A stretch of DNA of 64,000 bases from an uncultured Pelagibacteraceae bacterium (GTDB taxonomy: Bacteria > Pseudomonadota > Alphaproteobacteria > Pelagibacterales > Pelagibacteraceae), in NCBI GenBank assembly GCA_902591045.1, contig CACIZC010000002.1, positions 1 to 64,000 on the forward strand, in the 5' to 3' direction. Positions within the stretch are counted from its first letter, which is position 1; every line of letters starts with the position of its first letter. Below, piece after piece: positions 1-64,000 of this stretch. The notes beneath the pieces are model-generated. The model made no database searches, had not been told where the DNA came from, and saw only the letters and a program-made list of their open reading frames with translations. The position numbers and the translations under genes are program-made.

Positions 1-159
1 TTTTATTGCAGCATTAGTTGAAAGATCAAAATCAAATCCTGACGGAGGATTTTCAACTATAATATCATTTAAAAGTTTTTTTGAATTAATGTTAAATAAA
101 TCTTTGTTTTTATAAATAATGTCTATAATTTTTTTTGAGTATATTTTAAAAAGATTCAT
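1..159 (-). CDS. argS: Arginyl-tRNA synthetase, N-terminal fragment (runs off window start)
   Basis: Reverse-strand translation MNLFKIYSKKIIDIIYKNKDLFNINSKKLLNDIIVENPPSGFDFDLSTNAAIK resembles the ArgS N-terminal domain (..DLSTNAA..); its ATG overlaps the dgt TGA stop. Confidence 0.75.
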   Translation of the reverse strand, partial: MNLFKIYSKKIIDIIYKNKDLFNINSKKLLNDIIVENPPSGFDFDLSTNAAIK

Positions 160-1211
160 TTTATTGTGTTATAAAGATTAATTGCAAATCTATCTGTCAT
201 TCCAGCAATATAATCGCAAACGCATCTTTCTTTTGTTATTCTTGTAAAATTTTTATTTCCTATAAATTTTTTTGGTTTCTTGCAAATGGTCTTGAATAGC
301 TTGTTAATTATTTTTTTTCCTTGTCGCGTCCTTTTTAGAACTGTTTCATGTAAATACATATTATCTCTTAAAAAAGATTTAATTTCTTTATCAAAATTTA
401 ACATTTTTTTTGAAAAAGTTACTAACTTAACTTTAGATCTATATATATCATTTATATTTTTTGGGTTAACAAGTTTAATGTTTTTTTTCGTTTCGCTAAT
501 AACATCTTTTACCATTTCGTCAATTATACTTCTAATGATTTGTCTTAATAATAGATCATTTTTATTTTTATTTAAGTTTTTTTTATGCTTGTTAATAATA
601 TTTGAGATAATTGGTATTGATTTTAAATCTTCTATTCTAAACAATTGTGCTCTTAAACCGTCCTCTAAATCATGGCTATTGTATGCTATGTCATCAGAGA
701 TAGATGAAATTTGAGACTCCAAAGAAGAATTATTTGAAAAGATAATTTTATTTTTAAATATGTCTTTTCCAAGAATCGATTCATATTTTAATTTTTTTTT
801 TACTGGACCGTTATGTTTTACCAAACCATCTAAAGTTTCGATGCATAAATTTAATCCTCTGAAATTATAATACTTATTTTCCAAAATTGTTATTACTCTT
901 AAAGTTTGAATATTGTGATCAAAACCTCCATAATTAATCATGCATCTATTTAATGAGTTTTCACCAGCGTGCCCAAAAGGAGGATGTCCCAAGTCGTGAG
1001 CTAGACTTAAGGTTTCACACAAGTCTTCGTTCAAATTAAAAATTCTGCCTAGAGTTCTTGCAATTTGAGCAACTTCGAGTGAATGAGTGATTCTTGTTCT
1101 ATAATGATCTCCACTAGTATTTACAAAAACTTGTGTTTTATGTTTTAGTCTCCTAAAAGCAGTTGAGTGGATTATTCTATCTCGATCTCTCTGGTAAGGA
1201 GATCTAAACAA
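156..1211 (-). CDS. dgt: Deoxyguanosinetriphosphate triphosphohydrolase-like protein (HD domain); conserved frame continues upstream to about 1290
   Basis: FRSPYQRDRDRIIHSTAFRRLKHKTQVFV, HSLEVAQIARTLGR and LAHDLGHPPFGHAGE motifs; conserved-looking residues EYSKFSVPIKSSGRIYKEKASL extend the frame upstream of the tracked TTG start. Confidence 0.9.
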   Translation of the reverse strand: MFRSPYQRDRDRIIHSTAFRRLKHKTQVFVNTSGDHYRTRITHSLEVAQIARTLGRIFNLNEDLCETLSLAHDLGHPPFGHAGENSLNRCMINYGGFDHNIQTLRVITILENKYYNFRGLNLCIETLDGLVKHNGPVKKKLKYESILGKDIFKNKIIFSNNSSLESQISSISDDIAYNSHDLEDGLRAQLFRIEDLKSIPIISNIINKHKKNLNKNKNDLLLRQIIRSIIDEMVKDVISETKKNIKLVNPKNINDIYRSKVKLVTFSKKMLNFDKEIKSFLRDNMYLHETVLKRTRQGKKIINKLFKTICKKPKKFIGNKNFTRITKERCVCDYIAGMTDRFAINLYNTIK

Positions 1212-1326
1212 GCTTGCTTTTTCTTTGTAAATCCTTCCAGAAGATTTTATTGGTACAGAAAACTTTGAATATTCGTTTTTTTTGCATATGCTGTGATAAA
1301 ATTGTATAATACATTATTTTAAAAAT

Positions 1327-1644
1327 ATGACTAATAAAATTGAATTTACAGATTCTGCTAAAAAGGAAATTAATAGAGTTGTTTTAGATAAAGGAGCAAA
1401 AATTTATTTTAGAATTTCTGTCCAAGGTGGAGGTTGTTCAGGATTTAAATATAAATTCTCTTTTGACGATAATATCAAACAAAATGATAAAATTTTTGAC
1501 AAAACTATTATAGACGAAAGTTCTTTAAAAATTATAAATGGTTCAGTTGTTGACTTTAAAAAAGAATTAATTGGAAATTCATTTATTATACAAAATCCAA
1601 ACGCCACATCTTCCTGCGGTTGTGGAATTTCTTTTTCTGTCTAA
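1327..1644 (+). CDS. erpA: Iron-sulfur cluster insertion protein (HesB/IscA/ErpA family)
   Basis: GGGCSGFKYKF and C-terminal SSCGCGISFSV cysteine motifs. Confidence 0.85.
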   Translation: MTNKIEFTDSAKKEINRVVLDKGAKIYFRISVQGGGCSGFKYKFSFDDNIKQNDKIFDKTIIDESSLKIINGSVVDFKKELIGNSFIIQNPNATSSCGCGISFSV

Positions 1645-2420
1645 TGAAAATTGTTTCTTGGAATGTAAATTCTGTCAGAGCCAGAATTGATAATATTCTT
1701 GACTATATATCTGATAGCAAGCCAGACATATTAATGCTTCAAGAAATCAAAACAGAAGAAAAAAATTTTCCATTTATGGATTTTAAAAATGCTGGTTATG
1801 AGTCACATGTTTTTGGTCAAAAAAGTTATAATGGAGTGGCCATTTTATCAAAAAAAAAAATTGGAAAAATTAACACAACATTAATTAAAGATAAGCTTAA
1901 TCAAGCAAGGGTTATTGTGGCAGATATTGATTACAAAACAACAATATTAAAACTAATAAATATATATGTCCCAAACGGAAATCCTATTAATACAGAAAAA
2001 TTTGAATATAAAAAAGATTGGTTGAACGCTTTTGTAAAAGAAATTAAAAAAACTCTAAATAATAACAAAAATATTATAATTGGTGGTGATTTTAATATTA
2101 TACCTGAAGAAATTGATGTTTATAATTTTGAAAAATACAAAAACGATGCTTTATTTAAAATTGAAATAAGAAAAAAATTTAGAGAATTAATTAATTTAGG
2201 TTTTGTTGATGCCTATAGATATTTAAATAAAAAAAAACAGGAATATACTTTTTGGGATTATATGGCAGGTTCATGGCAAAAAAATTATGGATTAAGAATT
2301 GATCATTTTTTAGTTTCAAATAATTTAACAGATAATATAAAAAAAATATTTATAAATAAAAAACCCAGAGGAAAAGTTAAACCTTCTGATCATACACCTG
2401 TCGAAATCTATTTTAATTAA
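1644..2420 (+). CDS. xth: Exodeoxyribonuclease III
   Basis: MKIVSWNVNSVRARI.., LMLQEIKTEE, GGDFNIIPEEIDVY, RIDHFLVS, KPSDHTPVEI; ATG overlaps the erpA stop (TAATG). Confidence 0.9.
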   Translation: MKIVSWNVNSVRARIDNILDYISDSKPDILMLQEIKTEEKNFPFMDFKNAGYESHVFGQKSYNGVAILSKKKIGKINTTLIKDKLNQARVIVADIDYKTTILKLINIYVPNGNPINTEKFEYKKDWLNAFVKEIKKTLNNNKNIIIGGDFNIIPEEIDVYNFEKYKNDALFKIEIRKKFRELINLGFVDAYRYLNKKKQEYTFWDYMAGSWQKNYGLRIDHFLVSNNLTDNIKKIFINKKPRGKVKPSDHTPVEIYFN

Positions 2421-3622
2421 CTTATTCTTCCGTAAACATCTTTGTATCTAACAATATCTGTTTCTTTTAAAATTGCACCTGATTGGACTTCCATAATTTT
2501 TACAGGTTTTTTATACAAATTTTCAATTCTATGTATCGCTCCTTTAGGTATATGAATAAAATCGTTTGCTTTTGTAAAAAATTTTTTTTTATTTAATGTT
2601 ATTTTTGGTTTTCCTGAAATTACGTTCCAATATTCTGATCTATGTCTGTGTTTTTGCAAACTAATAGACGAGTTTGAATTAATGGACAGTTCTTTAATTA
2701 AAAAACCATTTCCTTTAAACAAATTTATGTACTTACCCCAAGGTCGATAAAAAACATTTTTTCTCTTAAAATATATTTTTTTATTCTTTTCAAAAACATT
2801 TAGAATATCTTTCCAACTACCAAGGTCAGACCAAGGAATATTTATATTGATACCGTAGACGTTTTTGCTTTTTTCAAGAATTGCATAATCAAATGAAATT
2901 GGTTTAATTTTTTTAAAATTTTTTTTATTTAGATAAAAAACTTTATTTTTGATCTTGGATTTTCTAAATGAGTCTATGCAATTTTTTAAAATAAAAGATT
3001 GATGTTTTCTAAAGTGATTTAAAATTGAAGATTTTTTAGCAAACAATATTCCTGAATTCCAAGAACCTTTTTTTTTAACTATTAATTTTGCCTTGGAGAG
3101 ATTTGGTTTTTCAATAAATCGGGTGACTTTGTTTAAATGTTTTCCTGTTTTTTTTGTCAAAAAATACCCGTATTGAGAAGAGGGATAATTAGGTTTAATT
3201 CCAAAAATAAATATATTTTCTTCGTTTAAATGTTTTCTATTTGATTGCAAAAATTTAAAAAAAGTATTTGTTTTATCTATTAAATGATCACAAGGGAAAA
3301 AAATCATTGGTTGATTATACGAAACATTGTTAATTAATGCTGAGGATAATATTGCGGGAGCAGTATTTCTTTTAATTGGTTCCAAAATTATATGGTATTT
3401 TCTAATTTTATTTTTTGAAAGATGTTTTTTAACCAATTTTAAATACAACATATTAGTGCTTATTATAGGGTTGTCAAAAATTGGGTTTTTTATTCTTTGG
3501 ATCGTCTTTTGAAATAAGTTCCATCCACCAAAATCTATAAATTGTTTTGGATTAATTTTTTTTGATTTCGGCCATAACCTCGTACCTTCGCCGCCACATA
3601 AGATAACAGGTTTAATTTTCAT
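2417..3622 (-). CDS. manC: Mannose-1-phosphate guanylyltransferase / mannose-6-phosphate isomerase type (GMP + C-terminal cupin)
   Basis: VILCGGEGTRLWPKSKKINPKQF nucleotidyltransferase signature and C-terminal cupin (SLQKHRHRSEYWNVISG). Confidence 0.85.
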   Translation of the reverse strand: MKIKPVILCGGEGTRLWPKSKKINPKQFIDFGGWNLFQKTIQRIKNPIFDNPIISTNMLYLKLVKKHLSKNKIRKYHIILEPIKRNTAPAILSSALINNVSYNQPMIFFPCDHLIDKTNTFFKFLQSNRKHLNEENIFIFGIKPNYPSSQYGYFLTKKTGKHLNKVTRFIEKPNLSKAKLIVKKKGSWNSGILFAKKSSILNHFRKHQSFILKNCIDSFRKSKIKNKVFYLNKKNFKKIKPISFDYAILEKSKNVYGININIPWSDLGSWKDILNVFEKNKKIYFKRKNVFYRPWGKYINLFKGNGFLIKELSINSNSSISLQKHRHRSEYWNVISGKPKITLNKKKFFTKANDFIHIPKGAIHRIENLYKKPVKIMEVQSGAILKETDIVRYKDVYGRIS

Positions 3623-5340
3623 TATATATCAGCATAACACTTTACTTCTTTTTTGGCTCCTGGATGAGTAGAGGCGCCTAAATAAGCAGGACCGACTGTT
3701 TGTGCATATTTCCAAAGTGTGCCGTTACCAAAATTTATTTTTTTCGGTTTCCACTTTTTTCTTCTCTTGATTAATTCTTTTTTCGACAGATCAACGTTGA
3801 TGGTGCCCTTCTTAGCATCAATGTGAATTATATCTCCATCTTTTAATAATCCTATAGGACCGCCTACAGAGGCTTCGGGCCCAACATGTCCTATACAGAA
3901 TCCTCTAGTAGCTCCCGAAAATCTACCGTCTGTAATAAGAGCTACCTTTTCACCCATTCCTTGTCCATAAATTGCTCCTGTTGTTGATAGCATTTCACGC
4001 ATCCCGGGACCACCTTTTGGTCCTTCATATCTAATTACAATAATGTCACCTTCTTTATAATTTTTTTTTTGAACAGCATTAAATGCCGCTTCTTCCGTGT
4101 CAAAGCATTTTGCTTTTCCCGTAAACTTTAATTTTTTTAATCCTGCAACTTTAACAATGGCTCCTTCTGGAGCCAAGTTCCCTTTTAAACCTACTACTCC
4201 ACCATCTTGAGAAATAGGATTGTTATAGCGTCTCAAAACTTTTTGATTATCATTAAAAATCACATTTTTTAAATTTTCTTTCATAGTTTTTCCTGTAACA
4301 GTTAAACAGTTTTCATGTATGAAGCCTCCATCCATAAGTGTTTTGAGCAGCATTGGAACACCACCTGCTTCGAACATGTCTTTAGCAACATATTTACCTC
4401 CAGGTTTTAAATCTGCAAGATAAGGTGTTTTTTTAAAAATCTTTGCTACGTCCATTAAATCAAATTTAATACCACATTCGTTTGCAATTGATGGTAGATG
4501 TAAAGCTGCATTGGTAGATCCTCCTGTAGCAGCAACTATTGTTGCAGCATTTTCAAGTGATTTTTTTGTAACTATATCTCTAGGTTTAATTTTTTTTTCT
4601 AATAAATTCATCACTGCTTGGCCGCTAAGATATGCGTATTTATCTCTTTCTTCATACGGTGCAGGAGTGCCTGATGAATAAGGCAATGCTAAACCAATTG
4701 CTTCGGATACACATGCCATAGTATTGGCTGTGAATTGTCCTCCGCATGCTCCCGCACTTGGACAAGCCACTAATTCTAACTCTCTTAGTTCTTCGGTAGA
4801 CATTTTTCCTGATGAATGCTTTCCTACACCCTCAAATACATCTACCACGGTTACATCTTTGCCTTTAAATTTTCCTGGTAATATTGATCCCCCATAAATA
4901 AATACACTAGGCACATTTAATCTGCACATAGCCATCATTAAACCTGGTAAAGATTTATCACAGCCTGCTACACCAACTAGAGCATCATAACAATGTCCTC
5001 TGACTGTTAATTCTGTGGAATCTGCAATCACTTCTCTAGAAATCAATGAAGACTTCATTCCTTCATGGCCCATGGCTATTCCATCTGTTACTGTTATGGT
5101 GCAAAACTCACGAGGAGTACCTTCGGAGTCTTTAACTCCTTTTTTTACAGACTGAGCCTGTCTCATCAAAGCAATATTACAAGGTGCTGCCTCATTCCAA
5201 GTAGAAACTACACCAACAAAAGGCTTTGCAACATCTTCTTCTGTAAGCTTCATTGCATAGTAAAAAGATCTATGTGGAGCTTTATCGACTCCTACAGATG
5301 TATGACGACTAGGTAATTTTTTTTTGTCAAACTTTTTCAT
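3622..5340 (-). CDS. ilvD: Dihydroxy-acid dehydratase
   Basis: [54 protein letters not shown] motifs. Confidence 0.95.
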
Positions 5341-7973
5341 GCTAAACTTTTAATTGTTAAATTAATCTTATCGATATCACTTTTAAGTTCATTATAGGTA
5401 TTTTTTTCCTGTTCCACAATATGATTTGGAGCTTTATTTATAAAGCTCTTATTATCTAATTTTTTACTAATATTTTCTAATTGGTTTAATAATTTATTTT
5501 GTTTTTTAAGCAAATTTTCTCTAATTAAATTTAGATCTACACTTTGATCAAAGTATATCTTAATTATTTCCCCGGAAATAACTAGGCTAGCAGACTGTTT
5601 ATTCGTAATATCTTTGGTCAAAATTGAGTTTATTCTTCCAAGTTTTTTTAAAATAATTTGATTATCAAAAAACAGTTTTTGTTTGCTTTTTACTAGGTTT
5701 TCTATAGAAATATCAATAAAAGATCCTGGAGCTATACTCAATTCATTTTTAAAAGATCTCATTTTTGAAATAACATCAATTATATCGTTTACATTTTCTG
5801 TTTCTTTGTCCTTTTTAATCTTATTTTCCTTAATCCAAGATGAATACATTAAGTATTTTTCTTTTTTACTACCCAATTTATTTCTTTGCCATAATTCTTC
5901 AGTAATAAAAGGAATAAATGGATGTAATAGAATTAATGCTTCTTTAAATATATAGGTAGAGGTAGATTTAACTTCTTTTATTTGTTTTTTATCATTAGAA
6001 GAAAATATAGTTTTAGATAGCTCTAAATACCAATCACAATAGCTATTCCATACGAATTTATAAATTATCTTGGATGCTTCATCAAATCTATAATTAATTA
6101 TATGTTTTTCTGCTAAATTTTTAGTTTTAATTAATTCAGAATAAATCCATTTATTTATATTCAAAGTAAGTCTTTTAGTATTAATGTTAGAATTAAAACT
6201 ACACTTATTTACTTTCAAAAAATTATTTGCATTCCAAATTTTTGTAAGAAAATTTCTATACCCTTTTACTCTCTGTTCGGATAATTTAACGTCTCTACCT
6301 GGAGATGCCATAGATAACAAAGTAAACCTTAAAGCATCTGCGCTATAAGTTTTTATTAACTCTAAAGGATCAATAACGTTACCTTTTGATTTAGACATTT
6401 TTTGTCCTTTCTCGTCTCTTACAAGAGCGTGAACATAAATTTCTTTAAATGGTTCTTTTTTTAAAAATTCCATTCCTAACATCATCATTCTTGCTACCCA
6501 GAAAAAAATAATATCAAAACCAGTTACCAATACAGATGTGGGATAAAATCTTTTTAAATAATAATTTGATTTAGGCCAGCCCAAAGTAGCAAACGGCCAA
6601 AGACCAGAAGAAAACCAGGTATCGAGAACATCGGGGTCTCTGCTTAATTTAACCTTTTTTTTATAAAACTTTTTAGACTCTAATTGAGCTTTTTTTTCAT
6701 TTTCAGCTACAAAAATTTTTTTGTCTGGACCATACCATGCAGGAATTTGATGTCCCCACCATAGCTGTCTCGATATGCACCATGGCTCAATATTATTCAT
6801 CCATTGAAAATAAGTTTTTGTCCAATTTTCAGGAAAGAAATTTGTTTTTTTATTTTTAACAATTTTTTTTGCGCTTTCTGAAAGTTTTTTTGCATCAACA
6901 AACCATTGTTCAGTAAGATAAGGTTCGATAATTGTGTTCGATCTGTCTCCATAAGGCACTTTATTTTTTATATTTTCTTCTTTTAATAGAAGTTGTAATT
7001 CAGATAGTTCCTTCAAAATTTTATTTCTAGCTTCAAATCTGTCTAAACCTACGTACGTATTTGGAGCATTCTCGTTAATTTTTCCATCTGTCGTAAATAT
7101 ATTTATCATTTTTAATTTTTGTCTTCTGCCAACATTAAAGTCATTGAAATCATGCGCAGGAGTAATTTTTACAGCACCAGTTCCTTGTTCTGGATCAGCG
7201 TATTGATCTTGGATAATTTTTAATTTTCTTCCAACAATTGGGAGAATTGCAAATTTTCCTGCTAAATCTTTATATCTTTCGTCACTTGGATTGACAGCTA
7301 TTGCTGTATCTCCCAGCATAGTTTCTGGCCTGGTTGTTGCAATCGCAATATAGTTGTCAGAATTTTCAATTTTATATTTAATATAATAAAGTTTAGAATT
7401 CATCTCTCTTTGATCAACTTCAAGATCTGATATTGCGGTTTTTAAAAACGTATCCCAATTAACGAGTTTTTTAGATTTGTAAATTAATTTCTTTTTATAT
7501 AAATCTACAAATACTTTGATTACTGAATTTGAAAGATTTTTATCCATGGTAAAAGCATTCCTAGACCAATCACATGAACAACCCAATTTTTTAAGTTGAT
7601 TAATAATTTTTCCACCATAATCATTTTTCCATTGCCAAACTTTTTTTATAAATCGTTTTCTTCCAATGTTGTTTTTATCTATATTTTTTAATTTTAACTG
7701 TTTTTCTACTAAAGCCTGAGTAGCAATACCCGCATGATCCGTACCTGGTTGCCATAAAGTTTCAAAATTATTCATTCTATGATATCTGACTAAAACATCC
7801 TGAAGTGAATTATTTAATGCATGTCCCATGTGAAGAGTTCCAGTAACGTTAGGTGGTGGTATTACTATTGAAAAGGTTTTTTTATTTTTTCTAGGCTTAA
7901 ATAACTTGTTTTTTTCCCAATAAGAATAAATCTTGTTCTCTACTTTTTTGTGGTTATATTTACTAAATTCCAT
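5337..7973 (-). CDS. valS: Valyl-tRNA synthetase
   Basis: [16 protein letters not shown] (HIGH), [12 protein letters not shown] (KMSKS), [12 protein letters not shown] editing domain. Confidence 0.95.
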
Positions 7974-8049
7974 ACTACTTATAAATATTAATAATATTTA
8001 CAAACTTCTAGCTTTATTTTTATATATAAACCTATATTAATCTAAATAT

Positions 8050-8123
8050 GGCCACGTGGCGGAATGGTTACGCAGAGGATTGCAAATCCTTTTATCCCAG
8101 TTCGATTCTGGGCGTGGCCTCCA
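8050..8123 (+). tRNA. tRNA-Cys (anticodon GCA), CCA encoded
   Basis: Cloverleaf GGCCACG..GATTGCAAATC..GTTCGATTC..CGTGGCC-T-CCA. Confidence 0.93.
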
Positions 8124-8174
8124 TTAAAATATAACTTGTTAAAAATTATAAATAAAAGTATATCTTGATTTAAT

Positions 8175-8250
8175 TCCTCGGTAGCTCAGTTGGTAGAGCA
8201 GTTGACTGTTAATCAATTGGTCGCAGGTTCGAGTCCTGCCCGAGGAGCCA
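8175..8250 (+). tRNA. tRNA-Asn (anticodon GTT), CCA encoded
   Basis: Cloverleaf TCCTCGG TAGCTCAGTTGGTAGAGCA GTTGACTGTTAATCAAT.. GGTTCGAGTCC CCGAGGA-G-CCA. Confidence 0.95.
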
Positions 8251-8258
8251 AATAATAA

Positions 8259-8633
8259 CTAACCAGTTTCTTTAAGACTTCCAGTATTTTTCAAAATCTG
8301 AACAATCTTTGTTTTTTGAACATCAGAAAGTTTTGAAAAAGTCTTTAGCAAAAAAGAATAGTTTAAATCCTCAGTACTACCTATTTCGTCACCAACAATT
8401 TTCTTATAATCACTATAATCTTCATAAAAGTAAGTTATTGGAACTTTTAAAAAGTTAGATAATTGCATAAGCCTACTTGAACTTACTCCGTTAGTTCCTT
8501 TTTCATATTTTTGGATCTGTTGAAATGTGACGTTGATTGCGTTTGCTACTTTCGTTTGAGTTAGACCTAATGATAGTCTTCTCATTCTTAATTTTTTTCC
8601 TAAATGAACGTTAAAATTCTCTTCCATCGACAA
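8259..8633 (-). CDS. XRE-family helix-turn-helix transcriptional regulator
   Basis: LGKKLRMRRLSLGLTQTKVANAINVTFQQIQKYEKGTNGVSSSRLMQLSNFL HTH_3 pattern. Confidence 0.88.
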   Translation of the reverse strand: MSMEENFNVHLGKKLRMRRLSLGLTQTKVANAINVTFQQIQKYEKGTNGVSSSRLMQLSNFLKVPITYFYEDYSDYKKIVGDEIGSTEDLNYSFLLKTFSKLSDVQKTKIVQILKNTGSLKETG

Positions 8634-8797
8634 CTCCCAAATTCGGTTTATTCAATATGAAAAAAAAATATTTGGCAACAGTAAATATACTCTAAAGCAA
8701 TTTTTTTTTGGGCCAAAAAAACCTTGTTTCTAATAGATTAATCGTAATAATTGTTGACATATCTATTGAAAAAACCCCTTTTTTACCTTTTATTTCA

Positions 8798-9481
8798 TTA
8801 AAAACCGTGTTCGACTAACCTATATTCCCATTTTCCAAACTTATCATATGAAGCTTTAAGCCAAATTAAAGTTTTTTCATCATACCAAACATGAATATTT
8901 AATTTTTTTTTCTTTAAAGGCTTGTTGTCATTAGATAAAAAATGAAAATGCAGAGCTTTATAATCTTTTCCGTTTAAATTAATATTTTTTTTACCCAAAA
9001 ATTTTACTTTTTGATCTAAAATTCTACCCGAAATTGGACTAATTTGCTTTTTTTTATTAATTATTGAATGATTCCACCAAGACCCAATCAATAAATCATC
9101 ATTAACAAGCCCTTTAAATGATGATCCATCAATATTTAGTTTTTTTTCTTTAATATTGATATTTACATATTTATTTTTATCATTTTGTACAGTTTTTGAG
9201 GTGAATTTTATTAATTTTCCATTTTCGTAAATCTCCTCACTTTTTGTGGAATATTTCATAAGGTTAATTCCAAGTTTGGAAACATTAAATTCTCCATCGC
9301 TTTTGACATAAAAGATATTTCCGACATTTTTAAAGGTGAAATTATGTGAACCAATAATATTTTCGTTAAAAAAAAGACTATATTTAAGATATTTAACTTT
9401 TTCGTAATGTTTTACGTGCCCAAATGAAAGATTGTTAAAAAAAAATAAGAAAAATATAAATAAAAAGATCAGTTTTCTCAT
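8798..9481 (-). CDS. Predicted exported protein of unknown function (DUF6134-like)
   Basis: N-terminal signal peptide, beta-rich body; LKYSLFFNENIIGSHNFTFKNVGN and WYDEKTLIWLKASYDKFGKWEYRL recall DUF6134. Family assignment from memory. Confidence 0.55.
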   Translation of the reverse strand: MRKLIFLFIFFLFFFNNLSFGHVKHYEKVKYLKYSLFFNENIIGSHNFTFKNVGNIFYVKSDGEFNVSKLGINLMKYSTKSEEIYENGKLIKFTSKTVQNDKNKYVNINIKEKKLNIDGSSFKGLVNDDLLIGSWWNHSIINKKKQISPISGRILDQKVKFLGKKNINLNGKDYKALHFHFLSNDNKPLKKKKLNIHVWYDEKTLIWLKASYDKFGKWEYRLVEHGF

Positions 9482-9495
9482 TAAATTTAAAAAAA

Positions 9496-10230
9496 CTAAA
9501 GTATTTGGCTTAAGAAGAGTTTAGTTCTTTCGTTTTTGGGGTTGGCAAAAAACTCTTTGGTTTTAGCTCTTTCTACAATCATTCCTTCATCCATAAAAAC
9601 TACTTCGTCTGCGACTTCTTTTGCAAAACCCATTTCGTGAGTAACAACAATCATAGTCATTCCAGCTTTTGCTAAATTTACCATTGCGTCTAAAACTTCT
9701 TTAATCATTTCGGGGTCTAAAGCTGAGGTTGGTTCATCAAAAAGCATAATTTTTGGTTCCATGCACAAAGCTCTAGCAAGAGCTGCTCTTTGTTGTTGTC
9801 CTCCTGATAATTGACCTGGAAATTTCATTGCTTGATCAGCAATTTGAACTTTTTTTAACTGTTGCATCGCAAGTTCTTCTGCTTTTTTCTTTGGGGTTTT
9901 CTTTACCCATATAGGAGCCAAAGTGCAATTGTCTAAAATTGATAAATGTGGAAAAAGATTAAATTGTTGAAAAACCATTCCCACTTCTGCTCTAATTTTT
10001 TCAATATCTTTAGTTTTTTCGGATAACTCATGTCCGTCAACAATGATTTGTCCTTTTTGATGTTCTTCTAGTCTATTAATACATCTAATTAGAGTAGATT
10101 TTCCTGATCCAGAAGGTCCGCAAACTACAATTTTTTGCTTTTCCTCAACATTAAGATTTATATCTTTTAAAACTTGAAAGTCTCCAAACCACTTATTGAC
10201 TTCTTTCATTTGTATAATTGTTTGTGACAT
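9496..10230 (-). CDS. aapP: General L-amino acid ABC transporter ATP-binding protein
   Basis: Walker [25 protein letters not shown], Walker [14 protein letters not shown]; downstream of aapJQM. Confidence 0.92.
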
Positions 10231-10238
10231 AAAATTTT

Positions 10239-11483
10239 TTATCTATCTGTTTTATATTTTCTCTCTAAACTAATACTGTATCTGCTCATAGCGTAACATA
10301 CTATCCAGAAAACAAAACCCGCAAAAACATAACCTTCAGCTGCAAATCCAAGCCATTTAGGATTTGTTTTTGCCATATCAATCATTCCAATTAATTCAAG
10401 TAATCCTACAACTAAAATTAGTGGAGTGTCTTTTACTAAAGCTAAGAAAGTATTTGCAATACCTGGGATAACAAGCTTTAAAGCTTGGGGCATTATTATT
10501 AAAAGATGCATTCTCCAATATCCCATACCTAAAGATTTTCCAGCATCATATTGGCCTCTTGGCAAAGCTTGAAGTCCGCCACGTACAACTTCTGCCATAT
10601 AAGCGGACTCGAAGAGTGTGATTGCTATTATAACTCTTACGAGTTTATCCATATAGGTATCTTCTGGTAAAAACATTGGAAACATTACTGAGGCCATAAA
10701 TAAAACAGTAATCAATGGAACGCCTCTCCAAAATTCTATAAAACCAATTGAAGCATATCTTATTACTGGATATGAAGACCTTCTTCCTAGGGCTAAAAAT
10801 AAACCAACAGGAAAACAGAAAGTTAAAGCAAATATTGAAATTATAAATGTAAGCGCTAAACCTCCCCAAGCATTGGTTTCAACCCATTCAAGACCAAAAT
10901 TACCTCCGGAAATTAGAGAGATCATTATGAATGGATAAACAAAAATTAAAAACATTAGTACGTATTTTTTGGTTTTTGCTGAAGCAAAAAAGGCTAATCC
11001 TACTGTTAATATTAAACCTATAAAAGCTGCGTTAATTCTCCAAATTTCTTTAATTGGATACAAGCCATACATCAGTCTTTCAAACCAAACATTTATAAAT
11101 ACCCAACAAGCACCGTCACTGGTACAATCCTCTTTTTTTGAGCCAACAAAAGTAGCCTCAAAAAAGAGCCAATCTAATATTGGTGGAATAAATTTAATTA
11201 AAAGGAAAATAGCAAATATTGTTAGAATGGCATTAAACCAGTCCGAATTAATATTTTTATTTAAAACATCTAAAGTTTTGTTTCCGCTAAATTCTATTCT
11301 AATTAAATGTAAGCCTAAAAAACAAAAAGCCAAAGGCACAAAATAACTGATCCAAATTGGTAAAAATCCAAAAACATTAAAACTTATGTCTGCAATTCCC
11401 AATACAAAAAACACTGCTCCTAAAGAAATATAAAGGTTTAGACTTTCTTTGTTTGGTTTTAAAAATGTTAAATTTTTAATCAT
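10239..11483 (-). CDS. aapM: General L-amino acid ABC transporter permease (AapM/BztC type)
   Basis: HisM-type permease with EAA loop ([23 protein letters not shown]); operon position. Confidence 0.9.
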
Positions 11484-12676
11484 TTTTCCTTAATTGCTAT
11501 TTTTTTATTATACCAATTCATAAATATCGAAATTGCTATACTTAACGATAAATATGTAAGCATTGTTATTGAGACTATTTCTATAGCCCTTCCTGTTTGC
11601 ATCATGGCTGTACCTGCAAAAACTAGTACAAGATCGGGATAAGCAATTGCTGCAGCTAATGAAGAGTTTTTAGTTAAATTAAGATATTGGTTTGTGGTTG
11701 GTGGTATTATAATTCTTAATGCTTGAGGCATAACAACCAATTGTAATACCTGGCCTGGAGTAAGACCTATAGATGCCGCTGCCTCTTTTTGACCTTTGCT
11801 AACACCCATTATTCCAGCCCTAACGCACTCTGCAATGAATGTAGCTGTGTACAAAGATAGTGCTAAAGCTAAAGCCATTAATTCTGGAATAATATTGATC
11901 CCACCTTTGAAATTAAAAATCGTCTCAGACTGCTGTACAAGTTCGGGAATTCCAAAATCTAAACTAACTCCTCCTAACAAGGATGCAACTACAGGTAGTA
12001 TTATTAATAGACCTACTGAAATTAAAAATACAGGTATTCTTTGTCCTGTCGCTTCTTGTTTTCTTTTTCCATAAACATAAATAAAAACTATAGAGACGAT
12101 TGCTGCTACAAAAGAATAAAATAAAATGGAAAAATTGGTCCAAATAAGTTTGGGAATAAAAAAACCTTTAATGGTTAAAAATGATACATCAAAAAAACTT
12201 ATAGCCTCCTTTGGTAAAGGCAAAGCTCTTAGGGCGGCAAAATACCAAAAGAATATTTGTAAAAGCAAAGGTATATTTCTGAAAATCTCTACATAAATTT
12301 CAGCTAATCTTGATATTAAATAATTTGAAGACAATCTAGAAATACCAACTATAACTCCTAAAAGAGTAGCAAAAAATATACCTACAGCTGAAACTAAAAG
12401 AGTATTTAAAAGACCAACTAAATAAGCTTTAGCGTATGAATGAGACCCATCATAATCGATTAATGAAAACTGTATATCAAAAGACGATTCCTGGCTTAAA
12501 AAACCAAATCCAAAATCAATACCTCTACTATCCATGTTTGTTTGGGCATTGAATGTAAAAAATCCAATTATAAAAATAATCGCAAAAAGTGTAACAGCCT
12601 GAGGTAGAAAATCTCCAAGTTTTGGGTTGTTCCTTAAAAAACTACCTAGACCTAAGTTAAAATTTTTAATTTTCAT
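11480..12676 (-). CDS. aapQ: General L-amino acid ABC transporter permease (AapQ/BztB type)
   Basis: EAA loop ECVRAGIMGVSKGQKEAAASIGL; operon position. Confidence 0.9.
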   Translation of the reverse strand: MKIKNFNLGLGSFLRNNPKLGDFLPQAVTLFAIIFIIGFFTFNAQTNMDSRGIDFGFGFLSQESSFDIQFSLIDYDGSHSYAKAYLVGLLNTLLVSAVGIFFATLLGVIVGISRLSSNYLISRLAEIYVEIFRNIPLLLQIFFWYFAALRALPLPKEAISFFDVSFLTIKGFFIPKLIWTNFSILFYSFVAAIVSIVFIYVYGKRKQEATGQRIPVFLISVGLLIILPVVASLLGGVSLDFGIPELVQQSETIFNFKGGINIIPELMALALALSLYTATFIAECVRAGIMGVSKGQKEAAASIGLTPGQVLQLVVMPQALRIIIPPTTNQYLNLTKNSSLAAAIAYPDLVLVFAGTAMMQTGRAIEIVSITMLTYLSLSIAISIFMNWYNKKIAIKEK

Positions 12677-12687
12677 TTAGCTTTACA

Positions 12688-12720
12688 ATAAAAAAAAGGG
12701 CCAGAAAAATCTAGCCCTTT
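12688..12720 (-). terminator. Hairpin plus U-tract between aapJ and aapQ (putative partial terminator / 3'-end stabiliser)
   Basis: Minus strand AAAGGGCTAG-ATTTTT-CTGGCCCTTT followed by TTTTTATT. Confidence 0.8.
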
Positions 12721-12745
12721 CTTTTTAAATAATAGTTATCCGCAA

Positions 12746-13786
12746 TTATCTAGCAGGCGGAACGTAAAGAATACCACCTTTAGTCCAAAGTTGATTTGGA
12801 CCTCTGTCAGGTAATATACCAGTATCAGCTATGTTACGTTTGTAGCTTTCACCGTAATTACCAACTTGTTTGATAATTCTTAAGCTCCAGTCATTATCTA
12901 GACCAAATGCTGCACCAAGTTCACCTTCAGCTCCAACTAATCTTTTAATTGCTGGATTTTCTGAAGACTTCATGCTGTCAGCATTAGCTGAAGTAATTCC
13001 ATACTCTTCTGCTTCGATCATAACGTTAAGTGACCATCTAACAATATCTTCCCAAACAGGATCACCTTGTCTTACAACAGGTCCTAATGGTTCTTTAGAT
13101 ATTGTTTCAGGTAATACTATATGATCACCCGGTTTGCTCAATTTAGTTCTTTGAGCGGCTAAACCAGATTTATCAGTTGTGTATGTATCACATCTTCCTG
13201 CATCATATGCAGCTACGACTTCGTCCGCTTTTTCAAATGCAACAGGCTCATATTTAATTCCTTTAGAATTAAAAAAGTCTCTCATGTTAAGCTCTGTTGT
13301 TGTACCAATATTCGTACAAGCAGAAATACCGCTTTTGAATTGGCTTGTAGATGTTATGCCAGAAGATTTTCTGACCATAAAACCTTGGCCATCATAAAAG
13401 TTTACACCAACAAAAGTTAAACCAATGTCAGCATCTCTTGATAGCGTCCAAGTAGTGTTTCTTGATAAGACATCAATCTCACCTGAAGTTAATGCAGTAA
13501 ATCTTTCTTTAGCACTTAAAGGATAGAATTTAACTTTTCCTGAATCTCCAAGTGTAGCAGCCGCAACTGCTCTGCAAACATCAACGTCTACACCTTTCCA
13601 ATTTCCTGCCGCATCAGCGTTAGAAAATCCTGGTAGACCTTGTGAAACTCCACATCTTACGTAACCCATTTTCTGAGTTTTTTTAAGAGTTTTTGATTTT
13701 TTTGCTGCCATTGCACCAGTTTCGAAACTAACTAGTAATGCAATAGAAGTAAGCATATAAACCAAAGTTTTTAATGTTTTTAGCAT
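12746..13786 (-). CDS. aapJ: General L-amino acid ABC transporter substrate-binding protein (tracked start 13816 probably too long; MLKTLKTL start preferred)
   Basis: Signal peptide MLKTLKTLVYMLTSIALLVSFETGAMAAK; YVRCGVSQGLPGFSNADAAGNWKGVDVDVCRAVAAA; RBS AAGGGGAAAATAATG. Confidence 0.92.
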   Translation of the reverse strand: MLKTLKTLVYMLTSIALLVSFETGAMAAKKSKTLKKTQKMGYVRCGVSQGLPGFSNADAAGNWKGVDVDVCRAVAAATLGDSGKVKFYPLSAKERFTALTSGEIDVLSRNTTWTLSRDADIGLTFVGVNFYDGQGFMVRKSSGITSTSQFKSGISACTNIGTTTELNMRDFFNSKGIKYEPVAFEKADEVVAAYDAGRCDTYTTDKSGLAAQRTKLSKPGDHIVLPETISKEPLGPVVRQGDPVWEDIVRWSLNVMIEAEEYGITSANADSMKSSENPAIKRLVGAEGELGAAFGLDNDWSLRIIKQVGNYGESYKRNIADTGILPDRGPNQLWTKGGILYVPPAR

Positions 13787-13802
13787 TATTTTCCCCTTCA
13801 TA

Positions 13803-13820
13803 TTTATTGTTAACAATAAA
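13803..13820. promoter_or_regulatory. 18-bp perfect palindrome upstream of aapJ (putative operator or 5'-UTR hairpin)
   Basis: TTTATTGTTAACAATAAA reads identically on both strands. Confidence 0.5.
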
Positions 13821-14033
13821 TTACATCATACGAGATAATGTAATCTGCTTTAGTATCTTTGATTAAAACAATTTCTTCAAGTGATATGGTGTTCATATAT
13901 CGTGGACATATTCCCCTAATGAGAGATTTTTATAACCTTTATATAGATATTTATAATATTACTGATACAATATTTAGAATATTTCAATTTAAAACTGTAT
14001 AAAATTTATGAGAAGAAAGTACTATAAGCAATA

Positions 14034-15185
14034 ATGTTTTCTAAACTAATTTTTTCTAGGTTAAACATAAAAAAATCTGAGCTGCATCAACCTAGATCTT
14101 TGTGGAGCACTTTTAAAAATGCTTTTTTAAGACAAAAAAATTTAAAGAAATTTTGGGCAAGATTAGATAAGAGCGCCTACACAGATGATTTAATAAAAAC
14201 AACTGATCTATTTTTAAATTCAGAAAGTTACAAATGGACATCTAAATTTTGGCGTCATTTAATTATAAACCATTATAATCATATAAAAAATACCTCTTCT
14301 GATGATCCTCTTAATGCAATTGCTATGACTGACTATGCTGGCTTTACTTATGTAGATGAATATTCAATTGAGAAAAGTGATAAAAATATAAACAAAAAAA
14401 TAAATTTTAGTGCGGATATTTTTAATAAACATCCTCATCTTACACTAATGAGATCTATACATTATAATATAATTTTATTGCTTATTTACCACACTATAAA
14501 AGATAAAAAAATATTTGGAAATTATGACCAATTAAATAAAAATATTTATTTGGAATACAATCCTAAAATAAAAATTGACAATAAATTAATAACTCAACAT
14601 ATGTTAATTTCATTGTTGGAATATGAAAAAATTTCTATTCTAACAAAAAATAAAAAAGAAAATCTTCACATATTAGAACTAGGTGCCGGTTACGGTAGAA
14701 CTGCTAATATTTTTCTTTCCCTGATGAATAATTGTAAATATGTAATAGCAGACTTGCCGCCTGCTTTGCATTTCTCAAAAAATAATTTAAAAAAATTCTT
14801 TCCAAATAAAAAAATTACTACTGCTTTTGAAGTCAATGATGAAGAAAAAATTAAAAGCATGCTTGCAGAAAATGATGTATTATTTATTTTTCCACATCAG
14901 ATTAAATTATTTAAAAATAAAACGTTTGATGCTGCTATAGCAATTGGTGTCTTAAATGAAATGGAAAAAAAAATGATAAAAAAATATATGGGAATGTTTG
15001 AGGTTGTTTCTAAATCATTGTATTTCAAAGTATGGGAAAACTCAGGTTTGCCCTATTCTTTTTATAAATATTATTCTGTTCATAATAAGTCCGACTATTT
15101 TATAAAAAATATTTGGAAAGAGCATTTTAAAAACAGATGTATTTTACCATCAAATGTATTTGAACTGGGCTACGAATTTAAATAA
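14034..15185 (+). CDS. Putative sugar O-methyltransferase (SAM-dependent)
   Basis: HILELGAGYGRTANIF SAM motif I, YVIADLPPALHFS, AIAIGVLNEM; resembles the 'putative sugar O-methyltransferase' family. Confidence 0.7.
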   Translation: MFSKLIFSRLNIKKSELHQPRSLWSTFKNAFLRQKNLKKFWARLDKSAYTDDLIKTTDLFLNSESYKWTSKFWRHLIINHYNHIKNTSSDDPLNAIAMTDYAGFTYVDEYSIEKSDKNINKKINFSADIFNKHPHLTLMRSIHYNIILLLIYHTIKDKKIFGNYDQLNKNIYLEYNPKIKIDNKLITQHMLISLLEYEKISILTKNKKENLHILELGAGYGRTANIFLSLMNNCKYVIADLPPALHFSKNNLKKFFPNKKITTAFEVNDEEKIKSMLAENDVLFIFPHQIKLFKNKTFDAAIAIGVLNEMEKKMIKKYMGMFEVVSKSLYFKVWENSGLPYSFYKYYSVHNKSDYFIKNIWKEHFKNRCILPSNVFELGYEFK

Positions 15186-15213
15186 TTAAAAGCCAACAAG
15201 TTTTTTTTTAAAG

Positions 15214-15290
15214 TGGCGCGCCCTGAAGGATTCGAACCTACGACCCTCGGTTTAGAAAACCGATGCTCTATCCAACTGAGCTAAGGGCGC
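15214..15290 (-). tRNA. tRNA-Arg (anticodon TCT), CCA encoded
   Basis: Reverse complement GCGCCCTTAGCTCAGTTGGATAGAGCATCGGTTTTCTAAACCGAGGGTCGTAGGTTCGAATCCTTCAGGGCGCGCCA. Confidence 0.95.
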
Positions 15291-15315
15291 AATTGTTTTA
15301 AACTTATATATTTAC

Positions 15316-16374
15316 TTAAAAACATACCAAGTGGTCAATATAAATCGGTGTTTTAATGCCAAACTTTTCTTTAATTTTATGTTGGTGTTCATGATGTGAA
15401 TGGACAAAGACCGGAATAATTTGATTTTTTTTTGTTTTTAACGTGTAAATAAAATTTGTTCCTCTAAATTTTCTATCTACTACCTCTAATATTAAGTTGC
15501 TTTTATCATCATGTTCCAAATCTTCAGGTTGTATTAAAAGTTTAACAGATGCTCCTACCGATTGCTTTTTAATAAATTTACCTTTTATTGTACCTAATTC
15601 AGAATTTTTTAATGTATCATTTCCTGTAACTTCAGCGTCTATTAAAATTCCTCTATTTAAAAATTTAACAACATCAATTGAATTTGGATAATGATAGATG
15701 TTGTAAGGTATATCAAACTGCTTTAGAGATTGGTTTAATATAATTCCACATTTGTCAGCAAGATAAAAGGCTTCGTAGGAATCGTGGGTAACAGCAATAG
15801 TTGTAATATTTATTTCTTTCAGAAGATCCTTTATCCTTTTTTGTAATTCATCTTTCAAACTTTGATCAATGTTAGAAAATGGCTCATCTAATAAAAGAAG
15901 ATCAGGTTTAGACATTAAAGATCTAGCCAAAGAAACTCTTTGTGCTTCGCCTGCGCTTATCTCGTGAGGATATTTTTCTTTTAAATCTTCTAAATGCAAA
16001 ATTTTTACTAAATCATTATCAGAATAACTAAACTTTGAACTTTTGTTTCTTTTAACTCCAATATTTATATTGTCGAGAACATTATAATGTGGAAACAATG
16101 AATTGTCCTGAAAACATAAAGCTATATTTCTTTTTTCTGGTTCAAGATTATAATCGTTTGAAGAAATTACCTTACCTCTTAATTTAATTTTTCCAGATTG
16201 TAAATTTTGAAGACCTGCTATAGTTCTAAGCATTGTTGTTTTTCCAATGCCAGAAGGTCCCAACAAACAAATAATTTCACCTTCTTCTTTAATTGTTAAC
16301 GAAACATCATTAACTTTATTTTTTTTACTTGCTGCAAAGGTTGCTTTTTCTATTTCAAGGAAATTTTGTGTCAT
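15316..16374 (-). CDS. Iron(III) ABC transporter ATP-binding protein (FbpC/FutC type)
   Basis: Walker A LLGPSGIGKTT, ISAGEAQRVSLARSL, LLLDEPFSN; C-terminal regulatory domain; clustered with Fe(III) permease and binding protein. Confidence 0.88.
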   Translation of the reverse strand: MTQNFLEIEKATFAASKKNKVNDVSLTIKEEGEIICLLGPSGIGKTTMLRTIAGLQNLQSGKIKLRGKVISSNDYNLEPEKRNIALCFQDNSLFPHYNVLDNINIGVKRNKSSKFSYSDNDLVKILHLEDLKEKYPHEISAGEAQRVSLARSLMSKPDLLLLDEPFSNIDQSLKDELQKRIKDLLKEINITTIAVTHDSYEAFYLADKCGIILNQSLKQFDIPYNIYHYPNSIDVVKFLNRGILIDAEVTGNDTLKNSELGTIKGKFIKKQSVGASVKLLIQPEDLEHDDKSNLILEVVDRKFRGTNFIYTLKTKKNQIIPVFVHSHHEHQHKIKEKFGIKTPIYIDHLVCF

Positions 16375-16395
16375 ACGTTTTCTTATAACATAGCT

Positions 16396-18012
16396 CTATT
16401 TCTCTGAAAGTATATATCTAGAGACAAATAATATAAGTAAGCTTGCCCATATAACCAAACATAACGAAGGAAAAGCAGCAGCTTCCAACAGATCTTGAGC
16501 GGCATATGAGTATGCTTTTGTTGCAAAAGTTTCAAAATTAAAAGGGCGAAGTATTAAAGTAATCGGGAGCTCTTTTATAATTTCAATAGCAATTAAAACT
16601 CCTACGAGAAAAATACTATTTTTTAGATAAGGAACATGTATTTTTGTGAAAGTTTTAAGTTTTGAGTATCCCAAAAGATATGCGCTGTCGTCTATTGATT
16701 GATTTATTTTTAAATAACCCGATTTAATTCCATTAAAAGATAACGAAAAAAATCTAACAAAATATGCAATAACAAGGCCGATAATTGAACCAATAAACAA
16801 AGGTTTAAAACTAGTAAAACCAAAGAGAGAAGTAAAAGTATCGCTTAGCCAAGAAATGAAAGTAATAAAAGCAACGGCCAATATGACACCTGGTATAGCA
16901 TATCCAGATATAGAAAAAGCCGATAAATAATTCAAAAATTTACTTTTAGATATTCTGTTTCCATAATTTGATAAAAAAGAAAATATTATTAAACATCCGC
17001 TAGATAAGAAAACTAACAAAAGTGTATTTAAATTGAGTAGCCACAAGTTAATATCCTGAAAATATTTTGGAAATTTTATTGTCCAATAACTCATTTGAGC
17101 GACTGGAAATAAAAAACTACAAAAAAACAATAAAGAACAAAAAGAAAAGGCTAAAAAAGATTTTCTTCCTTTTAGTTCAATTTTTGGAATGTTCTTAAAA
17201 CCTTGCGACGGTTGGTGATATTTAGCCCTTTTTCGAGAATAATTTTCAATAATAAACAAAAATAAAATAAAAAATAATAATAAAAAAGACAATTGGTTTG
17301 CTGTTGTGAGGTCATCAAAAGTAATCCAAGCGTTATAAATGGCTGTTGTTAATGTTGAAATACTAAAAAAAGATACAGTTCCAAAATCAGATAATGTTTC
17401 CATTGCTACTAAAGATAAACCTGCAACAATTGCCGGTCTGGCTGAAGGTAAAATAATTCTGGAAAAACTTTGATTTGAAGAAAAACCAAGGTTTTTTCCT
17501 ACTTCTATTAAATTATGTGACTGATACAAAAAAGAAGCTCTTGTTAATACATAAACATATCCAAAAAGTGAAAATGATATTGAAAAAATAGATCCTATTA
17601 ATCCATCAAATTTAGGTATATATTTGTTATATTCTGCTTCTCCTAAAAAAAAAGTTAATATTGAAAATGCAGTACCATAATTTTCAAAAAAAGCAGTTAA
17701 TGAATAAGCATATATATAAGCTGGAACTGCAAAAGATAAAATTAAAGCCCATTTAAAAAAATTAACTCCAGGAAAGTCATAGAAAGATACAAAGTAAGCT
17801 GCTGTAACACCAAAAAATAAAGTTAGCAATAAAACTCCAACTAAAATTAAAATTGAATTAGCAATATATTCTAAAAGAAATGTGTCCTTTAGAATCATTA
17901 AATAATCGCTAGTTGTTTCAAAGAAACTAAAAAAAATTGTAATAATTGGTATTGCTACCACTAAAGGTACTATTAAAGAACTAATATACCAAAAATTTAT
18001 TTTACTATTCAA
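16396..18012 (-). CDS. Iron(III) ABC transporter permease, fused two-domain FbpB/FutB type (TTG start)
   Basis: 538-aa multi-TM protein with two permease domains; TTG start preceded by SD GGAGGAGGAGAG. Confidence 0.88.
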   Translation of the reverse strand: MNSKINFWYISSLIVPLVVAIPIITIFFSFFETTSDYLMILKDTFLLEYIANSILILVGVLLLTLFFGVTAAYFVSFYDFPGVNFFKWALILSFAVPAYIYAYSLTAFFENYGTAFSILTFFLGEAEYNKYIPKFDGLIGSIFSISFSLFGYVYVLTRASFLYQSHNLIEVGKNLGFSSNQSFSRIILPSARPAIVAGLSLVAMETLSDFGTVSFFSISTLTTAIYNAWITFDDLTTANQLSFLLLFFILFLFIIENYSRKRAKYHQPSQGFKNIPKIELKGRKSFLAFSFCSLLFFCSFLFPVAQMSYWTIKFPKYFQDINLWLLNLNTLLLVFLSSGCLIIFSFLSNYGNRISKSKFLNYLSAFSISGYAIPGVILAVAFITFISWLSDTFTSLFGFTSFKPLFIGSIIGLVIAYFVRFFSLSFNGIKSGYLKINQSIDDSAYLLGYSKLKTFTKIHVPYLKNSIFLVGVLIAIEIIKELPITLILRPFNFETFATKAYSYAAQDLLEAAAFPSLCLVIWASLLILFVSRYILSEK

Positions 18013-18016
18013 CTCT

Positions 18017-18058
18017 CCTCCTCCAATTTAGTCCCCGGAGGAGGCCAGGGACTAAATT
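18017..18058 (-). promoter_or_regulatory. futA-futB intercistronic RNA element: 11-bp hairpin with anti-SD loop complementary to the adjacent futB Shine-Dalgarno
   Basis: Minus strand AATTTAGTCCC-TGGCCTCCTCCG-GGGACTAAATT-GGAGGAGG; loop CCTCCTCC is the exact complement of GGAGGAGG. Confidence 0.75.
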
Positions 18059-18069
18059 TTTCTTATATG

Positions 18070-19086
18070 TTAATTCCAACCAGCTTCGGTCATTATTTTC
18101 AATGCCTTAGCTTGAAGTTTACCATATGAAGAAACTTTTGTTTTAAGATCTTGTTTGAAACCTAAACCAAACTGAGAAATTAATTTATTTGGTTCAATTC
18201 CATCAATCATAGAGTACTCAAACGTATTGTTAACAATGTGCTTTTGCGCTTCTGGAGTTAATAAAAACTCAAGAAGTTTAATAGCATTAGCTTTGTTTGG
18301 AGCATGTTTTAAAATTCCTCCACCGCTAATATTCATATGTGTTCCTCTTCCATCCTGATTAGGAAAGAAAGGTTTTACTTTTTTGGCTGCCGCTTGCTGT
18401 TCTGGACCTTTTTTTCCAGACAACATTAATGCTATGTAGTATGTATTCGCTACTGCCCAATCAGCTTCTCCTGCTGCAACTGCTAAGATTTGTGCTCTAT
18501 CATTGCCTTTTGCTTTTCTTGCAAAGTTAGATACCAAACCTTTAGCCCATTTTTCAGTTTTCTTTGCTCCATTATTTTTGATCATAGAAGCAACTAATGA
18601 TTGGTTATAAACGTTGTTGGATTGTCTGATAACAACCTTGCCTTTGTACTTAGGATTGGCTAAATCTTCATAAGTCATGTTCCATGATGGATTTACAGTC
18701 TTTGGATTATAATAAATTACACGAGCTCTTTTAGCTATACCTGTCCAATAGGCATTTCTAAAATTAGCAGGTACAACTTTTTTAATTCTAGCTGAACTTG
18801 CTCCTTTTTGAAACATTCCTTCTGATTGAAAAGCACCAAGTCTTCCTGCATCAGCAGTAATATATAAATCACCTTTGCAGTCTATGCCTTCTTCTTTAAT
18901 CCTTTTTTGTAAGGCTTTATCTTTTCCAGAAACAACATTTACTTTAATTCCTGTTTTTGCAGTAAATTTTTTGTAAAGCTGCACATCTGAATCGTAGTGT
19001 CTTGCGCTAAATATATTTACTTCCTGCGCCATTAATGACGTGCAAACAAATAAGAAGCCCAAGATGCTTAATAATAATTTTTTCAT
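18070..19086 (-). CDS. futA: Iron(III) ABC transporter substrate-binding protein (FutA/FbpA family)
   Basis: Signal peptide; VNIFSARHYDSDVQLYKKFTAKTGIKVNVVSGK; C-terminal GGGILKHAPNKANAIKLLEFLLTPEAQ. Confidence 0.92.
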   Translation of the reverse strand: MKKLLLSILGFLFVCTSLMAQEVNIFSARHYDSDVQLYKKFTAKTGIKVNVVSGKDKALQKRIKEEGIDCKGDLYITADAGRLGAFQSEGMFQKGASSARIKKVVPANFRNAYWTGIAKRARVIYYNPKTVNPSWNMTYEDLANPKYKGKVVIRQSNNVYNQSLVASMIKNNGAKKTEKWAKGLVSNFARKAKGNDRAQILAVAAGEADWAVANTYYIALMLSGKKGPEQQAAAKKVKPFFPNQDGRGTHMNISGGGILKHAPNKANAIKLLEFLLTPEAQKHIVNNTFEYSMIDGIEPNKLISQFGLGFKQDLKTKVSSYGKLQAKALKIMTEAGWN

Positions 19087-19121
19087 ATTATCTACTTTTT
19101 TATTTTTATTGTTTTTATGGA

Positions 19122-19150
19122 GTTATATTGATAATGATTATCATTTTCAA
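19122..19150 (-). promoter_or_regulatory. Predicted futA promoter (-35 TTGAAA, 17-nt spacer, -10 TATAAC) with a Fur box in the spacer (19130-19148)
   Basis: Minus strand TTGAAAATGATAATCATTATCAATATAAC; GAAAATGATAATCATTATC matches the classical Fur consensus GATAATGATAATCATTATC at 18 of 19 positions. Confidence 0.82.
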
Positions 19151-19188
19151 GCAGTTAATAATGCTTCTCAATTGCAATAATGACGCAG

Positions 19189-20109
19189 CTAGGATTTTAG
19201 AAGGAAAATAGCGAAGTATTTGCGATTATCAAGCCAATAGTCTTCTACTTTCCATTTAGCTACACGAGATAAGCGAATAAAGGATTTAATAGTAAACTTA
19301 TTTGAAACCTCTACCTGGATATCTTCATTCTTTTTTAAAAAAAACTTTTTTTTATCTAGAAAAAATGACTGATTTATTTTGCTAACTAAAAAACCTTCAA
19401 TGCATTTTAAGCGATTATTGAATTTTCCTTTATAATAAAAATTTTTAATATTTAAACCTGTATTAAAAGTTCTGTTAATTATATTAATTAAATTTAGACT
19501 AAATTTGGCAGTGTACCCTTTTTTGTCATTGTATGCCTTTTCTAAAATTTTTTTATTTTTTATTAAATCAACGCCCACAAATAAATAGTTATTTTTTCCA
19601 ATACTTTTTCTGATATTTTTTAAAAAGTTTACCTCTTGATTATTATGAAAGTTTCCAATAGAGGAACCTAAAAAAAAACAAATTTTTGTGGTTCTTTTAA
19701 ATTTTGGTATTTTGAATGGTTTTGAATAATCTATTTTTATAGGTTTTATTTTAAGCTTTGGATATTGTTTTTTTAATTTTAATACAGATGATTTTACAAA
19801 ATCTAAAGAAATATCAAGTGGTATATAAAATTTAACACGTTTATTAAGTAAAATTTTTATTTTATCAGCGGCGCCACTACCTAATTCAATAAATGACAGG
19901 GTGCCTGTGAACATTGATGGTATTTTTTTAGATAATTTTTTTAATATTTCTTTTTCTTTTTTTGTAAGATAATACTCTTTCTGTTGTGTAATTTTTTCAA
20001 AATATTTACTTCCTAATAAATCGTAATGAAATTTAGAAGGAATCGTTTTATTATTTTTTGATAAACCTGATTTTAATTCATTTAAAAATATTTTTTTATC
20101 TTTTTTCAT
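19189..20109 (-). CDS. EgtD-like L-histidine N-alpha-methyltransferase family protein (substrate uncertain)
   Basis: FHYDLLGSKYFEKITQQKEYYLTKKEKEIL and FIELGSGAADKIKILL are characteristic of the EgtD methyltransferase domain. Confidence 0.8.
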   Translation of the reverse strand: MKKDKKIFLNELKSGLSKNNKTIPSKFHYDLLGSKYFEKITQQKEYYLTKKEKEILKKLSKKIPSMFTGTLSFIELGSGAADKIKILLNKRVKFYIPLDISLDFVKSSVLKLKKQYPKLKIKPIKIDYSKPFKIPKFKRTTKICFFLGSSIGNFHNNQEVNFLKNIRKSIGKNNYLFVGVDLIKNKKILEKAYNDKKGYTAKFSLNLINIINRTFNTGLNIKNFYYKGKFNNRLKCIEGFLVSKINQSFFLDKKKFFLKKNEDIQVEVSNKFTIKSFIRLSRVAKWKVEDYWLDNRKYFAIFLLKS

Positions 20110-20336
20110 TAAGTTGGGTTATTTTTTAAGTATTCGATATAATCAATAACTTCTTGTAACTTTTCATCTTCTATATCTTTATAACTTTTTTTAAATTTTG
20201 ATCTTATACATATAGCCACATGTGCATAAGAATTTCTTCCTTTAGGATGATTTGGATGATCTGGAAGTTTTCCTTTTAAATAATCACCAGTATCCTGGAT
20301 AAGTTTCCAGAGTTTTGCTGAATTTTTCTTGTTCAT
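20109..20336 (-). CDS. Small conserved-looking hypothetical protein (75 aa)
   Basis: Ordered ORF overlapping the EgtD-like gene by 1 nt; LPDHPNHPKGRNSYAHVAICIRSKFKKSYKDI; no family recognised. Confidence 0.7.
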   Translation of the reverse strand: MNKKNSAKLWKLIQDTGDYLKGKLPDHPNHPKGRNSYAHVAICIRSKFKKSYKDIEDEKLQEVIDYIEYLKNNPT

Positions 20337-20351
20337 TTATAATTGTATAAT

Positions 20352-20906
20352 TTAATTAGAATAGGGAGTTCTGTTAAATATTTTTCTAACGTAAGGTTCA
20401 AAATCTTTAAGAGTTAAAGATTTAAAATTTGGATCAAAAGATTTTTGGTCCCATTTTTCACAAAAGTTTAAAGTATCCATATAATATTTGTGTCCTTTAA
20501 ATTTCTCTCTTTCATTTTTGTTACCGCCTAAATGGTGGGCATAATAGTACATTTGAAATATACCGTGTTTCTCGATTATCCAATGTGTTTTTTCGCTAAC
20601 ATATGGTTTTAGAACTGCTGCAGCGTATTCAGCATGATTTAAAGGAGCCAGTTCATCGCCAATATCATGAAGTAAAGCAGCTACGATCATTTCATCTTCT
20701 GCCTTATCATTAATTGCTCTTGTAGCAGTTTGTAAAGAGTGTTGTAGTCTAGAAATTTGATAGCCTTCTAAAGTAGCATTTAAAGTGTTCATAAAATTTA
20801 AAACTCTATCAGCAGTACTTTTAATAAACTTTTTTTCACGACGATCTAAAAGAAGATAATCTTCTTTTGTACCCTTTTTCATTTCTTTAAAGCTAACTTT
20901 ATCCAT
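20352..20906 (-). CDS. HD-domain oxygenase, PhnZ/TmpB-like
   Basis: GYQISRLQHSLQTATRA, AALLHDIGDELAP, IIEKHGIFQMYYYAHHLGG; TmpB-like length (184 aa); directly follows a TmpA-like dioxygenase. Confidence 0.75.
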   Translation of the reverse strand: MDKVSFKEMKKGTKEDYLLLDRREKKFIKSTADRVLNFMNTLNATLEGYQISRLQHSLQTATRAINDKAEDEMIVAALLHDIGDELAPLNHAEYAAAVLKPYVSEKTHWIIEKHGIFQMYYYAHHLGGNKNEREKFKGHKYYMDTLNFCEKWDQKSFDPNFKSLTLKDFEPYVRKIFNRTPYSN

Positions 20907-22006
20907 TAAATATTGTATTTTTTTTTTAAATATTTCATTTTACTTTCTGCAGAATCGTGATCAATATAACATCCTTGCAAATGTCTTTCTCCGACATTCA
21001 TGTTATAAGCGGTTCTTCCATGAAGAGTCCTATAATTATCCATTATCATTAGATCTCCTGGCTCCAGTTTAAATTGAATCATAAATTTTTTTGAATTACA
21101 TAGTTTTATAAAAAATGATCTGGCTTTATAAAATTGATTTAATTGATCCTTTTTGAGTACTGGTACATAATCAAGTCTTGGGCTTAATCTAACTCTTTTT
21201 AGCGAACCATTTTTATTTAGTTCAATATTTTCTCCCCAATTTTCAAGTATTGTATCTTTATTAACATACGTAAATCTGACTTTTACACTAGTAAGTAATT
21301 TAAAAAAGATTTTGTGTTTTTTTCTTAAATACTCAGCTACTGCAAATCCGTCTGTAAGCGTTGAGTGGCCACCTTTTGTATCGTTTTTAATGCAATGCAA
21401 AATTTGAATTCCTGGTATTGGTTTTCTATAAGGATTGTCAGTATGAGCAGCCAACGCATGAGGTGTATAGGCTAAATCATTTGCTTTTCTTACGGAACGA
21501 ACATTAAACAAAGTTCCAAAATTTGTTGGTCTAATAACGCCTATAGAATTAGCAAAATTTACAATAAAATTTTTTTTAGCCGGAGTATTTTTTAATATTG
21601 AAAAACCATATTTATAAAATTTTTCTAAAAAAAAGTAGCCTTCCTTATTATTAAACATGTTTGCCTTAAATCTTAAGATAAGCTTATTTTTTATCTTTGA
21701 ATTCCATAAAGAAATTTTTTTATCAAGTAAATTTTTATTTATTTCTTCTAGCAGATCATCTATGTGGTATTCAGACTCAATACCGTCTGTAAATTCTACG
21801 TTAAGTTTTTTCCTTTTAATTAAAGCTCTTTTTATTTTTAGTTTATGATTTAAATCTGAGGGATCGTACAATCTTTGCCCAGTGTTTTGGTCTAATAACT
21901 CTTGATTGTTAACCCTTTCTCGTAACCAAAGAGGGTGTAATTCTATATTCTTTTTATACAAAGAAACAAAAATCTTCTTTTTATTCTTTGCGACTCCTAT
22001 TTTCAT
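20906..22006 (-). CDS. Fe(II)/2-oxoglutarate dioxygenase of gamma-butyrobetaine hydroxylase family, TmpA-like
   Basis: N-terminal DUF971-like domain (LHPLWLRERV), HTDNPYRKPIPGIQILHC, YRTLHGRTAYNMNVGERHLQGCYID (HxD..H iron ligands). Confidence 0.8.
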   Translation of the reverse strand: MKIGVAKNKKKIFVSLYKKNIELHPLWLRERVNNQELLDQNTGQRLYDPSDLNHKLKIKRALIKRKKLNVEFTDGIESEYHIDDLLEEINKNLLDKKISLWNSKIKNKLILRFKANMFNNKEGYFFLEKFYKYGFSILKNTPAKKNFIVNFANSIGVIRPTNFGTLFNVRSVRKANDLAYTPHALAAHTDNPYRKPIPGIQILHCIKNDTKGGHSTLTDGFAVAEYLRKKHKIFFKLLTSVKVRFTYVNKDTILENWGENIELNKNGSLKRVRLSPRLDYVPVLKKDQLNQFYKARSFFIKLCNSKKFMIQFKLEPGDLMIMDNYRTLHGRTAYNMNVGERHLQGCYIDHDSAESKMKYLKKKYNI

Positions 22007-22084
22007 AAAAGAACCATATATTAATTATAAGATTTTGAAAATATTAAGAATTTAATTGTATTTTCTCATCAAATCTGTCTTTTC

Positions 22085-23374
22085 TCATTTCTTATCAGTA
22101 GCAGACAAATTTGCTCCGGTGGTTGGATCAAGTTCGATTCCTAATGGAGTAATATTCCTTGGTAAAGGTGTAAATGTTGAATCAGGATTTTCTTCTGTAG
22201 GTCTTACAGACATTCTGTAAAATCCAAATACGCTAATAATAATATGTAAAATAATTAAAAAAACAAAAAACCCACTTGGGCCAAAACTATCCATAAAAAT
22301 AACACAAGCTAGAGGACCTCCCATTGCTCCTAAACTTAAAACCAATTGGAGTCCCGCACCCGCAGAAACAAATTTTTCTTTGGGGATATAATCGTTTGTA
22401 TGTGCAATATTAATTGCGTAGATAGGAAGTGAAAATCCAGCAAAAATCGTTGTAAAAATAAAAAATATAAATTTATTTGTTTCCCAGTCTACAGCAAAAT
22501 TCATTAGTTCTGCCGATGATCCAACTGTAACAATTGATAAAAAAGCAAAAAGTGCTGCAACTAAAGAACTATAAATCATAACTTTTCTACGATCCATTTT
22601 GTCGGAAATATAACCTAAAGGCCACTGAAACAAAGCTCCAGCAATAGTAATTAAGAATATTAATAAAGAGATTTCAAAAATAGTAAAACCCATTATTACC
22701 CCATAAACAGCTGTTAATGTAAATAGTGCAGAATGAATTAAGCCATTACAAAAAGAAGTAACAACACCCATAGGTGAAATTTTATATAATTCTTTTGTTT
22801 TCATAGGACTTATTTTTTTAAATCTAGGAGCTTTACGTTTTGTAAGAAGAATTGGCATTAATGCGATTGATAATAAAAGTGATATTAAAACAAAGGGTTC
22901 AAATTTTATTGGACTGCTGAAATTTAATAAAAGAGCACCTAATGCTATAGAGCCAAAAGTTACAAACATATAGACAGATAATAATTTACCTCGCGATCTA
23001 TTATTGGCTCTATCATTTAACCAACTTTCAGTGACTATAAAAATACTTACCATACTCATTCCTGTCAAAAATCTTGCAATACTCCAAACAATAGGGTTGA
23101 CAAATATTGCATGAACTAAAATGCTTAAAGATGCCATTGACGCAAAAGCAGCAAAGACTCTGACGTGACCTACTCGTGAAACCAAGTTTGGAACAACATT
23201 GGCCCCAACAAAAAATCCTATAAAGTATGCTGACATTAAAATGCCAGTAGATATTAAACTGAAATCTTCAATTGCTGAACGAACTCCAAGTAAATTTCCT
23301 TGCAATCCAAATGCAATCATAATGATTCCATAACCGGTAAAAAGGGCCCAAGAATTTTTTAATAATTTGTTCAT
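22085..23374 (-). CDS. MFS transporter
   Basis: About 12 TM segments; FQWPLGYISDKMDRRKVM MFS loop motif. Confidence 0.88.
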   Translation of the reverse strand: MNKLLKNSWALFTGYGIIMIAFGLQGNLLGVRSAIEDFSLISTGILMSAYFIGFFVGANVVPNLVSRVGHVRVFAAFASMASLSILVHAIFVNPIVWSIARFLTGMSMVSIFIVTESWLNDRANNRSRGKLLSVYMFVTFGSIALGALLLNFSSPIKFEPFVLISLLLSIALMPILLTKRKAPRFKKISPMKTKELYKISPMGVVTSFCNGLIHSALFTLTAVYGVIMGFTIFEISLLIFLITIAGALFQWPLGYISDKMDRRKVMIYSSLVAALFAFLSIVTVGSSAELMNFAVDWETNKFIFFIFTTIFAGFSLPIYAINIAHTNDYIPKEKFVSAGAGLQLVLSLGAMGGPLACVIFMDSFGPSGFFVFLIILHIIISVFGFYRMSVRPTEENPDSTFTPLPRNITPLGIELDPTTGANLSATDKK

Positions 23375-23431
23375 GAATGAGGAGTAGTTATTCCTTCATA
23401 TGAAGAATTGCAATGAATTATTTTAATAAAA

Positions 23432-24289
23432 TTATGTTTTTTTTAATTTCAAAATGGCATGAATGGCAATTGTGATAATGATTACAGTTCCTCCAATAAT
23501 TGTTTCGATGTTAGGCTCTTCTTTTATGATCAACCAAACCCAAAAAGGTCCTAAAATAGTTTCAAGCAAAAAGAAAAGATTAACTTCAGCTGCTGTAATA
23601 TATCTTGGTGCCAAAGTTACACATACAAACGGAAGTGCAATACACACAGTACACATTAAAGGGATAATAATCAGATCATTGTTTTCTAATTTTATTTGAT
23701 CAGCAAAAAAAATTGCAAATAATGCGACCACCAATTTTCCAATCATGGCAGAAGGAACTAGATTGATTTTTTTAGCCAATCTTATAACCACAGCATTAAC
23801 AGCTAAACCAGTTGCAACAATTAAACCTAAAAAATTTCCTAAAAAATCTCCAGTATCTATTGCGCCATGAAATATGTAGATTACAGCTAAAGTAGTAATA
23901 ATAATAGCAACCCATGTTTTCTGATCAGGATTTTCTTTCAAAAAAATAAGGCTAATAATTGCTGAGAGCATTGGAGCTAAAGCAATCATAATTAATGTAT
24001 TTGCAACATTTGTATTTTCAATTGAAATAACAAATAAAATGCTAATTATAGAAAATGAAAGGATATAAACTAAACCATGCCATCCATTATTTAAAATTTG
24101 TTTTAATAAACTGGATCTATAAAAAAATAATAGACCAATTAAAATAGTTAAAAATGGAATGAATCCTCTATAAAAAATTAAATTCCATGAATCGATATTT
24201 GCGAGACGTATTAGAAGAGAGTCTGGCGTTATAAATAGAGTCCCTCCAAATGCAAGAAGCATTCCTTTTTTTTGATTGTTATATGACAT
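23432..24289 (-). CDS. DMT/EamA family transporter
   Basis: About 10 TM, duplicated EamA pattern (LIMIALAPMLSAIISLIFLKENP). Confidence 0.85.
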   Translation of the reverse strand: MSYNNQKKGMLLAFGGTLFITPDSLLIRLANIDSWNLIFYRGFIPFLTILIGLLFFYRSSLLKQILNNGWHGLVYILSFSIISILFVISIENTNVANTLIMIALAPMLSAIISLIFLKENPDQKTWVAIIITTLAVIYIFHGAIDTGDFLGNFLGLIVATGLAVNAVVIRLAKKINLVPSAMIGKLVVALFAIFFADQIKLENNDLIIIPLMCTVCIALPFVCVTLAPRYITAAEVNLFFLLETILGPFWVWLIIKEEPNIETIIGGTVIIITIAIHAILKLKKT

Positions 24290-24374
24290 AATTTTTCACA
24301 ATAGATTTTAAATAATACTATATATAATAAATGATGAAGGAAAAGATATAATGATGTATGCTTTGTTTGTTTAA

Positions 24375-25565
24375 ATGACCGCGCAAAAAAATATAATTGA
24401 TCAGGTATTTCCTGAAACTTTAAAAATTTTATCTGATTTAATAAAGTTTCCTACTATTTCAGGTTCTCCAAATCTCAAATTAATTGAATATTGCGAAAAA
24501 AGATTAAGAAAACTTGGAGTCACTTCTTTCAAAACTGTTAACAAGTCTACACAACAAGCCAATTTATTTACCACTATAAGTGGGAGAAAAAAATCAAATA
24601 GTGCTGGTATAATATTATCTGGTCACACAGATGTTGTTCCAGCTTCACCAAAAGAATGGTCCTCCAATCCTTATGTGGCAATAGAAAAAAATAATAAAAT
24701 TTATGGACGAGGATCTTGTGACATGAAAGGATTTATCGCTTGCACTTTAGCAATGGCACCATTATTTGCTTCTGAAAATTTAAAAAAACCAATTCATTTA
24801 TCATATACTTACGATGAAGAAACCGTATGTTTGGGTGCTCCCGTGATGTTGGATGATTTAAAAAAAAGAAAAATTAATTTCTCAGCTTGTATAATTGGTG
24901 AACCTACAAGCATGAGAGCTATTACAGCACACAAAGGTTATAATGAGTATATTACAGAATTTACTGGCTTATCAGGACATGCTTCGGATCCCGAACATGG
25001 GGTAAGCGCTGTCGAATATGCAATTCGATACAGTAATAAACTGATGGAATTAAGGAATGAATTAAAAAGAAAAAAACATAAAAAGAATATTTTTTCTCCT
25101 CCTTATTCAACATTACAAATAGGAAAAATTAATGGGGGAATAGGTACTAATGTTATAGCTGACAAATGTACGCTTGATTGGGAGTCTAGACCAATTACCC
25201 AAGAAGATGGGGAATTTATTAATAAGAATATTGATGATTATGCTGAAAAAACTTTACTGCCTGAAATGAAAAAAGTTTATCCAAAAGCAAATATTAAAAA
25301 AATAACTATTGGAGAAGTAGTAGGTTTTGATGAAAAAGAAGGTTCAGAGGCTGTTAATCTGGTTTGTAATTTAACAGGTGACAATTCAAAAGATGTGGTA
25401 TCTTTTGGAACAGAAGCGGGATTGTTCCAAGAATTTGGTGTTAGTACTGTAGTTTGTGGTCCAGGATCAATTGAACAAGCACACACTGTTGATGAATATA
25501 TAACTTTTGATCAATTAAAACTTTGTTTAAAAATGCTTATAGATCTGAAAAGCAGAATAATTTAA
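24375..25565 (+). CDS. argE: Acetylornithine deacetylase / M20 family
   Basis: LSGHTDVVPASPKEWSSNPY, GRGSCDMKGFIA, YDEETVCLGA, CGPGSIEQAHTVDEYI. Confidence 0.88.
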   Translation: MTAQKNIIDQVFPETLKILSDLIKFPTISGSPNLKLIEYCEKRLRKLGVTSFKTVNKSTQQANLFTTISGRKKSNSAGIILSGHTDVVPASPKEWSSNPYVAIEKNNKIYGRGSCDMKGFIACTLAMAPLFASENLKKPIHLSYTYDEETVCLGAPVMLDDLKKRKINFSACIIGEPTSMRAITAHKGYNEYITEFTGLSGHASDPEHGVSAVEYAIRYSNKLMELRNELKRKKHKKNIFSPPYSTLQIGKINGGIGTNVIADKCTLDWESRPITQEDGEFINKNIDDYAEKTLLPEMKKVYPKANIKKITIGEVVGFDEKEGSEAVNLVCNLTGDNSKDVVSFGTEAGLFQEFGVSTVVCGPGSIEQAHTVDEYITFDQLKLCLKMLIDLKSRII

Positions 25566-26452
25566 TTACGTAACTTTATACCACGTAGTCGTTCAGATCT
25601 TCTTCTTAGTAACTCAACTGTGGTTAATAAAGTAATTGATAAGGCTACAAGACATGTGGCCATACAAAGTATGACTGGACTTATTTCTTGTCGTATACCG
25701 GCCCACATTTGTCGTGGAATAGTTATCTGGTCAACACTTCCTAGGAAAAGGACTACGACCACTTCATCAAATGAAGTAATAAATGCAAACAAGGCTCCCG
25801 AGATTACCCCAGGAAGAATAAGTGGCATTATTACCTTAAAAAAAGTTTTCAACTGATTAGCGCCTAAACTTGCTGATGCACGAGTGAGGTTAGTATCAAA
25901 TCCAGTAAGAGTTGCTGTAACGGTTATAACAACAAACGGTGTTCCTAATGCTGTATGAGCTAGTATAAGTCCAGTGTAAGTACCTACAAGTCCAAATTTA
26001 GCATAAAAAAAGAAAATTCCTGCTGCAGTTATAATTAAAGGAACAATCATTGGTGAAATTAAGACAGCCATAATCAAACCCTTGAAAGGCATATTTGGTC
26101 TACTTAAGCCCAGAGCTGCCATAGTACCTAAGGTTGTTGCTAAAAAAGTTGCTGATAAACCAATAATGAAACTGTTTACCGTACCTAACATCCATTTGTT
26201 TGTGCATACAGTTGTGATAATATCGTCTTCTCTGCATATACCTAACATCTGTCTGTACCATCGAAGAGAAAATGCTTCTGGCTCCAGTCTTAGCATTTCT
26301 GGAGTAAAACCAAAGAAGGGTGATTGATTAAAAGACAAAGGAATAATAATAAAGATCGGAGCAATTAAAAAAAAGAATACTAGTCCACAATAAAATAAGA
26401 AACCATAATAACCAATTCTTTGTCCCGTTGTTGTATATGTTGGTAAAGCCAT
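25562..26452 (-). CDS. Spermidine/putrescine-type ABC transporter permease (PotC-like)
   Basis: EAA loop LTRASASLGANQLKTFFKVIMPLILPG. Confidence 0.88.
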   Translation of the reverse strand: MALPTYTTTGQRIGYYGFLFYCGLVFFFLIAPIFIIIPLSFNQSPFFGFTPEMLRLEPEAFSLRWYRQMLGICREDDIITTVCTNKWMLGTVNSFIIGLSATFLATTLGTMAALGLSRPNMPFKGLIMAVLISPMIVPLIITAAGIFFFYAKFGLVGTYTGLILAHTALGTPFVVITVTATLTGFDTNLTRASASLGANQLKTFFKVIMPLILPGVISGALFAFITSFDEVVVVLFLGSVDQITIPRQMWAGIRQEISPVILCMATCLVALSITLLTTVELLRRRSERLRGIKLRN

Positions 26453-26458
26453 GGTAAT

Positions 26459-27712
26459 TTATCCTAATTTTATATTTTCAATTCCAACAATTTTATTATA
26501 CGCCCAATACAAAACTAACATAACTGCTAGCAGTATTGCCCCTAGTGCTGAACATAGCCCCCAATTTAAAGTTGTTTTTAAATGATAAGCTATAAAGTGA
26601 CCAATTAATAAGCCTTCTGAGCCTCCTACCAGTTCTGGTGTGATAAAGTACCCAATAGCAAGAACGAAAACTAGCAAACCACCAGCACTAATTCCAGGGA
26701 TCGTTTGTGGCATATAAATTTTATAAAAAGCGTGCATTGGTTGAGCTCCTAAATTTAAAGCTGCACGCATATAAGTTGGAGAAATTGTTTTCATAACACT
26801 ATATAACGGAAGCACCATAAACGGTAATAAGATTTGGGTCATAGCTATTAATGTGCCGGTTTTGTTATATATTAACTGCATACGATTTTCGTCGGCTATA
26901 ATTCCTGCCCAAACCAAAATGCTGTTAAAAATTCCTTTTTGCATCAAAATCACTATCCATGAAACTGTTCTAACTAATAAAGAAGTCCAGAAAGGTAACA
27001 AAACACAAATCATAAGTAAGTTACTGAATTTTAATGGTAATGTGGCTAATAAATAAGAAATTGGATAGCCTAAGATTAAACAAAATAATGTTACAAGAAC
27101 ACTGACCTCAAAAGTAAGCCACCAAGTTGAATTATAGATCCTTCTTTTTTCTGGTTGTTGAATAATTTTTTTATTTGAATCGTATGTTAAATCTACCGCA
27201 TTTAAATAATAACCCATAGTATATGGGTCAACCATCTGTCCTAGTGCTTTCCAATATTCTATGTTAGCCCATCTTTTGTCTATTGCGATCATCTTTTCTT
27301 TGTAAGGACCTTCTTTGATTTTTTTGAATTGTCTTTTTGATTTTTTAATTAAACTCTTCCAACCAGACTTGCTATAATTCATACGGGTACTAGCTTTACC
27401 AATTTGCCGTCCGTCTGCAGTTATAACTTCGTTGAATAAGGTAGCATACATTTCTTCACTAGGAAGATCACTTTGGTCCCATTTTTTATAAATCTCAAAA
27501 GTTTTTGGAAAGACTGTATTAATTTGCTTATCATCAACACTTCTCGCCAACATATTAAATATAGGAAAAACGAAAGTGATAAGAATAAAAAGTAATAAGG
27601 GTAAAACTAAAGTAAATGCCCGAATTTTGTTTTTTCTTTCAGCTTTTTTAAGACTGACTTTTAAGGGTATCCCGTCAGTCGTTAATATTTGATTATTTGC
27701 TGCTTGACTCAT
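26459..27712 (-). CDS. Spermidine/putrescine-type ABC transporter permease (PotB-like) with large TM1-TM2 insertion
   Basis: EAA loop YMRAALNLGAQPMHAFYKIYMPQTIPG; about 140-residue hydrophilic segment after TM1. Confidence 0.88.
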   Translation of the reverse strand: MSQAANNQILTTDGIPLKVSLKKAERKNKIRAFTLVLPLLLFILITFVFPIFNMLARSVDDKQINTVFPKTFEIYKKWDQSDLPSEEMYATLFNEVITADGRQIGKASTRMNYSKSGWKSLIKKSKRQFKKIKEGPYKEKMIAIDKRWANIEYWKALGQMVDPYTMGYYLNAVDLTYDSNKKIIQQPEKRRIYNSTWWLTFEVSVLVTLFCLILGYPISYLLATLPLKFSNLLMICVLLPFWTSLLVRTVSWIVILMQKGIFNSILVWAGIIADENRMQLIYNKTGTLIAMTQILLPFMVLPLYSVMKTISPTYMRAALNLGAQPMHAFYKIYMPQTIPGISAGGLLVFVLAIGYFITPELVGGSEGLLIGHFIAYHLKTTLNWGLCSALGAILLAVMLVLYWAYNKIVGIENIKLG

Positions 27713-27714
27713 TT

Positions 27715-27751
27715 GAATAAAAAAAAAGGCGGATAATAAATATCCGCCTTT
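27715..27751 (-). terminator. Hairpin plus U-tract between potD-like and potB-like genes
   Basis: Minus strand AAAGGCGGATA-TTTAT-TATCCGCCTTT (11 bp perfect) then TTTTTTATT, ending a few nt before the potB-like ATG. Confidence 0.85.
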
Positions 27752-27766
27752 TAATATTTTTTAATA

Positions 27767-28876
27767 TTACTTCTTGTTACCTGCCATCCACGCTGTCCAT
27801 TGTTCTTTTAGTTCAGCGTTGTTGTCAGCCCACCATACAGGGTCCGTAAATACAGATTTTTTCAATCTTCTTTTAGTATTCGGCATGTGTGGTAGCACGT
27901 CTACACCAGTGTGGAACCAAGGTTCATTTGCTTTAATGATCTTAGTACCGCAATCTCTCATAGGCATGTAAGTAATGTACTTAGCTTGTCCAGCTTGAGA
28001 TTCACAACTAGTAGCGTGTTTTAAGAATTCAATAGCTTCTGCTTTATTTTTTGAACCCTTAGGAATAGCTACCCAGTCTCCGTCAAGTACTTGGCCTTCC
28101 CAAATGTAATCGAAGCTAGCGCCTTCTGAAAGAATAGCAGCTCCGGCACGACCATTGTACACGATAGACATAACTACTTCACCGCTTTTTACTAGTTCTA
28201 ACGGTTGAGCTCCTGCTGACCAGTGAACTACATGTCCTTTAAGTTCTTCAAGTTTAGCAAATGCTCTGTCTGGCCCACCTTCAGCCTGTAAAACAGAATT
28301 TACTTTAGTAGGTTTAACTCCGTCAGCAACAAGTGCCATTTCAAGAACAGCTTGTGGCCATGTGTGAACACCTCTTTTTCCTGGGAATTTTTCAACGTCA
28401 AAGAAATCTTTCATTCTTGTCGGTTTTTTTCCAGGAAAAGCTTTTGGATCAAAAATTACAACATATGACCAAAAGATTTGTGGTGCTGAACATTCTGAGA
28501 TTGGTCCGCTTGAACCAGCACCATTTTCTTTAATACTAGCGCTGTATTTTCCACCTTCCCAAGTGTCCATGTCAAGTTTTTCAAATAAGCCTTCGTCGCA
28601 ACCATTGATCATGTCTACAGGTAGACCGTCAACAACGTCCCACTTAACGTTTCCTGACTCAACTTGAGCTTTTACTTCCCCAAGACCACCGTTGTAGTTT
28701 TCTACTCTAACCTTAGTTTTCCCGCTTTTAACAGGTCCCCAAGTATCAATGTAAGCTTTTTGTTGGCTCATTGTGTATGCTCCACCCCAAGAAACAAATG
28801 TAAAATCAGCATAAGCCGTAGCTGTAAATGCTAACCCTACTATTGCTAGTAAAGCAACTTTTATTGATTTAATCAT
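27767..28876 (-). CDS. Spermidine/putrescine-type (PotD/PotF-like) extracellular solute-binding protein
   Basis: Signal peptide; FTFVSWGGAYTMSQQKAYIDTW; AIPKGSKNKAEAIEFLKHATS. Confidence 0.88.
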   Translation of the reverse strand: MIKSIKVALLAIVGLAFTATAYADFTFVSWGGAYTMSQQKAYIDTWGPVKSGKTKVRVENYNGGLGEVKAQVESGNVKWDVVDGLPVDMINGCDEGLFEKLDMDTWEGGKYSASIKENGAGSSGPISECSAPQIFWSYVVIFDPKAFPGKKPTRMKDFFDVEKFPGKRGVHTWPQAVLEMALVADGVKPTKVNSVLQAEGGPDRAFAKLEELKGHVVHWSAGAQPLELVKSGEVVMSIVYNGRAGAAILSEGASFDYIWEGQVLDGDWVAIPKGSKNKAEAIEFLKHATSCESQAGQAKYITYMPMRDCGTKIIKANEPWFHTGVDVLPHMPNTKRRLKKSVFTDPVWWADNNAELKEQWTAWMAGNKK

Positions 28877-28900
28877 ATTTTTTCCCTCTTTATATTGATT

Positions 28901-28916
28901 AATTATACGTATAATT
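28901..28916. promoter_or_regulatory. 16-bp perfect palindrome upstream of the potD-like gene (putative operator)
   Basis: AATTATACGTATAATT. Confidence 0.45.
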
Positions 28917-28966
28917 CGATAATTAAAACAAATTGAGAAAGTGATGTAAACCGGAAAAGTGAGAAA

Positions 28967-30055
28967 TTAACCCAGGTCTAACGCCCTTGAATCACTTGCT
29001 TTCCAAGAGAGTTTTACTGAAGTTCCTGTTTTTAAGTTTGCTCCTTTGTAGGAATTAGGAACTTTTACAATAAATTGATCATTTCCACAAACTTCAACCC
29101 TTGTGCGAATATGGTCTCCTAGGTAAATTAGTTCTTTCACTGTTCCGTCAAAAGTATTTTCAAAATTAGTATCTGGAGAATTAATTTCAACTCGTTCTGG
29201 ACGTAATGATACTGTTGATCCCTCACCCACAGCTTTTACATTTACTTTCAGAGATTTTATCTCTTCTCCTTTTTCTGTTTTAATTACACACGAATTACCA
29301 TTGATAGATTTTACTTTTCCTTTAAGTTGATTATTTTCTCCAATAAACTGAGCTACAAATGCACATTCAGGTTTTTCATATAAAATATCTGGTGTTGATA
29401 TTTGTTGAATCTTTCCATCATTAAAAACTGCAATTCGATTTGACATTGTTAAAGCTTCACTTTGATCATGGGTAACATAAACAACTGTAATTCCAATATT
29501 TTCATGAATATGTTTAATTTCATATTGCATTTGTTCTCTAAGTTTTTTATCTAAAGCACCTAAAGGCTCATCCATCAAAACAAGTCTTGGCTCAAAAACT
29601 AGCGCTCTTGCTAGAGCAACACGTTGTTGTTGACCACCTGATAACTGCATTGGCATACGATTGCCAAAGTCTTGAAGTTCAACCATAGATAAAGCTTTTT
29701 TAACTTTATCTTGAATCTCAGATTTATTTAGTTTTCTAACTTCGAGAGGAAATGAAAGATTTTCGTTTACAGTCATATGTGGAAATAAAGCATAGTTTTG
29801 AAAAACCATACCAATTCCTCTTTTATAAGGAGGGATGCTGCTGATCGCATCTCCATCTAAATATATTTCACCGCTAGTGGGTGTTTCAAATCCAGCAAGC
29901 ATCATTAATGTAGTGGTTTTTCCCGAACCAGAAGGCCCAAGCATTGTAAGAAATTCTCCTTTTGGAATATCTACATTAAGATCTTTAACTACAAGAACAT
30001 CGCCATCGTAGCTTTTATCTACTTTATCAAATTTTACAAAACTATTCGAAGACAT
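28967..30055 (-). CDS. Spermidine/putrescine-type ABC transporter ATP-binding protein (PotA-like)
   Basis: [38 protein letters not shown]-terminal TOBE domain. Confidence 0.92.
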   Translation of the reverse strand: MSSNSFVKFDKVDKSYDGDVLVVKDLNVDIPKGEFLTMLGPSGSGKTTTLMMLAGFETPTSGEIYLDGDAISSIPPYKRGIGMVFQNYALFPHMTVNENLSFPLEVRKLNKSEIQDKVKKALSMVELQDFGNRMPMQLSGGQQQRVALARALVFEPRLVLMDEPLGALDKKLREQMQYEIKHIHENIGITVVYVTHDQSEALTMSNRIAVFNDGKIQQISTPDILYEKPECAFVAQFIGENNQLKGKVKSINGNSCVIKTEKGEEIKSLKVNVKAVGEGSTVSLRPERVEINSPDTNFENTFDGTVKELIYLGDHIRTRVEVCGNDQFIVKVPNSYKGANLKTGTSVKLSWKASDSRALDLG

Positions 30056-30105
30056 AATAATGATTGATGATTAAAACATTTGTAAAAAAATATATCAAGT
30101 TTTTT

Positions 30106-31275
30106 TTACCCTTTAATATGTAAGTCTCTAGATAGATTGCAGAATAATTCTGAACCTTTTTCTGTAACTCTTACCGATTCACTCGCTTCTACACCCCAAT
30201 CACCAAATTGCATAACAGCTATCATGTGAAAAGTAACGTTAGGTTGTAAAATTGTTTTGTCTCCTTTTGATATATTCAAAGTTTGTTCTCCCCAATCAGG
30301 CGGGTAACCAATTCCTATAGAATAACCCGTTCTGGAATCTTTTTTAATTTTATATTTATCTAAAATACCCCAAAATTTTTGTGCAACATCGTCTGCAGTA
30401 TTTCCTGGTTTTGTTACAGAAATTCCTGCATCTAGAGCTTCGTTGGTAGCTTTCATGGTGTCAATTTTTTTTTGGTTTTTTTCACCTAAAAGTACTGTTC
30501 GCGCCATTGGACAATGATATCTTTTATACACGCCTGCTATTTCAATAATTGTTGCTTCTCCCGAAACAAATTTATCTTCTGTTGCTGTTAAATGAGATGC
30601 CGAAGTTCCTTTGCCTGTCGGTAACAAAGTTGCGATACTTGGATAATCTCCTCCAAATTCTCTTGTTCCATTAAATAAAGCTTTTTGAATATCCGCCACA
30701 GCATCGCATTGTCTTATGCCGGGATTAATACTTTTGAAAGCTGTTTTCATTGCGTTTTCAGTTATGCGTGCAGCCGATTTCATTAAGTTAACTTCTGCAT
30801 CTGATTTAACAACTCTCACCCAATTAACTAAACGTTCAGCGTCTTTAATTTTTGCATTGGGCAAACCTACTTTTATTGTTTCATAGCAAAATGCTGTAAA
30901 ATAGTGGCTATCCATTTCTAAACCTATATTAGATTTATCCCATTTTCTTTTTTTTATTATTTCTACTAAATATTGATATGGATGAAGTGGCCAAGTATGA
31001 ATATATTTTTCATCATATTTAATTATGTTTTTATCTTGTAAGTATGTTTTTATATACCCACCTGCAATATCTTGGTCTCTTAAAAAACAAATTGGTTCGT
31101 CTTCATTAATGTGAACTAAAACACATTGAGCGTAATAGAAAGACCAAGCATCATATCCTGTTAGATAATTCATGTTAGCTGGGTCGTGGGAAACTAATAA
31201 ATCAATGCCCTTTTTTTTCATTGATGATTTAACTTTTAATAGTCGATTTTTGTATTCTTGTTTTTCAAAAAGCAT
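30106..31275 (-). CDS. M24-family protein, ectoine hydrolase (DoeA/EutD)-like; start MLFEKQEY preferred over tracked start
   Basis: LLVSHDPANMNYLTGYDAWSFYYAQCVLV, IEIAGVYKRYHCPMARTVLLG, IGYPPDWGEQTLNI resemble DoeA/EutD. Confidence 0.75.
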   Translation of the reverse strand: MLFEKQEYKNRLLKVKSSMKKKGIDLLVSHDPANMNYLTGYDAWSFYYAQCVLVHINEDEPICFLRDQDIAGGYIKTYLQDKNIIKYDEKYIHTWPLHPYQYLVEIIKKRKWDKSNIGLEMDSHYFTAFCYETIKVGLPNAKIKDAERLVNWVRVVKSDAEVNLMKSAARITENAMKTAFKSINPGIRQCDAVADIQKALFNGTREFGGDYPSIATLLPTGKGTSASHLTATEDKFVSGEATIIEIAGVYKRYHCPMARTVLLGEKNQKKIDTMKATNEALDAGISVTKPGNTADDVAQKFWGILDKYKIKKDSRTGYSIGIGYPPDWGEQTLNISKGDKTILQPNVTFHMIAVMQFGDWGVEASESVRVTEKGSELFCNLSRDLHIKG

Positions 31276-31277
31276 TA

Positions 31278-32027
31278 TTAATTTCTTAAAAGTTTTCCGT
31301 ATCCTTTTACTGAAGATTTGTATCCAATTGATCTTATTGTGTCCCAAATCAAGGTTTGATTACTAGATAAAACTGGTTTATTTATTTTTTTTTCTACTTC
31401 ATCAATAATTTTTAATACTGGAAGTGCAGTACAAGATATAAATAATGCATCTGCATTAGCAGTGTCTAACTCCACAAATGTTTCCAGTAAATATTCTGGA
31501 TCAATTTTAGCAATATCTGAATCTAAATTTAAGTTTAAGCTAGCAAATGACAATACTTCGATATTTTTCTTTGTAAAATATTCAAAAATTGTTTTATTTA
31601 CAGAGTCTGGGTAAGGAGTAAATACAGCAATTTTTTTTATACTCATTTCCTTAAAAGCCTTGATCGCAGAAGTTACTGGTGTAGTTACGTAGCAATTTGG
31701 TTTGGCCAATAGAACTTTTTCTTTCACATTGTCTTCCCCAATAGCAATTGTTCCCGATGTACATCCATAAGCAATCGTATCAAGTTTTTCATCGGGTAGT
31801 ATTTTTTTGGCTACTGATTCAAGTTCGTCTTGCATTTTTAAAAGATTTTCTTTTGTTAATGGATTTTGATTATGAATACGATTAATAAAAATATCTAAAG
31901 GCAAATCTCTACACACAGTATTAAAATCACTTTCTATTGTATAGTCAGTTGACAAAGCAATTAAACCAACTTTGGGATTAAATTTTTTTTTAAATTTAGG
32001 AATAATATGTTTAAAATTTAAAGACAT
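31278..32027 (-). CDS. Asp/Glu racemase superfamily, EutA/maleate isomerase-like
   Basis: VGLIALSTDYTIESDF, DTIAYGCTSGTIAIGED, ADALFISCTALPVLKIID, KPVLSSNQTLIWD; two catalytic Cys contexts. Confidence 0.75.
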   Translation of the reverse strand: MSLNFKHIIPKFKKKFNPKVGLIALSTDYTIESDFNTVCRDLPLDIFINRIHNQNPLTKENLLKMQDELESVAKKILPDEKLDTIAYGCTSGTIAIGEDNVKEKVLLAKPNCYVTTPVTSAIKAFKEMSIKKIAVFTPYPDSVNKTIFEYFTKKNIEVLSFASLNLNLDSDIAKIDPEYLLETFVELDTANADALFISCTALPVLKIIDEVEKKINKPVLSSNQTLIWDTIRSIGYKSSVKGYGKLLRN

Positions 32028-32031
32028 TTTT

Positions 32032-33237
32032 CTACTTAATTACATTGTGTTCAGGGCCAAATGGAAATTTAGTTATGTCTTCAGCCCCATTTTCATTTAT
32101 TACAAGAATATCGTGTTCACGATATCCGCCTGCTCCGGGTTCTCCTTCAGGAATAAGTATCATGGGTTCCATAGAAACAACCATGTTTGGTTTCAAAACT
32201 GTTTCGATATCTTCTCGAAATTCAAGTTTGCCTTCTCTTCCATAATAGGGACTTAACAAACCAAATGAATGTCCATAACCAAATGTTCTTCGATCCAAAT
32301 ATCCAAGTTCAGAAAATAATTCATTAAGTTCAGCAGCTATTGCTGAACACTTAACACCAGGTTTAATAATTTCTATACCTCTACGATGAACTTTAACGTT
32401 TGCTTCCCAAGCCTTTAGGGAATCTTTGTCAACTTTTCCCATAAAAAGCGTACGTTCTAATGCAGTATAATATCCAGAAATCATCGGGAAAGTATTTAAG
32501 GAAAGAATGTCACCGAATTTAATTTTTCTTGTAGTTACAGGATTGTGGGCTCCATCAGTATTAATTCCTGATTGAAACCAAACCCATGTATCACGTAGCT
32601 CTGAATTTGAATGAAATTTTGCAATAGCTGTCTCCATGGCATCTCGACCGACCATGGCCACATCAATTTCAGAAGCTCCTACCTTAATTGCTTTAACAAT
32701 CGCTTCTCCTCCAATATCTGCTATTTTTGCACCACTCCTTATTAAAGCAATTTCTTCATCGGACTTAATCATTCTTTGAGACATTGTTAATTGTGATATA
32801 TCAACAATTTTAGAATTATCGAAAGAATCTTGCAATTTTTTATATCTTTCTTTCGTTAAATGATCCTCTTCAACACCAATTTTTTTTGCTTTTCCCAAAA
32901 CATAAACAATCGCTTTAAAATAATTATCTTTTTTCCAATCTGTATAGACAAGATTTTCTCCATAACATCTGCGTCCTGGTTGACCGGCATCAACTTGAGC
33001 TGAAATTACTACATTGCGTTTTGGAGTTACAATGCACGCATATTGTCTACCAAAGGAACAATAAAGAAAACCAGAATAGTAGGCTATATTTTGCAAAGAC
33101 GTTAAAATTACTGCATCAAGATTATTTTCTTCTATTATTTTTCTTAATCCTTTTAATCTTCTTTCATATTCTTTGTCACTAAAAGGTAATGGTACTTTAT
33201 CACCATTGATAAATTGAAAAAAATCTAATCTTTTCAT
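32032..33237 (-). CDS. Creatinase (creatine amidinohydrolase)-like M24 family protein
   Basis: INGDKVPLPFSDKEYERR, LYCSFGRQYACIVT, WTWF-like WVWFQSGINTDGAHNPVTTRKI, TFGYGHSFGLLSPYYGREG, PGAGGYREHDILVINENGAEDITKFPFGPEHNVI; near full-length resemblance to the Pseudomonas creatinase sequence recalled from memory. Confidence 0.85.
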   Translation of the reverse strand: MKRLDFFQFINGDKVPLPFSDKEYERRLKGLRKIIEENNLDAVILTSLQNIAYYSGFLYCSFGRQYACIVTPKRNVVISAQVDAGQPGRRCYGENLVYTDWKKDNYFKAIVYVLGKAKKIGVEEDHLTKERYKKLQDSFDNSKIVDISQLTMSQRMIKSDEEIALIRSGAKIADIGGEAIVKAIKVGASEIDVAMVGRDAMETAIAKFHSNSELRDTWVWFQSGINTDGAHNPVTTRKIKFGDILSLNTFPMISGYYTALERTLFMGKVDKDSLKAWEANVKVHRRGIEIIKPGVKCSAIAAELNELFSELGYLDRRTFGYGHSFGLLSPYYGREGKLEFREDIETVLKPNMVVSMEPMILIPEGEPGAGGYREHDILVINENGAEDITKFPFGPEHNVIK

Positions 33238-33239
33238 AT

Positions 33240-33809
33240 TTACAGTCGCAATAAGTTATCGAGAACTCCAGATACTTTCCATTTTTTAATTAATTTAGAA
33301 AATGCCAAGGTCGTTTTTGGAACCGTTTCATCAAAAATTAGCTTATAACCTGGGCCAACCAAAACTCCCTCTGATTTAGTTTGGCTTAAAATCTTCCTTG
33401 CTACTAAAGCTCTAACTTTTCTCCTAACGGTCTCTTTGGGCAGTGTTGATACTTGGCAAATACTTGAAACTGTTAATCTGTTTTTTTGTATTTTAGACAT
33501 AAGCTCTTTAGCTTTAAAAATTAAAAGAGAATCGTCAATATCTGTTGCTTTTGATATTTTATCAAATTCATTAGAAATCTCAGAATATGTTTTTGTAGTT
33601 TCAGTTTGCATTATATATACCTCGTGACTTACTACAATTTGAATAATCATAAATGAGTCAAAATCCATTTTTAAATCTGATCTTACTCTTCGATAATAGT
33701 CGATCATAAACATTAAAAATTCATACATTCCAGTACCAAATGATTTTTGTCTTGATCCAAGAGAGTCTAATTTTTTCTTTATTGAAGTAACGTTAGTATC
33801 TGTTGTCAT
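33240..33809 (-). CDS. Putative winged-helix transcriptional regulator of the creatinase/EutA cluster
   Basis: C-terminal RLTVSSICQVSTLPKETVRRKVRALVARKILSQTKSEGVLVGPGY wHTH-like; embedded in the operon. Confidence 0.65.
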   Translation of the reverse strand: MTTDTNVTSIKKKLDSLGSRQKSFGTGMYEFLMFMIDYYRRVRSDLKMDFDSFMIIQIVVSHEVYIMQTETTKTYSEISNEFDKISKATDIDDSLLIFKAKELMSKIQKNRLTVSSICQVSTLPKETVRRKVRALVARKILSQTKSEGVLVGPGYKLIFDETVPKTTLAFSKLIKKWKVSGVLDNLLRL

Positions 33810-33810
33810 G

Positions 33811-34662
33811 TTATTTTAAATTCCTTACAATAAACACAAAGATTATAGATGTGATAAACATTATAATAGCGTAGGCAGCAGTGGGAACTATATATACAAT
33901 GTCATCAACTAATTGAGTTGCTACAAAGACGGCTAAAGTTCCATTTTGTAAACCACATTCCAAAGATATACATTTCCTTTGTGGCATCCCTGATATCCAA
34001 AACTTAGCAACATAAAAACCAACTATCATCATTACTACATTTAAAATTAAAGTAATAATACCAGCTCGTGTTATAAAACTTATGACCCTATCCCATTCTT
34101 CTACCCAAATAGAAAGAAATACAATTACAAATAAAATTATAGATATTCTTTGTATTATTTTTGTTTTTGAAGTTATAAAGTTTGTTGCAAATGTTCTAAT
34201 AAGCATGCCCAAAATAACAGGAACGGTTACTACTAAAAACATTTTTATAGCTATTCCTCCCATTGTAATGTTCTCGTTAAGACTGCTCTCCACTCCTAAA
34301 AGATTAGCGGATTGAAATATAATAAACGGTACAGAAAGAATGCTTATTAAACTTATGATAGCTGTCAGTGATATTGATAATGCTACGTCACCATTTGCAA
34401 ATTTTGTTAATACATTTGAGGTTACACCTCCGGGAGCTGCTGCTATTATCATAACTCCCAAAGCTAATTCTATTGGTGGGTTGTAAATTTTAATTATTAT
34501 AAAAGCTATAATTGGAAGCAAAATTAATTGGCAAAGCGAACCAACAAAAAAATTTTTAGGATTCTTTATTACCCTAGAAAAATCATCAATAGTTAAACCG
34601 AGGCCTAATCCTAACATGATTAGAGCAAGCGCTATTGGTGCTATTGTGGTTACAATTTCCAA
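33811..34662 (-). CDS. Bile acid:sodium symporter (BASS) family transporter
   Basis: APGGVTSNVLTKFANGDVALSISLT and ECGLQNGTLAVFVA motifs. Confidence 0.88.
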   Translation of the reverse strand: MEIVTTIAPIALALIMLGLGLGLTIDDFSRVIKNPKNFFVGSLCQLILLPIIAFIIIKIYNPPIELALGVMIIAAAPGGVTSNVLTKFANGDVALSISLTAIISLISILSVPFIIFQSANLLGVESSLNENITMGGIAIKMFLVVTVPVILGMLIRTFATNFITSKTKIIQRISIILFVIVFLSIWVEEWDRVISFITRAGIITLILNVVMMIVGFYVAKFWISGMPQRKCISLECGLQNGTLAVFVATQLVDDIVYIVPTAAYAIIMFITSIIFVFIVRNLK

Positions 34663-34713
34663 AATCTACCTTCCCCCTTTTTTAAGTAGAACTGAAATGA
34701 GTTTTTAAGTCAA

Positions 34714-35718
34714 CTAGATAAGTTTAGAAATTTGAATAGAGGTATCGCACATTCTATTAGAAAAACCCCATTCATTATCATACCAAGATAAAACTCTACT
34801 AAATTTACCTTTGATAACCTGGGTTTGTGTAGCGTCAAATATGGAGCTGTGTGAATCGTGATTAAAATCTTTTGATACTAAAGGCTGTTTATTAATTCCA
34901 AGAATACCTTTTAATTCTCCCTGTGCTGCTTTGGTCATGGCATCATTAATTGTATCAGCTGTAACATCTTTTTTTGTAACTAAAGTAAAATCAATAAGTG
35001 AAACATTTGGTGTTGGAACTCTTATGGCTGTTCCATCTAATTTACCTTTTAAACTTGGCAACACTAAGCTCATAGCTTTTGCTGCACCAGTAGAAGTTGG
35101 AATCATTGCTCCTTCCGTTGATCTTGCTCTTCTTAAATCTTTATGAAGAGTATCAAGAAGTTTTTGATCACCAGTATAGCTATGAATGGTAGTCATATAA
35201 CCATATTCAATTCCAAAATTGTTTTCTAAAACCATTGCAACAGGAGCCAAGCAATTTGTTGTGCATGATCCATTGGAAATAACATTATGTTCCTTTTTAA
35301 GGTCCTTGCTGTTAACGCCTTGAACAATGGTAAAATCTACATCTTTAGCAGGAGCAGATACAATTACTTTTTTTGCTCCAGCTTTTAAATGTTTTCCCGC
35401 AGTTTCTTTATTTAAAAATAACCCTGTACATTCTAAAACAACATCGGCTCCTACTTTTCCCCAAGGTAAATTAGCAGGATCTCTTTCTGCAAAAACTTTA
35501 ATATTTTGATTTAAAATCTTAAACCCATCTTTTGATGTGCTAACGTCATGTGGCAAAGTTCCATGAGTACTATCATATTTTATTAAATGAGCATTTGTTT
35601 CAATTGAACCAAGATCGTTAATGCCAACAACTTGTATTTTATCTTTGTAATTTTCTAATAAGGCTCTTAATATGAGTCTTCCAATTCTACCAAATCCGTT
35701 AATTCCAATTTTTACCAT
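34714..35718 (-). CDS. gap: Glyceraldehyde-3-phosphate dehydrogenase
   Basis: IGINGFGRIGRLILRA, SNGSCTTNCLAPVA active site, WYDNEWGFSNRM. Confidence 0.95.
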   Translation of the reverse strand: MVKIGINGFGRIGRLILRALLENYKDKIQVVGINDLGSIETNAHLIKYDSTHGTLPHDVSTSKDGFKILNQNIKVFAERDPANLPWGKVGADVVLECTGLFLNKETAGKHLKAGAKKVIVSAPAKDVDFTIVQGVNSKDLKKEHNVISNGSCTTNCLAPVAMVLENNFGIEYGYMTTIHSYTGDQKLLDTLHKDLRRARSTEGAMIPTSTGAAKAMSLVLPSLKGKLDGTAIRVPTPNVSLIDFTLVTKKDVTADTINDAMTKAAQGELKGILGINKQPLVSKDFNHDSHSSIFDATQTQVIKGKFSRVLSWYDNEWGFSNRMCDTSIQISKLI

Positions 35719-35723
35719 AGGAT

Positions 35724-36077
35724 TTATACGTATTTAAATACAACAATAAAATAAGCAATGCAAATAATTGTGGCTATCCACAAGAGACTTCCAACTAGCC
35801 CTAGCCATGCTAAATGAATGAATGCGCTTCCAAGTAATGATACAAATAATCTATCTCCCCTCGTAGTATCCAAACCTAAAATACCTCTTCTGGGAGATCC
35901 TCCAGGAACTTTTTTTTCCCAAAGGAGCATAACTGTTATACATATTGCAATGAATATAAAAAAAGCAGCGGTTTGCCAAGTCCAAGCCATCCATGAAAAA
36001 AAATCAAAATCAAAAAAGCCTTTGTCTTTTGCTTTTCCAACTTCACCCCATGTAGCGGCGTACAATTTTGTAAACAT
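35724..36077 (-). CDS. Small membrane protein of glycerol ABC transporter locus (DUF2160-like)
   Basis: 117 aa, 3 TM; WMAWTWQTAAFFIFIA, GILGLDTTRGDRLFVSLLG; adjacent to glpQ-like permease. Confidence 0.8.
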   Translation of the reverse strand: MFTKLYAATWGEVGKAKDKGFFDFDFFSWMAWTWQTAAFFIFIAICITVMLLWEKKVPGGSPRRGILGLDTTRGDRLFVSLLGSAFIHLAWLGLVGSLLWIATIICIAYFIVVFKYV

Positions 36078-36877
36078 TAGACTCTCCCCATTGCAAAACC
36101 TTTGGCAATATAATTTTTAACAAAATAAATTACAATTGCCCCAGGAATAATTGTTAAAGTACCAGCTGCTGCTAATAATCCAAGTTCATATCCTGAAGTA
36201 CTTGCTGTACGAGTCATTGTTGCTGCTATAGGTTTAGCTGCTGTAGCAGTCAATGTTTTGGCCAATAAAAGCTCTACCCAAGAAAACATAAAACAGAAAA
36301 ACATTGTTATTCCTATTCCTGCAGCGATTGTAGGAACAAAAATTTTAAAAAAGAATCTTCCAAATGAATAACCATCTACATAAGCTGTTTCATCTAATTC
36401 TTTTGGAACAGCAGACATAAATCCCTCTAATATCCAAACAGCTAATGGAATATTAAATAGACAGTGCGATAGTGCAACTGCTATGTGTGTGTCAAATAAG
36501 TTGACAGAGGAATAAAACTGAAAAAATGGTAAAGCAAAAACTGCAGGTGGAGCCATTCTGTTAGTCAATAACCAAAAGAATAAATGTTTATCTCCTAAAA
36601 ATTTATAACGAGAAAATGCATAAGCAGCAGGTAAAGCTGCGGCTACAGACAAAATAGTATTAAAAACTGTATATGTAATTGAGTTAACATATCCCATATA
36701 CCAAGTGCTATCTGTAAATATTTTTACATAATTTTCAGTAGTAAATTTCTGCGGCCATAATGAATATGTATTTATAATTTCAGTTGTTGTTTTAAACGAC
36801 ATATTTATAAGCCAATAAATTGGTAACATTAAAAAAACAATGTACAATGTAGGAACTAACCACTTATATTTTTTCAT
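36077..36877 (-). CDS. Glycerol-type ABC transporter permease (GlpQ-like)
   Basis: EAA loop DETAYVDGYSFGRFFFKIFVP; cluster context. Confidence 0.82.
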   Translation of the reverse strand: MKKYKWLVPTLYIVFLMLPIYWLINMSFKTTTEIINTYSLWPQKFTTENYVKIFTDSTWYMGYVNSITYTVFNTILSVAAALPAAYAFSRYKFLGDKHLFFWLLTNRMAPPAVFALPFFQFYSSVNLFDTHIAVALSHCLFNIPLAVWILEGFMSAVPKELDETAYVDGYSFGRFFFKIFVPTIAAGIGITMFFCFMFSWVELLLAKTLTATAAKPIAATMTRTASTSGYELGLLAAAGTLTIIPGAIVIYFVKNYIAKGFAMGRV

Positions 36878-37740
36878 GATTGCGCCTCATTTTTCATCAT
36901 CAAATTATAAAAAACCCAACATACCAAAAGAACAATGAAGAAATAAATTAATGACATTGCTGCAGCAGGCCCTAAATCAAATTGTCCTAAGGCCATTTTT
37001 ACCAAATCGATTGATAGGAATGCTGTAGTGTTCCCCGGGCCTCCACCTGTTAAAACAAATGGTTCTGTGTAAATCATAAAACTGTCCATAAATCTCAAAA
37101 GAATAGCCAGTGTTAAAACTTTTTTCATTTTTGGTAATTCTATATATCTAAAAGTGGCCCATCTACTTGCTCCATCAATTTCTGCTGCTTGATAATAAGC
37201 GGGTTGAATTGAATTAAGTCCAGCATAAGATAAGAGCACCACTAATGAAGTCCAATGCCAAACATCCATCAAAATTGTTGTAAACCAGGCATCACCAGGT
37301 TGTTGCGTAAAATTATAATCGAAACCTATAGCATTGAGTGTGTAACCAAGAAAACCGATATCCGGTAAAGCAAAAATATTCCACATTGCTCCAACAACGT
37401 TCCATGGAATAAGAAGTGGCATCGACATTAAAATTAAACAAACTGGAACACCCCAACCTTTTTTTGGCATTGTTAAAGCTATTCCAATACCTAGTGGGAT
37501 TTGAATTAAAAGTATAATAAAAGTAAATGCTATTTGCCGACCCAAAGCAGCATGAAATCTTTCTGATAATAAGATTTGTTTAAACCACCTAGTTCCTTCC
37601 CATGCAAATACGTTATTTCCAAATGTTTCCTGAAAAGAATAATTTACTACTGTCATTAATGGTATAGCGGCATTAAATGCTACAAGAACAAATACAGGAA
37701 TTACAAATAACCAGGCTTTTTGATTTATAGTTTTGTTCAT
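36874..37740 (-). CDS. Glycerol-type ABC transporter permease (GlpP-like)
   Basis: EAA loop YQAAEIDGASRWATFRYIELP; TGGGPGNTT. Confidence 0.82.
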   Translation of the reverse strand: MNKTINQKAWLFVIPVFVLVAFNAAIPLMTVVNYSFQETFGNNVFAWEGTRWFKQILLSERFHAALGRQIAFTFIILLIQIPLGIGIALTMPKKGWGVPVCLILMSMPLLIPWNVVGAMWNIFALPDIGFLGYTLNAIGFDYNFTQQPGDAWFTTILMDVWHWTSLVVLLSYAGLNSIQPAYYQAAEIDGASRWATFRYIELPKMKKVLTLAILLRFMDSFMIYTEPFVLTGGGPGNTTAFLSIDLVKMALGQFDLGPAAAMSLIYFFIVLLVCWVFYNLMMKNEAQS

Positions 37741-38804
37741 TATTCTATTATCCAGTTATCACCATAGATATATGTAAATTTTTTATTAAAAGTTACATGT
37801 GTACTTCCGCTTGGAATTTCAGTTGATGCATTTGATAAAATCTTAATTTTTCCACCAGTACATTCAGTGTCAATGATTTTATGTCTTCCGGTATTACTTA
37901 CTCTTTTAATTTTCACCGGGATTCCTTCTTTTGAAAAATTAATAAATTCTGGCCTTATGCCTATTTGAGTTTTGCTAAAATTTGATTTTTTAATAGAATT
38001 ATGACTTGAAATTTTTTGACCACCAAAATTAACTTCACCATTTTTTATTTCACATGGAAGAATATTCATTCCTGGAGAACCAATAAAATGACCTACAAAA
38101 GTGTGTTTTGGTTTTTCAAAGAGTTCAACTGGCGTACCCGTTTGTACAATTTGTCCTTCGTGCATAACAACAACTTGATCAGCAAAAGTTAAGGCTTCTG
38201 TTTGATCGTGTGTTACATAAATCATTGTACGGTTAATTTTTTGGTGTAATTCTTTCAATTTAGATCTTAAAACCCATTTTAGGTGCGGATCAATAACAGT
38301 TAATGGTTCATCAAACATAATTACGTTTACGTCTGATCTAACAAGTCCTCTGCCTAAAGAAATTTTTTGCTTACCATCAGCTGTTAAACCTGAAGCTCTA
38401 TTTTTTAAGGTTGATGTTAATTCTAACATTTCAGCAATTTCTTTAACTTTAGATGCTATCTCTCCATCAGAAAGACCTCTGTTTTTTAAGGGAAATGCTA
38501 AGTTGTCATAAACAGACATTGTGTCGTAAATTACTGGAAACTGAAATATCTGGGCAATATCTCTTTCAACTGGATTAAGTGTTGTTACATCCTTGTCGTC
38601 AAACAAAACATTGCCTTTAGTTGGTTTTAATAAACCTGAAACTATATTTAATAGTGTGGTCTTACCACAACCTGATGGACCAAGAAGCGCGTATGCTCCA
38701 CTATCTTTCCAATCAATACTAATATCTCTGAGAGCCCAGTCTGCATTGTTATTTTGTTTTTCTAAATAACTATGACTTAAATTTTTTAATGTAATTTTAG
38801 CCAT
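37740..38804 (-). CDS. Glycerol-type ABC transporter ATP-binding protein (GlpT-like)
   Basis: LLGPSGCGKTTLLN, variant signature LTADGKQKISLGRGLV; one of two tandem ATPases. Confidence 0.82.
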   Translation of the reverse strand: MAKITLKNLSHSYLEKQNNNADWALRDISIDWKDSGAYALLGPSGCGKTTLLNIVSGLLKPTKGNVLFDDKDVTTLNPVERDIAQIFQFPVIYDTMSVYDNLAFPLKNRGLSDGEIASKVKEIAEMLELTSTLKNRASGLTADGKQKISLGRGLVRSDVNVIMFDEPLTVIDPHLKWVLRSKLKELHQKINRTMIYVTHDQTEALTFADQVVVMHEGQIVQTGTPVELFEKPKHTFVGHFIGSPGMNILPCEIKNGEVNFGGQKISSHNSIKKSNFSKTQIGIRPEFINFSKEGIPVKIKRVSNTGRHKIIDTECTGGKIKILSNASTEIPSGSTHVTFNKKFTYIYGDNWIIE

Positions 38805-39861
38805 TGTTTACCAACCTGTTATTTTGATCAAAATATAAAAATTCATCTGTATTCATATAAAGTTTTGTATTTTCACCAACATTTTTTTGTTGAATACCGT
38901 TAGATAAAGATACCCAATTTAAATTACCGTTTGTAAAATGTATTAAACTTTCTGAACCACTTAATTCTGAGATCTGCACCTTGCCATTTATCTCAACAGA
39001 ATTATTTCCTTCTTTGTATGTCGTAATATTATGTGGTCTTATACCTATTTTATAAATTCCATCTTTAATTTTAGTAGATGGTTTCCATTGGACGCTATTG
39101 TCATTTAATTTACAAATGTCTCCACTTTTTTTAACCTCGGCTATATTCATTGGGGGGTCACTAAAAACTTTAGCAGATATAAGATTATCTGGTTTATTAT
39201 AAACTTCTAAGGTTTTTCCGTATTGTATGACTTTTCCCTCTAATAATGTCGCTGTATTTCCCCCAATCATTAAAGCATCGGAAGGTTCTGTGGTTGCATA
39301 CACAACTATACAATCTCTATCTTCAAATAATTTTGGTAATTCTTCCCTTAATTCTTCTCTCAATTTAAAATCCAAATTTGCTAATGGTTCATCTAATAAA
39401 ATTAAATCAGAATCTTTAACTAAAGCTCTTGCTAATGCAGTTCTTTGTTGTTGACCTCCTGATAATTCATCAGGTTTTTTATTCAACATTGCTGATAATT
39501 TTAATAGTTCAGCAACTTTTCCAACTCTTTGTTTAATTTCGTCCGTTTTAACACCTGTAATCATTAGTGGTGATGCTATATTTTCGAATACTGTATAATT
39601 TGGATAATTAATAAATTGTTGGTAAACCATTGAGCAGTTTCTGCTTTGAACTTTCTTTCCTGTTACATTTTTCTGATTGAACCAAATTTGACCTGAGGTT
39701 GGTTTATCTAAACCGGCCATAATTTGCATCAATGTTGTTTTACCTGCTAATGTAGAACCCAAAAGCACATTTATAGTATTTTTTTCTAATTTAAGATTAG
39801 TAGGATAAATATGAGTGTCTATTCCAATTTTCTTTTCTATATTTTTTAATTCAAGACTCAT
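38797..39861 (-). CDS. Glycerol-type ABC transporter ATP-binding protein (GlpS-like); start MSLELKN preferred
   Basis: [41 protein letters not shown]. Confidence 0.82.
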   Translation of the reverse strand: MSLELKNIEKKIGIDTHIYPTNLKLEKNTINVLLGSTLAGKTTLMQIMAGLDKPTSGQIWFNQKNVTGKKVQSRNCSMVYQQFINYPNYTVFENIASPLMITGVKTDEIKQRVGKVAELLKLSAMLNKKPDELSGGQQQRTALARALVKDSDLILLDEPLANLDFKLREELREELPKLFEDRDCIVVYATTEPSDALMIGGNTATLLEGKVIQYGKTLEVYNKPDNLISAKVFSDPPMNIAEVKKSGDICKLNDNSVQWKPSTKIKDGIYKIGIRPHNITTYKEGNNSVEINGKVQISELSGSESLIHFTNGNLNWVSLSNGIQQKNVGENTKLYMNTDEFLYFDQNNRLVNNG

Positions 39862-39879
39862 AAATAAAAATTTAGTTTT

Positions 39880-39908
39880 AAAAAAAGGGGGCAGCAAGTG
39901 CCCCCTTT
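39880..39908 (-). terminator. Hairpin plus U-tract between glpV-like and glpS-like genes
   Basis: Minus strand AAAGGGGGCA-CTTGC-TGCCCCCTTT (10 bp perfect) followed by TTTT. Confidence 0.85.
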
Positions 39909-39928
39909 AAATTTAGATTAACCTCTAT

Positions 39929-41644
39929 CTATTTCCAAGCTCTTGCGTATGGAATAGTTTTTCCTTGAGGTTTCTCATCTCGTTTAGCCTTAGGTGAACC
40001 TTTTTTATTCAACCAATAAGAAGCTTCTCTTGGTTTATTAAGTCTAGGTCCACATCCACCGTAAGCGTTACTACCTTTATCAGCAGCTTCCATACGTGAC
40101 ATAACTAAGTCCATCTCTTCTGCGAGACGATCCATAGCTTGTTGTGGAGTAAACGCACCTGAGTTTACATCTCCAATTTGTTGCCACCAGATTTGTGCAA
40201 GTTTCGGATAATCCGGAACGTTGATACCTGTTGGTGACCAAATATTTCTGTTGTTAGATCTATAGAACTCTACAAGTCCACCTAATGCATCAGCTCTTTC
40301 TGTGAAAGATTTATGATCGATAGAACTATCTCTAATGATAGTTAAACCAACGTGACTTTTCTTAAGATCAACTGTTTTTGATACAACGAATTGAGCGTAT
40401 AACCATGCAGCTTTTCTATTTTTAACTGGTGTAGACTTAAATAAAGTCCAAGATCCAGCATCTTGATATCCAAGCTTCATGCCTTCTTCCCAATAAGGTC
40501 CTTTTGGTGATGGACCCATTCTCCATAACGGCTTTCCGTCAGCATCAACAACTTTATTGTTAGGATTTTTTCCTACTAAAGAAGCCGTGAACGCTGTGTA
40601 CCAGAAAATTTGCTGAGCAACGTTTCCAGAAGATAAAGACGGTAGAGACTGATAGAAGTCCATAGCCGCAGCACCTGGAGGTGCATAGTTTCTTAACCAT
40701 TCATCCCATTTTCTAATTGCGTATACAGCAGCAGGACCATTAGCAGCTCCACCTCTTGTTACAGAAGCTCCAACCGGGTTACAAGAACCTTTTTCCATTC
40801 TTATTCCCCATTCGTCCACTGGTACTCCATTAGGTTTTCCAACATCACCTGCTCCAGCCATTGATAACCAAGCATCAGTCATTCTCCAACCTAAGTCAGG
40901 AGCTCTTTTGCCGTAGTCCATGTGACCATAAATTTGAACACCGTCTATTGTTTTCACATCTTCTGAGAAGTATTTAGCGATGTCTTCATAAGCAGACCAA
41001 TTTAAAGGAACACCTAAATCGTATCCGTATTTATCTTTAAAACCTTTTTTGATTTCAGGTCTGTCAAACCAATCTTTTCTAAACCAATAAAGGTTAGCAA
41101 ATTGTTGGTCAGGCATTTGATATAAGTCGCCATCTGGACCTGTAGTAAACTGCTTACCAATGAAATCATTTAGGTCCAAAGTCGGTAGAGTAACATCTTT
41201 ACCTTCTCCAGCCATCCATTTCGTTAGATTAACAGCTTGTTGCATTCTAGCGTGAGTACCAATCAAATCTGAGTCATTGATGTACGCATCGTAAATACTT
41301 ACGTTAGTTTGCATTTGTGTTTGAACAGCCATTACCACATCACCTTCGCCAAGCAATTGATGATTTACTTTAATTCCAGTAATTTCTTCAAAAGCCTTGG
41401 TTAAAACTTTAGACTCATACTCGTGAGTAGGAATAGTTTCAGATAATACTTTGATAGACATTCCCTTGAATGGCTTCGCAGCATCTTGGAACCATTTTAA
41501 TTCTTTAATTCTCTCTTTTTCAGAAAGAGTTGAAAGACTAAATTCCCCTTTCGCCCATTTGCTTATTGCGTCTGAATAAGCAGATGTCGAAACTAAAGTG
41601 AAAGCAACAGCAACAGCTATTATAGTTTTCAATGTTTTAAACAT
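39929..41644 (-). CDS. Glycerol-type ABC transporter substrate-binding protein (GlpV-like)
   Basis: 571 aa with signal peptide; SBP first in glycerol-type ABC locus next to glpK. Confidence 0.82.
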   Translation of the reverse strand: MFKTLKTIIAVAVAFTLVSTSAYSDAISKWAKGEFSLSTLSEKERIKELKWFQDAAKPFKGMSIKVLSETIPTHEYESKVLTKAFEEITGIKVNHQLLGEGDVVMAVQTQMQTNVSIYDAYINDSDLIGTHARMQQAVNLTKWMAGEGKDVTLPTLDLNDFIGKQFTTGPDGDLYQMPDQQFANLYWFRKDWFDRPEIKKGFKDKYGYDLGVPLNWSAYEDIAKYFSEDVKTIDGVQIYGHMDYGKRAPDLGWRMTDAWLSMAGAGDVGKPNGVPVDEWGIRMEKGSCNPVGASVTRGGAANGPAAVYAIRKWDEWLRNYAPPGAAAMDFYQSLPSLSSGNVAQQIFWYTAFTASLVGKNPNNKVVDADGKPLWRMGPSPKGPYWEEGMKLGYQDAGSWTLFKSTPVKNRKAAWLYAQFVVSKTVDLKKSHVGLTIIRDSSIDHKSFTERADALGGLVEFYRSNNRNIWSPTGINVPDYPKLAQIWWQQIGDVNSGAFTPQQAMDRLAEEMDLVMSRMEAADKGSNAYGGCGPRLNKPREASYWLNKKGSPKAKRDEKPQGKTIPYARAWK

Positions 41645-41731
41645 TAATCCTCCCTGTTGTTTGTTAATTATTTAATTGAAACAAAATACAATCAAGTTGT
41701 ACAGTTTTATTTAATACAACTGAGAAGTGAT

Positions 41732-43216
41732 TTAATTTATCAGTGCTCTTTTTATTGCTTTTGACCAGCCATTAAGAAGTGTTTTTCTTGATTTTTTGTT
41801 CATTTTGGGCGAAAATTTTTTATCCAAATTCCAATTTTTAGAAATATCTTTTAACGATTTATAAGCACCAATTTTAAGTCCAGCCATAAAAGCTGCGCCT
41901 AATGCGGTGGTTTCGTGTACTTTGGGCCTTAATACTTTTACATTTACTACGTCAGATAAAAATTGGGTAAACCAATTATTCATGACCATGCCTCCGTCAA
42001 CTTTTACTATTTTTGGCCTTAACCCATCATGTTTCATTGCTTCAAACAAATCGTAAGTTTGATAGGCAACAGACTCTATAGTAGATCTAACAATTTCTTT
42101 TGGACCGGTATCTCTAGTTAGTCCACTTAAAACTCCTCTGGCATTTTGATTCCAATAAGGCGCACCCATCCCAGTAAAAGCTGGGACTAAATATACATCT
42201 TTATTATCTTTAAGAGATCTTAAAATTTTTTCTGTTTCACTTGCTTTTTTAAAAAATTTCATACGGTCTCTTAACCATTGAACGCCTGCTCCTGCAATAA
42301 ATATAGATCCTTCCATTGCATATGTAGTTTTTCCGTTAATCCTATAAGCTATTGTTGTTAAGAGTCTATTTTTTGAATAAATTTTCTTACTACCAGTATT
42401 TAATAAAATAAAAGCCCCAGTACCATAAGTGCTCTTAAGTGATCCTGGATCAAAGCAGCATTGTCCTATTGATGCCGATTGTTGATCGCCTACAACACCA
42501 GTAATTGGTATGGACTTGCCAGTTATTGATGGATGTGTATTTCCAAAATCATCAGCACAATTTTTTACTTCTGGTAAAATATGTTTTTGTATTTTAAGAA
42601 TTTTTAGAATTGTATCATCCCATTTATTCGTTGTAATATTATAAATCATTGTTCTACTAGCATTAGTAGCATCAGTAGCGTGAACTTTGCCTTTTGTTAA
42701 ACGCCAAATCAAAAAGGTATCAATAGTACCAAAGAGTAATTGTTTATTTTGCATTAATTTTCTTGCTTTTGGAACGTTATCTAAAATCCATTTTATTTTA
42801 GTTCCAGAAAAATAGGAATCTATAGGAAGTCCAGTCTTGTTAAAAATAATAGTTTCTTTATTTTGTTTTTTTAATTTTTTACAAAATTCTGCTTGTCTTC
42901 GGTCTTGCCATACAATAGCTCTATAAACAGTTTTTCCAGTTTTTTTATCCCATAAAACTGTTGTCTCCCTTTGATTTGTAATTCCTATCGATAAAATATT
43001 TCCTTTTAATTTTTTAGCTTTTTTTATTACATCTTTTAAAGTTTTTTTTGTTGTGCTCCAAATTTCTTCAGGATTATGTTCCACCCATCCACTTTTTGGA
43101 AAATATTGTGTAAATTCTTTTTGAGAGGAATAAATAAGTTTTCCTTTTAGATTAAATAAAATTACTCTGCTTGATGTGGTTCCTTGATCAATTGAAATAA
43201 TAAAATTCTTTTTCAT
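41732..43216 (-). CDS. glpK: Glycerol kinase
   Basis: ISIDQGTTSSRVILF, VEHNPEEIW, GITNQRETTVLWDKKTG, VVGDQQSASIGQ, VDGGMVMNNWFTQFL. Confidence 0.95.
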   Translation of the reverse strand: MKKNFIISIDQGTTSSRVILFNLKGKLIYSSQKEFTQYFPKSGWVEHNPEEIWSTTKKTLKDVIKKAKKLKGNILSIGITNQRETTVLWDKKTGKTVYRAIVWQDRRQAEFCKKLKKQNKETIIFNKTGLPIDSYFSGTKIKWILDNVPKARKLMQNKQLLFGTIDTFLIWRLTKGKVHATDATNASRTMIYNITTNKWDDTILKILKIQKHILPEVKNCADDFGNTHPSITGKSIPITGVVGDQQSASIGQCCFDPGSLKSTYGTGAFILLNTGSKKIYSKNRLLTTIAYRINGKTTYAMEGSIFIAGAGVQWLRDRMKFFKKASETEKILRSLKDNKDVYLVPAFTGMGAPYWNQNARGVLSGLTRDTGPKEIVRSTIESVAYQTYDLFEAMKHDGLRPKIVKVDGGMVMNNWFTQFLSDVVNVKVLRPKVHETTALGAAFMAGLKIGAYKSLKDISKNWNLDKKFSPKMNKKSRKTLLNGWSKAIKRALIN

Positions 43217-43222
43217 TATTTA

Positions 43223-43813
43223 TTATTTTAAAATCTTATCCTTGGCTTTTTTATATTCTTTTTCTGTTAAAGCCCCAGATTTATATAGTTCATATAAATC
43301 TGTTAATTTTGTACTTATATCACTTTGATCTGGTTCTGGTGTGTTATTTTCTTTTTTTGATTTTTTTGAAATATAACCTTCTTTTTTAATTTTAGTTGTA
43401 TTTCCATAAAAACCTAATTCAGTTAATTTTTCTTTTATTTCACTTAAAGTCATGTCTGATCTAAATAACGCCTTTTTGCCACCAGGATTAATGCCATTCT
43501 GCCACTTAACTGTTTTTCTTAATGCAAATACTGAACATGGTTTTTTATAATATCGTTTACATTGTGTTAAGATTTCATGAGTTGGTACTGACCAACAGTT
43601 TGCTGCATTTCCTCCACACTCATACCAAAAAAGACGGTCTCCATCATTAGTTATTGCTGCCTTCATGATATTTTTTTTTTTTAGATATGTAGAAAACTGG
43701 TTCACACCCATATCGGTCATTTTTAATTCTCCCTTACCATATGATCCGGCATGTAAATTTGTAATGGTAAAACATGTTGTAAAAAAAAGTATTAGTATAA
43801 ATTTTCTAATCAT
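43223..43813 (-). CDS. Exported protein of unknown function with C-terminal SHOCT-like motif
   Basis: Signal peptide MIRKFILILFFTTCFTITNLHAG; C-terminus KLTDLYELYKSGALTEKEYKKAKDKIL. Confidence 0.7.
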   Translation of the reverse strand: MIRKFILILFFTTCFTITNLHAGSYGKGELKMTDMGVNQFSTYLKKKNIMKAAITNDGDRLFWYECGGNAANCWSVPTHEILTQCKRYYKKPCSVFALRKTVKWQNGINPGGKKALFRSDMTLSEIKEKLTELGFYGNTTKIKKEGYISKKSKKENNTPEPDQSDISTKLTDLYELYKSGALTEKEYKKAKDKILK

Positions 43814-44841
43814 TGAAAGTTTTTCCACTTTATATTCAATTTTTTATCCTCTAGTATAGCATCAATCATAGCAATCATTAAGGGAAGTTTTTTTTCATCA
43901 AAATCTTCTTTTACTTTATTTCCTATTTCAAAAATTAATTCAGCTCCTTCAACTGTAACATTTGGCATTTTTGTTTTCTTAGCTTCGGAAAAAACAATTC
44001 CCTCCCCTATTAATGATCCCATTTTACTGTTTCTTCCGCCGGCTGCACTTACATATAAATCTCCTAGACCAGCTAAACCTTTAACAGTTTCTTTTTTTCC
44101 TTTTAAAAATTCTGCAAAAACTTCCATTTCATAAACGGATTGTTTAACTAAGGCTGCGGAAGTATTTAAATACAAATTCCCCTGAGGTTTTGTTTTGTTT
44201 AGTCCTGAAGCGGCTCCAATAACCATAGAAAATATATTTTTAATAGCTGCGCAAACTTCAACTCCATTTATATCTGAAGATGTTGACACGTGATAATAAT
44301 CTGTCGACAACATTTTGCTTAAAGACTTAGCGGTATCTAAATTATTATTGGCAATCACAACGCCGCTGTGGACTCTGTTAGCTAATCCAGGTGCTAAACA
44401 TGGTCCTCCAACAGCAGATAAATTTATATTTTTAATTCCTTTTTCAGATAACAATCTTTCTAGTTTATTAACCAGAAGCTCATATTTTTTTTCATTTATA
44501 CTTAAGCCTTTGGTTAACATTAATAGGTTAGGTAAGTCTTTGTTTTTTGAAATTTTATTTAATTCTTCTGCAATCCAATTAATGCCTTTTGAACTAACCC
44601 CTATAACAATGAGATCTGGATTGGTTTTAAAAACTTCTTTAATAGACTCGTGTTTAAAAAATTTAATAGATTTAATTACTTCTAAATTAAGACCTGGATG
44701 AAAACGATTTTTGTTCAACTCTTCAACAGCCTGGTTTTCTAAATGTGTCCCAATAATACTTACGTCATGTTTGTTATCGACACACGGATAAGCAAAGGCT
44801 GTTCCCATTGCACCAGCTCCGATTATAATTATTTTTCCCAT
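43810..44841 (-). CDS. gpsA: NAD(P)-dependent glycerol-3-phosphate dehydrogenase
   Basis: IIGAGAMGTAFAYP, VGGPCLAPGLANR, EVCAAIKNIFSMVIGAASGL, GLAGLGDLYVSA. Confidence 0.9.
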   Translation of the reverse strand: MGKIIIIGAGAMGTAFAYPCVDNKHDVSIIGTHLENQAVEELNKNRFHPGLNLEVIKSIKFFKHESIKEVFKTNPDLIVIGVSSKGINWIAEELNKISKNKDLPNLLMLTKGLSINEKKYELLVNKLERLLSEKGIKNINLSAVGGPCLAPGLANRVHSGVVIANNNLDTAKSLSKMLSTDYYHVSTSSDINGVEVCAAIKNIFSMVIGAASGLNKTKPQGNLYLNTSAALVKQSVYEMEVFAEFLKGKKETVKGLAGLGDLYVSAAGGRNSKMGSLIGEGIVFSEAKKTKMPNVTVEGAELIFEIGNKVKEDFDEKKLPLMIAMIDAILEDKKLNIKWKNFQ

Positions 44842-44844
44842 AAT

Positions 44845-46260
44845 TTAATTTCTAAAAAATATTTTTCTAAATAAAACAAAAATTGAGAGTAATTCAACCT
44901 TGGCAATTATCATGAACAAAATAAGTGAAATTTTTGAAGTTGTAAATAAACTAGAAAAATCAATTTTTTCAACCCCATATATATTGGATATCGCTGTATT
45001 CGTTAAAGTTAATATGGATAATTTAAAGGAATTTTCAAAATTTAAAATATCTAGCAGCAAAATACTATTTAAAATAAAAAGGCTTAGGAAAAATAAAATA
45101 AAAATTAAAAATGACATTTTAATGTTTTCCATATTTATTTTTTTATTAGATAACATTAAATTTGTATTTACTATAACATTTGGTTTAACTAATTTATATG
45201 ATTCCATAACGAAAGCTTTTATCAATATATAAATCCGTAAAAATTTAATTCCAGAAGTTGTAGAAATTATGGAGCCACCAAATAATGTTAATACTAATAA
45301 ATATAAGCCAAAGTTTTCTGGAACGTTACCAATAGATATTCCAGAAGTACCTATGCTAGACAAAATATTTATACCTACCAAAAATATATTAAGATCATTG
45401 GTTAAATAAAAAAGTGAAGAAAAAACAAGAATTAAAGATAACAAATATAAGTCTTCCTTGTGGCTTTTAATATTGCCTCTATTAAAAATAATATTGTAAA
45501 AAAGATAAAAATTTAAAATAGATATTAGAAAAGCAAATATCATCATAATTTGCTTTAAATTTGTGTTTATTATTTTATCTAATGAATTTTCAGGTAAAAA
45601 ACCACCTGAAGAAATTATGGTCATAGCTAAATTAAAACTATCAAAAAGTCTTATATCAGAAACTAAAAATAAGAAGAAAATTGTTGCAGTTAAAAAAATA
45701 TAAATAAAAAAAGTTCTAATAGAAACTCTTATTAAATTTGGAGCTAAATTAATCTTAGTTTCCAAATTAAACGAAAAATCTACAAATTTAGAATTTATCT
45801 GTTTATTAGAAAAAATTAAAATTATAAAAATTAAAAAATAGAATCCACCTAACCACTGTGATGAAGATCTCCATAAAATCAAAGGTGAGTCTATACTATT
45901 TATATTATTTATTACGGAAAAACCTGTTCCGGTAAGTCCAGAAACAGATTCAAAAAAAGAATCCATTAGAGAAAAACCATAACCTCCAAAATAAAAAGGT
46001 ATGGCATAAAAAAAAGATATTGTTAAATAAACTAAAAGAACTAAAAAAATTTGTTCAAAAGCATTAATATTTTCTTTAAATTCTTTTCCTGATTTATAAA
46101 AATTAAAGCCAACTATTAAAGAAATGAAAAGTGTAATGACGTAAGATTTAATATTTCCTAAATCATTGAAATAAAAAGAGTAAAAGATATTTAATAAAGA
46201 TAAAAAGCTTACTGGGAAGCAGCTTATGCCTAAATAATATAAACAGGATTTTATTTGCAT
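44845..46260 (-). CDS. trkH: Trk-type potassium uptake protein, membrane subunit
   Basis: Poly-TM; SVSGLTGTGFSV, ISSGGFLPE, SSIGTSGISIG selectivity-filter repeats; paired with trkA. Confidence 0.88.
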   Translation of the reverse strand: MQIKSCLYYLGISCFPVSFLSLLNIFYSFYFNDLGNIKSYVITLFISLIVGFNFYKSGKEFKENINAFEQIFLVLLVYLTISFFYAIPFYFGGYGFSLMDSFFESVSGLTGTGFSVINNINSIDSPLILWRSSSQWLGGFYFLIFIILIFSNKQINSKFVDFSFNLETKINLAPNLIRVSIRTFFIYIFLTATIFFLFLVSDIRLFDSFNLAMTIISSGGFLPENSLDKIINTNLKQIMMIFAFLISILNFYLFYNIIFNRGNIKSHKEDLYLLSLILVFSSLFYLTNDLNIFLVGINILSSIGTSGISIGNVPENFGLYLLVLTLFGGSIISTTSGIKFLRIYILIKAFVMESYKLVKPNVIVNTNLMLSNKKINMENIKMSFLIFILFFLSLFILNSILLLDILNFENSFKLSILTLTNTAISNIYGVEKIDFSSLFTTSKISLILFMIIAKVELLSIFVLFRKIFFRN

Positions 46261-46261
46261 T

Positions 46262-47629
46262 TTATGATGAGGTTCTAAAAAGATTTTCCACTTCTTTTAA
46301 TTGCTCTCTCTTAGATAAAATTACAACTATATCATCTTTCTGTAGAACAACATTTGATTTGGGAATCATAACTTTACCTTTTCTAAATATTGCTCCAATT
46401 CTTACCTCATCTGGTAAATTAGAATCTTTAATAGCTTTGTTTGCCAATTCAGAAGTTTCGATAATTTTTGCTTCAAGAAATTCATATTGACCATCCATTA
46501 AAGAAAATACTGTGTCTATAGTTCCCATATGAACATGTTTCATAATCGTTGAGACAGTTGTCATCCTTGGATCTACCAAATCGTCAATTTTCAATGACTC
46601 CTGAAGCAAACTATAATTATGTTTATTAACAATAGCTATGGTTCTTTTTGAAGGTGAATATTTTTCAGCAAGAACGCATGCCATAACATTGTCCTCATCG
46701 TCATTTGTTATTGCAAAAACAGTTTCGATTTCCTCTATGTTTGCTTCTTTTAAAATTTTTTCATCTAAAGCGTCACCACAAATCACAATTGCAGATGATA
46801 GTTCGCTTGCTAAATGTTCTGCTCTTGCCTTGTTTTTTTCTATAATTTTAGTTCGTAAACCCTCGACATTTTCTAGAAGTTTAGCTAGATGTAATCCAAT
46901 ATTACCTCCTCCAATTATTAATATTTTTTTAGCTAATTTTTCATCGTGACCAAATACAGACAACAATTTATTAATTTGATCAGTGCTTACTACAACATAA
47001 ACTTTATCACCAATTTTCATTTGATCATTTTTTTTAAAAAATACAAATTTTTCTTTTCTCTCAGCGCCAAAAACATAAGCTTTGAATTCTGGAAATTTCT
47101 TAGTTAGATCTTTAAGGGGTACATTTGTTATTGGACAATTTTTTTCAATTAAAATTTCTAATAATTTAACTTTATCTTTTACAAAAGGTACGTTGTCTAA
47201 AGCTCCAGGTGCTTCCAATTTTCTGTATAGAGATTTAGCAACCTCTCTTTCAGGTGAAATTATCACGTCAATTGGAATATTTGATTTGCTATACAATTTA
47301 CTCCACTTACCCTCTAAAAAATCTTGTGATCTAATTCTGGCAATTTTTTTGGAAATATTAAATAAAGAACTTGCTAATTGACAAACAATCATATTGGTCT
47401 CATCATTTCTAGTAACTGCAATAATCATGTCTGTATCTTTGGCTCCTGCATTTTCAAGAACAGATGGTAAAGTGGCTCTGCCAACAATACCTTTTACGTC
47501 TTGAGTATCATTAATTTTCTTAATGTCCTCTGAAGATTGATCAATAACTGTTACAGAATGACCTTGTGCTTGCAATTGTTTACTTATTGAAAAGCCGACC
47601 TTGCCGGCACCACATATTATAATATTCAT
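46262..47629 (-). CDS. trkA: Trk system potassium uptake protein TrkA (two RCK domains)
   Basis: MNIIICGAGKVGFSISKQL and ILIIGGGNIGLHLAKLLE NAD-binding motifs. Confidence 0.93.
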   Translation of the reverse strand: MNIIICGAGKVGFSISKQLQAQGHSVTVIDQSSEDIKKINDTQDVKGIVGRATLPSVLENAGAKDTDMIIAVTRNDETNMIVCQLASSLFNISKKIARIRSQDFLEGKWSKLYSKSNIPIDVIISPEREVAKSLYRKLEAPGALDNVPFVKDKVKLLEILIEKNCPITNVPLKDLTKKFPEFKAYVFGAERKEKFVFFKKNDQMKIGDKVYVVVSTDQINKLLSVFGHDEKLAKKILIIGGGNIGLHLAKLLENVEGLRTKIIEKNKARAEHLASELSSAIVICGDALDEKILKEANIEEIETVFAITNDDEDNVMACVLAEKYSPSKRTIAIVNKHNYSLLQESLKIDDLVDPRMTTVSTIMKHVHMGTIDTVFSLMDGQYEFLEAKIIETSELANKAIKDSNLPDEVRIGAIFRKGKVMIPKSNVVLQKDDIVVILSKREQLKEVENLFRTSS

Positions 47630-47631
47630 GA

Positions 47632-48996
47632 TTAATTAATGCCTTTTATTCCGAGAGATTTAAGTTTTCTGTGAAGTGCGGATCTTTCCATTCCTATAAA
47701 CTCAGCTGTCTTAGATATATTACCTTTGTTTTTTTTAAGCTGATTTAAAAGATAATTTTTTTCAAAATTTTCTCTAGCTTGTTTTAATGGAAAAGACATA
47801 GATATATTGGAATTCTCATTAAGCTGAGTTGAATTTTTGTTTAAAATTTCATGCAACAATCTACCTATATTTGATTTATTTTCGTTTTGAGACAAAATAG
47901 ATATTCTTTCAACAAGATTTCTAAGTTCCCTAACATTACCAGGCCATTCATAAGAGTATAAAAGATCGTCTTCAGTATTTATTTTTATTTCTGGCATGCC
48001 ATTAATATCTGAGATTTTTTTTTGAAAATAGTTAATTAGCAATGGAATATCATCTGTTCTTGAATTAAGTTTTGGTATTTCAATAGGGACAACGTTGAGT
48101 CTGTGATAAAGATCTTCTCTAAAATTTCCAATATTAACTTCATTTTTTAAATCTTTTGATGTTGAAGATATTATTCGTATATTTACAAAAACATCTTGTT
48201 TTCCATTTATTCTTTTAAATTTCTGGTCAATTAAAACTCTTAGAATTTTTGCCTGTGTATCTAAAGGAATTTCAGATACTTCGTCTATTAACAATGTTCC
48301 GTTGTTGGCTTTTTCTAAAAAACCGTAAGTAATTGTTCCATCGCTATTTTCTGATCCGAGTAGTTCTTGTTCATAATTGTCTTTTTGTAATAAAGCACCG
48401 TTTAAAACGATAAATGATTCTTTCGAACGTAGTGAATTCCTATGTATCTTTCTGGCAACTAGCTCTTTGCCTGATCCAGTCGGCCCAGAAATCAAAACTC
48501 TACTATCAGTTAATGATAGTTTTGTAATAAGTTTTTTTATTTTTATTAATTGGCTACTTTCACCAATTAAATCAAATGAATGAAATAATTTATTTTCTAG
48601 TTGAGTATTTTCTTTTTTAAGATTCGTGTTCTCTAGTGCACGATTTATAAAATTTAACAATTGATCTGTAGAAAAAGGTTTTTGAATAAATTCATAAGCA
48701 CCCAATTTAAGTGATTCAACGGCCATTTGTACATTTGCATGTCCGGAAATCATTATAACGGGAACTAAATCTGTTAAGCTTTTAATTTTTTTTAATATAT
48801 CAATTCCATCTTTATTATCACCCTTGTCGAGCTTAACGTCTACAACTGCAATATCAGGAAGTTTTTTTTCAATTTCAAATATAGCCTGATCATAGTTTGC
48901 GGCTTCTCTGACATTATATTTTTTCTCTTTTAAAATATTAGAAATTAAATTTCTAATATCAAAATTATCATCTATTACTAATACTTCAGTTTTCAT
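47632..48996 (-). CDS. ntrX: Sigma-54-type response regulator NtrX
   Basis: Receiver domain, Walker A SGPTGSGKELVARKIH, Fis-type HTH; directly downstream of ntrY. Confidence 0.9.
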   Translation of the reverse strand: MKTEVLVIDDNFDIRNLISNILKEKKYNVREAANYDQAIFEIEKKLPDIAVVDVKLDKGDNKDGIDILKKIKSLTDLVPVIMISGHANVQMAVESLKLGAYEFIQKPFSTDQLLNFINRALENTNLKKENTQLENKLFHSFDLIGESSQLIKIKKLITKLSLTDSRVLISGPTGSGKELVARKIHRNSLRSKESFIVLNGALLQKDNYEQELLGSENSDGTITYGFLEKANNGTLLIDEVSEIPLDTQAKILRVLIDQKFKRINGKQDVFVNIRIISSTSKDLKNEVNIGNFREDLYHRLNVVPIEIPKLNSRTDDIPLLINYFQKKISDINGMPEIKINTEDDLLYSYEWPGNVRELRNLVERISILSQNENKSNIGRLLHEILNKNSTQLNENSNISMSFPLKQARENFEKNYLLNQLKKNKGNISKTAEFIGMERSALHRKLKSLGIKGIN

Positions 48997-50770
48997 TAAA
49001 AATTGGTAAAGAGATGTTTATCTCAGCTCCATCAGAGTGTTTAACAAAATTGATTTCACCGTTATGCTCATTAATAATTTTTGTTACTATTGGTAAACCT
49101 AAACCAGTTCCATCTTTTTTTGTTGTAAAATAAGGTTTGGTAATATTTTTAATATCATTAAACCCAGTGCCATTATCTAGCATTTTGATAACTATATATT
49201 CATTATCTAGCATTATTTCCAGGTCAATTTTACCTTGTAATTTGGCATGTTTTTGTTTCTTTGTATCAATTGCTTCGATAGAATTCTTAATCAAATTTAT
49301 AAATACTCTATAAAGTTGTTCGCTATCACCTTTTATAAAGAGAATATTATTTGATTTATTGTTAAAATTTAGTTTTAAACCTTTTTGTGAAAGTTTGTAA
49401 AAATCTACCGCTCTTTTTATAGTTTCTAAAATATTAATTTTTTTTAAAATTGGTTGTGGCATTCTAGCAAAATCAGAAAATTCGTTTACCATTTTTTCAA
49501 TATCTTTTATTTGTCGATTAATTGTTTCTAGGTATTTATTAAACTCACCTTTTTTATCATTTAATTGTTCTGAATATTTTTCTTTTAGCCTATCTATCGA
49601 AAGCTGAATGGGCGTTAAAGGATTTTTAATTTCATGAGCAAGTTTTCTGGCTACTGTTTCCCATGCAGAATATCTCTCTGCACTTAAAAGTTTATCTTGC
49701 TGTTTTTTTAATCTTTCAATCATATTATTAAAGTTTTTATTTAATGTTTTTATTTCATCATCAGATTCAATTTCGGGGACCTTGCTGTCTAATTGGCCTG
49801 CACTAATATTTTGTGATGCAGAAATTAAATTTACTATTGGTTTTGTCAGCCTTCCCGCAAAAGTAATTGCAAGAACAATTGTTAAAAAAAGTAACATGGC
49901 AACAACAATTATATAGATTATCGCAAAAGTAATTTTGATTCCTGTTCTATTATTTTCAACGGTGTAATAAAAATTTACCGCTTGCTCTGTATCATTAAGA
50001 TATTGAATTAATTTTGGTTGTATATCTTTAGATATATAAAGGTAAGTGTCTATAAAATTATTAAGCTTTATCATCACAGCTGTCTTTCTTTCAGAATCTC
50101 CTGTGATTGAAATAGGTGAACCATCTAAAGCATCATTAAAATTTTTATCAGTTGGCATAATAAAATCATTTTCAAGATTATTGGTATCCGCAACTAAAAT
50201 GTTTTTGCTACTATCAATTAGATAAATTTCATCTACTTTTCTCAAAAGTCTTTGTGTTCTTACAATTTTGTTAAAATTTTTAGGACTAGAAAATAAAATG
50301 CCAGAATATCTATTTAAATCCAAACTTATTAAAAAAATATCTGCTTCAACAGATCTTTTGGTTTCTTCAATATAATTTTTTGCTACCTCATAAGAATTAT
50401 TTACAGCTGATGTAATTTTTTGATCAAAGTATTTTTGTAATCCAACATTGAAAAGTATCAAAGAAAAAATTGCTACAATTAATGAAGGTATGAATGCAAA
50501 CAACGAAAATTGAATGACATAATTCAAGCTGGTTTTTGAACCGGTTTTTCCTGATATATATCGAGAAAATAGTTTTGAAGTTTCTCTTATCAGTAATATC
50601 AAAAAAATTACTAATAAACTTATATCTAATATAAGTAAATATTGGAGGTTATTTTCGTTTAAAAAAATAAAATTCTGATTTATAAAAGTTATAAAAGTGA
50701 ATACACCTAATAAAACACAAAGAAATGAAACGGTAAAAAACCACTTAAAACTTTTAATAGTATTTATCAT
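48986..50770 (-). CDS. ntrY: Sensor histidine kinase NtrY
   Basis: Multi-TM + HAMP + KLAHEIKNPLTPIQLSIDRLKEKY H-box and DNGTGF..GTGLGLPIV ATPase. Confidence 0.92.
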   Translation of the reverse strand: MINTIKSFKWFFTVSFLCVLLGVFTFITFINQNFIFLNENNLQYLLILDISLLVIFLILLIRETSKLFSRYISGKTGSKTSLNYVIQFSLFAFIPSLIVAIFSLILFNVGLQKYFDQKITSAVNNSYEVAKNYIEETKRSVEADIFLISLDLNRYSGILFSSPKNFNKIVRTQRLLRKVDEIYLIDSSKNILVADTNNLENDFIMPTDKNFNDALDGSPISITGDSERKTAVMIKLNNFIDTYLYISKDIQPKLIQYLNDTEQAVNFYYTVENNRTGIKITFAIIYIIVVAMLLFLTIVLAITFAGRLTKPIVNLISASQNISAGQLDSKVPEIESDDEIKTLNKNFNNMIERLKKQQDKLLSAERYSAWETVARKLAHEIKNPLTPIQLSIDRLKEKYSEQLNDKKGEFNKYLETINRQIKDIEKMVNEFSDFARMPQPILKKINILETIKRAVDFYKLSQKGLKLNFNNKSNNILFIKGDSEQLYRVFINLIKNSIEAIDTKKQKHAKLQGKIDLEIMLDNEYIVIKMLDNGTGFNDIKNITKPYFTTKKDGTGLGLPIVTKIINEHNGEINFVKHSDGAEINISLPIFNEN

Positions 50771-50817
50771 TTTGAATATATTTTATAACTTACCTAAATA
50801 TGGAGTAAATTAATATA

Positions 50818-51954
50818 ATGAGTTTTTCCTTAATATTGTTAGCTGCTGGGGAGAGTAGACGATTAAATTCTACTTTGCCAAAACCTTTTATTAAAATTGG
50901 TGAAAAAACCATATTAGAACATTCGTTAATTAAATTTTCTAAAATAAATCAAATTAAAAAAATTATAGTAGTTATAAACAAAAAACATAAAAAATATTTA
51001 AAAAATATTGAGTTTAAAAATTTTGTTACAGTAGTAGGTGCTGAAACAAGGCAAAAATCAACTTTTAATGCTTTAAAATATATTAAAAATAACAGAATCA
51101 AAAATCAAAAGGTTTTAATACATGACTCTGCTAGACCTAATTTTTCAGAAAAATTAATCAGAAGAATTATAAAAAATTCTAAAAAGAAATCAGTAGTTCC
51201 AAGAATTGCTGTTTATGATGCTCTTAAACAATCTGTAGATAATAAATTTTTCTTAAATCAAAAAAGAGAGGATTTTTTTTATACTCAAACTCCTCAATGC
51301 TTTGATTTTAATAAAATATTTAAATTACATTCTAAAAATAAATATTTATACAAAGATGATGATCTTTCTCTTTTGCCGTCATTAAAAGAAGTAAAATTTA
51401 TTAATGGAGAAAAAAATAATTTCAAAATTACTAACCAAGAAGATCTTTTGATGCTTAAAAATTTTATGAATATCAAAACAAGAGTGGGGATAGGTTTTGA
51501 TGTACACAGACTTGTTCCAAAAAGAAAACTTTTTTTGGGTGGCTTAAAAATAAAATCACATTTGGGAACTTTGGGCCATTCAGATGGAGATCCTGTTTTA
51601 CATTCTATAATTGATTCTATTCTTGGTGCATGTCGAATGGGAGATATAGGACAAATGTTTTCCGATAAAAATAAAAAATTTAAAAATATAAGATCAACAA
51701 TTTTATTAAGAAATGTAATGGATCAAATCAAATCTAAAGGTTTTTACATAAAAAATTTAGATATAAACATTATTGTTCAAACACCTAAGATTAAAAAATA
51801 TAAAGATAGAATGATAAATAATATTTCTAAATTATGTAAAATTTCAAATGATCAAATAAATATAAAAGGTAAGACAACAGAAAAATTAGGTGTGATAGGA
51901 AAAGAAAAAGCTGTAGCCTGTGAAGTAATAAGCTATGTAATAAAATATGATTAA
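50818..51954 (+). CDS. ispDF: Bifunctional IspD/IspF (MEP cytidylyltransferase / MECDP synthase)
   Basis: LLAAGESRRLNSTLPKPFIKIGEK (IspD) fused to RVGIGFDVHRL..LGHSDGDPVLHSIID (IspF). Confidence 0.93.
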   Translation: MSFSLILLAAGESRRLNSTLPKPFIKIGEKTILEHSLIKFSKINQIKKIIVVINKKHKKYLKNIEFKNFVTVVGAETRQKSTFNALKYIKNNRIKNQKVLIHDSARPNFSEKLIRRIIKNSKKKSVVPRIAVYDALKQSVDNKFFLNQKREDFFYTQTPQCFDFNKIFKLHSKNKYLYKDDDLSLLPSLKEVKFINGEKNNFKITNQEDLLMLKNFMNIKTRVGIGFDVHRLVPKRKLFLGGLKIKSHLGTLGHSDGDPVLHSIIDSILGACRMGDIGQMFSDKNKKFKNIRSTILLRNVMDQIKSKGFYIKNLDINIIVQTPKIKKYKDRMINNISKLCKISNDQINIKGKTTEKLGVIGKEKAVACEVISYVIKYD

Positions 51955-52438
51955 TAAAATAAATTTCTTATTTGTCACATTATTCGGCATTGGAAAAATC
52001 AAAAAAATACCTGGCAGCTTTGCATCTTTAGCTACAGCATTATTTTTGTTTTTCTTGTTTCATATTTTAAATATTTCACCAAATATTATCTTAATTTTAG
52101 TAATTATAATTTTTTTTATTTCTCTATATGCAGTTAATATTTTTATAAAAAATTTAACTTATAAAGATCCTAAAGAAGTTGTGATTGATGAATTTATCGG
52201 TCAATCAATTCCTATTTGTCTTTACGAAATTGCACACAACACGAAAAATGAAACTTCTGAAACGCTAATGTATTATTTTATAATGTTTTTATTATTTAGA
52301 ATTTTTGATATCGCAAAACCTTTTCCTGCTAATTATTATGAAAAAAACTTTAAAAATAGTTTTGGTGTTATTATGGATGACGTTTGTGCAGGATTGTATG
52401 TTGTGCTTATTCTTGTTTTATATATGGTTTTTGGATGA
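51947..52438 (+). CDS. pgpA: Phosphatidylglycerophosphatase A
   Basis: GIGKIKKIPGSFASLATAL, DEFIGQ, FDIAKPFPANYYEK, GVIMDDVCAGLY. Confidence 0.9.
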   Translation: MINKINFLFVTLFGIGKIKKIPGSFASLATALFLFFLFHILNISPNIILILVIIIFFISLYAVNIFIKNLTYKDPKEVVIDEFIGQSIPICLYEIAHNTKNETSETLMYYFIMFLLFRIFDIAKPFPANYYEKNFKNSFGVIMDDVCAGLYVVLILVLYMVFG

Positions 52439-52905
52439 AAAAAATTTCTCAAAAAATAGTTAAACTACTAAAAAAGAAAAGACTTAAAATAACTGTTGCT
52501 GAGTCTTGTACTGGCGGAATGCTTTCAGGTGCTATTACTTCTGTAAGTGGATCTTCTAAAGTATTTACGATGGGTTTAGTCACCTACTCTAACCATTCTA
52601 AAAATCATCTTTTAAAAGTACCTAAACAAATTATTAAAAAACATGGGGCTGTAAGTATTCAATGTTGTTTTTCCATGGTTAATAATTTAAGCAAAATTAG
52701 TAAAAGTAATGTTGCTGTTTCCGTTACTGGGATAGCCGGACCTAGTGGTGGGACTAAACAAAAGCCAGTTGGACTAGTTTATGTAGGTATAAAAAAGGGT
52801 AATAAAGTTAAGGTAAATAGATTTTTATTTAAAAACAAAGGTCGTTTAAACATTCAAAGAGCTGCAACTAAAAAAACTTTAGAATTAATTCTGCGTACAA
52901 TTTAA
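52435..52905 (+). CDS. pncC: CinA C-terminal family nicotinamide-nucleotide amidase
   Basis: TVAESCTGGMLSGAITSVSGSSKVF, VTGIAGPSGGTKQKPVGLVYVG. Confidence 0.9.
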   Translation: MKKISQKIVKLLKKKRLKITVAESCTGGMLSGAITSVSGSSKVFTMGLVTYSNHSKNHLLKVPKQIIKKHGAVSIQCCFSMVNNLSKISKSNVAVSVTGIAGPSGGTKQKPVGLVYVGIKKGNKVKVNRFLFKNKGRLNIQRAATKKTLELILRTI

Positions 52906-53201
52906 TTAAATATAAAAATCATCATTTTTGCTACTAGACTGTTAGCTAGTATAAAAATAATAATTGTGTCTATATACAAAAGGAAAACTAACTTATTTCT
53001 TATTCTTTTTTTTTTATTTAACAGTTGAACATTCTTGTCCCAATACATTTCATGATCTTTATTATCTTTAAAATCGTAAGAAAACATCCAATAATTTTGG
53101 TTAGTTTCCCTTGGGTCTCCAGTTTTCAGGTAGTTTATCCAATCTTTTAAGTAATACCAAAGCAACAAAAATAACAACGTAAATAGGAAAATAGTCAACA
53201 T
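52902..53201 (-). CDS. Hypothetical membrane protein
   Basis: 99 aa, N- and C-terminal TM; sits between ratA-like and pncC genes. Confidence 0.6.
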   Translation of the reverse strand: MLTIFLFTLLFLLLWYYLKDWINYLKTGDPRETNQNYWMFSYDFKDNKDHEMYWDKNVQLLNKKKRIRNKLVFLLYIDTIIIFILANSLVAKMMIFIFN

Positions 53202-53647
53202 TATTTATTAAATAGTTCTATAGCTCTTTTTTCAAAAGCATCAGCAATTTTTTTTAGTCCTTGATCAAAAGATTTTTTCATAATCATATTATAAAAAATA
53301 TTTTTTATTTCAAAATCAATTTCAAAAGTAATTTCACTCTGATTGTTAATTTCTCTTATTTCCCATTCATTTTTCAGATGTTTTAAAGGACCTCCAATAT
53401 TGCTTACTATAATTTTACCTTTTTGTTTATAATAAGTAACGTGGCTTTTATAAGTTTGATTTAAGAACTTCTTGCCTACAGTTAGGTCTGCTTCCATTTC
53501 TATCATGTCTTCCATTTCTTCTTTTCTATGAATTTTTCCGCTTAAGCACCATGGAACAAACTCTGGATACTTCTCTATATCTAGTATCATGTTGATGAGA
53601 TCAGTTTTTTTACAAGAAATAATTTTTTTTATTGAAGCGTGTGGCAT
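53201..53647 (-). CDS. Coq10/RatA-type START-domain ubiquinone-binding protein
   Basis: [28 protein letters not shown]; follows lipA. Confidence 0.85.
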
Positions 53648-54570
53648 TTTGTTTGCTCATCTCTTGCATTTTTTAATTTTTTAAAATCTTCGTCTGCATG
53701 GTAAGAAGATCTCGTCAATGGAGATGATGCAACTAATAAAAATCCTTTTGATAAAGCAATATTTTTTAACTCTACAAATTCATGAGGATGGTAATATCTT
53801 TGAAGGGGATGATGTTTAGGTGATGGCTGGAGATACTGGCCTATTGTTAAAAAATCAACATTTGCTGATCTAAGATCATCCATAACTTGTAATATTTCGT
53901 TTTTATTTTCACCTAGACCAACCATTAAACCTGATTTAGTAAATATATTAGGTTTAATTTTTTTTGCAGACTCTAATAGTTTTAAAGATGCAAAATATCT
54001 AGATCCAGGTCTAACGGTTAAGTACAGACTTGGAACAGTTTCAATATTATGATTAAAAACATCCGGTGAAGCTTCCAAAACTTTTTCAAAAGCATTTCCT
54101 TTTCTAAGAAAATCTGGTGTTAAAACTTCTATAGTTGTATGAGGATTGTTTTTTTTTGTTTCTAAAACAACATCCTTAAAATGATTTGCTCCTCCATCCT
54201 TTAAATCATCTCGATCTACCGAAGTAATTACAACATGATTAAGGTTTAATTCTTTTACTGCTTTAGAAATTTTTATTGGCTCTAAAGAATCCAATTTATT
54301 TGGTTTTCCAGTTTTTACATCGCAAAAAGCACACCCTCTAGTACAAATGTCTCCCATAATCATAAAAGTTGCATGTTTTTTGCTCCAACACTCAGTGATA
54401 TTTGGACAGTTAGCTTCTTGGCAAACTGTATTAAGTTTATTTCTGTTAACTATTTCTTTGGTTTTAAAAAATGTTTGTGTATCTAAAATCTTAGAACGTA
54501 TCCATGATGGTTTTTTCTTAATAGGATTAATTGGCTTTTTAATTTTTTCTGGATGTCTAGGTTTACTCAT
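53629..54570 (-). CDS. lipA: Lipoyl synthase
   Basis: [41 protein letters not shown] radical SAM signatures. Confidence 0.95.
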
Positions 54571-54862
54571 TTAATTTTATCAAAATCTCATTCTTTTTTC
54601 CAAATTTTAACTTGTCTCTAAGTAAAGTATCTAAAAAATCAAAATTTAAATTATCAGAAAGTAATTTGTTTTTATTTTCATATGATTTTAATTCATTGTT
54701 TAAAAAAACTTGTTGATCTTTTAAATCATTAATCAACTTTTTTTTTTCAAAATATGATATAAGTCCCCTTTCACCATCCAGTAAATTAAAGGCTATATAT
54801 AGTAATAAAAAAATATTTAAAAAAAGTAATTTTCTTTTTTTTAAAGTTTGAATAAACCGCAT
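54563..54862 (-). CDS. ftsB: Septum formation initiator FtsB/DivIC-like
   Basis: Small TM-coiled-coil protein downstream of eno; [32 protein letters not shown]. Confidence 0.8.
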
Positions 54863-54864
54863 TA

Positions 54865-56064
54865 CTATATTTTAGCCATTTTTGAGGATTTTCCAAGTTC
54901 CTCTTCTATCTTTAATAACCGGTTATATTTGGACACCCTCTCAGATCTTGCTAAAGAACCTGTTTTAATTTGCTGTGAATTTGTAGCCACAGCTAGGTCA
55001 GCGATAAAAGTATCTTCTGAGTCACCAGATCTATGTGAAATAATGGTTTTAAAACCACTCCTTTTTGCCAAACCGATAACTTCTAAAGTTTCGCTCAATG
55101 TGCCTATTTGATTTAACTTAACTAATATAGAATTAGCTGATTTATCTTTAATTCCTTTTTGCAGTCTTTTTATATTTGTTGCAAATAAATCATCGCCCAC
55201 AATTTGAATATTAGTTTCTTTTGTAAGTTTTTCCCAAGACTCCCAGTCGTCTTCTGAGAAAGGGTCTTCTATAGACTTAATTGGATATTTTTTAATTAAG
55301 TCTATGTAATACTCTACTGTTTTTCCTTTTTTTAATTCATTTGCCGCAACATCTAAACATATAGAAACATCTTCTCCGGCTTTCAAATTAGATTTTTCAA
55401 TTGCTTTTAAAATTAATTTAATTGCTTCTTCATCGTTTTTTAAATTTGGAGCAAAACCACCTTCGTCGCCAACATTAGTTGTATCGACCATGTTTTTTAA
55501 ATTTTGGATAACCAAAAAACTTTTTCTTAATGCTTCCGCAAATGATTTTGTTTTTTCAGGCCTAATCATAAACTCTTGGATATCTAAATTATTTTTTGCA
55601 TGAACTCCGCCGTTTATAATATTTAAAAGAGGGACTGGTAAATGATATTCTTTAGATTTTTCTATATATTGATAAAGAGGAAGATTGCTTTCTAAAGCAG
55701 CAAGCTTACAAGATGCTATCGAAACTGACAATATTGCGTTGGCTCCGAGTTTTTTCTTTTGTTCTGTGCCATCTAAATCAATTAAAGTTTGGTCTATCTT
55801 TTTTTGGTTATTAACATCAATATTTGATAGAGCCTTCGCTATTTGAGTGTTTACATTCTCTATGGCTTTATAAACGCTTTTCCCTAAATAATTATTATTT
55901 TCTTTGTCTCTTAATTCATAAGCTTCATGAGTTCCGGTTGATGCTCCTGAAGGAACGATTGCTGATGCAGAATTTCCATTTTCTGAAAACACTTCGGCCT
56001 CAACTGTTGGGTTGCCTCTGCTATCAAAAACCTGTCGGCCTTTGATTTTTTTAATTCTTACCAT
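54865..56064 (-). CDS. eno: Enolase
   Basis: [51 protein letters not shown]. Confidence 0.96.
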
Positions 56065-56884
56065 TCTTCACTAATTTATCAATTTTAACTAGTTGCTCTA
56101 ACAAACTAGACATTTTTGATAATGGAACCATATTCGGTCCATCAGATGGTGCATTATCCGGATCAGGATGTGTCTCCATGAAAACTGCTGCGACCCCAAC
56201 AGCAATAGCAGCACGTGCAAGATATTCTACAAACTCTCTTTGTCCTCCGCTTTTATCTCCCATTCCGCCAGGTTGTTGGACAGAATGCGTCGCATCAAAA
56301 ACTACAGGATAGCCATTCTTCGCCATAATAGGTAAAGATCTCATGTCTGATACTAATGTGTTATAACCAAAGCTTGCGCCTCGTTCTGTAACTAAAATAT
56401 TTGTATTTCCTGACTCAGCAATTTTTTTTGTTACATTAATCATATCCCAAGGAGCTAAGAATTGTCCTTTCTTGACATTTATAACTTTTCCTGTTTTAGC
56501 AGCAGCAATTAATAAATCAGTTTGTCTACATAAAAAAGCTGGTATTTGTAAAACGTCAACATGTTTTGAAATAATTTCACACTGCTCTGCCGTATGAACA
56601 TCTGTTAAAACTGGTACACCTACATTTTTTCGAATTTTATCAAAAACTGGAAGGGATTTTTCAAGACCGGCTCCTCTTTTACCTTTTAGACTAGTCCTGT
56701 TGGCTTTATCGAAGGATGTTTTATAAATTAAACCTATATTAAGTTTTTCTGTAATTTTTTTTAGCTCAATAGCAACATCTAAAGCATGTTTTTCATTTTC
56801 TAATTGGCAAGGTCCCGCAATCAAAGTAAACGGACTTGTATTTGAAATATTTAATTTTCCACATTTCACAGATTTATTTTCCAT
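56051..56884 (-). CDS. kdsA: 3-deoxy-8-phosphooctulonate synthase (start MENKSV preferred)
   Basis: [43 protein letters not shown]. Confidence 0.93.
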
Positions 56885-58508
56885 TAATTTTTCCTCCATT
56901 GATGCTTGCAGCCTTGATAAAAGATGAAAATAATGGATGTGGTGTAAAGGGTCTTGATTTAAATTCAGGATGAAATTGAACACCAACAAACCAAGGATGA
57001 TTTTTTAATTCAATTATTTCTGGAAGCATTCCGTCTGGGGATAGAGCAGAAAAAATTAGTCCTTTTTTTTCAAAATCATTTTTATATTTTATATTCACTT
57101 CATACCTATGTCTGTGTCTTTCTTTAATTTTCTTTTCTGAATATATTTTAGATATCAAAGAATTATTTTTTAATACAGCATCATATAAGCCTAATCTCAT
57201 TGTTCCGCCTAAATTTTTTTCGCTTCCTTTCATTTTTTTCTTCCCTTTGCTCCATTCCTCAAGCAATCCAACAACTGGGGTACAATTATTTCCAAACTCA
57301 CTGGTAGAAGCATTTTTGATATTCAATAAATTTCTAGCGGCTTCAATAACTGCCATTTGCATACCAAAGCAAATACCAAAGAAAGGTATACTATTCAATC
57401 TTGCATATTTTATGGCAGCAATTTTACCTTCGCTGCCTCTTTTTCCAAAACCTCCTGGAATAAGAACACCTGTTACATCTTTTAATAACGGTTTTATATT
57501 TTCAGGCTTTAAATTTTCTGAGTCTATTCTTTTTAAGTTAACCTTTAAATTATTTGATATTCCACCGTGAATTAGTGCTTCATCAAGTGACTTATAAGCA
57601 TCTTTGAGATTAACATATTTTCCTATAATACCTATATTTACATTTCTTTTTGGATTAAGAACTTTTGTTGTAATATTTTTCCATTTGCTAAGATCAGGTG
57701 ATTTTTTATTTTTTATATTAAAGTATGATAAAACTTGATCGTCTAGTTTTTCTTTGTGAAAACTAATTGGAGCTTCATATATAGTTTTTACGTCTACAGT
57801 TTCAATAACATTATCTATATGAACATTACAAAACAAAGATATCTTTTTTCTTTCTGTTTTTGGAATTTCTCTTTCTGATCTACAGATTATTATATCTGGT
57901 TGGATACCTAAGCTTCTCAACTCTTTAACCGAATGCTGAGTTGGTTTAGTTTTAAGTTCTCCTGATGCTTTAAGATAAGGAACTAAAGTAAGATGAATAA
58001 ACAAACTATTTTTTCTTCCTGTATCATTAGAAAATTGTCTAATTGCTTCAAGGAAAGGTAAGCTTTCTATATCTCCAACTGTTCCACCAATTTCGCAAAT
58101 AATAAAATCTTCATTTTTTACATTGTGGGATATAAATTTCTTTATACGATCAGTTACATGAGGAACAACTTGAACTGTTCCACCCAAATAATCACCTCTT
58201 CTCTCTTTTTTAATTATATCACTATAAATACCACCAGTTGTTATATTGTCTGATTGTGTAGCGGAAATTCCTGTAAATCTTTCGTAGTGACCTATATCTA
58301 AATCAGTTTCTGCACCATCGTCCGTTACAAAAACTTCCCCGTGTTGAAACGGATTCATAGTCCCGGGGTCTACATTTAAATAAGGATCTAATTTTCTAAC
58401 TCTGACTTTATAGCCTCTTAGTTGTAACAAAGATGCTAGCGAAGCTGATGAGAGTCCTTTTCCTAGTGATGAGACCACGCCGCCAGTGACAAATACATAT
58501 CGCGCCAT
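56874..58508 (-). CDS. pyrG: CTP synthase
   Basis: [47 protein letters not shown] glutaminase. Confidence 0.96.
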
Positions 58509-58547
58509 GGAAGTATGTTATATCTGGTTTTCTTTAAAAAATAAAGT

Positions 58548-58856
58548 TTATTTTTCAGAATCTGGAATTTTTGGCGTTTTTGAATCTTTTTCTTCTTCTA
58601 CTTTTTCAATAACAGATTGGGTTTCCTCTAGATCTCCTCTTGATAACACAACAAGTGATATACTTGAAATTATGAATAAAGCTGCAATTATACCTGTAGA
58701 TTTGGTTAAAAAATTTCCAACCGCTCTAGTTGAAGCAAAATTTTCTTGTTGTGAGACTCCTAAACCTAATGCTCCACCTTCAGATCTTTGAAGTAAAATA
58801 ATAAGTATCAAAACTACTGCGAGAACTACATTTGCTACTATTAAAGCTGTTTCCAT
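58548..58856 (-). CDS. secG: Preprotein translocase subunit SecG
   Basis: ILIILLQRSEGGALGLGVS. Confidence 0.88.
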   Translation of the reverse strand: METALIVANVVLAVVLILIILLQRSEGGALGLGVSQQENFASTRAVGNFLTKSTGIIAALFIISSISLVVLSRGDLEETQSVIEKVEEEKDSKTPKIPDSEK

Positions 58857-58861
58857 AGAGG

Positions 58862-59623
58862 TTATGTATAGAAATTTTTTATTATATCAATAAAATTTTT
58901 TGAAGATTTTGAAGCACCACCAATTAAAAAACCGTCTAATTCATTAATAGATCTGAATATACCCACTGTGGTTTTATCTACTGATCCACCGTAAAGCAAT
59001 TTTGGATTAAATTTTAGCCTATATTTCTGTTTAATAAATTTTTTTATAGCTAAAGCATTTTTTTTTAACTCTTGATGTGATGGAACTTTGCCAGTTCCTA
59101 TTGACCATATAGGTTCATATGCAATAATTATTTTTCTAAAATTATACTTTTTCATTATAGAATTTGAAATTTGCTTTTTAAGTGTTTTTAAAGTCATTTT
59201 TTTTCTTTTTTGTTTTTGATTTTCCCCTATACATAAAATTACATTAAAGTTATTTTTTAAAGCTAAAGATACTTTGTTTTTGATAATTTCTTCAGTTTCG
59301 CCTGATGCTCTACTTTCCGAGTGTCCAATAATAATATAACTAACTCCAAGCTTTCTAATCATAAAAGGACTAACGAATCCTGTGTGTGCTCCATAATTAT
59401 CCTGATGATAAGAATTTTGTGCAGATATAAGAATTTTTTTATTTTTGAATCTTTTGGAAAAATCCTGCAAAAGAGTTAATGGTGGTGCCATCACTATTTT
59501 ATATTTTTTGTTACTTTTTTTATCTTTCAGATAGTATTGGTTTATTTTGTCTAAAATTTTAAACGAGCTAGGAATTCCAAACATTTTCCAATTACCTATA
59601 AAATATCTCATTTGATTAGTCAT
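58862..59623 (-). CDS. tpiA: Triosephosphate isomerase
   Basis: FIGNWKMFG, IIGHSESR, IIAYEPIWSIGTGKVPS, LLYGGSV. Confidence 0.94.
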   Translation of the reverse strand: MTNQMRYFIGNWKMFGIPSSFKILDKINQYYLKDKKSNKKYKIVMAPPLTLLQDFSKRFKNKKILISAQNSYHQDNYGAHTGFVSPFMIRKLGVSYIIIGHSESRASGETEEIIKNKVSLALKNNFNVILCIGENQKQKRKKMTLKTLKKQISNSIMKKYNFRKIIIAYEPIWSIGTGKVPSHQELKKNALAIKKFIKQKYRLKFNPKLLYGGSVDKTTVGIFRSINELDGFLIGGASKSSKNFIDIIKNFYT

Positions 59624-59684
59624 AATTGTGACTTTACTTATAGATTTTTCAATATATTTAATTTAAATTTCATAAATTAAATTT

Positions 59685-61142
59685 ATGCTTGCATCAATAA
59701 GAAAATTTTCAAAATCGTTTTTAGCTAAGATTTTTATAGCAATTATAGCTCTACCTTTCATTATGTGGGGTATGGGAGATGTATTTAGATCTGGAAAGCA
59801 AAATGTTTTAGTAGAAATAAACAGTGAAAAGATTAATGCGCAAGAATTTGTGAATTATATTCAAAAAATCAATCTAAAAAAAAATGAAATTGAATCAATC
59901 GGAAAATCTCGAATATTTGATCAAATTTTAACAAACTATATCAGTGAAAAAATAATCGATCTAGAAACTAAAAAAAAAGGAATAAAGTTAACTGATAGAT
60001 CATTAAAAGATATTCTTGTTAATGACAAGGAATTTGAAAAAGATGGCAAATTCTCAAGAACTAAATATGAAAAGTTTTTATTAAAAAATAATTTTGCTGC
60101 ACCGTCATTTGAAAGAAGAATAGAAAATATGGAATTGAAAGGTCAATTACTAACTTATTATAGCGGGGGGATTAAGTTACCTAATTTTATAATTAATAAT
60201 CTCTACAAAAAGGAAAAGCAAATTAAAGAGTTAGAATATATAAATTTAAACGACATCTATGATAAAAAAATTATATCTAAAGATGAAATCAAAGATTATT
60301 ATGAAAAAAGCAAAGATTTGTTTAAAGAAAAATTCTTTAAATTTAACTACGTTAAGCTCACTCCTAAAATTCTAACTGAAAAAAATGATTTTGATGAGGA
60401 TTTTTTTAAAAGACTTGATTCTATAGAAAATGAAATATTGGATGGAAAAACTTTTGAAGTTATAACAAAAGATTTTAAGAAAAACGTTGTAAATACAAAT
60501 TTTATTAATTCTAGAAATAAAAACCTAGATGGAAAACTTGAAGAAAATATAGATAAAAAACTTATTAACAAAATCTTTTTAATTAAAAATCAAAATATTC
60601 CTGAATTATTAAATTTTGATGACAATTACTACATTGTCGAAGTTCTTGAAGAAAAAACTAACTTTATTTCTTTAAATGATTCAGATCTGTTAAAAACAAT
60701 AAAGAAACAAATTGCAATAACTTTTGCGATCAAAGAAAATAAAAAAATTTTGGATCTTATAAATGATAATAAATTTAACAAAAATAAGATGGCTGAGTTT
60801 TCAAATAAAAATAAAGCTAAAATCTCACTTATCACAATAAATGGTTTGCGTGATGAAAAAAAATTTAATTCTATTTTGAGAAAAGAAATTTATAATTATA
60901 GAAAAGGACAAATTTTTTTATTGTCTGATAATAGTTTCCAAAAAAATTATTTGATAAGGGTTGCTGATGAAAAAAATATTAAAATTAACACAAATGACAA
61001 GGAGTACGACGAATATATAAAAAAGGCTAGCTCAGAATACATTGCTAGAGTTTATAAATCCTATGATAAGTATATTAACAATAAATATAAAATTGAAATA
61101 AATGATAAAGTTGTTGAAAGGCTAAAAAACTCATTTCAATGA
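59685..61142 (+). CDS. SurA/PpiD-type N-terminal domain periplasmic folding factor
   Basis: MLASIRKFSKSFLAKIFIAIIALPFIMWGMGDVFRSGKQNVLVEINSEKINAQEF; single N-terminal TM. Confidence 0.78.
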   Translation: MLASIRKFSKSFLAKIFIAIIALPFIMWGMGDVFRSGKQNVLVEINSEKINAQEFVNYIQKINLKKNEIESIGKSRIFDQILTNYISEKIIDLETKKKGIKLTDRSLKDILVNDKEFEKDGKFSRTKYEKFLLKNNFAAPSFERRIENMELKGQLLTYYSGGIKLPNFIINNLYKKEKQIKELEYINLNDIYDKKIISKDEIKDYYEKSKDLFKEKFFKFNYVKLTPKILTEKNDFDEDFFKRLDSIENEILDGKTFEVITKDFKKNVVNTNFINSRNKNLDGKLEENIDKKLINKIFLIKNQNIPELLNFDDNYYIVEVLEEKTNFISLNDSDLLKTIKKQIAITFAIKENKKILDLINDNKFNKNKMAEFSNKNKAKISLITINGLRDEKKFNSILRKEIYNYRKGQIFLLSDNSFQKNYLIRVADEKNIKINTNDKEYDEYIKKASSEYIARVYKSYDKYINNKYKIEINDKVVERLKNSFQ

Positions 61143-62596
61143 AATTAAGTTCAAGTTTATCTGATTTTACAAAGTTACATAAAAAAAAAATTAATCAAAC
61201 AATCTATCACTCATATAGCTGTAAACATTATTCTTTTGTTGAAAATCTTTACAAATTTATACTTATAAAAAAAAATAGCTTTATTTTTGAATCTATTGAA
61301 AAAGGTATAATTAGAGGTCGTTATACAATAATTGGTTTTAATCCTGATAGAATTTACAATATAAAAAATAACAAAATAACTATTGATAATTTCAAAAAGA
61401 AGAAGATTATTAAAGAAAATGTACTAACATTTTTGAATAATCTACTTAAAAATTTCAAAGTCAATTCTAACAAGAAACTTCCAAGAATGGCCTCTATGCT
61501 TGTGGGATATTTTTCATATGACATAATTAGATTAATAGAAAAAATACCAAATAATTGTAAAAATGATCTGGATATACCAGATATACGACTCATGAGGCCA
61601 AAAAATTTAATTATCTACGACAATGTTGAAAAAAGAATATTTTTTATTGAAAATATTTACAAAGAACAAAACATCTCTAATTACAAACTTGAATATGAAA
61701 AAATTAAAAATAGTTTTAAAGACTTTAAAAGTTTTGGAAATATAAAACTTCCAACAAATTTTCATAAAAATAAAAATAAAATTAAAGTTAAATCAAATAT
61801 ATCAAAGTCAAAATTTAAAAATATAGTTAGGAAAGCAAAAAAGTACATTAAGGACGGCGATATTTTTCAAGTTGTACTAAGCCAAAGATTTGAGGCCCAA
61901 ATAGAAAAACCTCCCTTGGAGATTTATAATGCTCTTAGAGTTTTAAATCCCTCACCATTTATGTTTTATTTCAACTTTAATGATTTCCAAGTTTTAGGAA
62001 GCAGTCCTGAAATCTTGGTAAGACTATTAAATGGAGAAGTTACAATAAGACCAATAGCAGGTACCAGACCCAGGGGGAAAAATAAGTCGCATGACAAGAA
62101 ATTAACTTTGGAATTGTTAAAAGATCCAAAAGAATTAGCTGAACATTTAATGCTTTTAGATCTTGGAAGAAATGATGTGGGCAAAGTTTCTGATAAAAAT
62201 AGTGTAAAAGTTACTGAAAAATTTAAAGTAGAAAAATATTCCCATGTAATGCACATCGTTTCCAATGTCACGGGTAGATTGGCAAAAAAAATTTCACTTT
62301 TTGAAACGTTTTTGGCTGGTTTTCCCGCTGGTACAGTTAGTGGAGCTCCAAAAATAAGGGCAATGGAAATTATAGATGAGTTAGAAGATTCTAAAAGAAA
62401 ACTTTATGCTGGAGGTATTGGATATTTTACATCAAAACAAGATTTTGATACGTGCATAGCTTTGAGGACAGCACTTATAAAAAATAAAAAGATATATGTG
62501 CAGTCTGGAGCTGGAATTGTTGCGGATAGCAATCCTAATAATGAATTTAAAGAAACTGTTAATAAAGCGCAGGCTTTGTTAAACGCTATAAAATAA
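61139..62596 (+). CDS. trpE: Anthranilate synthase component I
   Basis: GDIFQVVLSQRFEA, SSPEILVRLLNGEVTIRPIAGTRPRG, DLGRNDVGKVS, AGFPAGTVSGAPKIRAME. Confidence 0.95.
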   Translation: MKLSSSLSDFTKLHKKKINQTIYHSYSCKHYSFVENLYKFILIKKNSFIFESIEKGIIRGRYTIIGFNPDRIYNIKNNKITIDNFKKKKIIKENVLTFLNNLLKNFKVNSNKKLPRMASMLVGYFSYDIIRLIEKIPNNCKNDLDIPDIRLMRPKNLIIYDNVEKRIFFIENIYKEQNISNYKLEYEKIKNSFKDFKSFGNIKLPTNFHKNKNKIKVKSNISKSKFKNIVRKAKKYIKDGDIFQVVLSQRFEAQIEKPPLEIYNALRVLNPSPFMFYFNFNDFQVLGSSPEILVRLLNGEVTIRPIAGTRPRGKNKSHDKKLTLELLKDPKELAEHLMLLDLGRNDVGKVSDKNSVKVTEKFKVEKYSHVMHIVSNVTGRLAKKISLFETFLAGFPAGTVSGAPKIRAMEIIDELEDSKRKLYAGGIGYFTSKQDFDTCIALRTALIKNKKIYVQSGAGIVADSNPNNEFKETVNKAQALLNAIK

Positions 62597-63166
62597 ATGA
62601 AAACTCTATTAATAGATAATTACGATAGTTTTACTTACAATCTTTTTCACTACCTGCTTGCAGCAAAATGTAAAGTTGAAGTGATAAGAAATGATAAAAC
62701 TACCTCGAAAGAAATTTTAAGAAAAAAATACAAGAAGATTGTAATTTCACCAGGCCCCGGAAATCCTAGCCAAGCAGGAAATTGCTTAAAAATTGTTAAA
62801 GATCTATCTCCCAAAATACCCATACTTGGGGTCTGTTTGGGACATCAGGTAATTGGCCAAGCATTTGGGGCTAAAATAATAAATGCAAAGAAAATTATGC
62901 ATGGAAAAACAAGTAAAATTTCTCATAACAAAATTGGAATTTTTAAAGGCGTAAAGAACAATCTAGTGGGAACTAGGTATCACAGTCTTATAATTGATAG
63001 AAATACACTAAATAAAGATTTTATAATTACAGCTAAAACAAAAAATAATGTAATAATGGGAATTATGCATAAAAAATACAACTTACATGGTGTGCAATTT
63101 CACCCTGAAAGTATAAGCACTAAGGAGGGCATGAAATTAATCAAAAACTTTTTAAATTATAAATAA
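62597..63166 (+). CDS. trpG: Anthranilate synthase component II (glutamine amidotransferase)
   Basis: LIDNYDSFTYNLFHYL, ISPGPGNPSQAG, GVCLGHQ, GVQFHPESI. Confidence 0.95.
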   Translation: MKTLLIDNYDSFTYNLFHYLLAAKCKVEVIRNDKTTSKEILRKKYKKIVISPGPGNPSQAGNCLKIVKDLSPKIPILGVCLGHQVIGQAFGAKIINAKKIMHGKTSKISHNKIGIFKGVKNNLVGTRYHSLIIDRNTLNKDFIITAKTKNNVIMGIMHKKYNLHGVQFHPESISTKEGMKLIKNFLNYK

Positions 63167-63167
63167 A

Positions 63168-64000
63168 ATGGATAAAATTATAAAAAAACTAAAAAATAAA
63201 CAAAATTTAAGTTTTGAAGAAAGTAAATCTGCTTTTGAAAGCATGATGTCTGGCAAAGTTAATGAAGAACAAATTCATGAGTTTTTGATCTCTTCTTCTG
63301 CTAAAGGAGAAACGTCTGATGAAATTGCAGGTGGTGTTTATATTTTGCGAGAGAAAGCAAATAAAGTAAATGTACCGAATAATACTGTAGATACATGTGG
63401 TACTGGAGGAGATGGAAAGAATACACTAAATATTTCTACTGCTGCAGCGCTATTACTATCTAGCTTTGGAGTAAAAGTAGCTAAACACGGCAATAAATCT
63501 GTTTCTTCAAAATGTGGGTCTGCTGATGTTTTAGAAAAATTAAATATAAGTATTGCTCTCGGTCCCAAAGAAGTAGAAACAAGTATAAACAATAACAACT
63601 TTGGATTTATGTTTGCTCCAGGTTATCACTCAGCTATGAAATACGTTGGACCAGTAAGAAAAAAAATTGGAAAAAGAACTATATTTAATTTAATTGGACC
63701 ATTAAGTAACCCAGCAAAAGTAAAAAGACAAGTTGTTGGGGTTTTTGATAAAAAATTGCTTAAAGTTTTTGCTGAAGCACTTAAAAATTTGAATTTAAAA
63801 AAAGCATTGATTGTAAATAGTCAAGATGGACTTGATGAAATTTCTCCATACGCAAACACAGATATTGTTGAGCTTAGTGATGGAAAAATTAAAGAATCTA
63901 TTTTAAGTCCAAAAGATTTAGGTATTAAAGCAGATAATTTTGATAATATTGTTGGAAAAGGTCCTGAATATAATGCGGAAAAAATAAAAGAAATATTTGA
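63168..64000 (+). CDS. trpD: Anthranilate phosphoribosyltransferase, partial (runs off window end)
   Basis: Translation MDKIIKKLKNKQNLSFEESKSAFESMMSG..VDTCGTGGDGKNTLNISTAAALL..KHGNKSVSSKCGSADVLE..NLIGPLSNPA; no stop before window end. Confidence 0.93.
   Translation, partial: MDKIIKKLKNKQNLSFEESKSAFESMMSGKVNEEQIHEFLISSSAKGETSDEIAGGVYILREKANKVNVPNNTVDTCGTGGDGKNTLNISTAAALLLSSFGVKVAKHGNKSVSSKCGSADVLEKLNISIALGPKEVETSINNNNFGFMFAPGYHSAMKYVGPVRKKIGKRTIFNLIGPLSNPAKVKRQVVGVFDKKLLKVFAEALKNLNLKKALIVNSQDGLDEISPYANTDIVELSDGKIKESILSPKDLGIKADNFDNIVGKGPEYNAEKIKEIF

Follow-up and report, generated by a model that had tools for sequence, protein, structure and literature searches.

A futA–futB junction hairpin in SAR11 bacteria with a loop complementary to the permease initiation site: a candidate element of translational control

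Introduction

How can a single operon yield far more binding protein than permease? The ferric-iron transport operon of SAR11 bacteria, which rank among the most abundant bacteria in the ocean, offers a case in which this general question could be addressed. In strain HTCC1062 under iron limitation, the mRNAs of sfuC, sfuB and sfuA rose 16-, 10- and 5-fold and SfuC protein rose 27-fold, but SfuB peptides were never detected (PMC2864753). The authors of that study pointed to the difficulty of recovering membrane proteins, and the missing SfuB peptides may reflect poor recovery only; they also proposed that post-transcriptional control matters in the SAR11 iron response (PMC2864753). A preliminary description of an uncultured member of this group drew attention to a hairpin between the binding-protein gene futA and the permease gene futB, whose loop is complementary to the adjacent futB Shine-Dalgarno sequence (SD), and suggested an intercistronic switch or mRNA stabilizer. 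Here, we examine this junction in its own genome and across SAR11.

Results

The hairpin and its match to the futB SD

The window, by which we mean the entire 64,000-nucleotide stretch of DNA analyzed, comes from a SAR11-type genome whose named relatives are Pelagibacteraceae. The features of the iron-transport locus are as follows, in the direction of transcription.

19129–19143, minus strand: Fur-box-like palindrome TGATAATCATTATCA upstream of futA, which we take to be a classical Fur core (read from sequence)
18070–19086, minus strand: futA (sfuC), ferric-iron periplasmic binding protein (gene call; best PDB matches the iron-binding SBPs 6g7n and 2pt1)
18059–18069, minus strand: 11-nt spacer between the futA stop and the hairpin (read from sequence)
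18025–18058, minus strand: hairpin with an 11-bp stem (14 bp in the minimum free energy fold) and a 12-nt loop (sequence and RNAfold; kept in same-genus genomes)
18058–18048, minus strand: 5' arm of the hairpin, AATTTAGTCCC
18047–18036, minus strand: hairpin loop, TGGCCTCCTCCG
18037–18044, minus strand: loop segment CCUCCUCC, complementary to the futB SD (sequence, loop shuffles and genus comparison)
18035–18025, minus strand: 3' arm of the hairpin, GGGACTAAATT
18013–18024, minus strand: futB SD tract GGAGGAGGAGAG, with targets at 18024–18017 (8 bp) or 18021–18015 (7 bp, genus-conserved)
18012–18010, minus strand: futB start codon, TTG
16396–18012, minus strand: futB (sfuB), ABC permease of the BPD_transp_1 type with a TTG start (gene call; TTG kept among genus homologues)
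15316–16374, minus strand: futC (sfuA), ATP-binding subunit and downstream gene of the operon

The sequence reported in the preliminary description is correct letter for letter, including the 11-bp stem, the 12-nt loop and the adjacent SD, and all eight positions of the claimed loop:SD match are complementary (CCUCCUCC with GGAGGAGG, 18044–18037 with 18024–18017). A second register pairs 7 bp, CUCCUCC with GGAGGAG (18043–18037 with 18021–18015). The minimum free energy fold (RNAfold) retains the described stem but lengthens it to 14 bp by adding UGG/CCG, leaving a 6-nt loop, CCUCCU, instead of the 12-nt loop; the anti-SD is partly paired in this fold. On its own, the stability of the hairpin is unexceptional (z = -1.1, 96 nt). 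The loop:SD match exceeds chance: shuffling of the loop only, a procedure that already allows for its pyrimidine-rich composition, gave P values of 0.0016–0.005 in the window genome. When loop:initiation-site complementarity was scored as 2 per G/C pair and 1 per A/T pair, the futB start was the sole high scorer among the 56 genes in the window, reaching 14 compared to at most 7 elsewhere. As the preliminary description held, the hairpin does not resemble an intrinsic terminator, there being no terminator-like T tract after the stem on either strand between 17900 and 19300. Elsewhere in the window, at approximately 27715–27770 on the minus strand, a terminator-like hairpin (AAAAGGCGGATATTTATTATCCGCCTTTTTTTTT) separates another binding-protein gene from a permease start at 27712, and its loop lacks complementarity to that start.

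Energetics of the competing folds

The preliminary description considered the hairpin (structure A) and an alternative fold in which the loop pairs with the SD (structure B) to be mutually exclusive. Two competing folds do exist on paper, structure A at -20.9 kcal/mol (RNAfold) and the weaker structure B at -15.0 kcal/mol in the 8-bp register or -12.5 kcal/mol in the 7-bp register. For a partial pseudoknot that keeps the top 5–7 stem pairs, the stack sums come to -27 to -33 kcal/mol, with the loop penalty still to be added; for this penalty we use a rough estimate of 9–14 kcal/mol, not a computed value. Because this penalty offsets the stack sums, a partial pseudoknot with a frayed A-U stem base looks comparable in energy to structure A, and strict exclusion of one fold by the other is consequently not established. 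The second register leaves a linker of 3 nt, and fraying of 4–6 A-U pairs extends it to 4–9 nt; linkers in other lineages span 6–12 nt, and those of genus g9 span 100–240 nt. Judged from stack sums and linker lengths, the pseudoknot looks sterically plausible only if the A-U base of the stem frays, which would be a natural compromise.

Conservation within the genus

Homologues of the hairpin were present in approximately 20 genomes of the same genus, and in all of those fetched the stem, the 7-bp match CUCCUCC:GGAGGAG and the TTG start of futB are conserved. The hairpin begins 11–14 nt 3' of the futA stop. One locus (L003) has a single G-U within the otherwise kept 7-bp register and, compared with another (L001), shows one compensatory change in the 8-bp pairing. 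The junction is of another type in five genomes of the genus (G002, G004, G011, G015 and G027). The preliminary description had called for a covariation analysis across SAR11; inside the genus, no covariation was demonstrable in a segment this conserved, and loop:target covariation was found in one loop family of other lineages, described below.

Unrelated hairpins at futA–futB junctions across SAR11

We fetched 235 futA–futB junctions, of which 193 were distinct, and added 18 further loci later. Hairpins are common at this junction, and their sequences differ between lineages. Even so, the loops of several unrelated hairpins are complementary to part of the futB initiation region in the same genome, either the SD or the start codon. 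The loop and target are CUCCUCC and GGAGGAG in g1, UCCUCUAA and the SD UUAGAGGA in L028 and L067, ACUUACCCUU and AAGGGUAAGU in L029, and UUUACCC or AUUACCC and the SDs GGGUAAA or GGGUAAU in many g3 genomes. In L112, L116 and L125, the loop UUUAUUACCC matches AUGGGUAAUAAA beside the start codon. The cultured strain HTCC1062 has a 7-bp match between the sfuC–sfuB loop AUUACCC and AUGGGUAAU; we assign the genome concerned (G053) to this strain in part because its sfuC begins at 1181971, immediately next to the intergenic region 1181972–1182071 given in PMC2704228. A suggestive case of start-codon complementarity is found in three genomes of genus g9, in which the stems differ around an invariant loop stretch, UGUGAGAGCAUUUG. 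This stretch includes 11 nt that are complementary at all 11 positions to AUGCUCUCACA at the futB start, 100–240 nt away, and it may also fold into a small hairpin of its own.

The match is not universal. Many junctions lack a strong hairpin or have a small ORF in between. The preliminary description had named hairpins that keep the stem and lose the complementarity as evidence against its proposal; no fetched homologue of the window hairpin is of this kind, but some hairpins of other lineages are. In L062, L065, L151 and L193, the UUACCC loop is present but no GGGUAA target accompanies it, and neither the g4 hairpins nor the g3 hairpins with a GUCUCCU loop show a loop:initiation-region match. 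The pairing of GUCUCCU loops (L175 and others) with the SD AAGGCGG is short and interrupted and was not counted. A 9-nt match in L138 was treated as chance because it is absent from relatives, as was a 7-nt A/T match in L085.

An alternative is that the element has a positive role, either by handing ribosomes that finish futA to futB through translational coupling or by forming a pseudoknot required for futB initiation. A hairpin that starts 11–14 nt past the futA stop lies near the edge of a terminating ribosome, as defined by the ribosome footprint, and a strong SD is combined with a weak TTG start, as might be expected in such a case. Against this, the segment bound by the loop includes the SD or the start codon itself, and futA and the initiation site are set apart by other sequence or a small ORF in g9 and in many g3 genomes. 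We consider a positive role very unlikely.

Statistical support for loop:target matching

Two tests of loop:target matching were applied, the second of which was devised after the result of the first had been seen; both results are given. In a loop-shuffle test that took the single strongest stem in each of 47 clusters, P was below 0.05 in seven clusters and the combined Fisher P of 0.10 was not significant, which we read as a sign that some lineages, but not all, have the feature. Because taking the strongest stem meant that the SD:anti-SD stem itself was picked in L029 and that the loop was cut short in g1, we adopted a swap test in which futB initiation regions were exchanged among 23 hairpin clusters. 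The score with a cluster's own region was at least 10 in 7 of 23 clusters, compared to 4.7% of swapped pairs (permutation P of 2e-4 for the mean and 1e-4 for the count), although five of the seven high scorers have a UUACCC loop, so that they are not independent and also raise the null.

Within the UUACCC family, 16 distinct rows showed A-U (seven), U-A (six), C-G (one), U-G (one) or no pair (one) at the covarying position. The covariation score was 0.195, compared to 0.087, and slid versions reached at most 0.149; the score was attained in 0 of 500 shuffles, a figure that is not a probability because the rows are related and were picked for having a target. As a background set, we used 428 starts of genes other than futB in the fetched loci. 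A score of at least 10 was found for none of the 46 that have a strong upstream hairpin, compared to 11 of 36 futB starts (Fisher 4e-5, relatedness ignored).

These results can be weighed against an interpretation in which the only role of the hairpin is to protect or delimit the futA mRNA at its 3' end and its match to the SD is incidental, given that purine-rich SDs and pyrimidine-rich loops pair easily. Consistent with this interpretation, hairpins are frequent at the junction even without a match, several lineages have no match, and the window genome carries low-complexity CCU/GGA repeats. The swap test and the covariation argue against it, however, as do the start-codon targets elsewhere, which are not purine repeats, and the background of other gene starts. 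We regard it as unlikely, though deserving of consideration. REP-type 3' stabilizing hairpins are similarly located between a binding-protein gene and a permease gene, such as malE and malF, where binding protein is likely in excess; these hairpins do not depend on a match between their loop and the downstream initiation site.

Discussion

The swap test, the covariation and the background of other starts support the view put forward in the preliminary description that the loop:SD pairing concerns futB translation, and it is very likely that this pairing is a selected feature. Our reading, which we consider probable on sequence evidence, is that the iron-transport operon contains, at this junction, an intercistronic element that controls translation in cis and reduces initiation at futB compared with futA. 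A hairpin just 3' of the futA stop would present its loop to the futB initiation region, which is the SD in the window genome. The pairing could take the form of an H-type pseudoknot in which the A-U base of the stem frays, or of an alternative fold. The loop would thus sequester the futB SD, reducing ribosome access and futB initiation, and the hairpin probably also shields or delimits the futA message at its 3' end. The net effect would be to keep binding protein in excess over permease. We infer pairing in the cell, repression and the setting of stoichiometry from these comparisons. Lowered futB initiation fits a requirement for binding protein in excess, and it also fits the pattern seen in iron-limited HTCC1062.

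Known regulatory RNAs offer partial parallels. One is the infC-rpmI-rplT operator of Escherichia coli, an L20-binding pseudoknot that is likewise intercistronic, in which upstream RNA pairs near the next start and lowers translation, and in which upstream translation can disturb the regulatory fold (PMC6962249). The futA–futB junction shares with L20-type operators an upstream hairpin loop complementary to the SD or start of the downstream gene. Unlike it, the E. coli operator requires ribosomal protein L20, and the two involve other genes and have no sequence kinship. We know of no L20-like protein partner for the futA–futB element.

SAM-V, SAM-II and preQ1 riboswitches resemble the element in topology, with a hairpin and a downstream pairing beside the start codon, and SAM-V was discovered in HTCC1062 (PMC2704228). 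That SAR11 bacteria use an SD-proximal pseudoknot riboswitch, together with the two competing folds, might suggest that structures A and B are the two states of a ligand- or iron-sensing riboswitch. The futA–futB element differs from these riboswitches in having no aptamer core and no sequence conservation between lineages. A conserved unpaired core is absent, stems and loops are unrelated, and pairing alone is common to the lineages. In the junction region, Rfam covariance models (including SAM-V, SAM-II, preQ1 and the L20 leader) gave no match at the gathering threshold, in line with the earlier statement that no named RNA family has this layout, and only chance hits up to an E-value of 10. 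A Fur-box-like site is also already present upstream of futA. A riboswitch at this junction is highly improbable.

Cuckoo RNAs of other Alphaproteobacteria are stem-loops with the loop CCUCCUCCC, almost identical to the loop CCUCCUCC in the window (PMC3927594), which raises the possibility that the hairpin at the futA 3' end is liberated and acts in trans as an anti-SD sRNA. In contrast to cuckoo RNAs, which are arrays of several CCUCCUCCC-loop hairpins read as trans sRNAs, the junction has one hairpin, with the loop CCUCCUCC, which occurs once in the window genome, lies adjacent to its target and has no Rfam match. Other SAR11 lineages use loops at this junction that match their own futB target and are not general anti-SD sequences. 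We consider action in trans very unlikely and favor the cis-acting element.

A broader proposal, which we offer tentatively and would not yet expect to hold, is that these hairpins belong to a class of regulators conserved by complementarity instead of sequence. In such a class, the SAR11 loop would track the permease initiation site, whether SD or start codon, and set binding-protein:permease stoichiometry, perhaps in an iron-responsive manner mediated by ribosome traffic or by CspE/CspL, which are RNA chaperones. We found no prior description of an element at the futA–futB junction in the literature searched. A previous RNA survey used a minimum intergenic length of 100 bp (PMC2704228), and the HTCC1062 sfuC–sfuB junction, at 74 nt, fell outside it for this reason. 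Scanning unalignable hairpins for complementarity between loop and target may be a route to regulatory RNAs missed by sequence-profile methods, and the presence of the element in the iron operon of cultured HTCC1062 makes it a directly testable case.

Other observations at SAR11 junctions

Several additional features were apparent. In many other SAR11 genomes, the futA–futB junction contains a small ORF of approximately 50–60 codons that encodes a GCxPC motif (L022, L058, L083, L130, L166, L220 and approximately 40 more); one representative, hand-transcribed from the L-series sequences, had no Pfam family match. The GUCUCCU loop is kept in many g3 hairpins despite differing stems (L175, L184, L189, L199, L217, L226 and relatives). 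In L080 and L169, the junction loop UUUCUCC is complementary over 7 nt to GGAGAAA, the SD that precedes the AUG of futA itself, and the junction hairpin of L163, ATATTAGAGGAGT...ATTCCTCTAATAT, has the SD-like sequence TTAGAGGAG in its stem. Six HTCC1062-like loci (L025, L087, L110, L112, L116 and L125) have an AGAGG tract directly 3' of the futA stop and a hairpin between this tract and the futB start codon, an arrangement that appears as if the hairpin drew a distant SD near the start.
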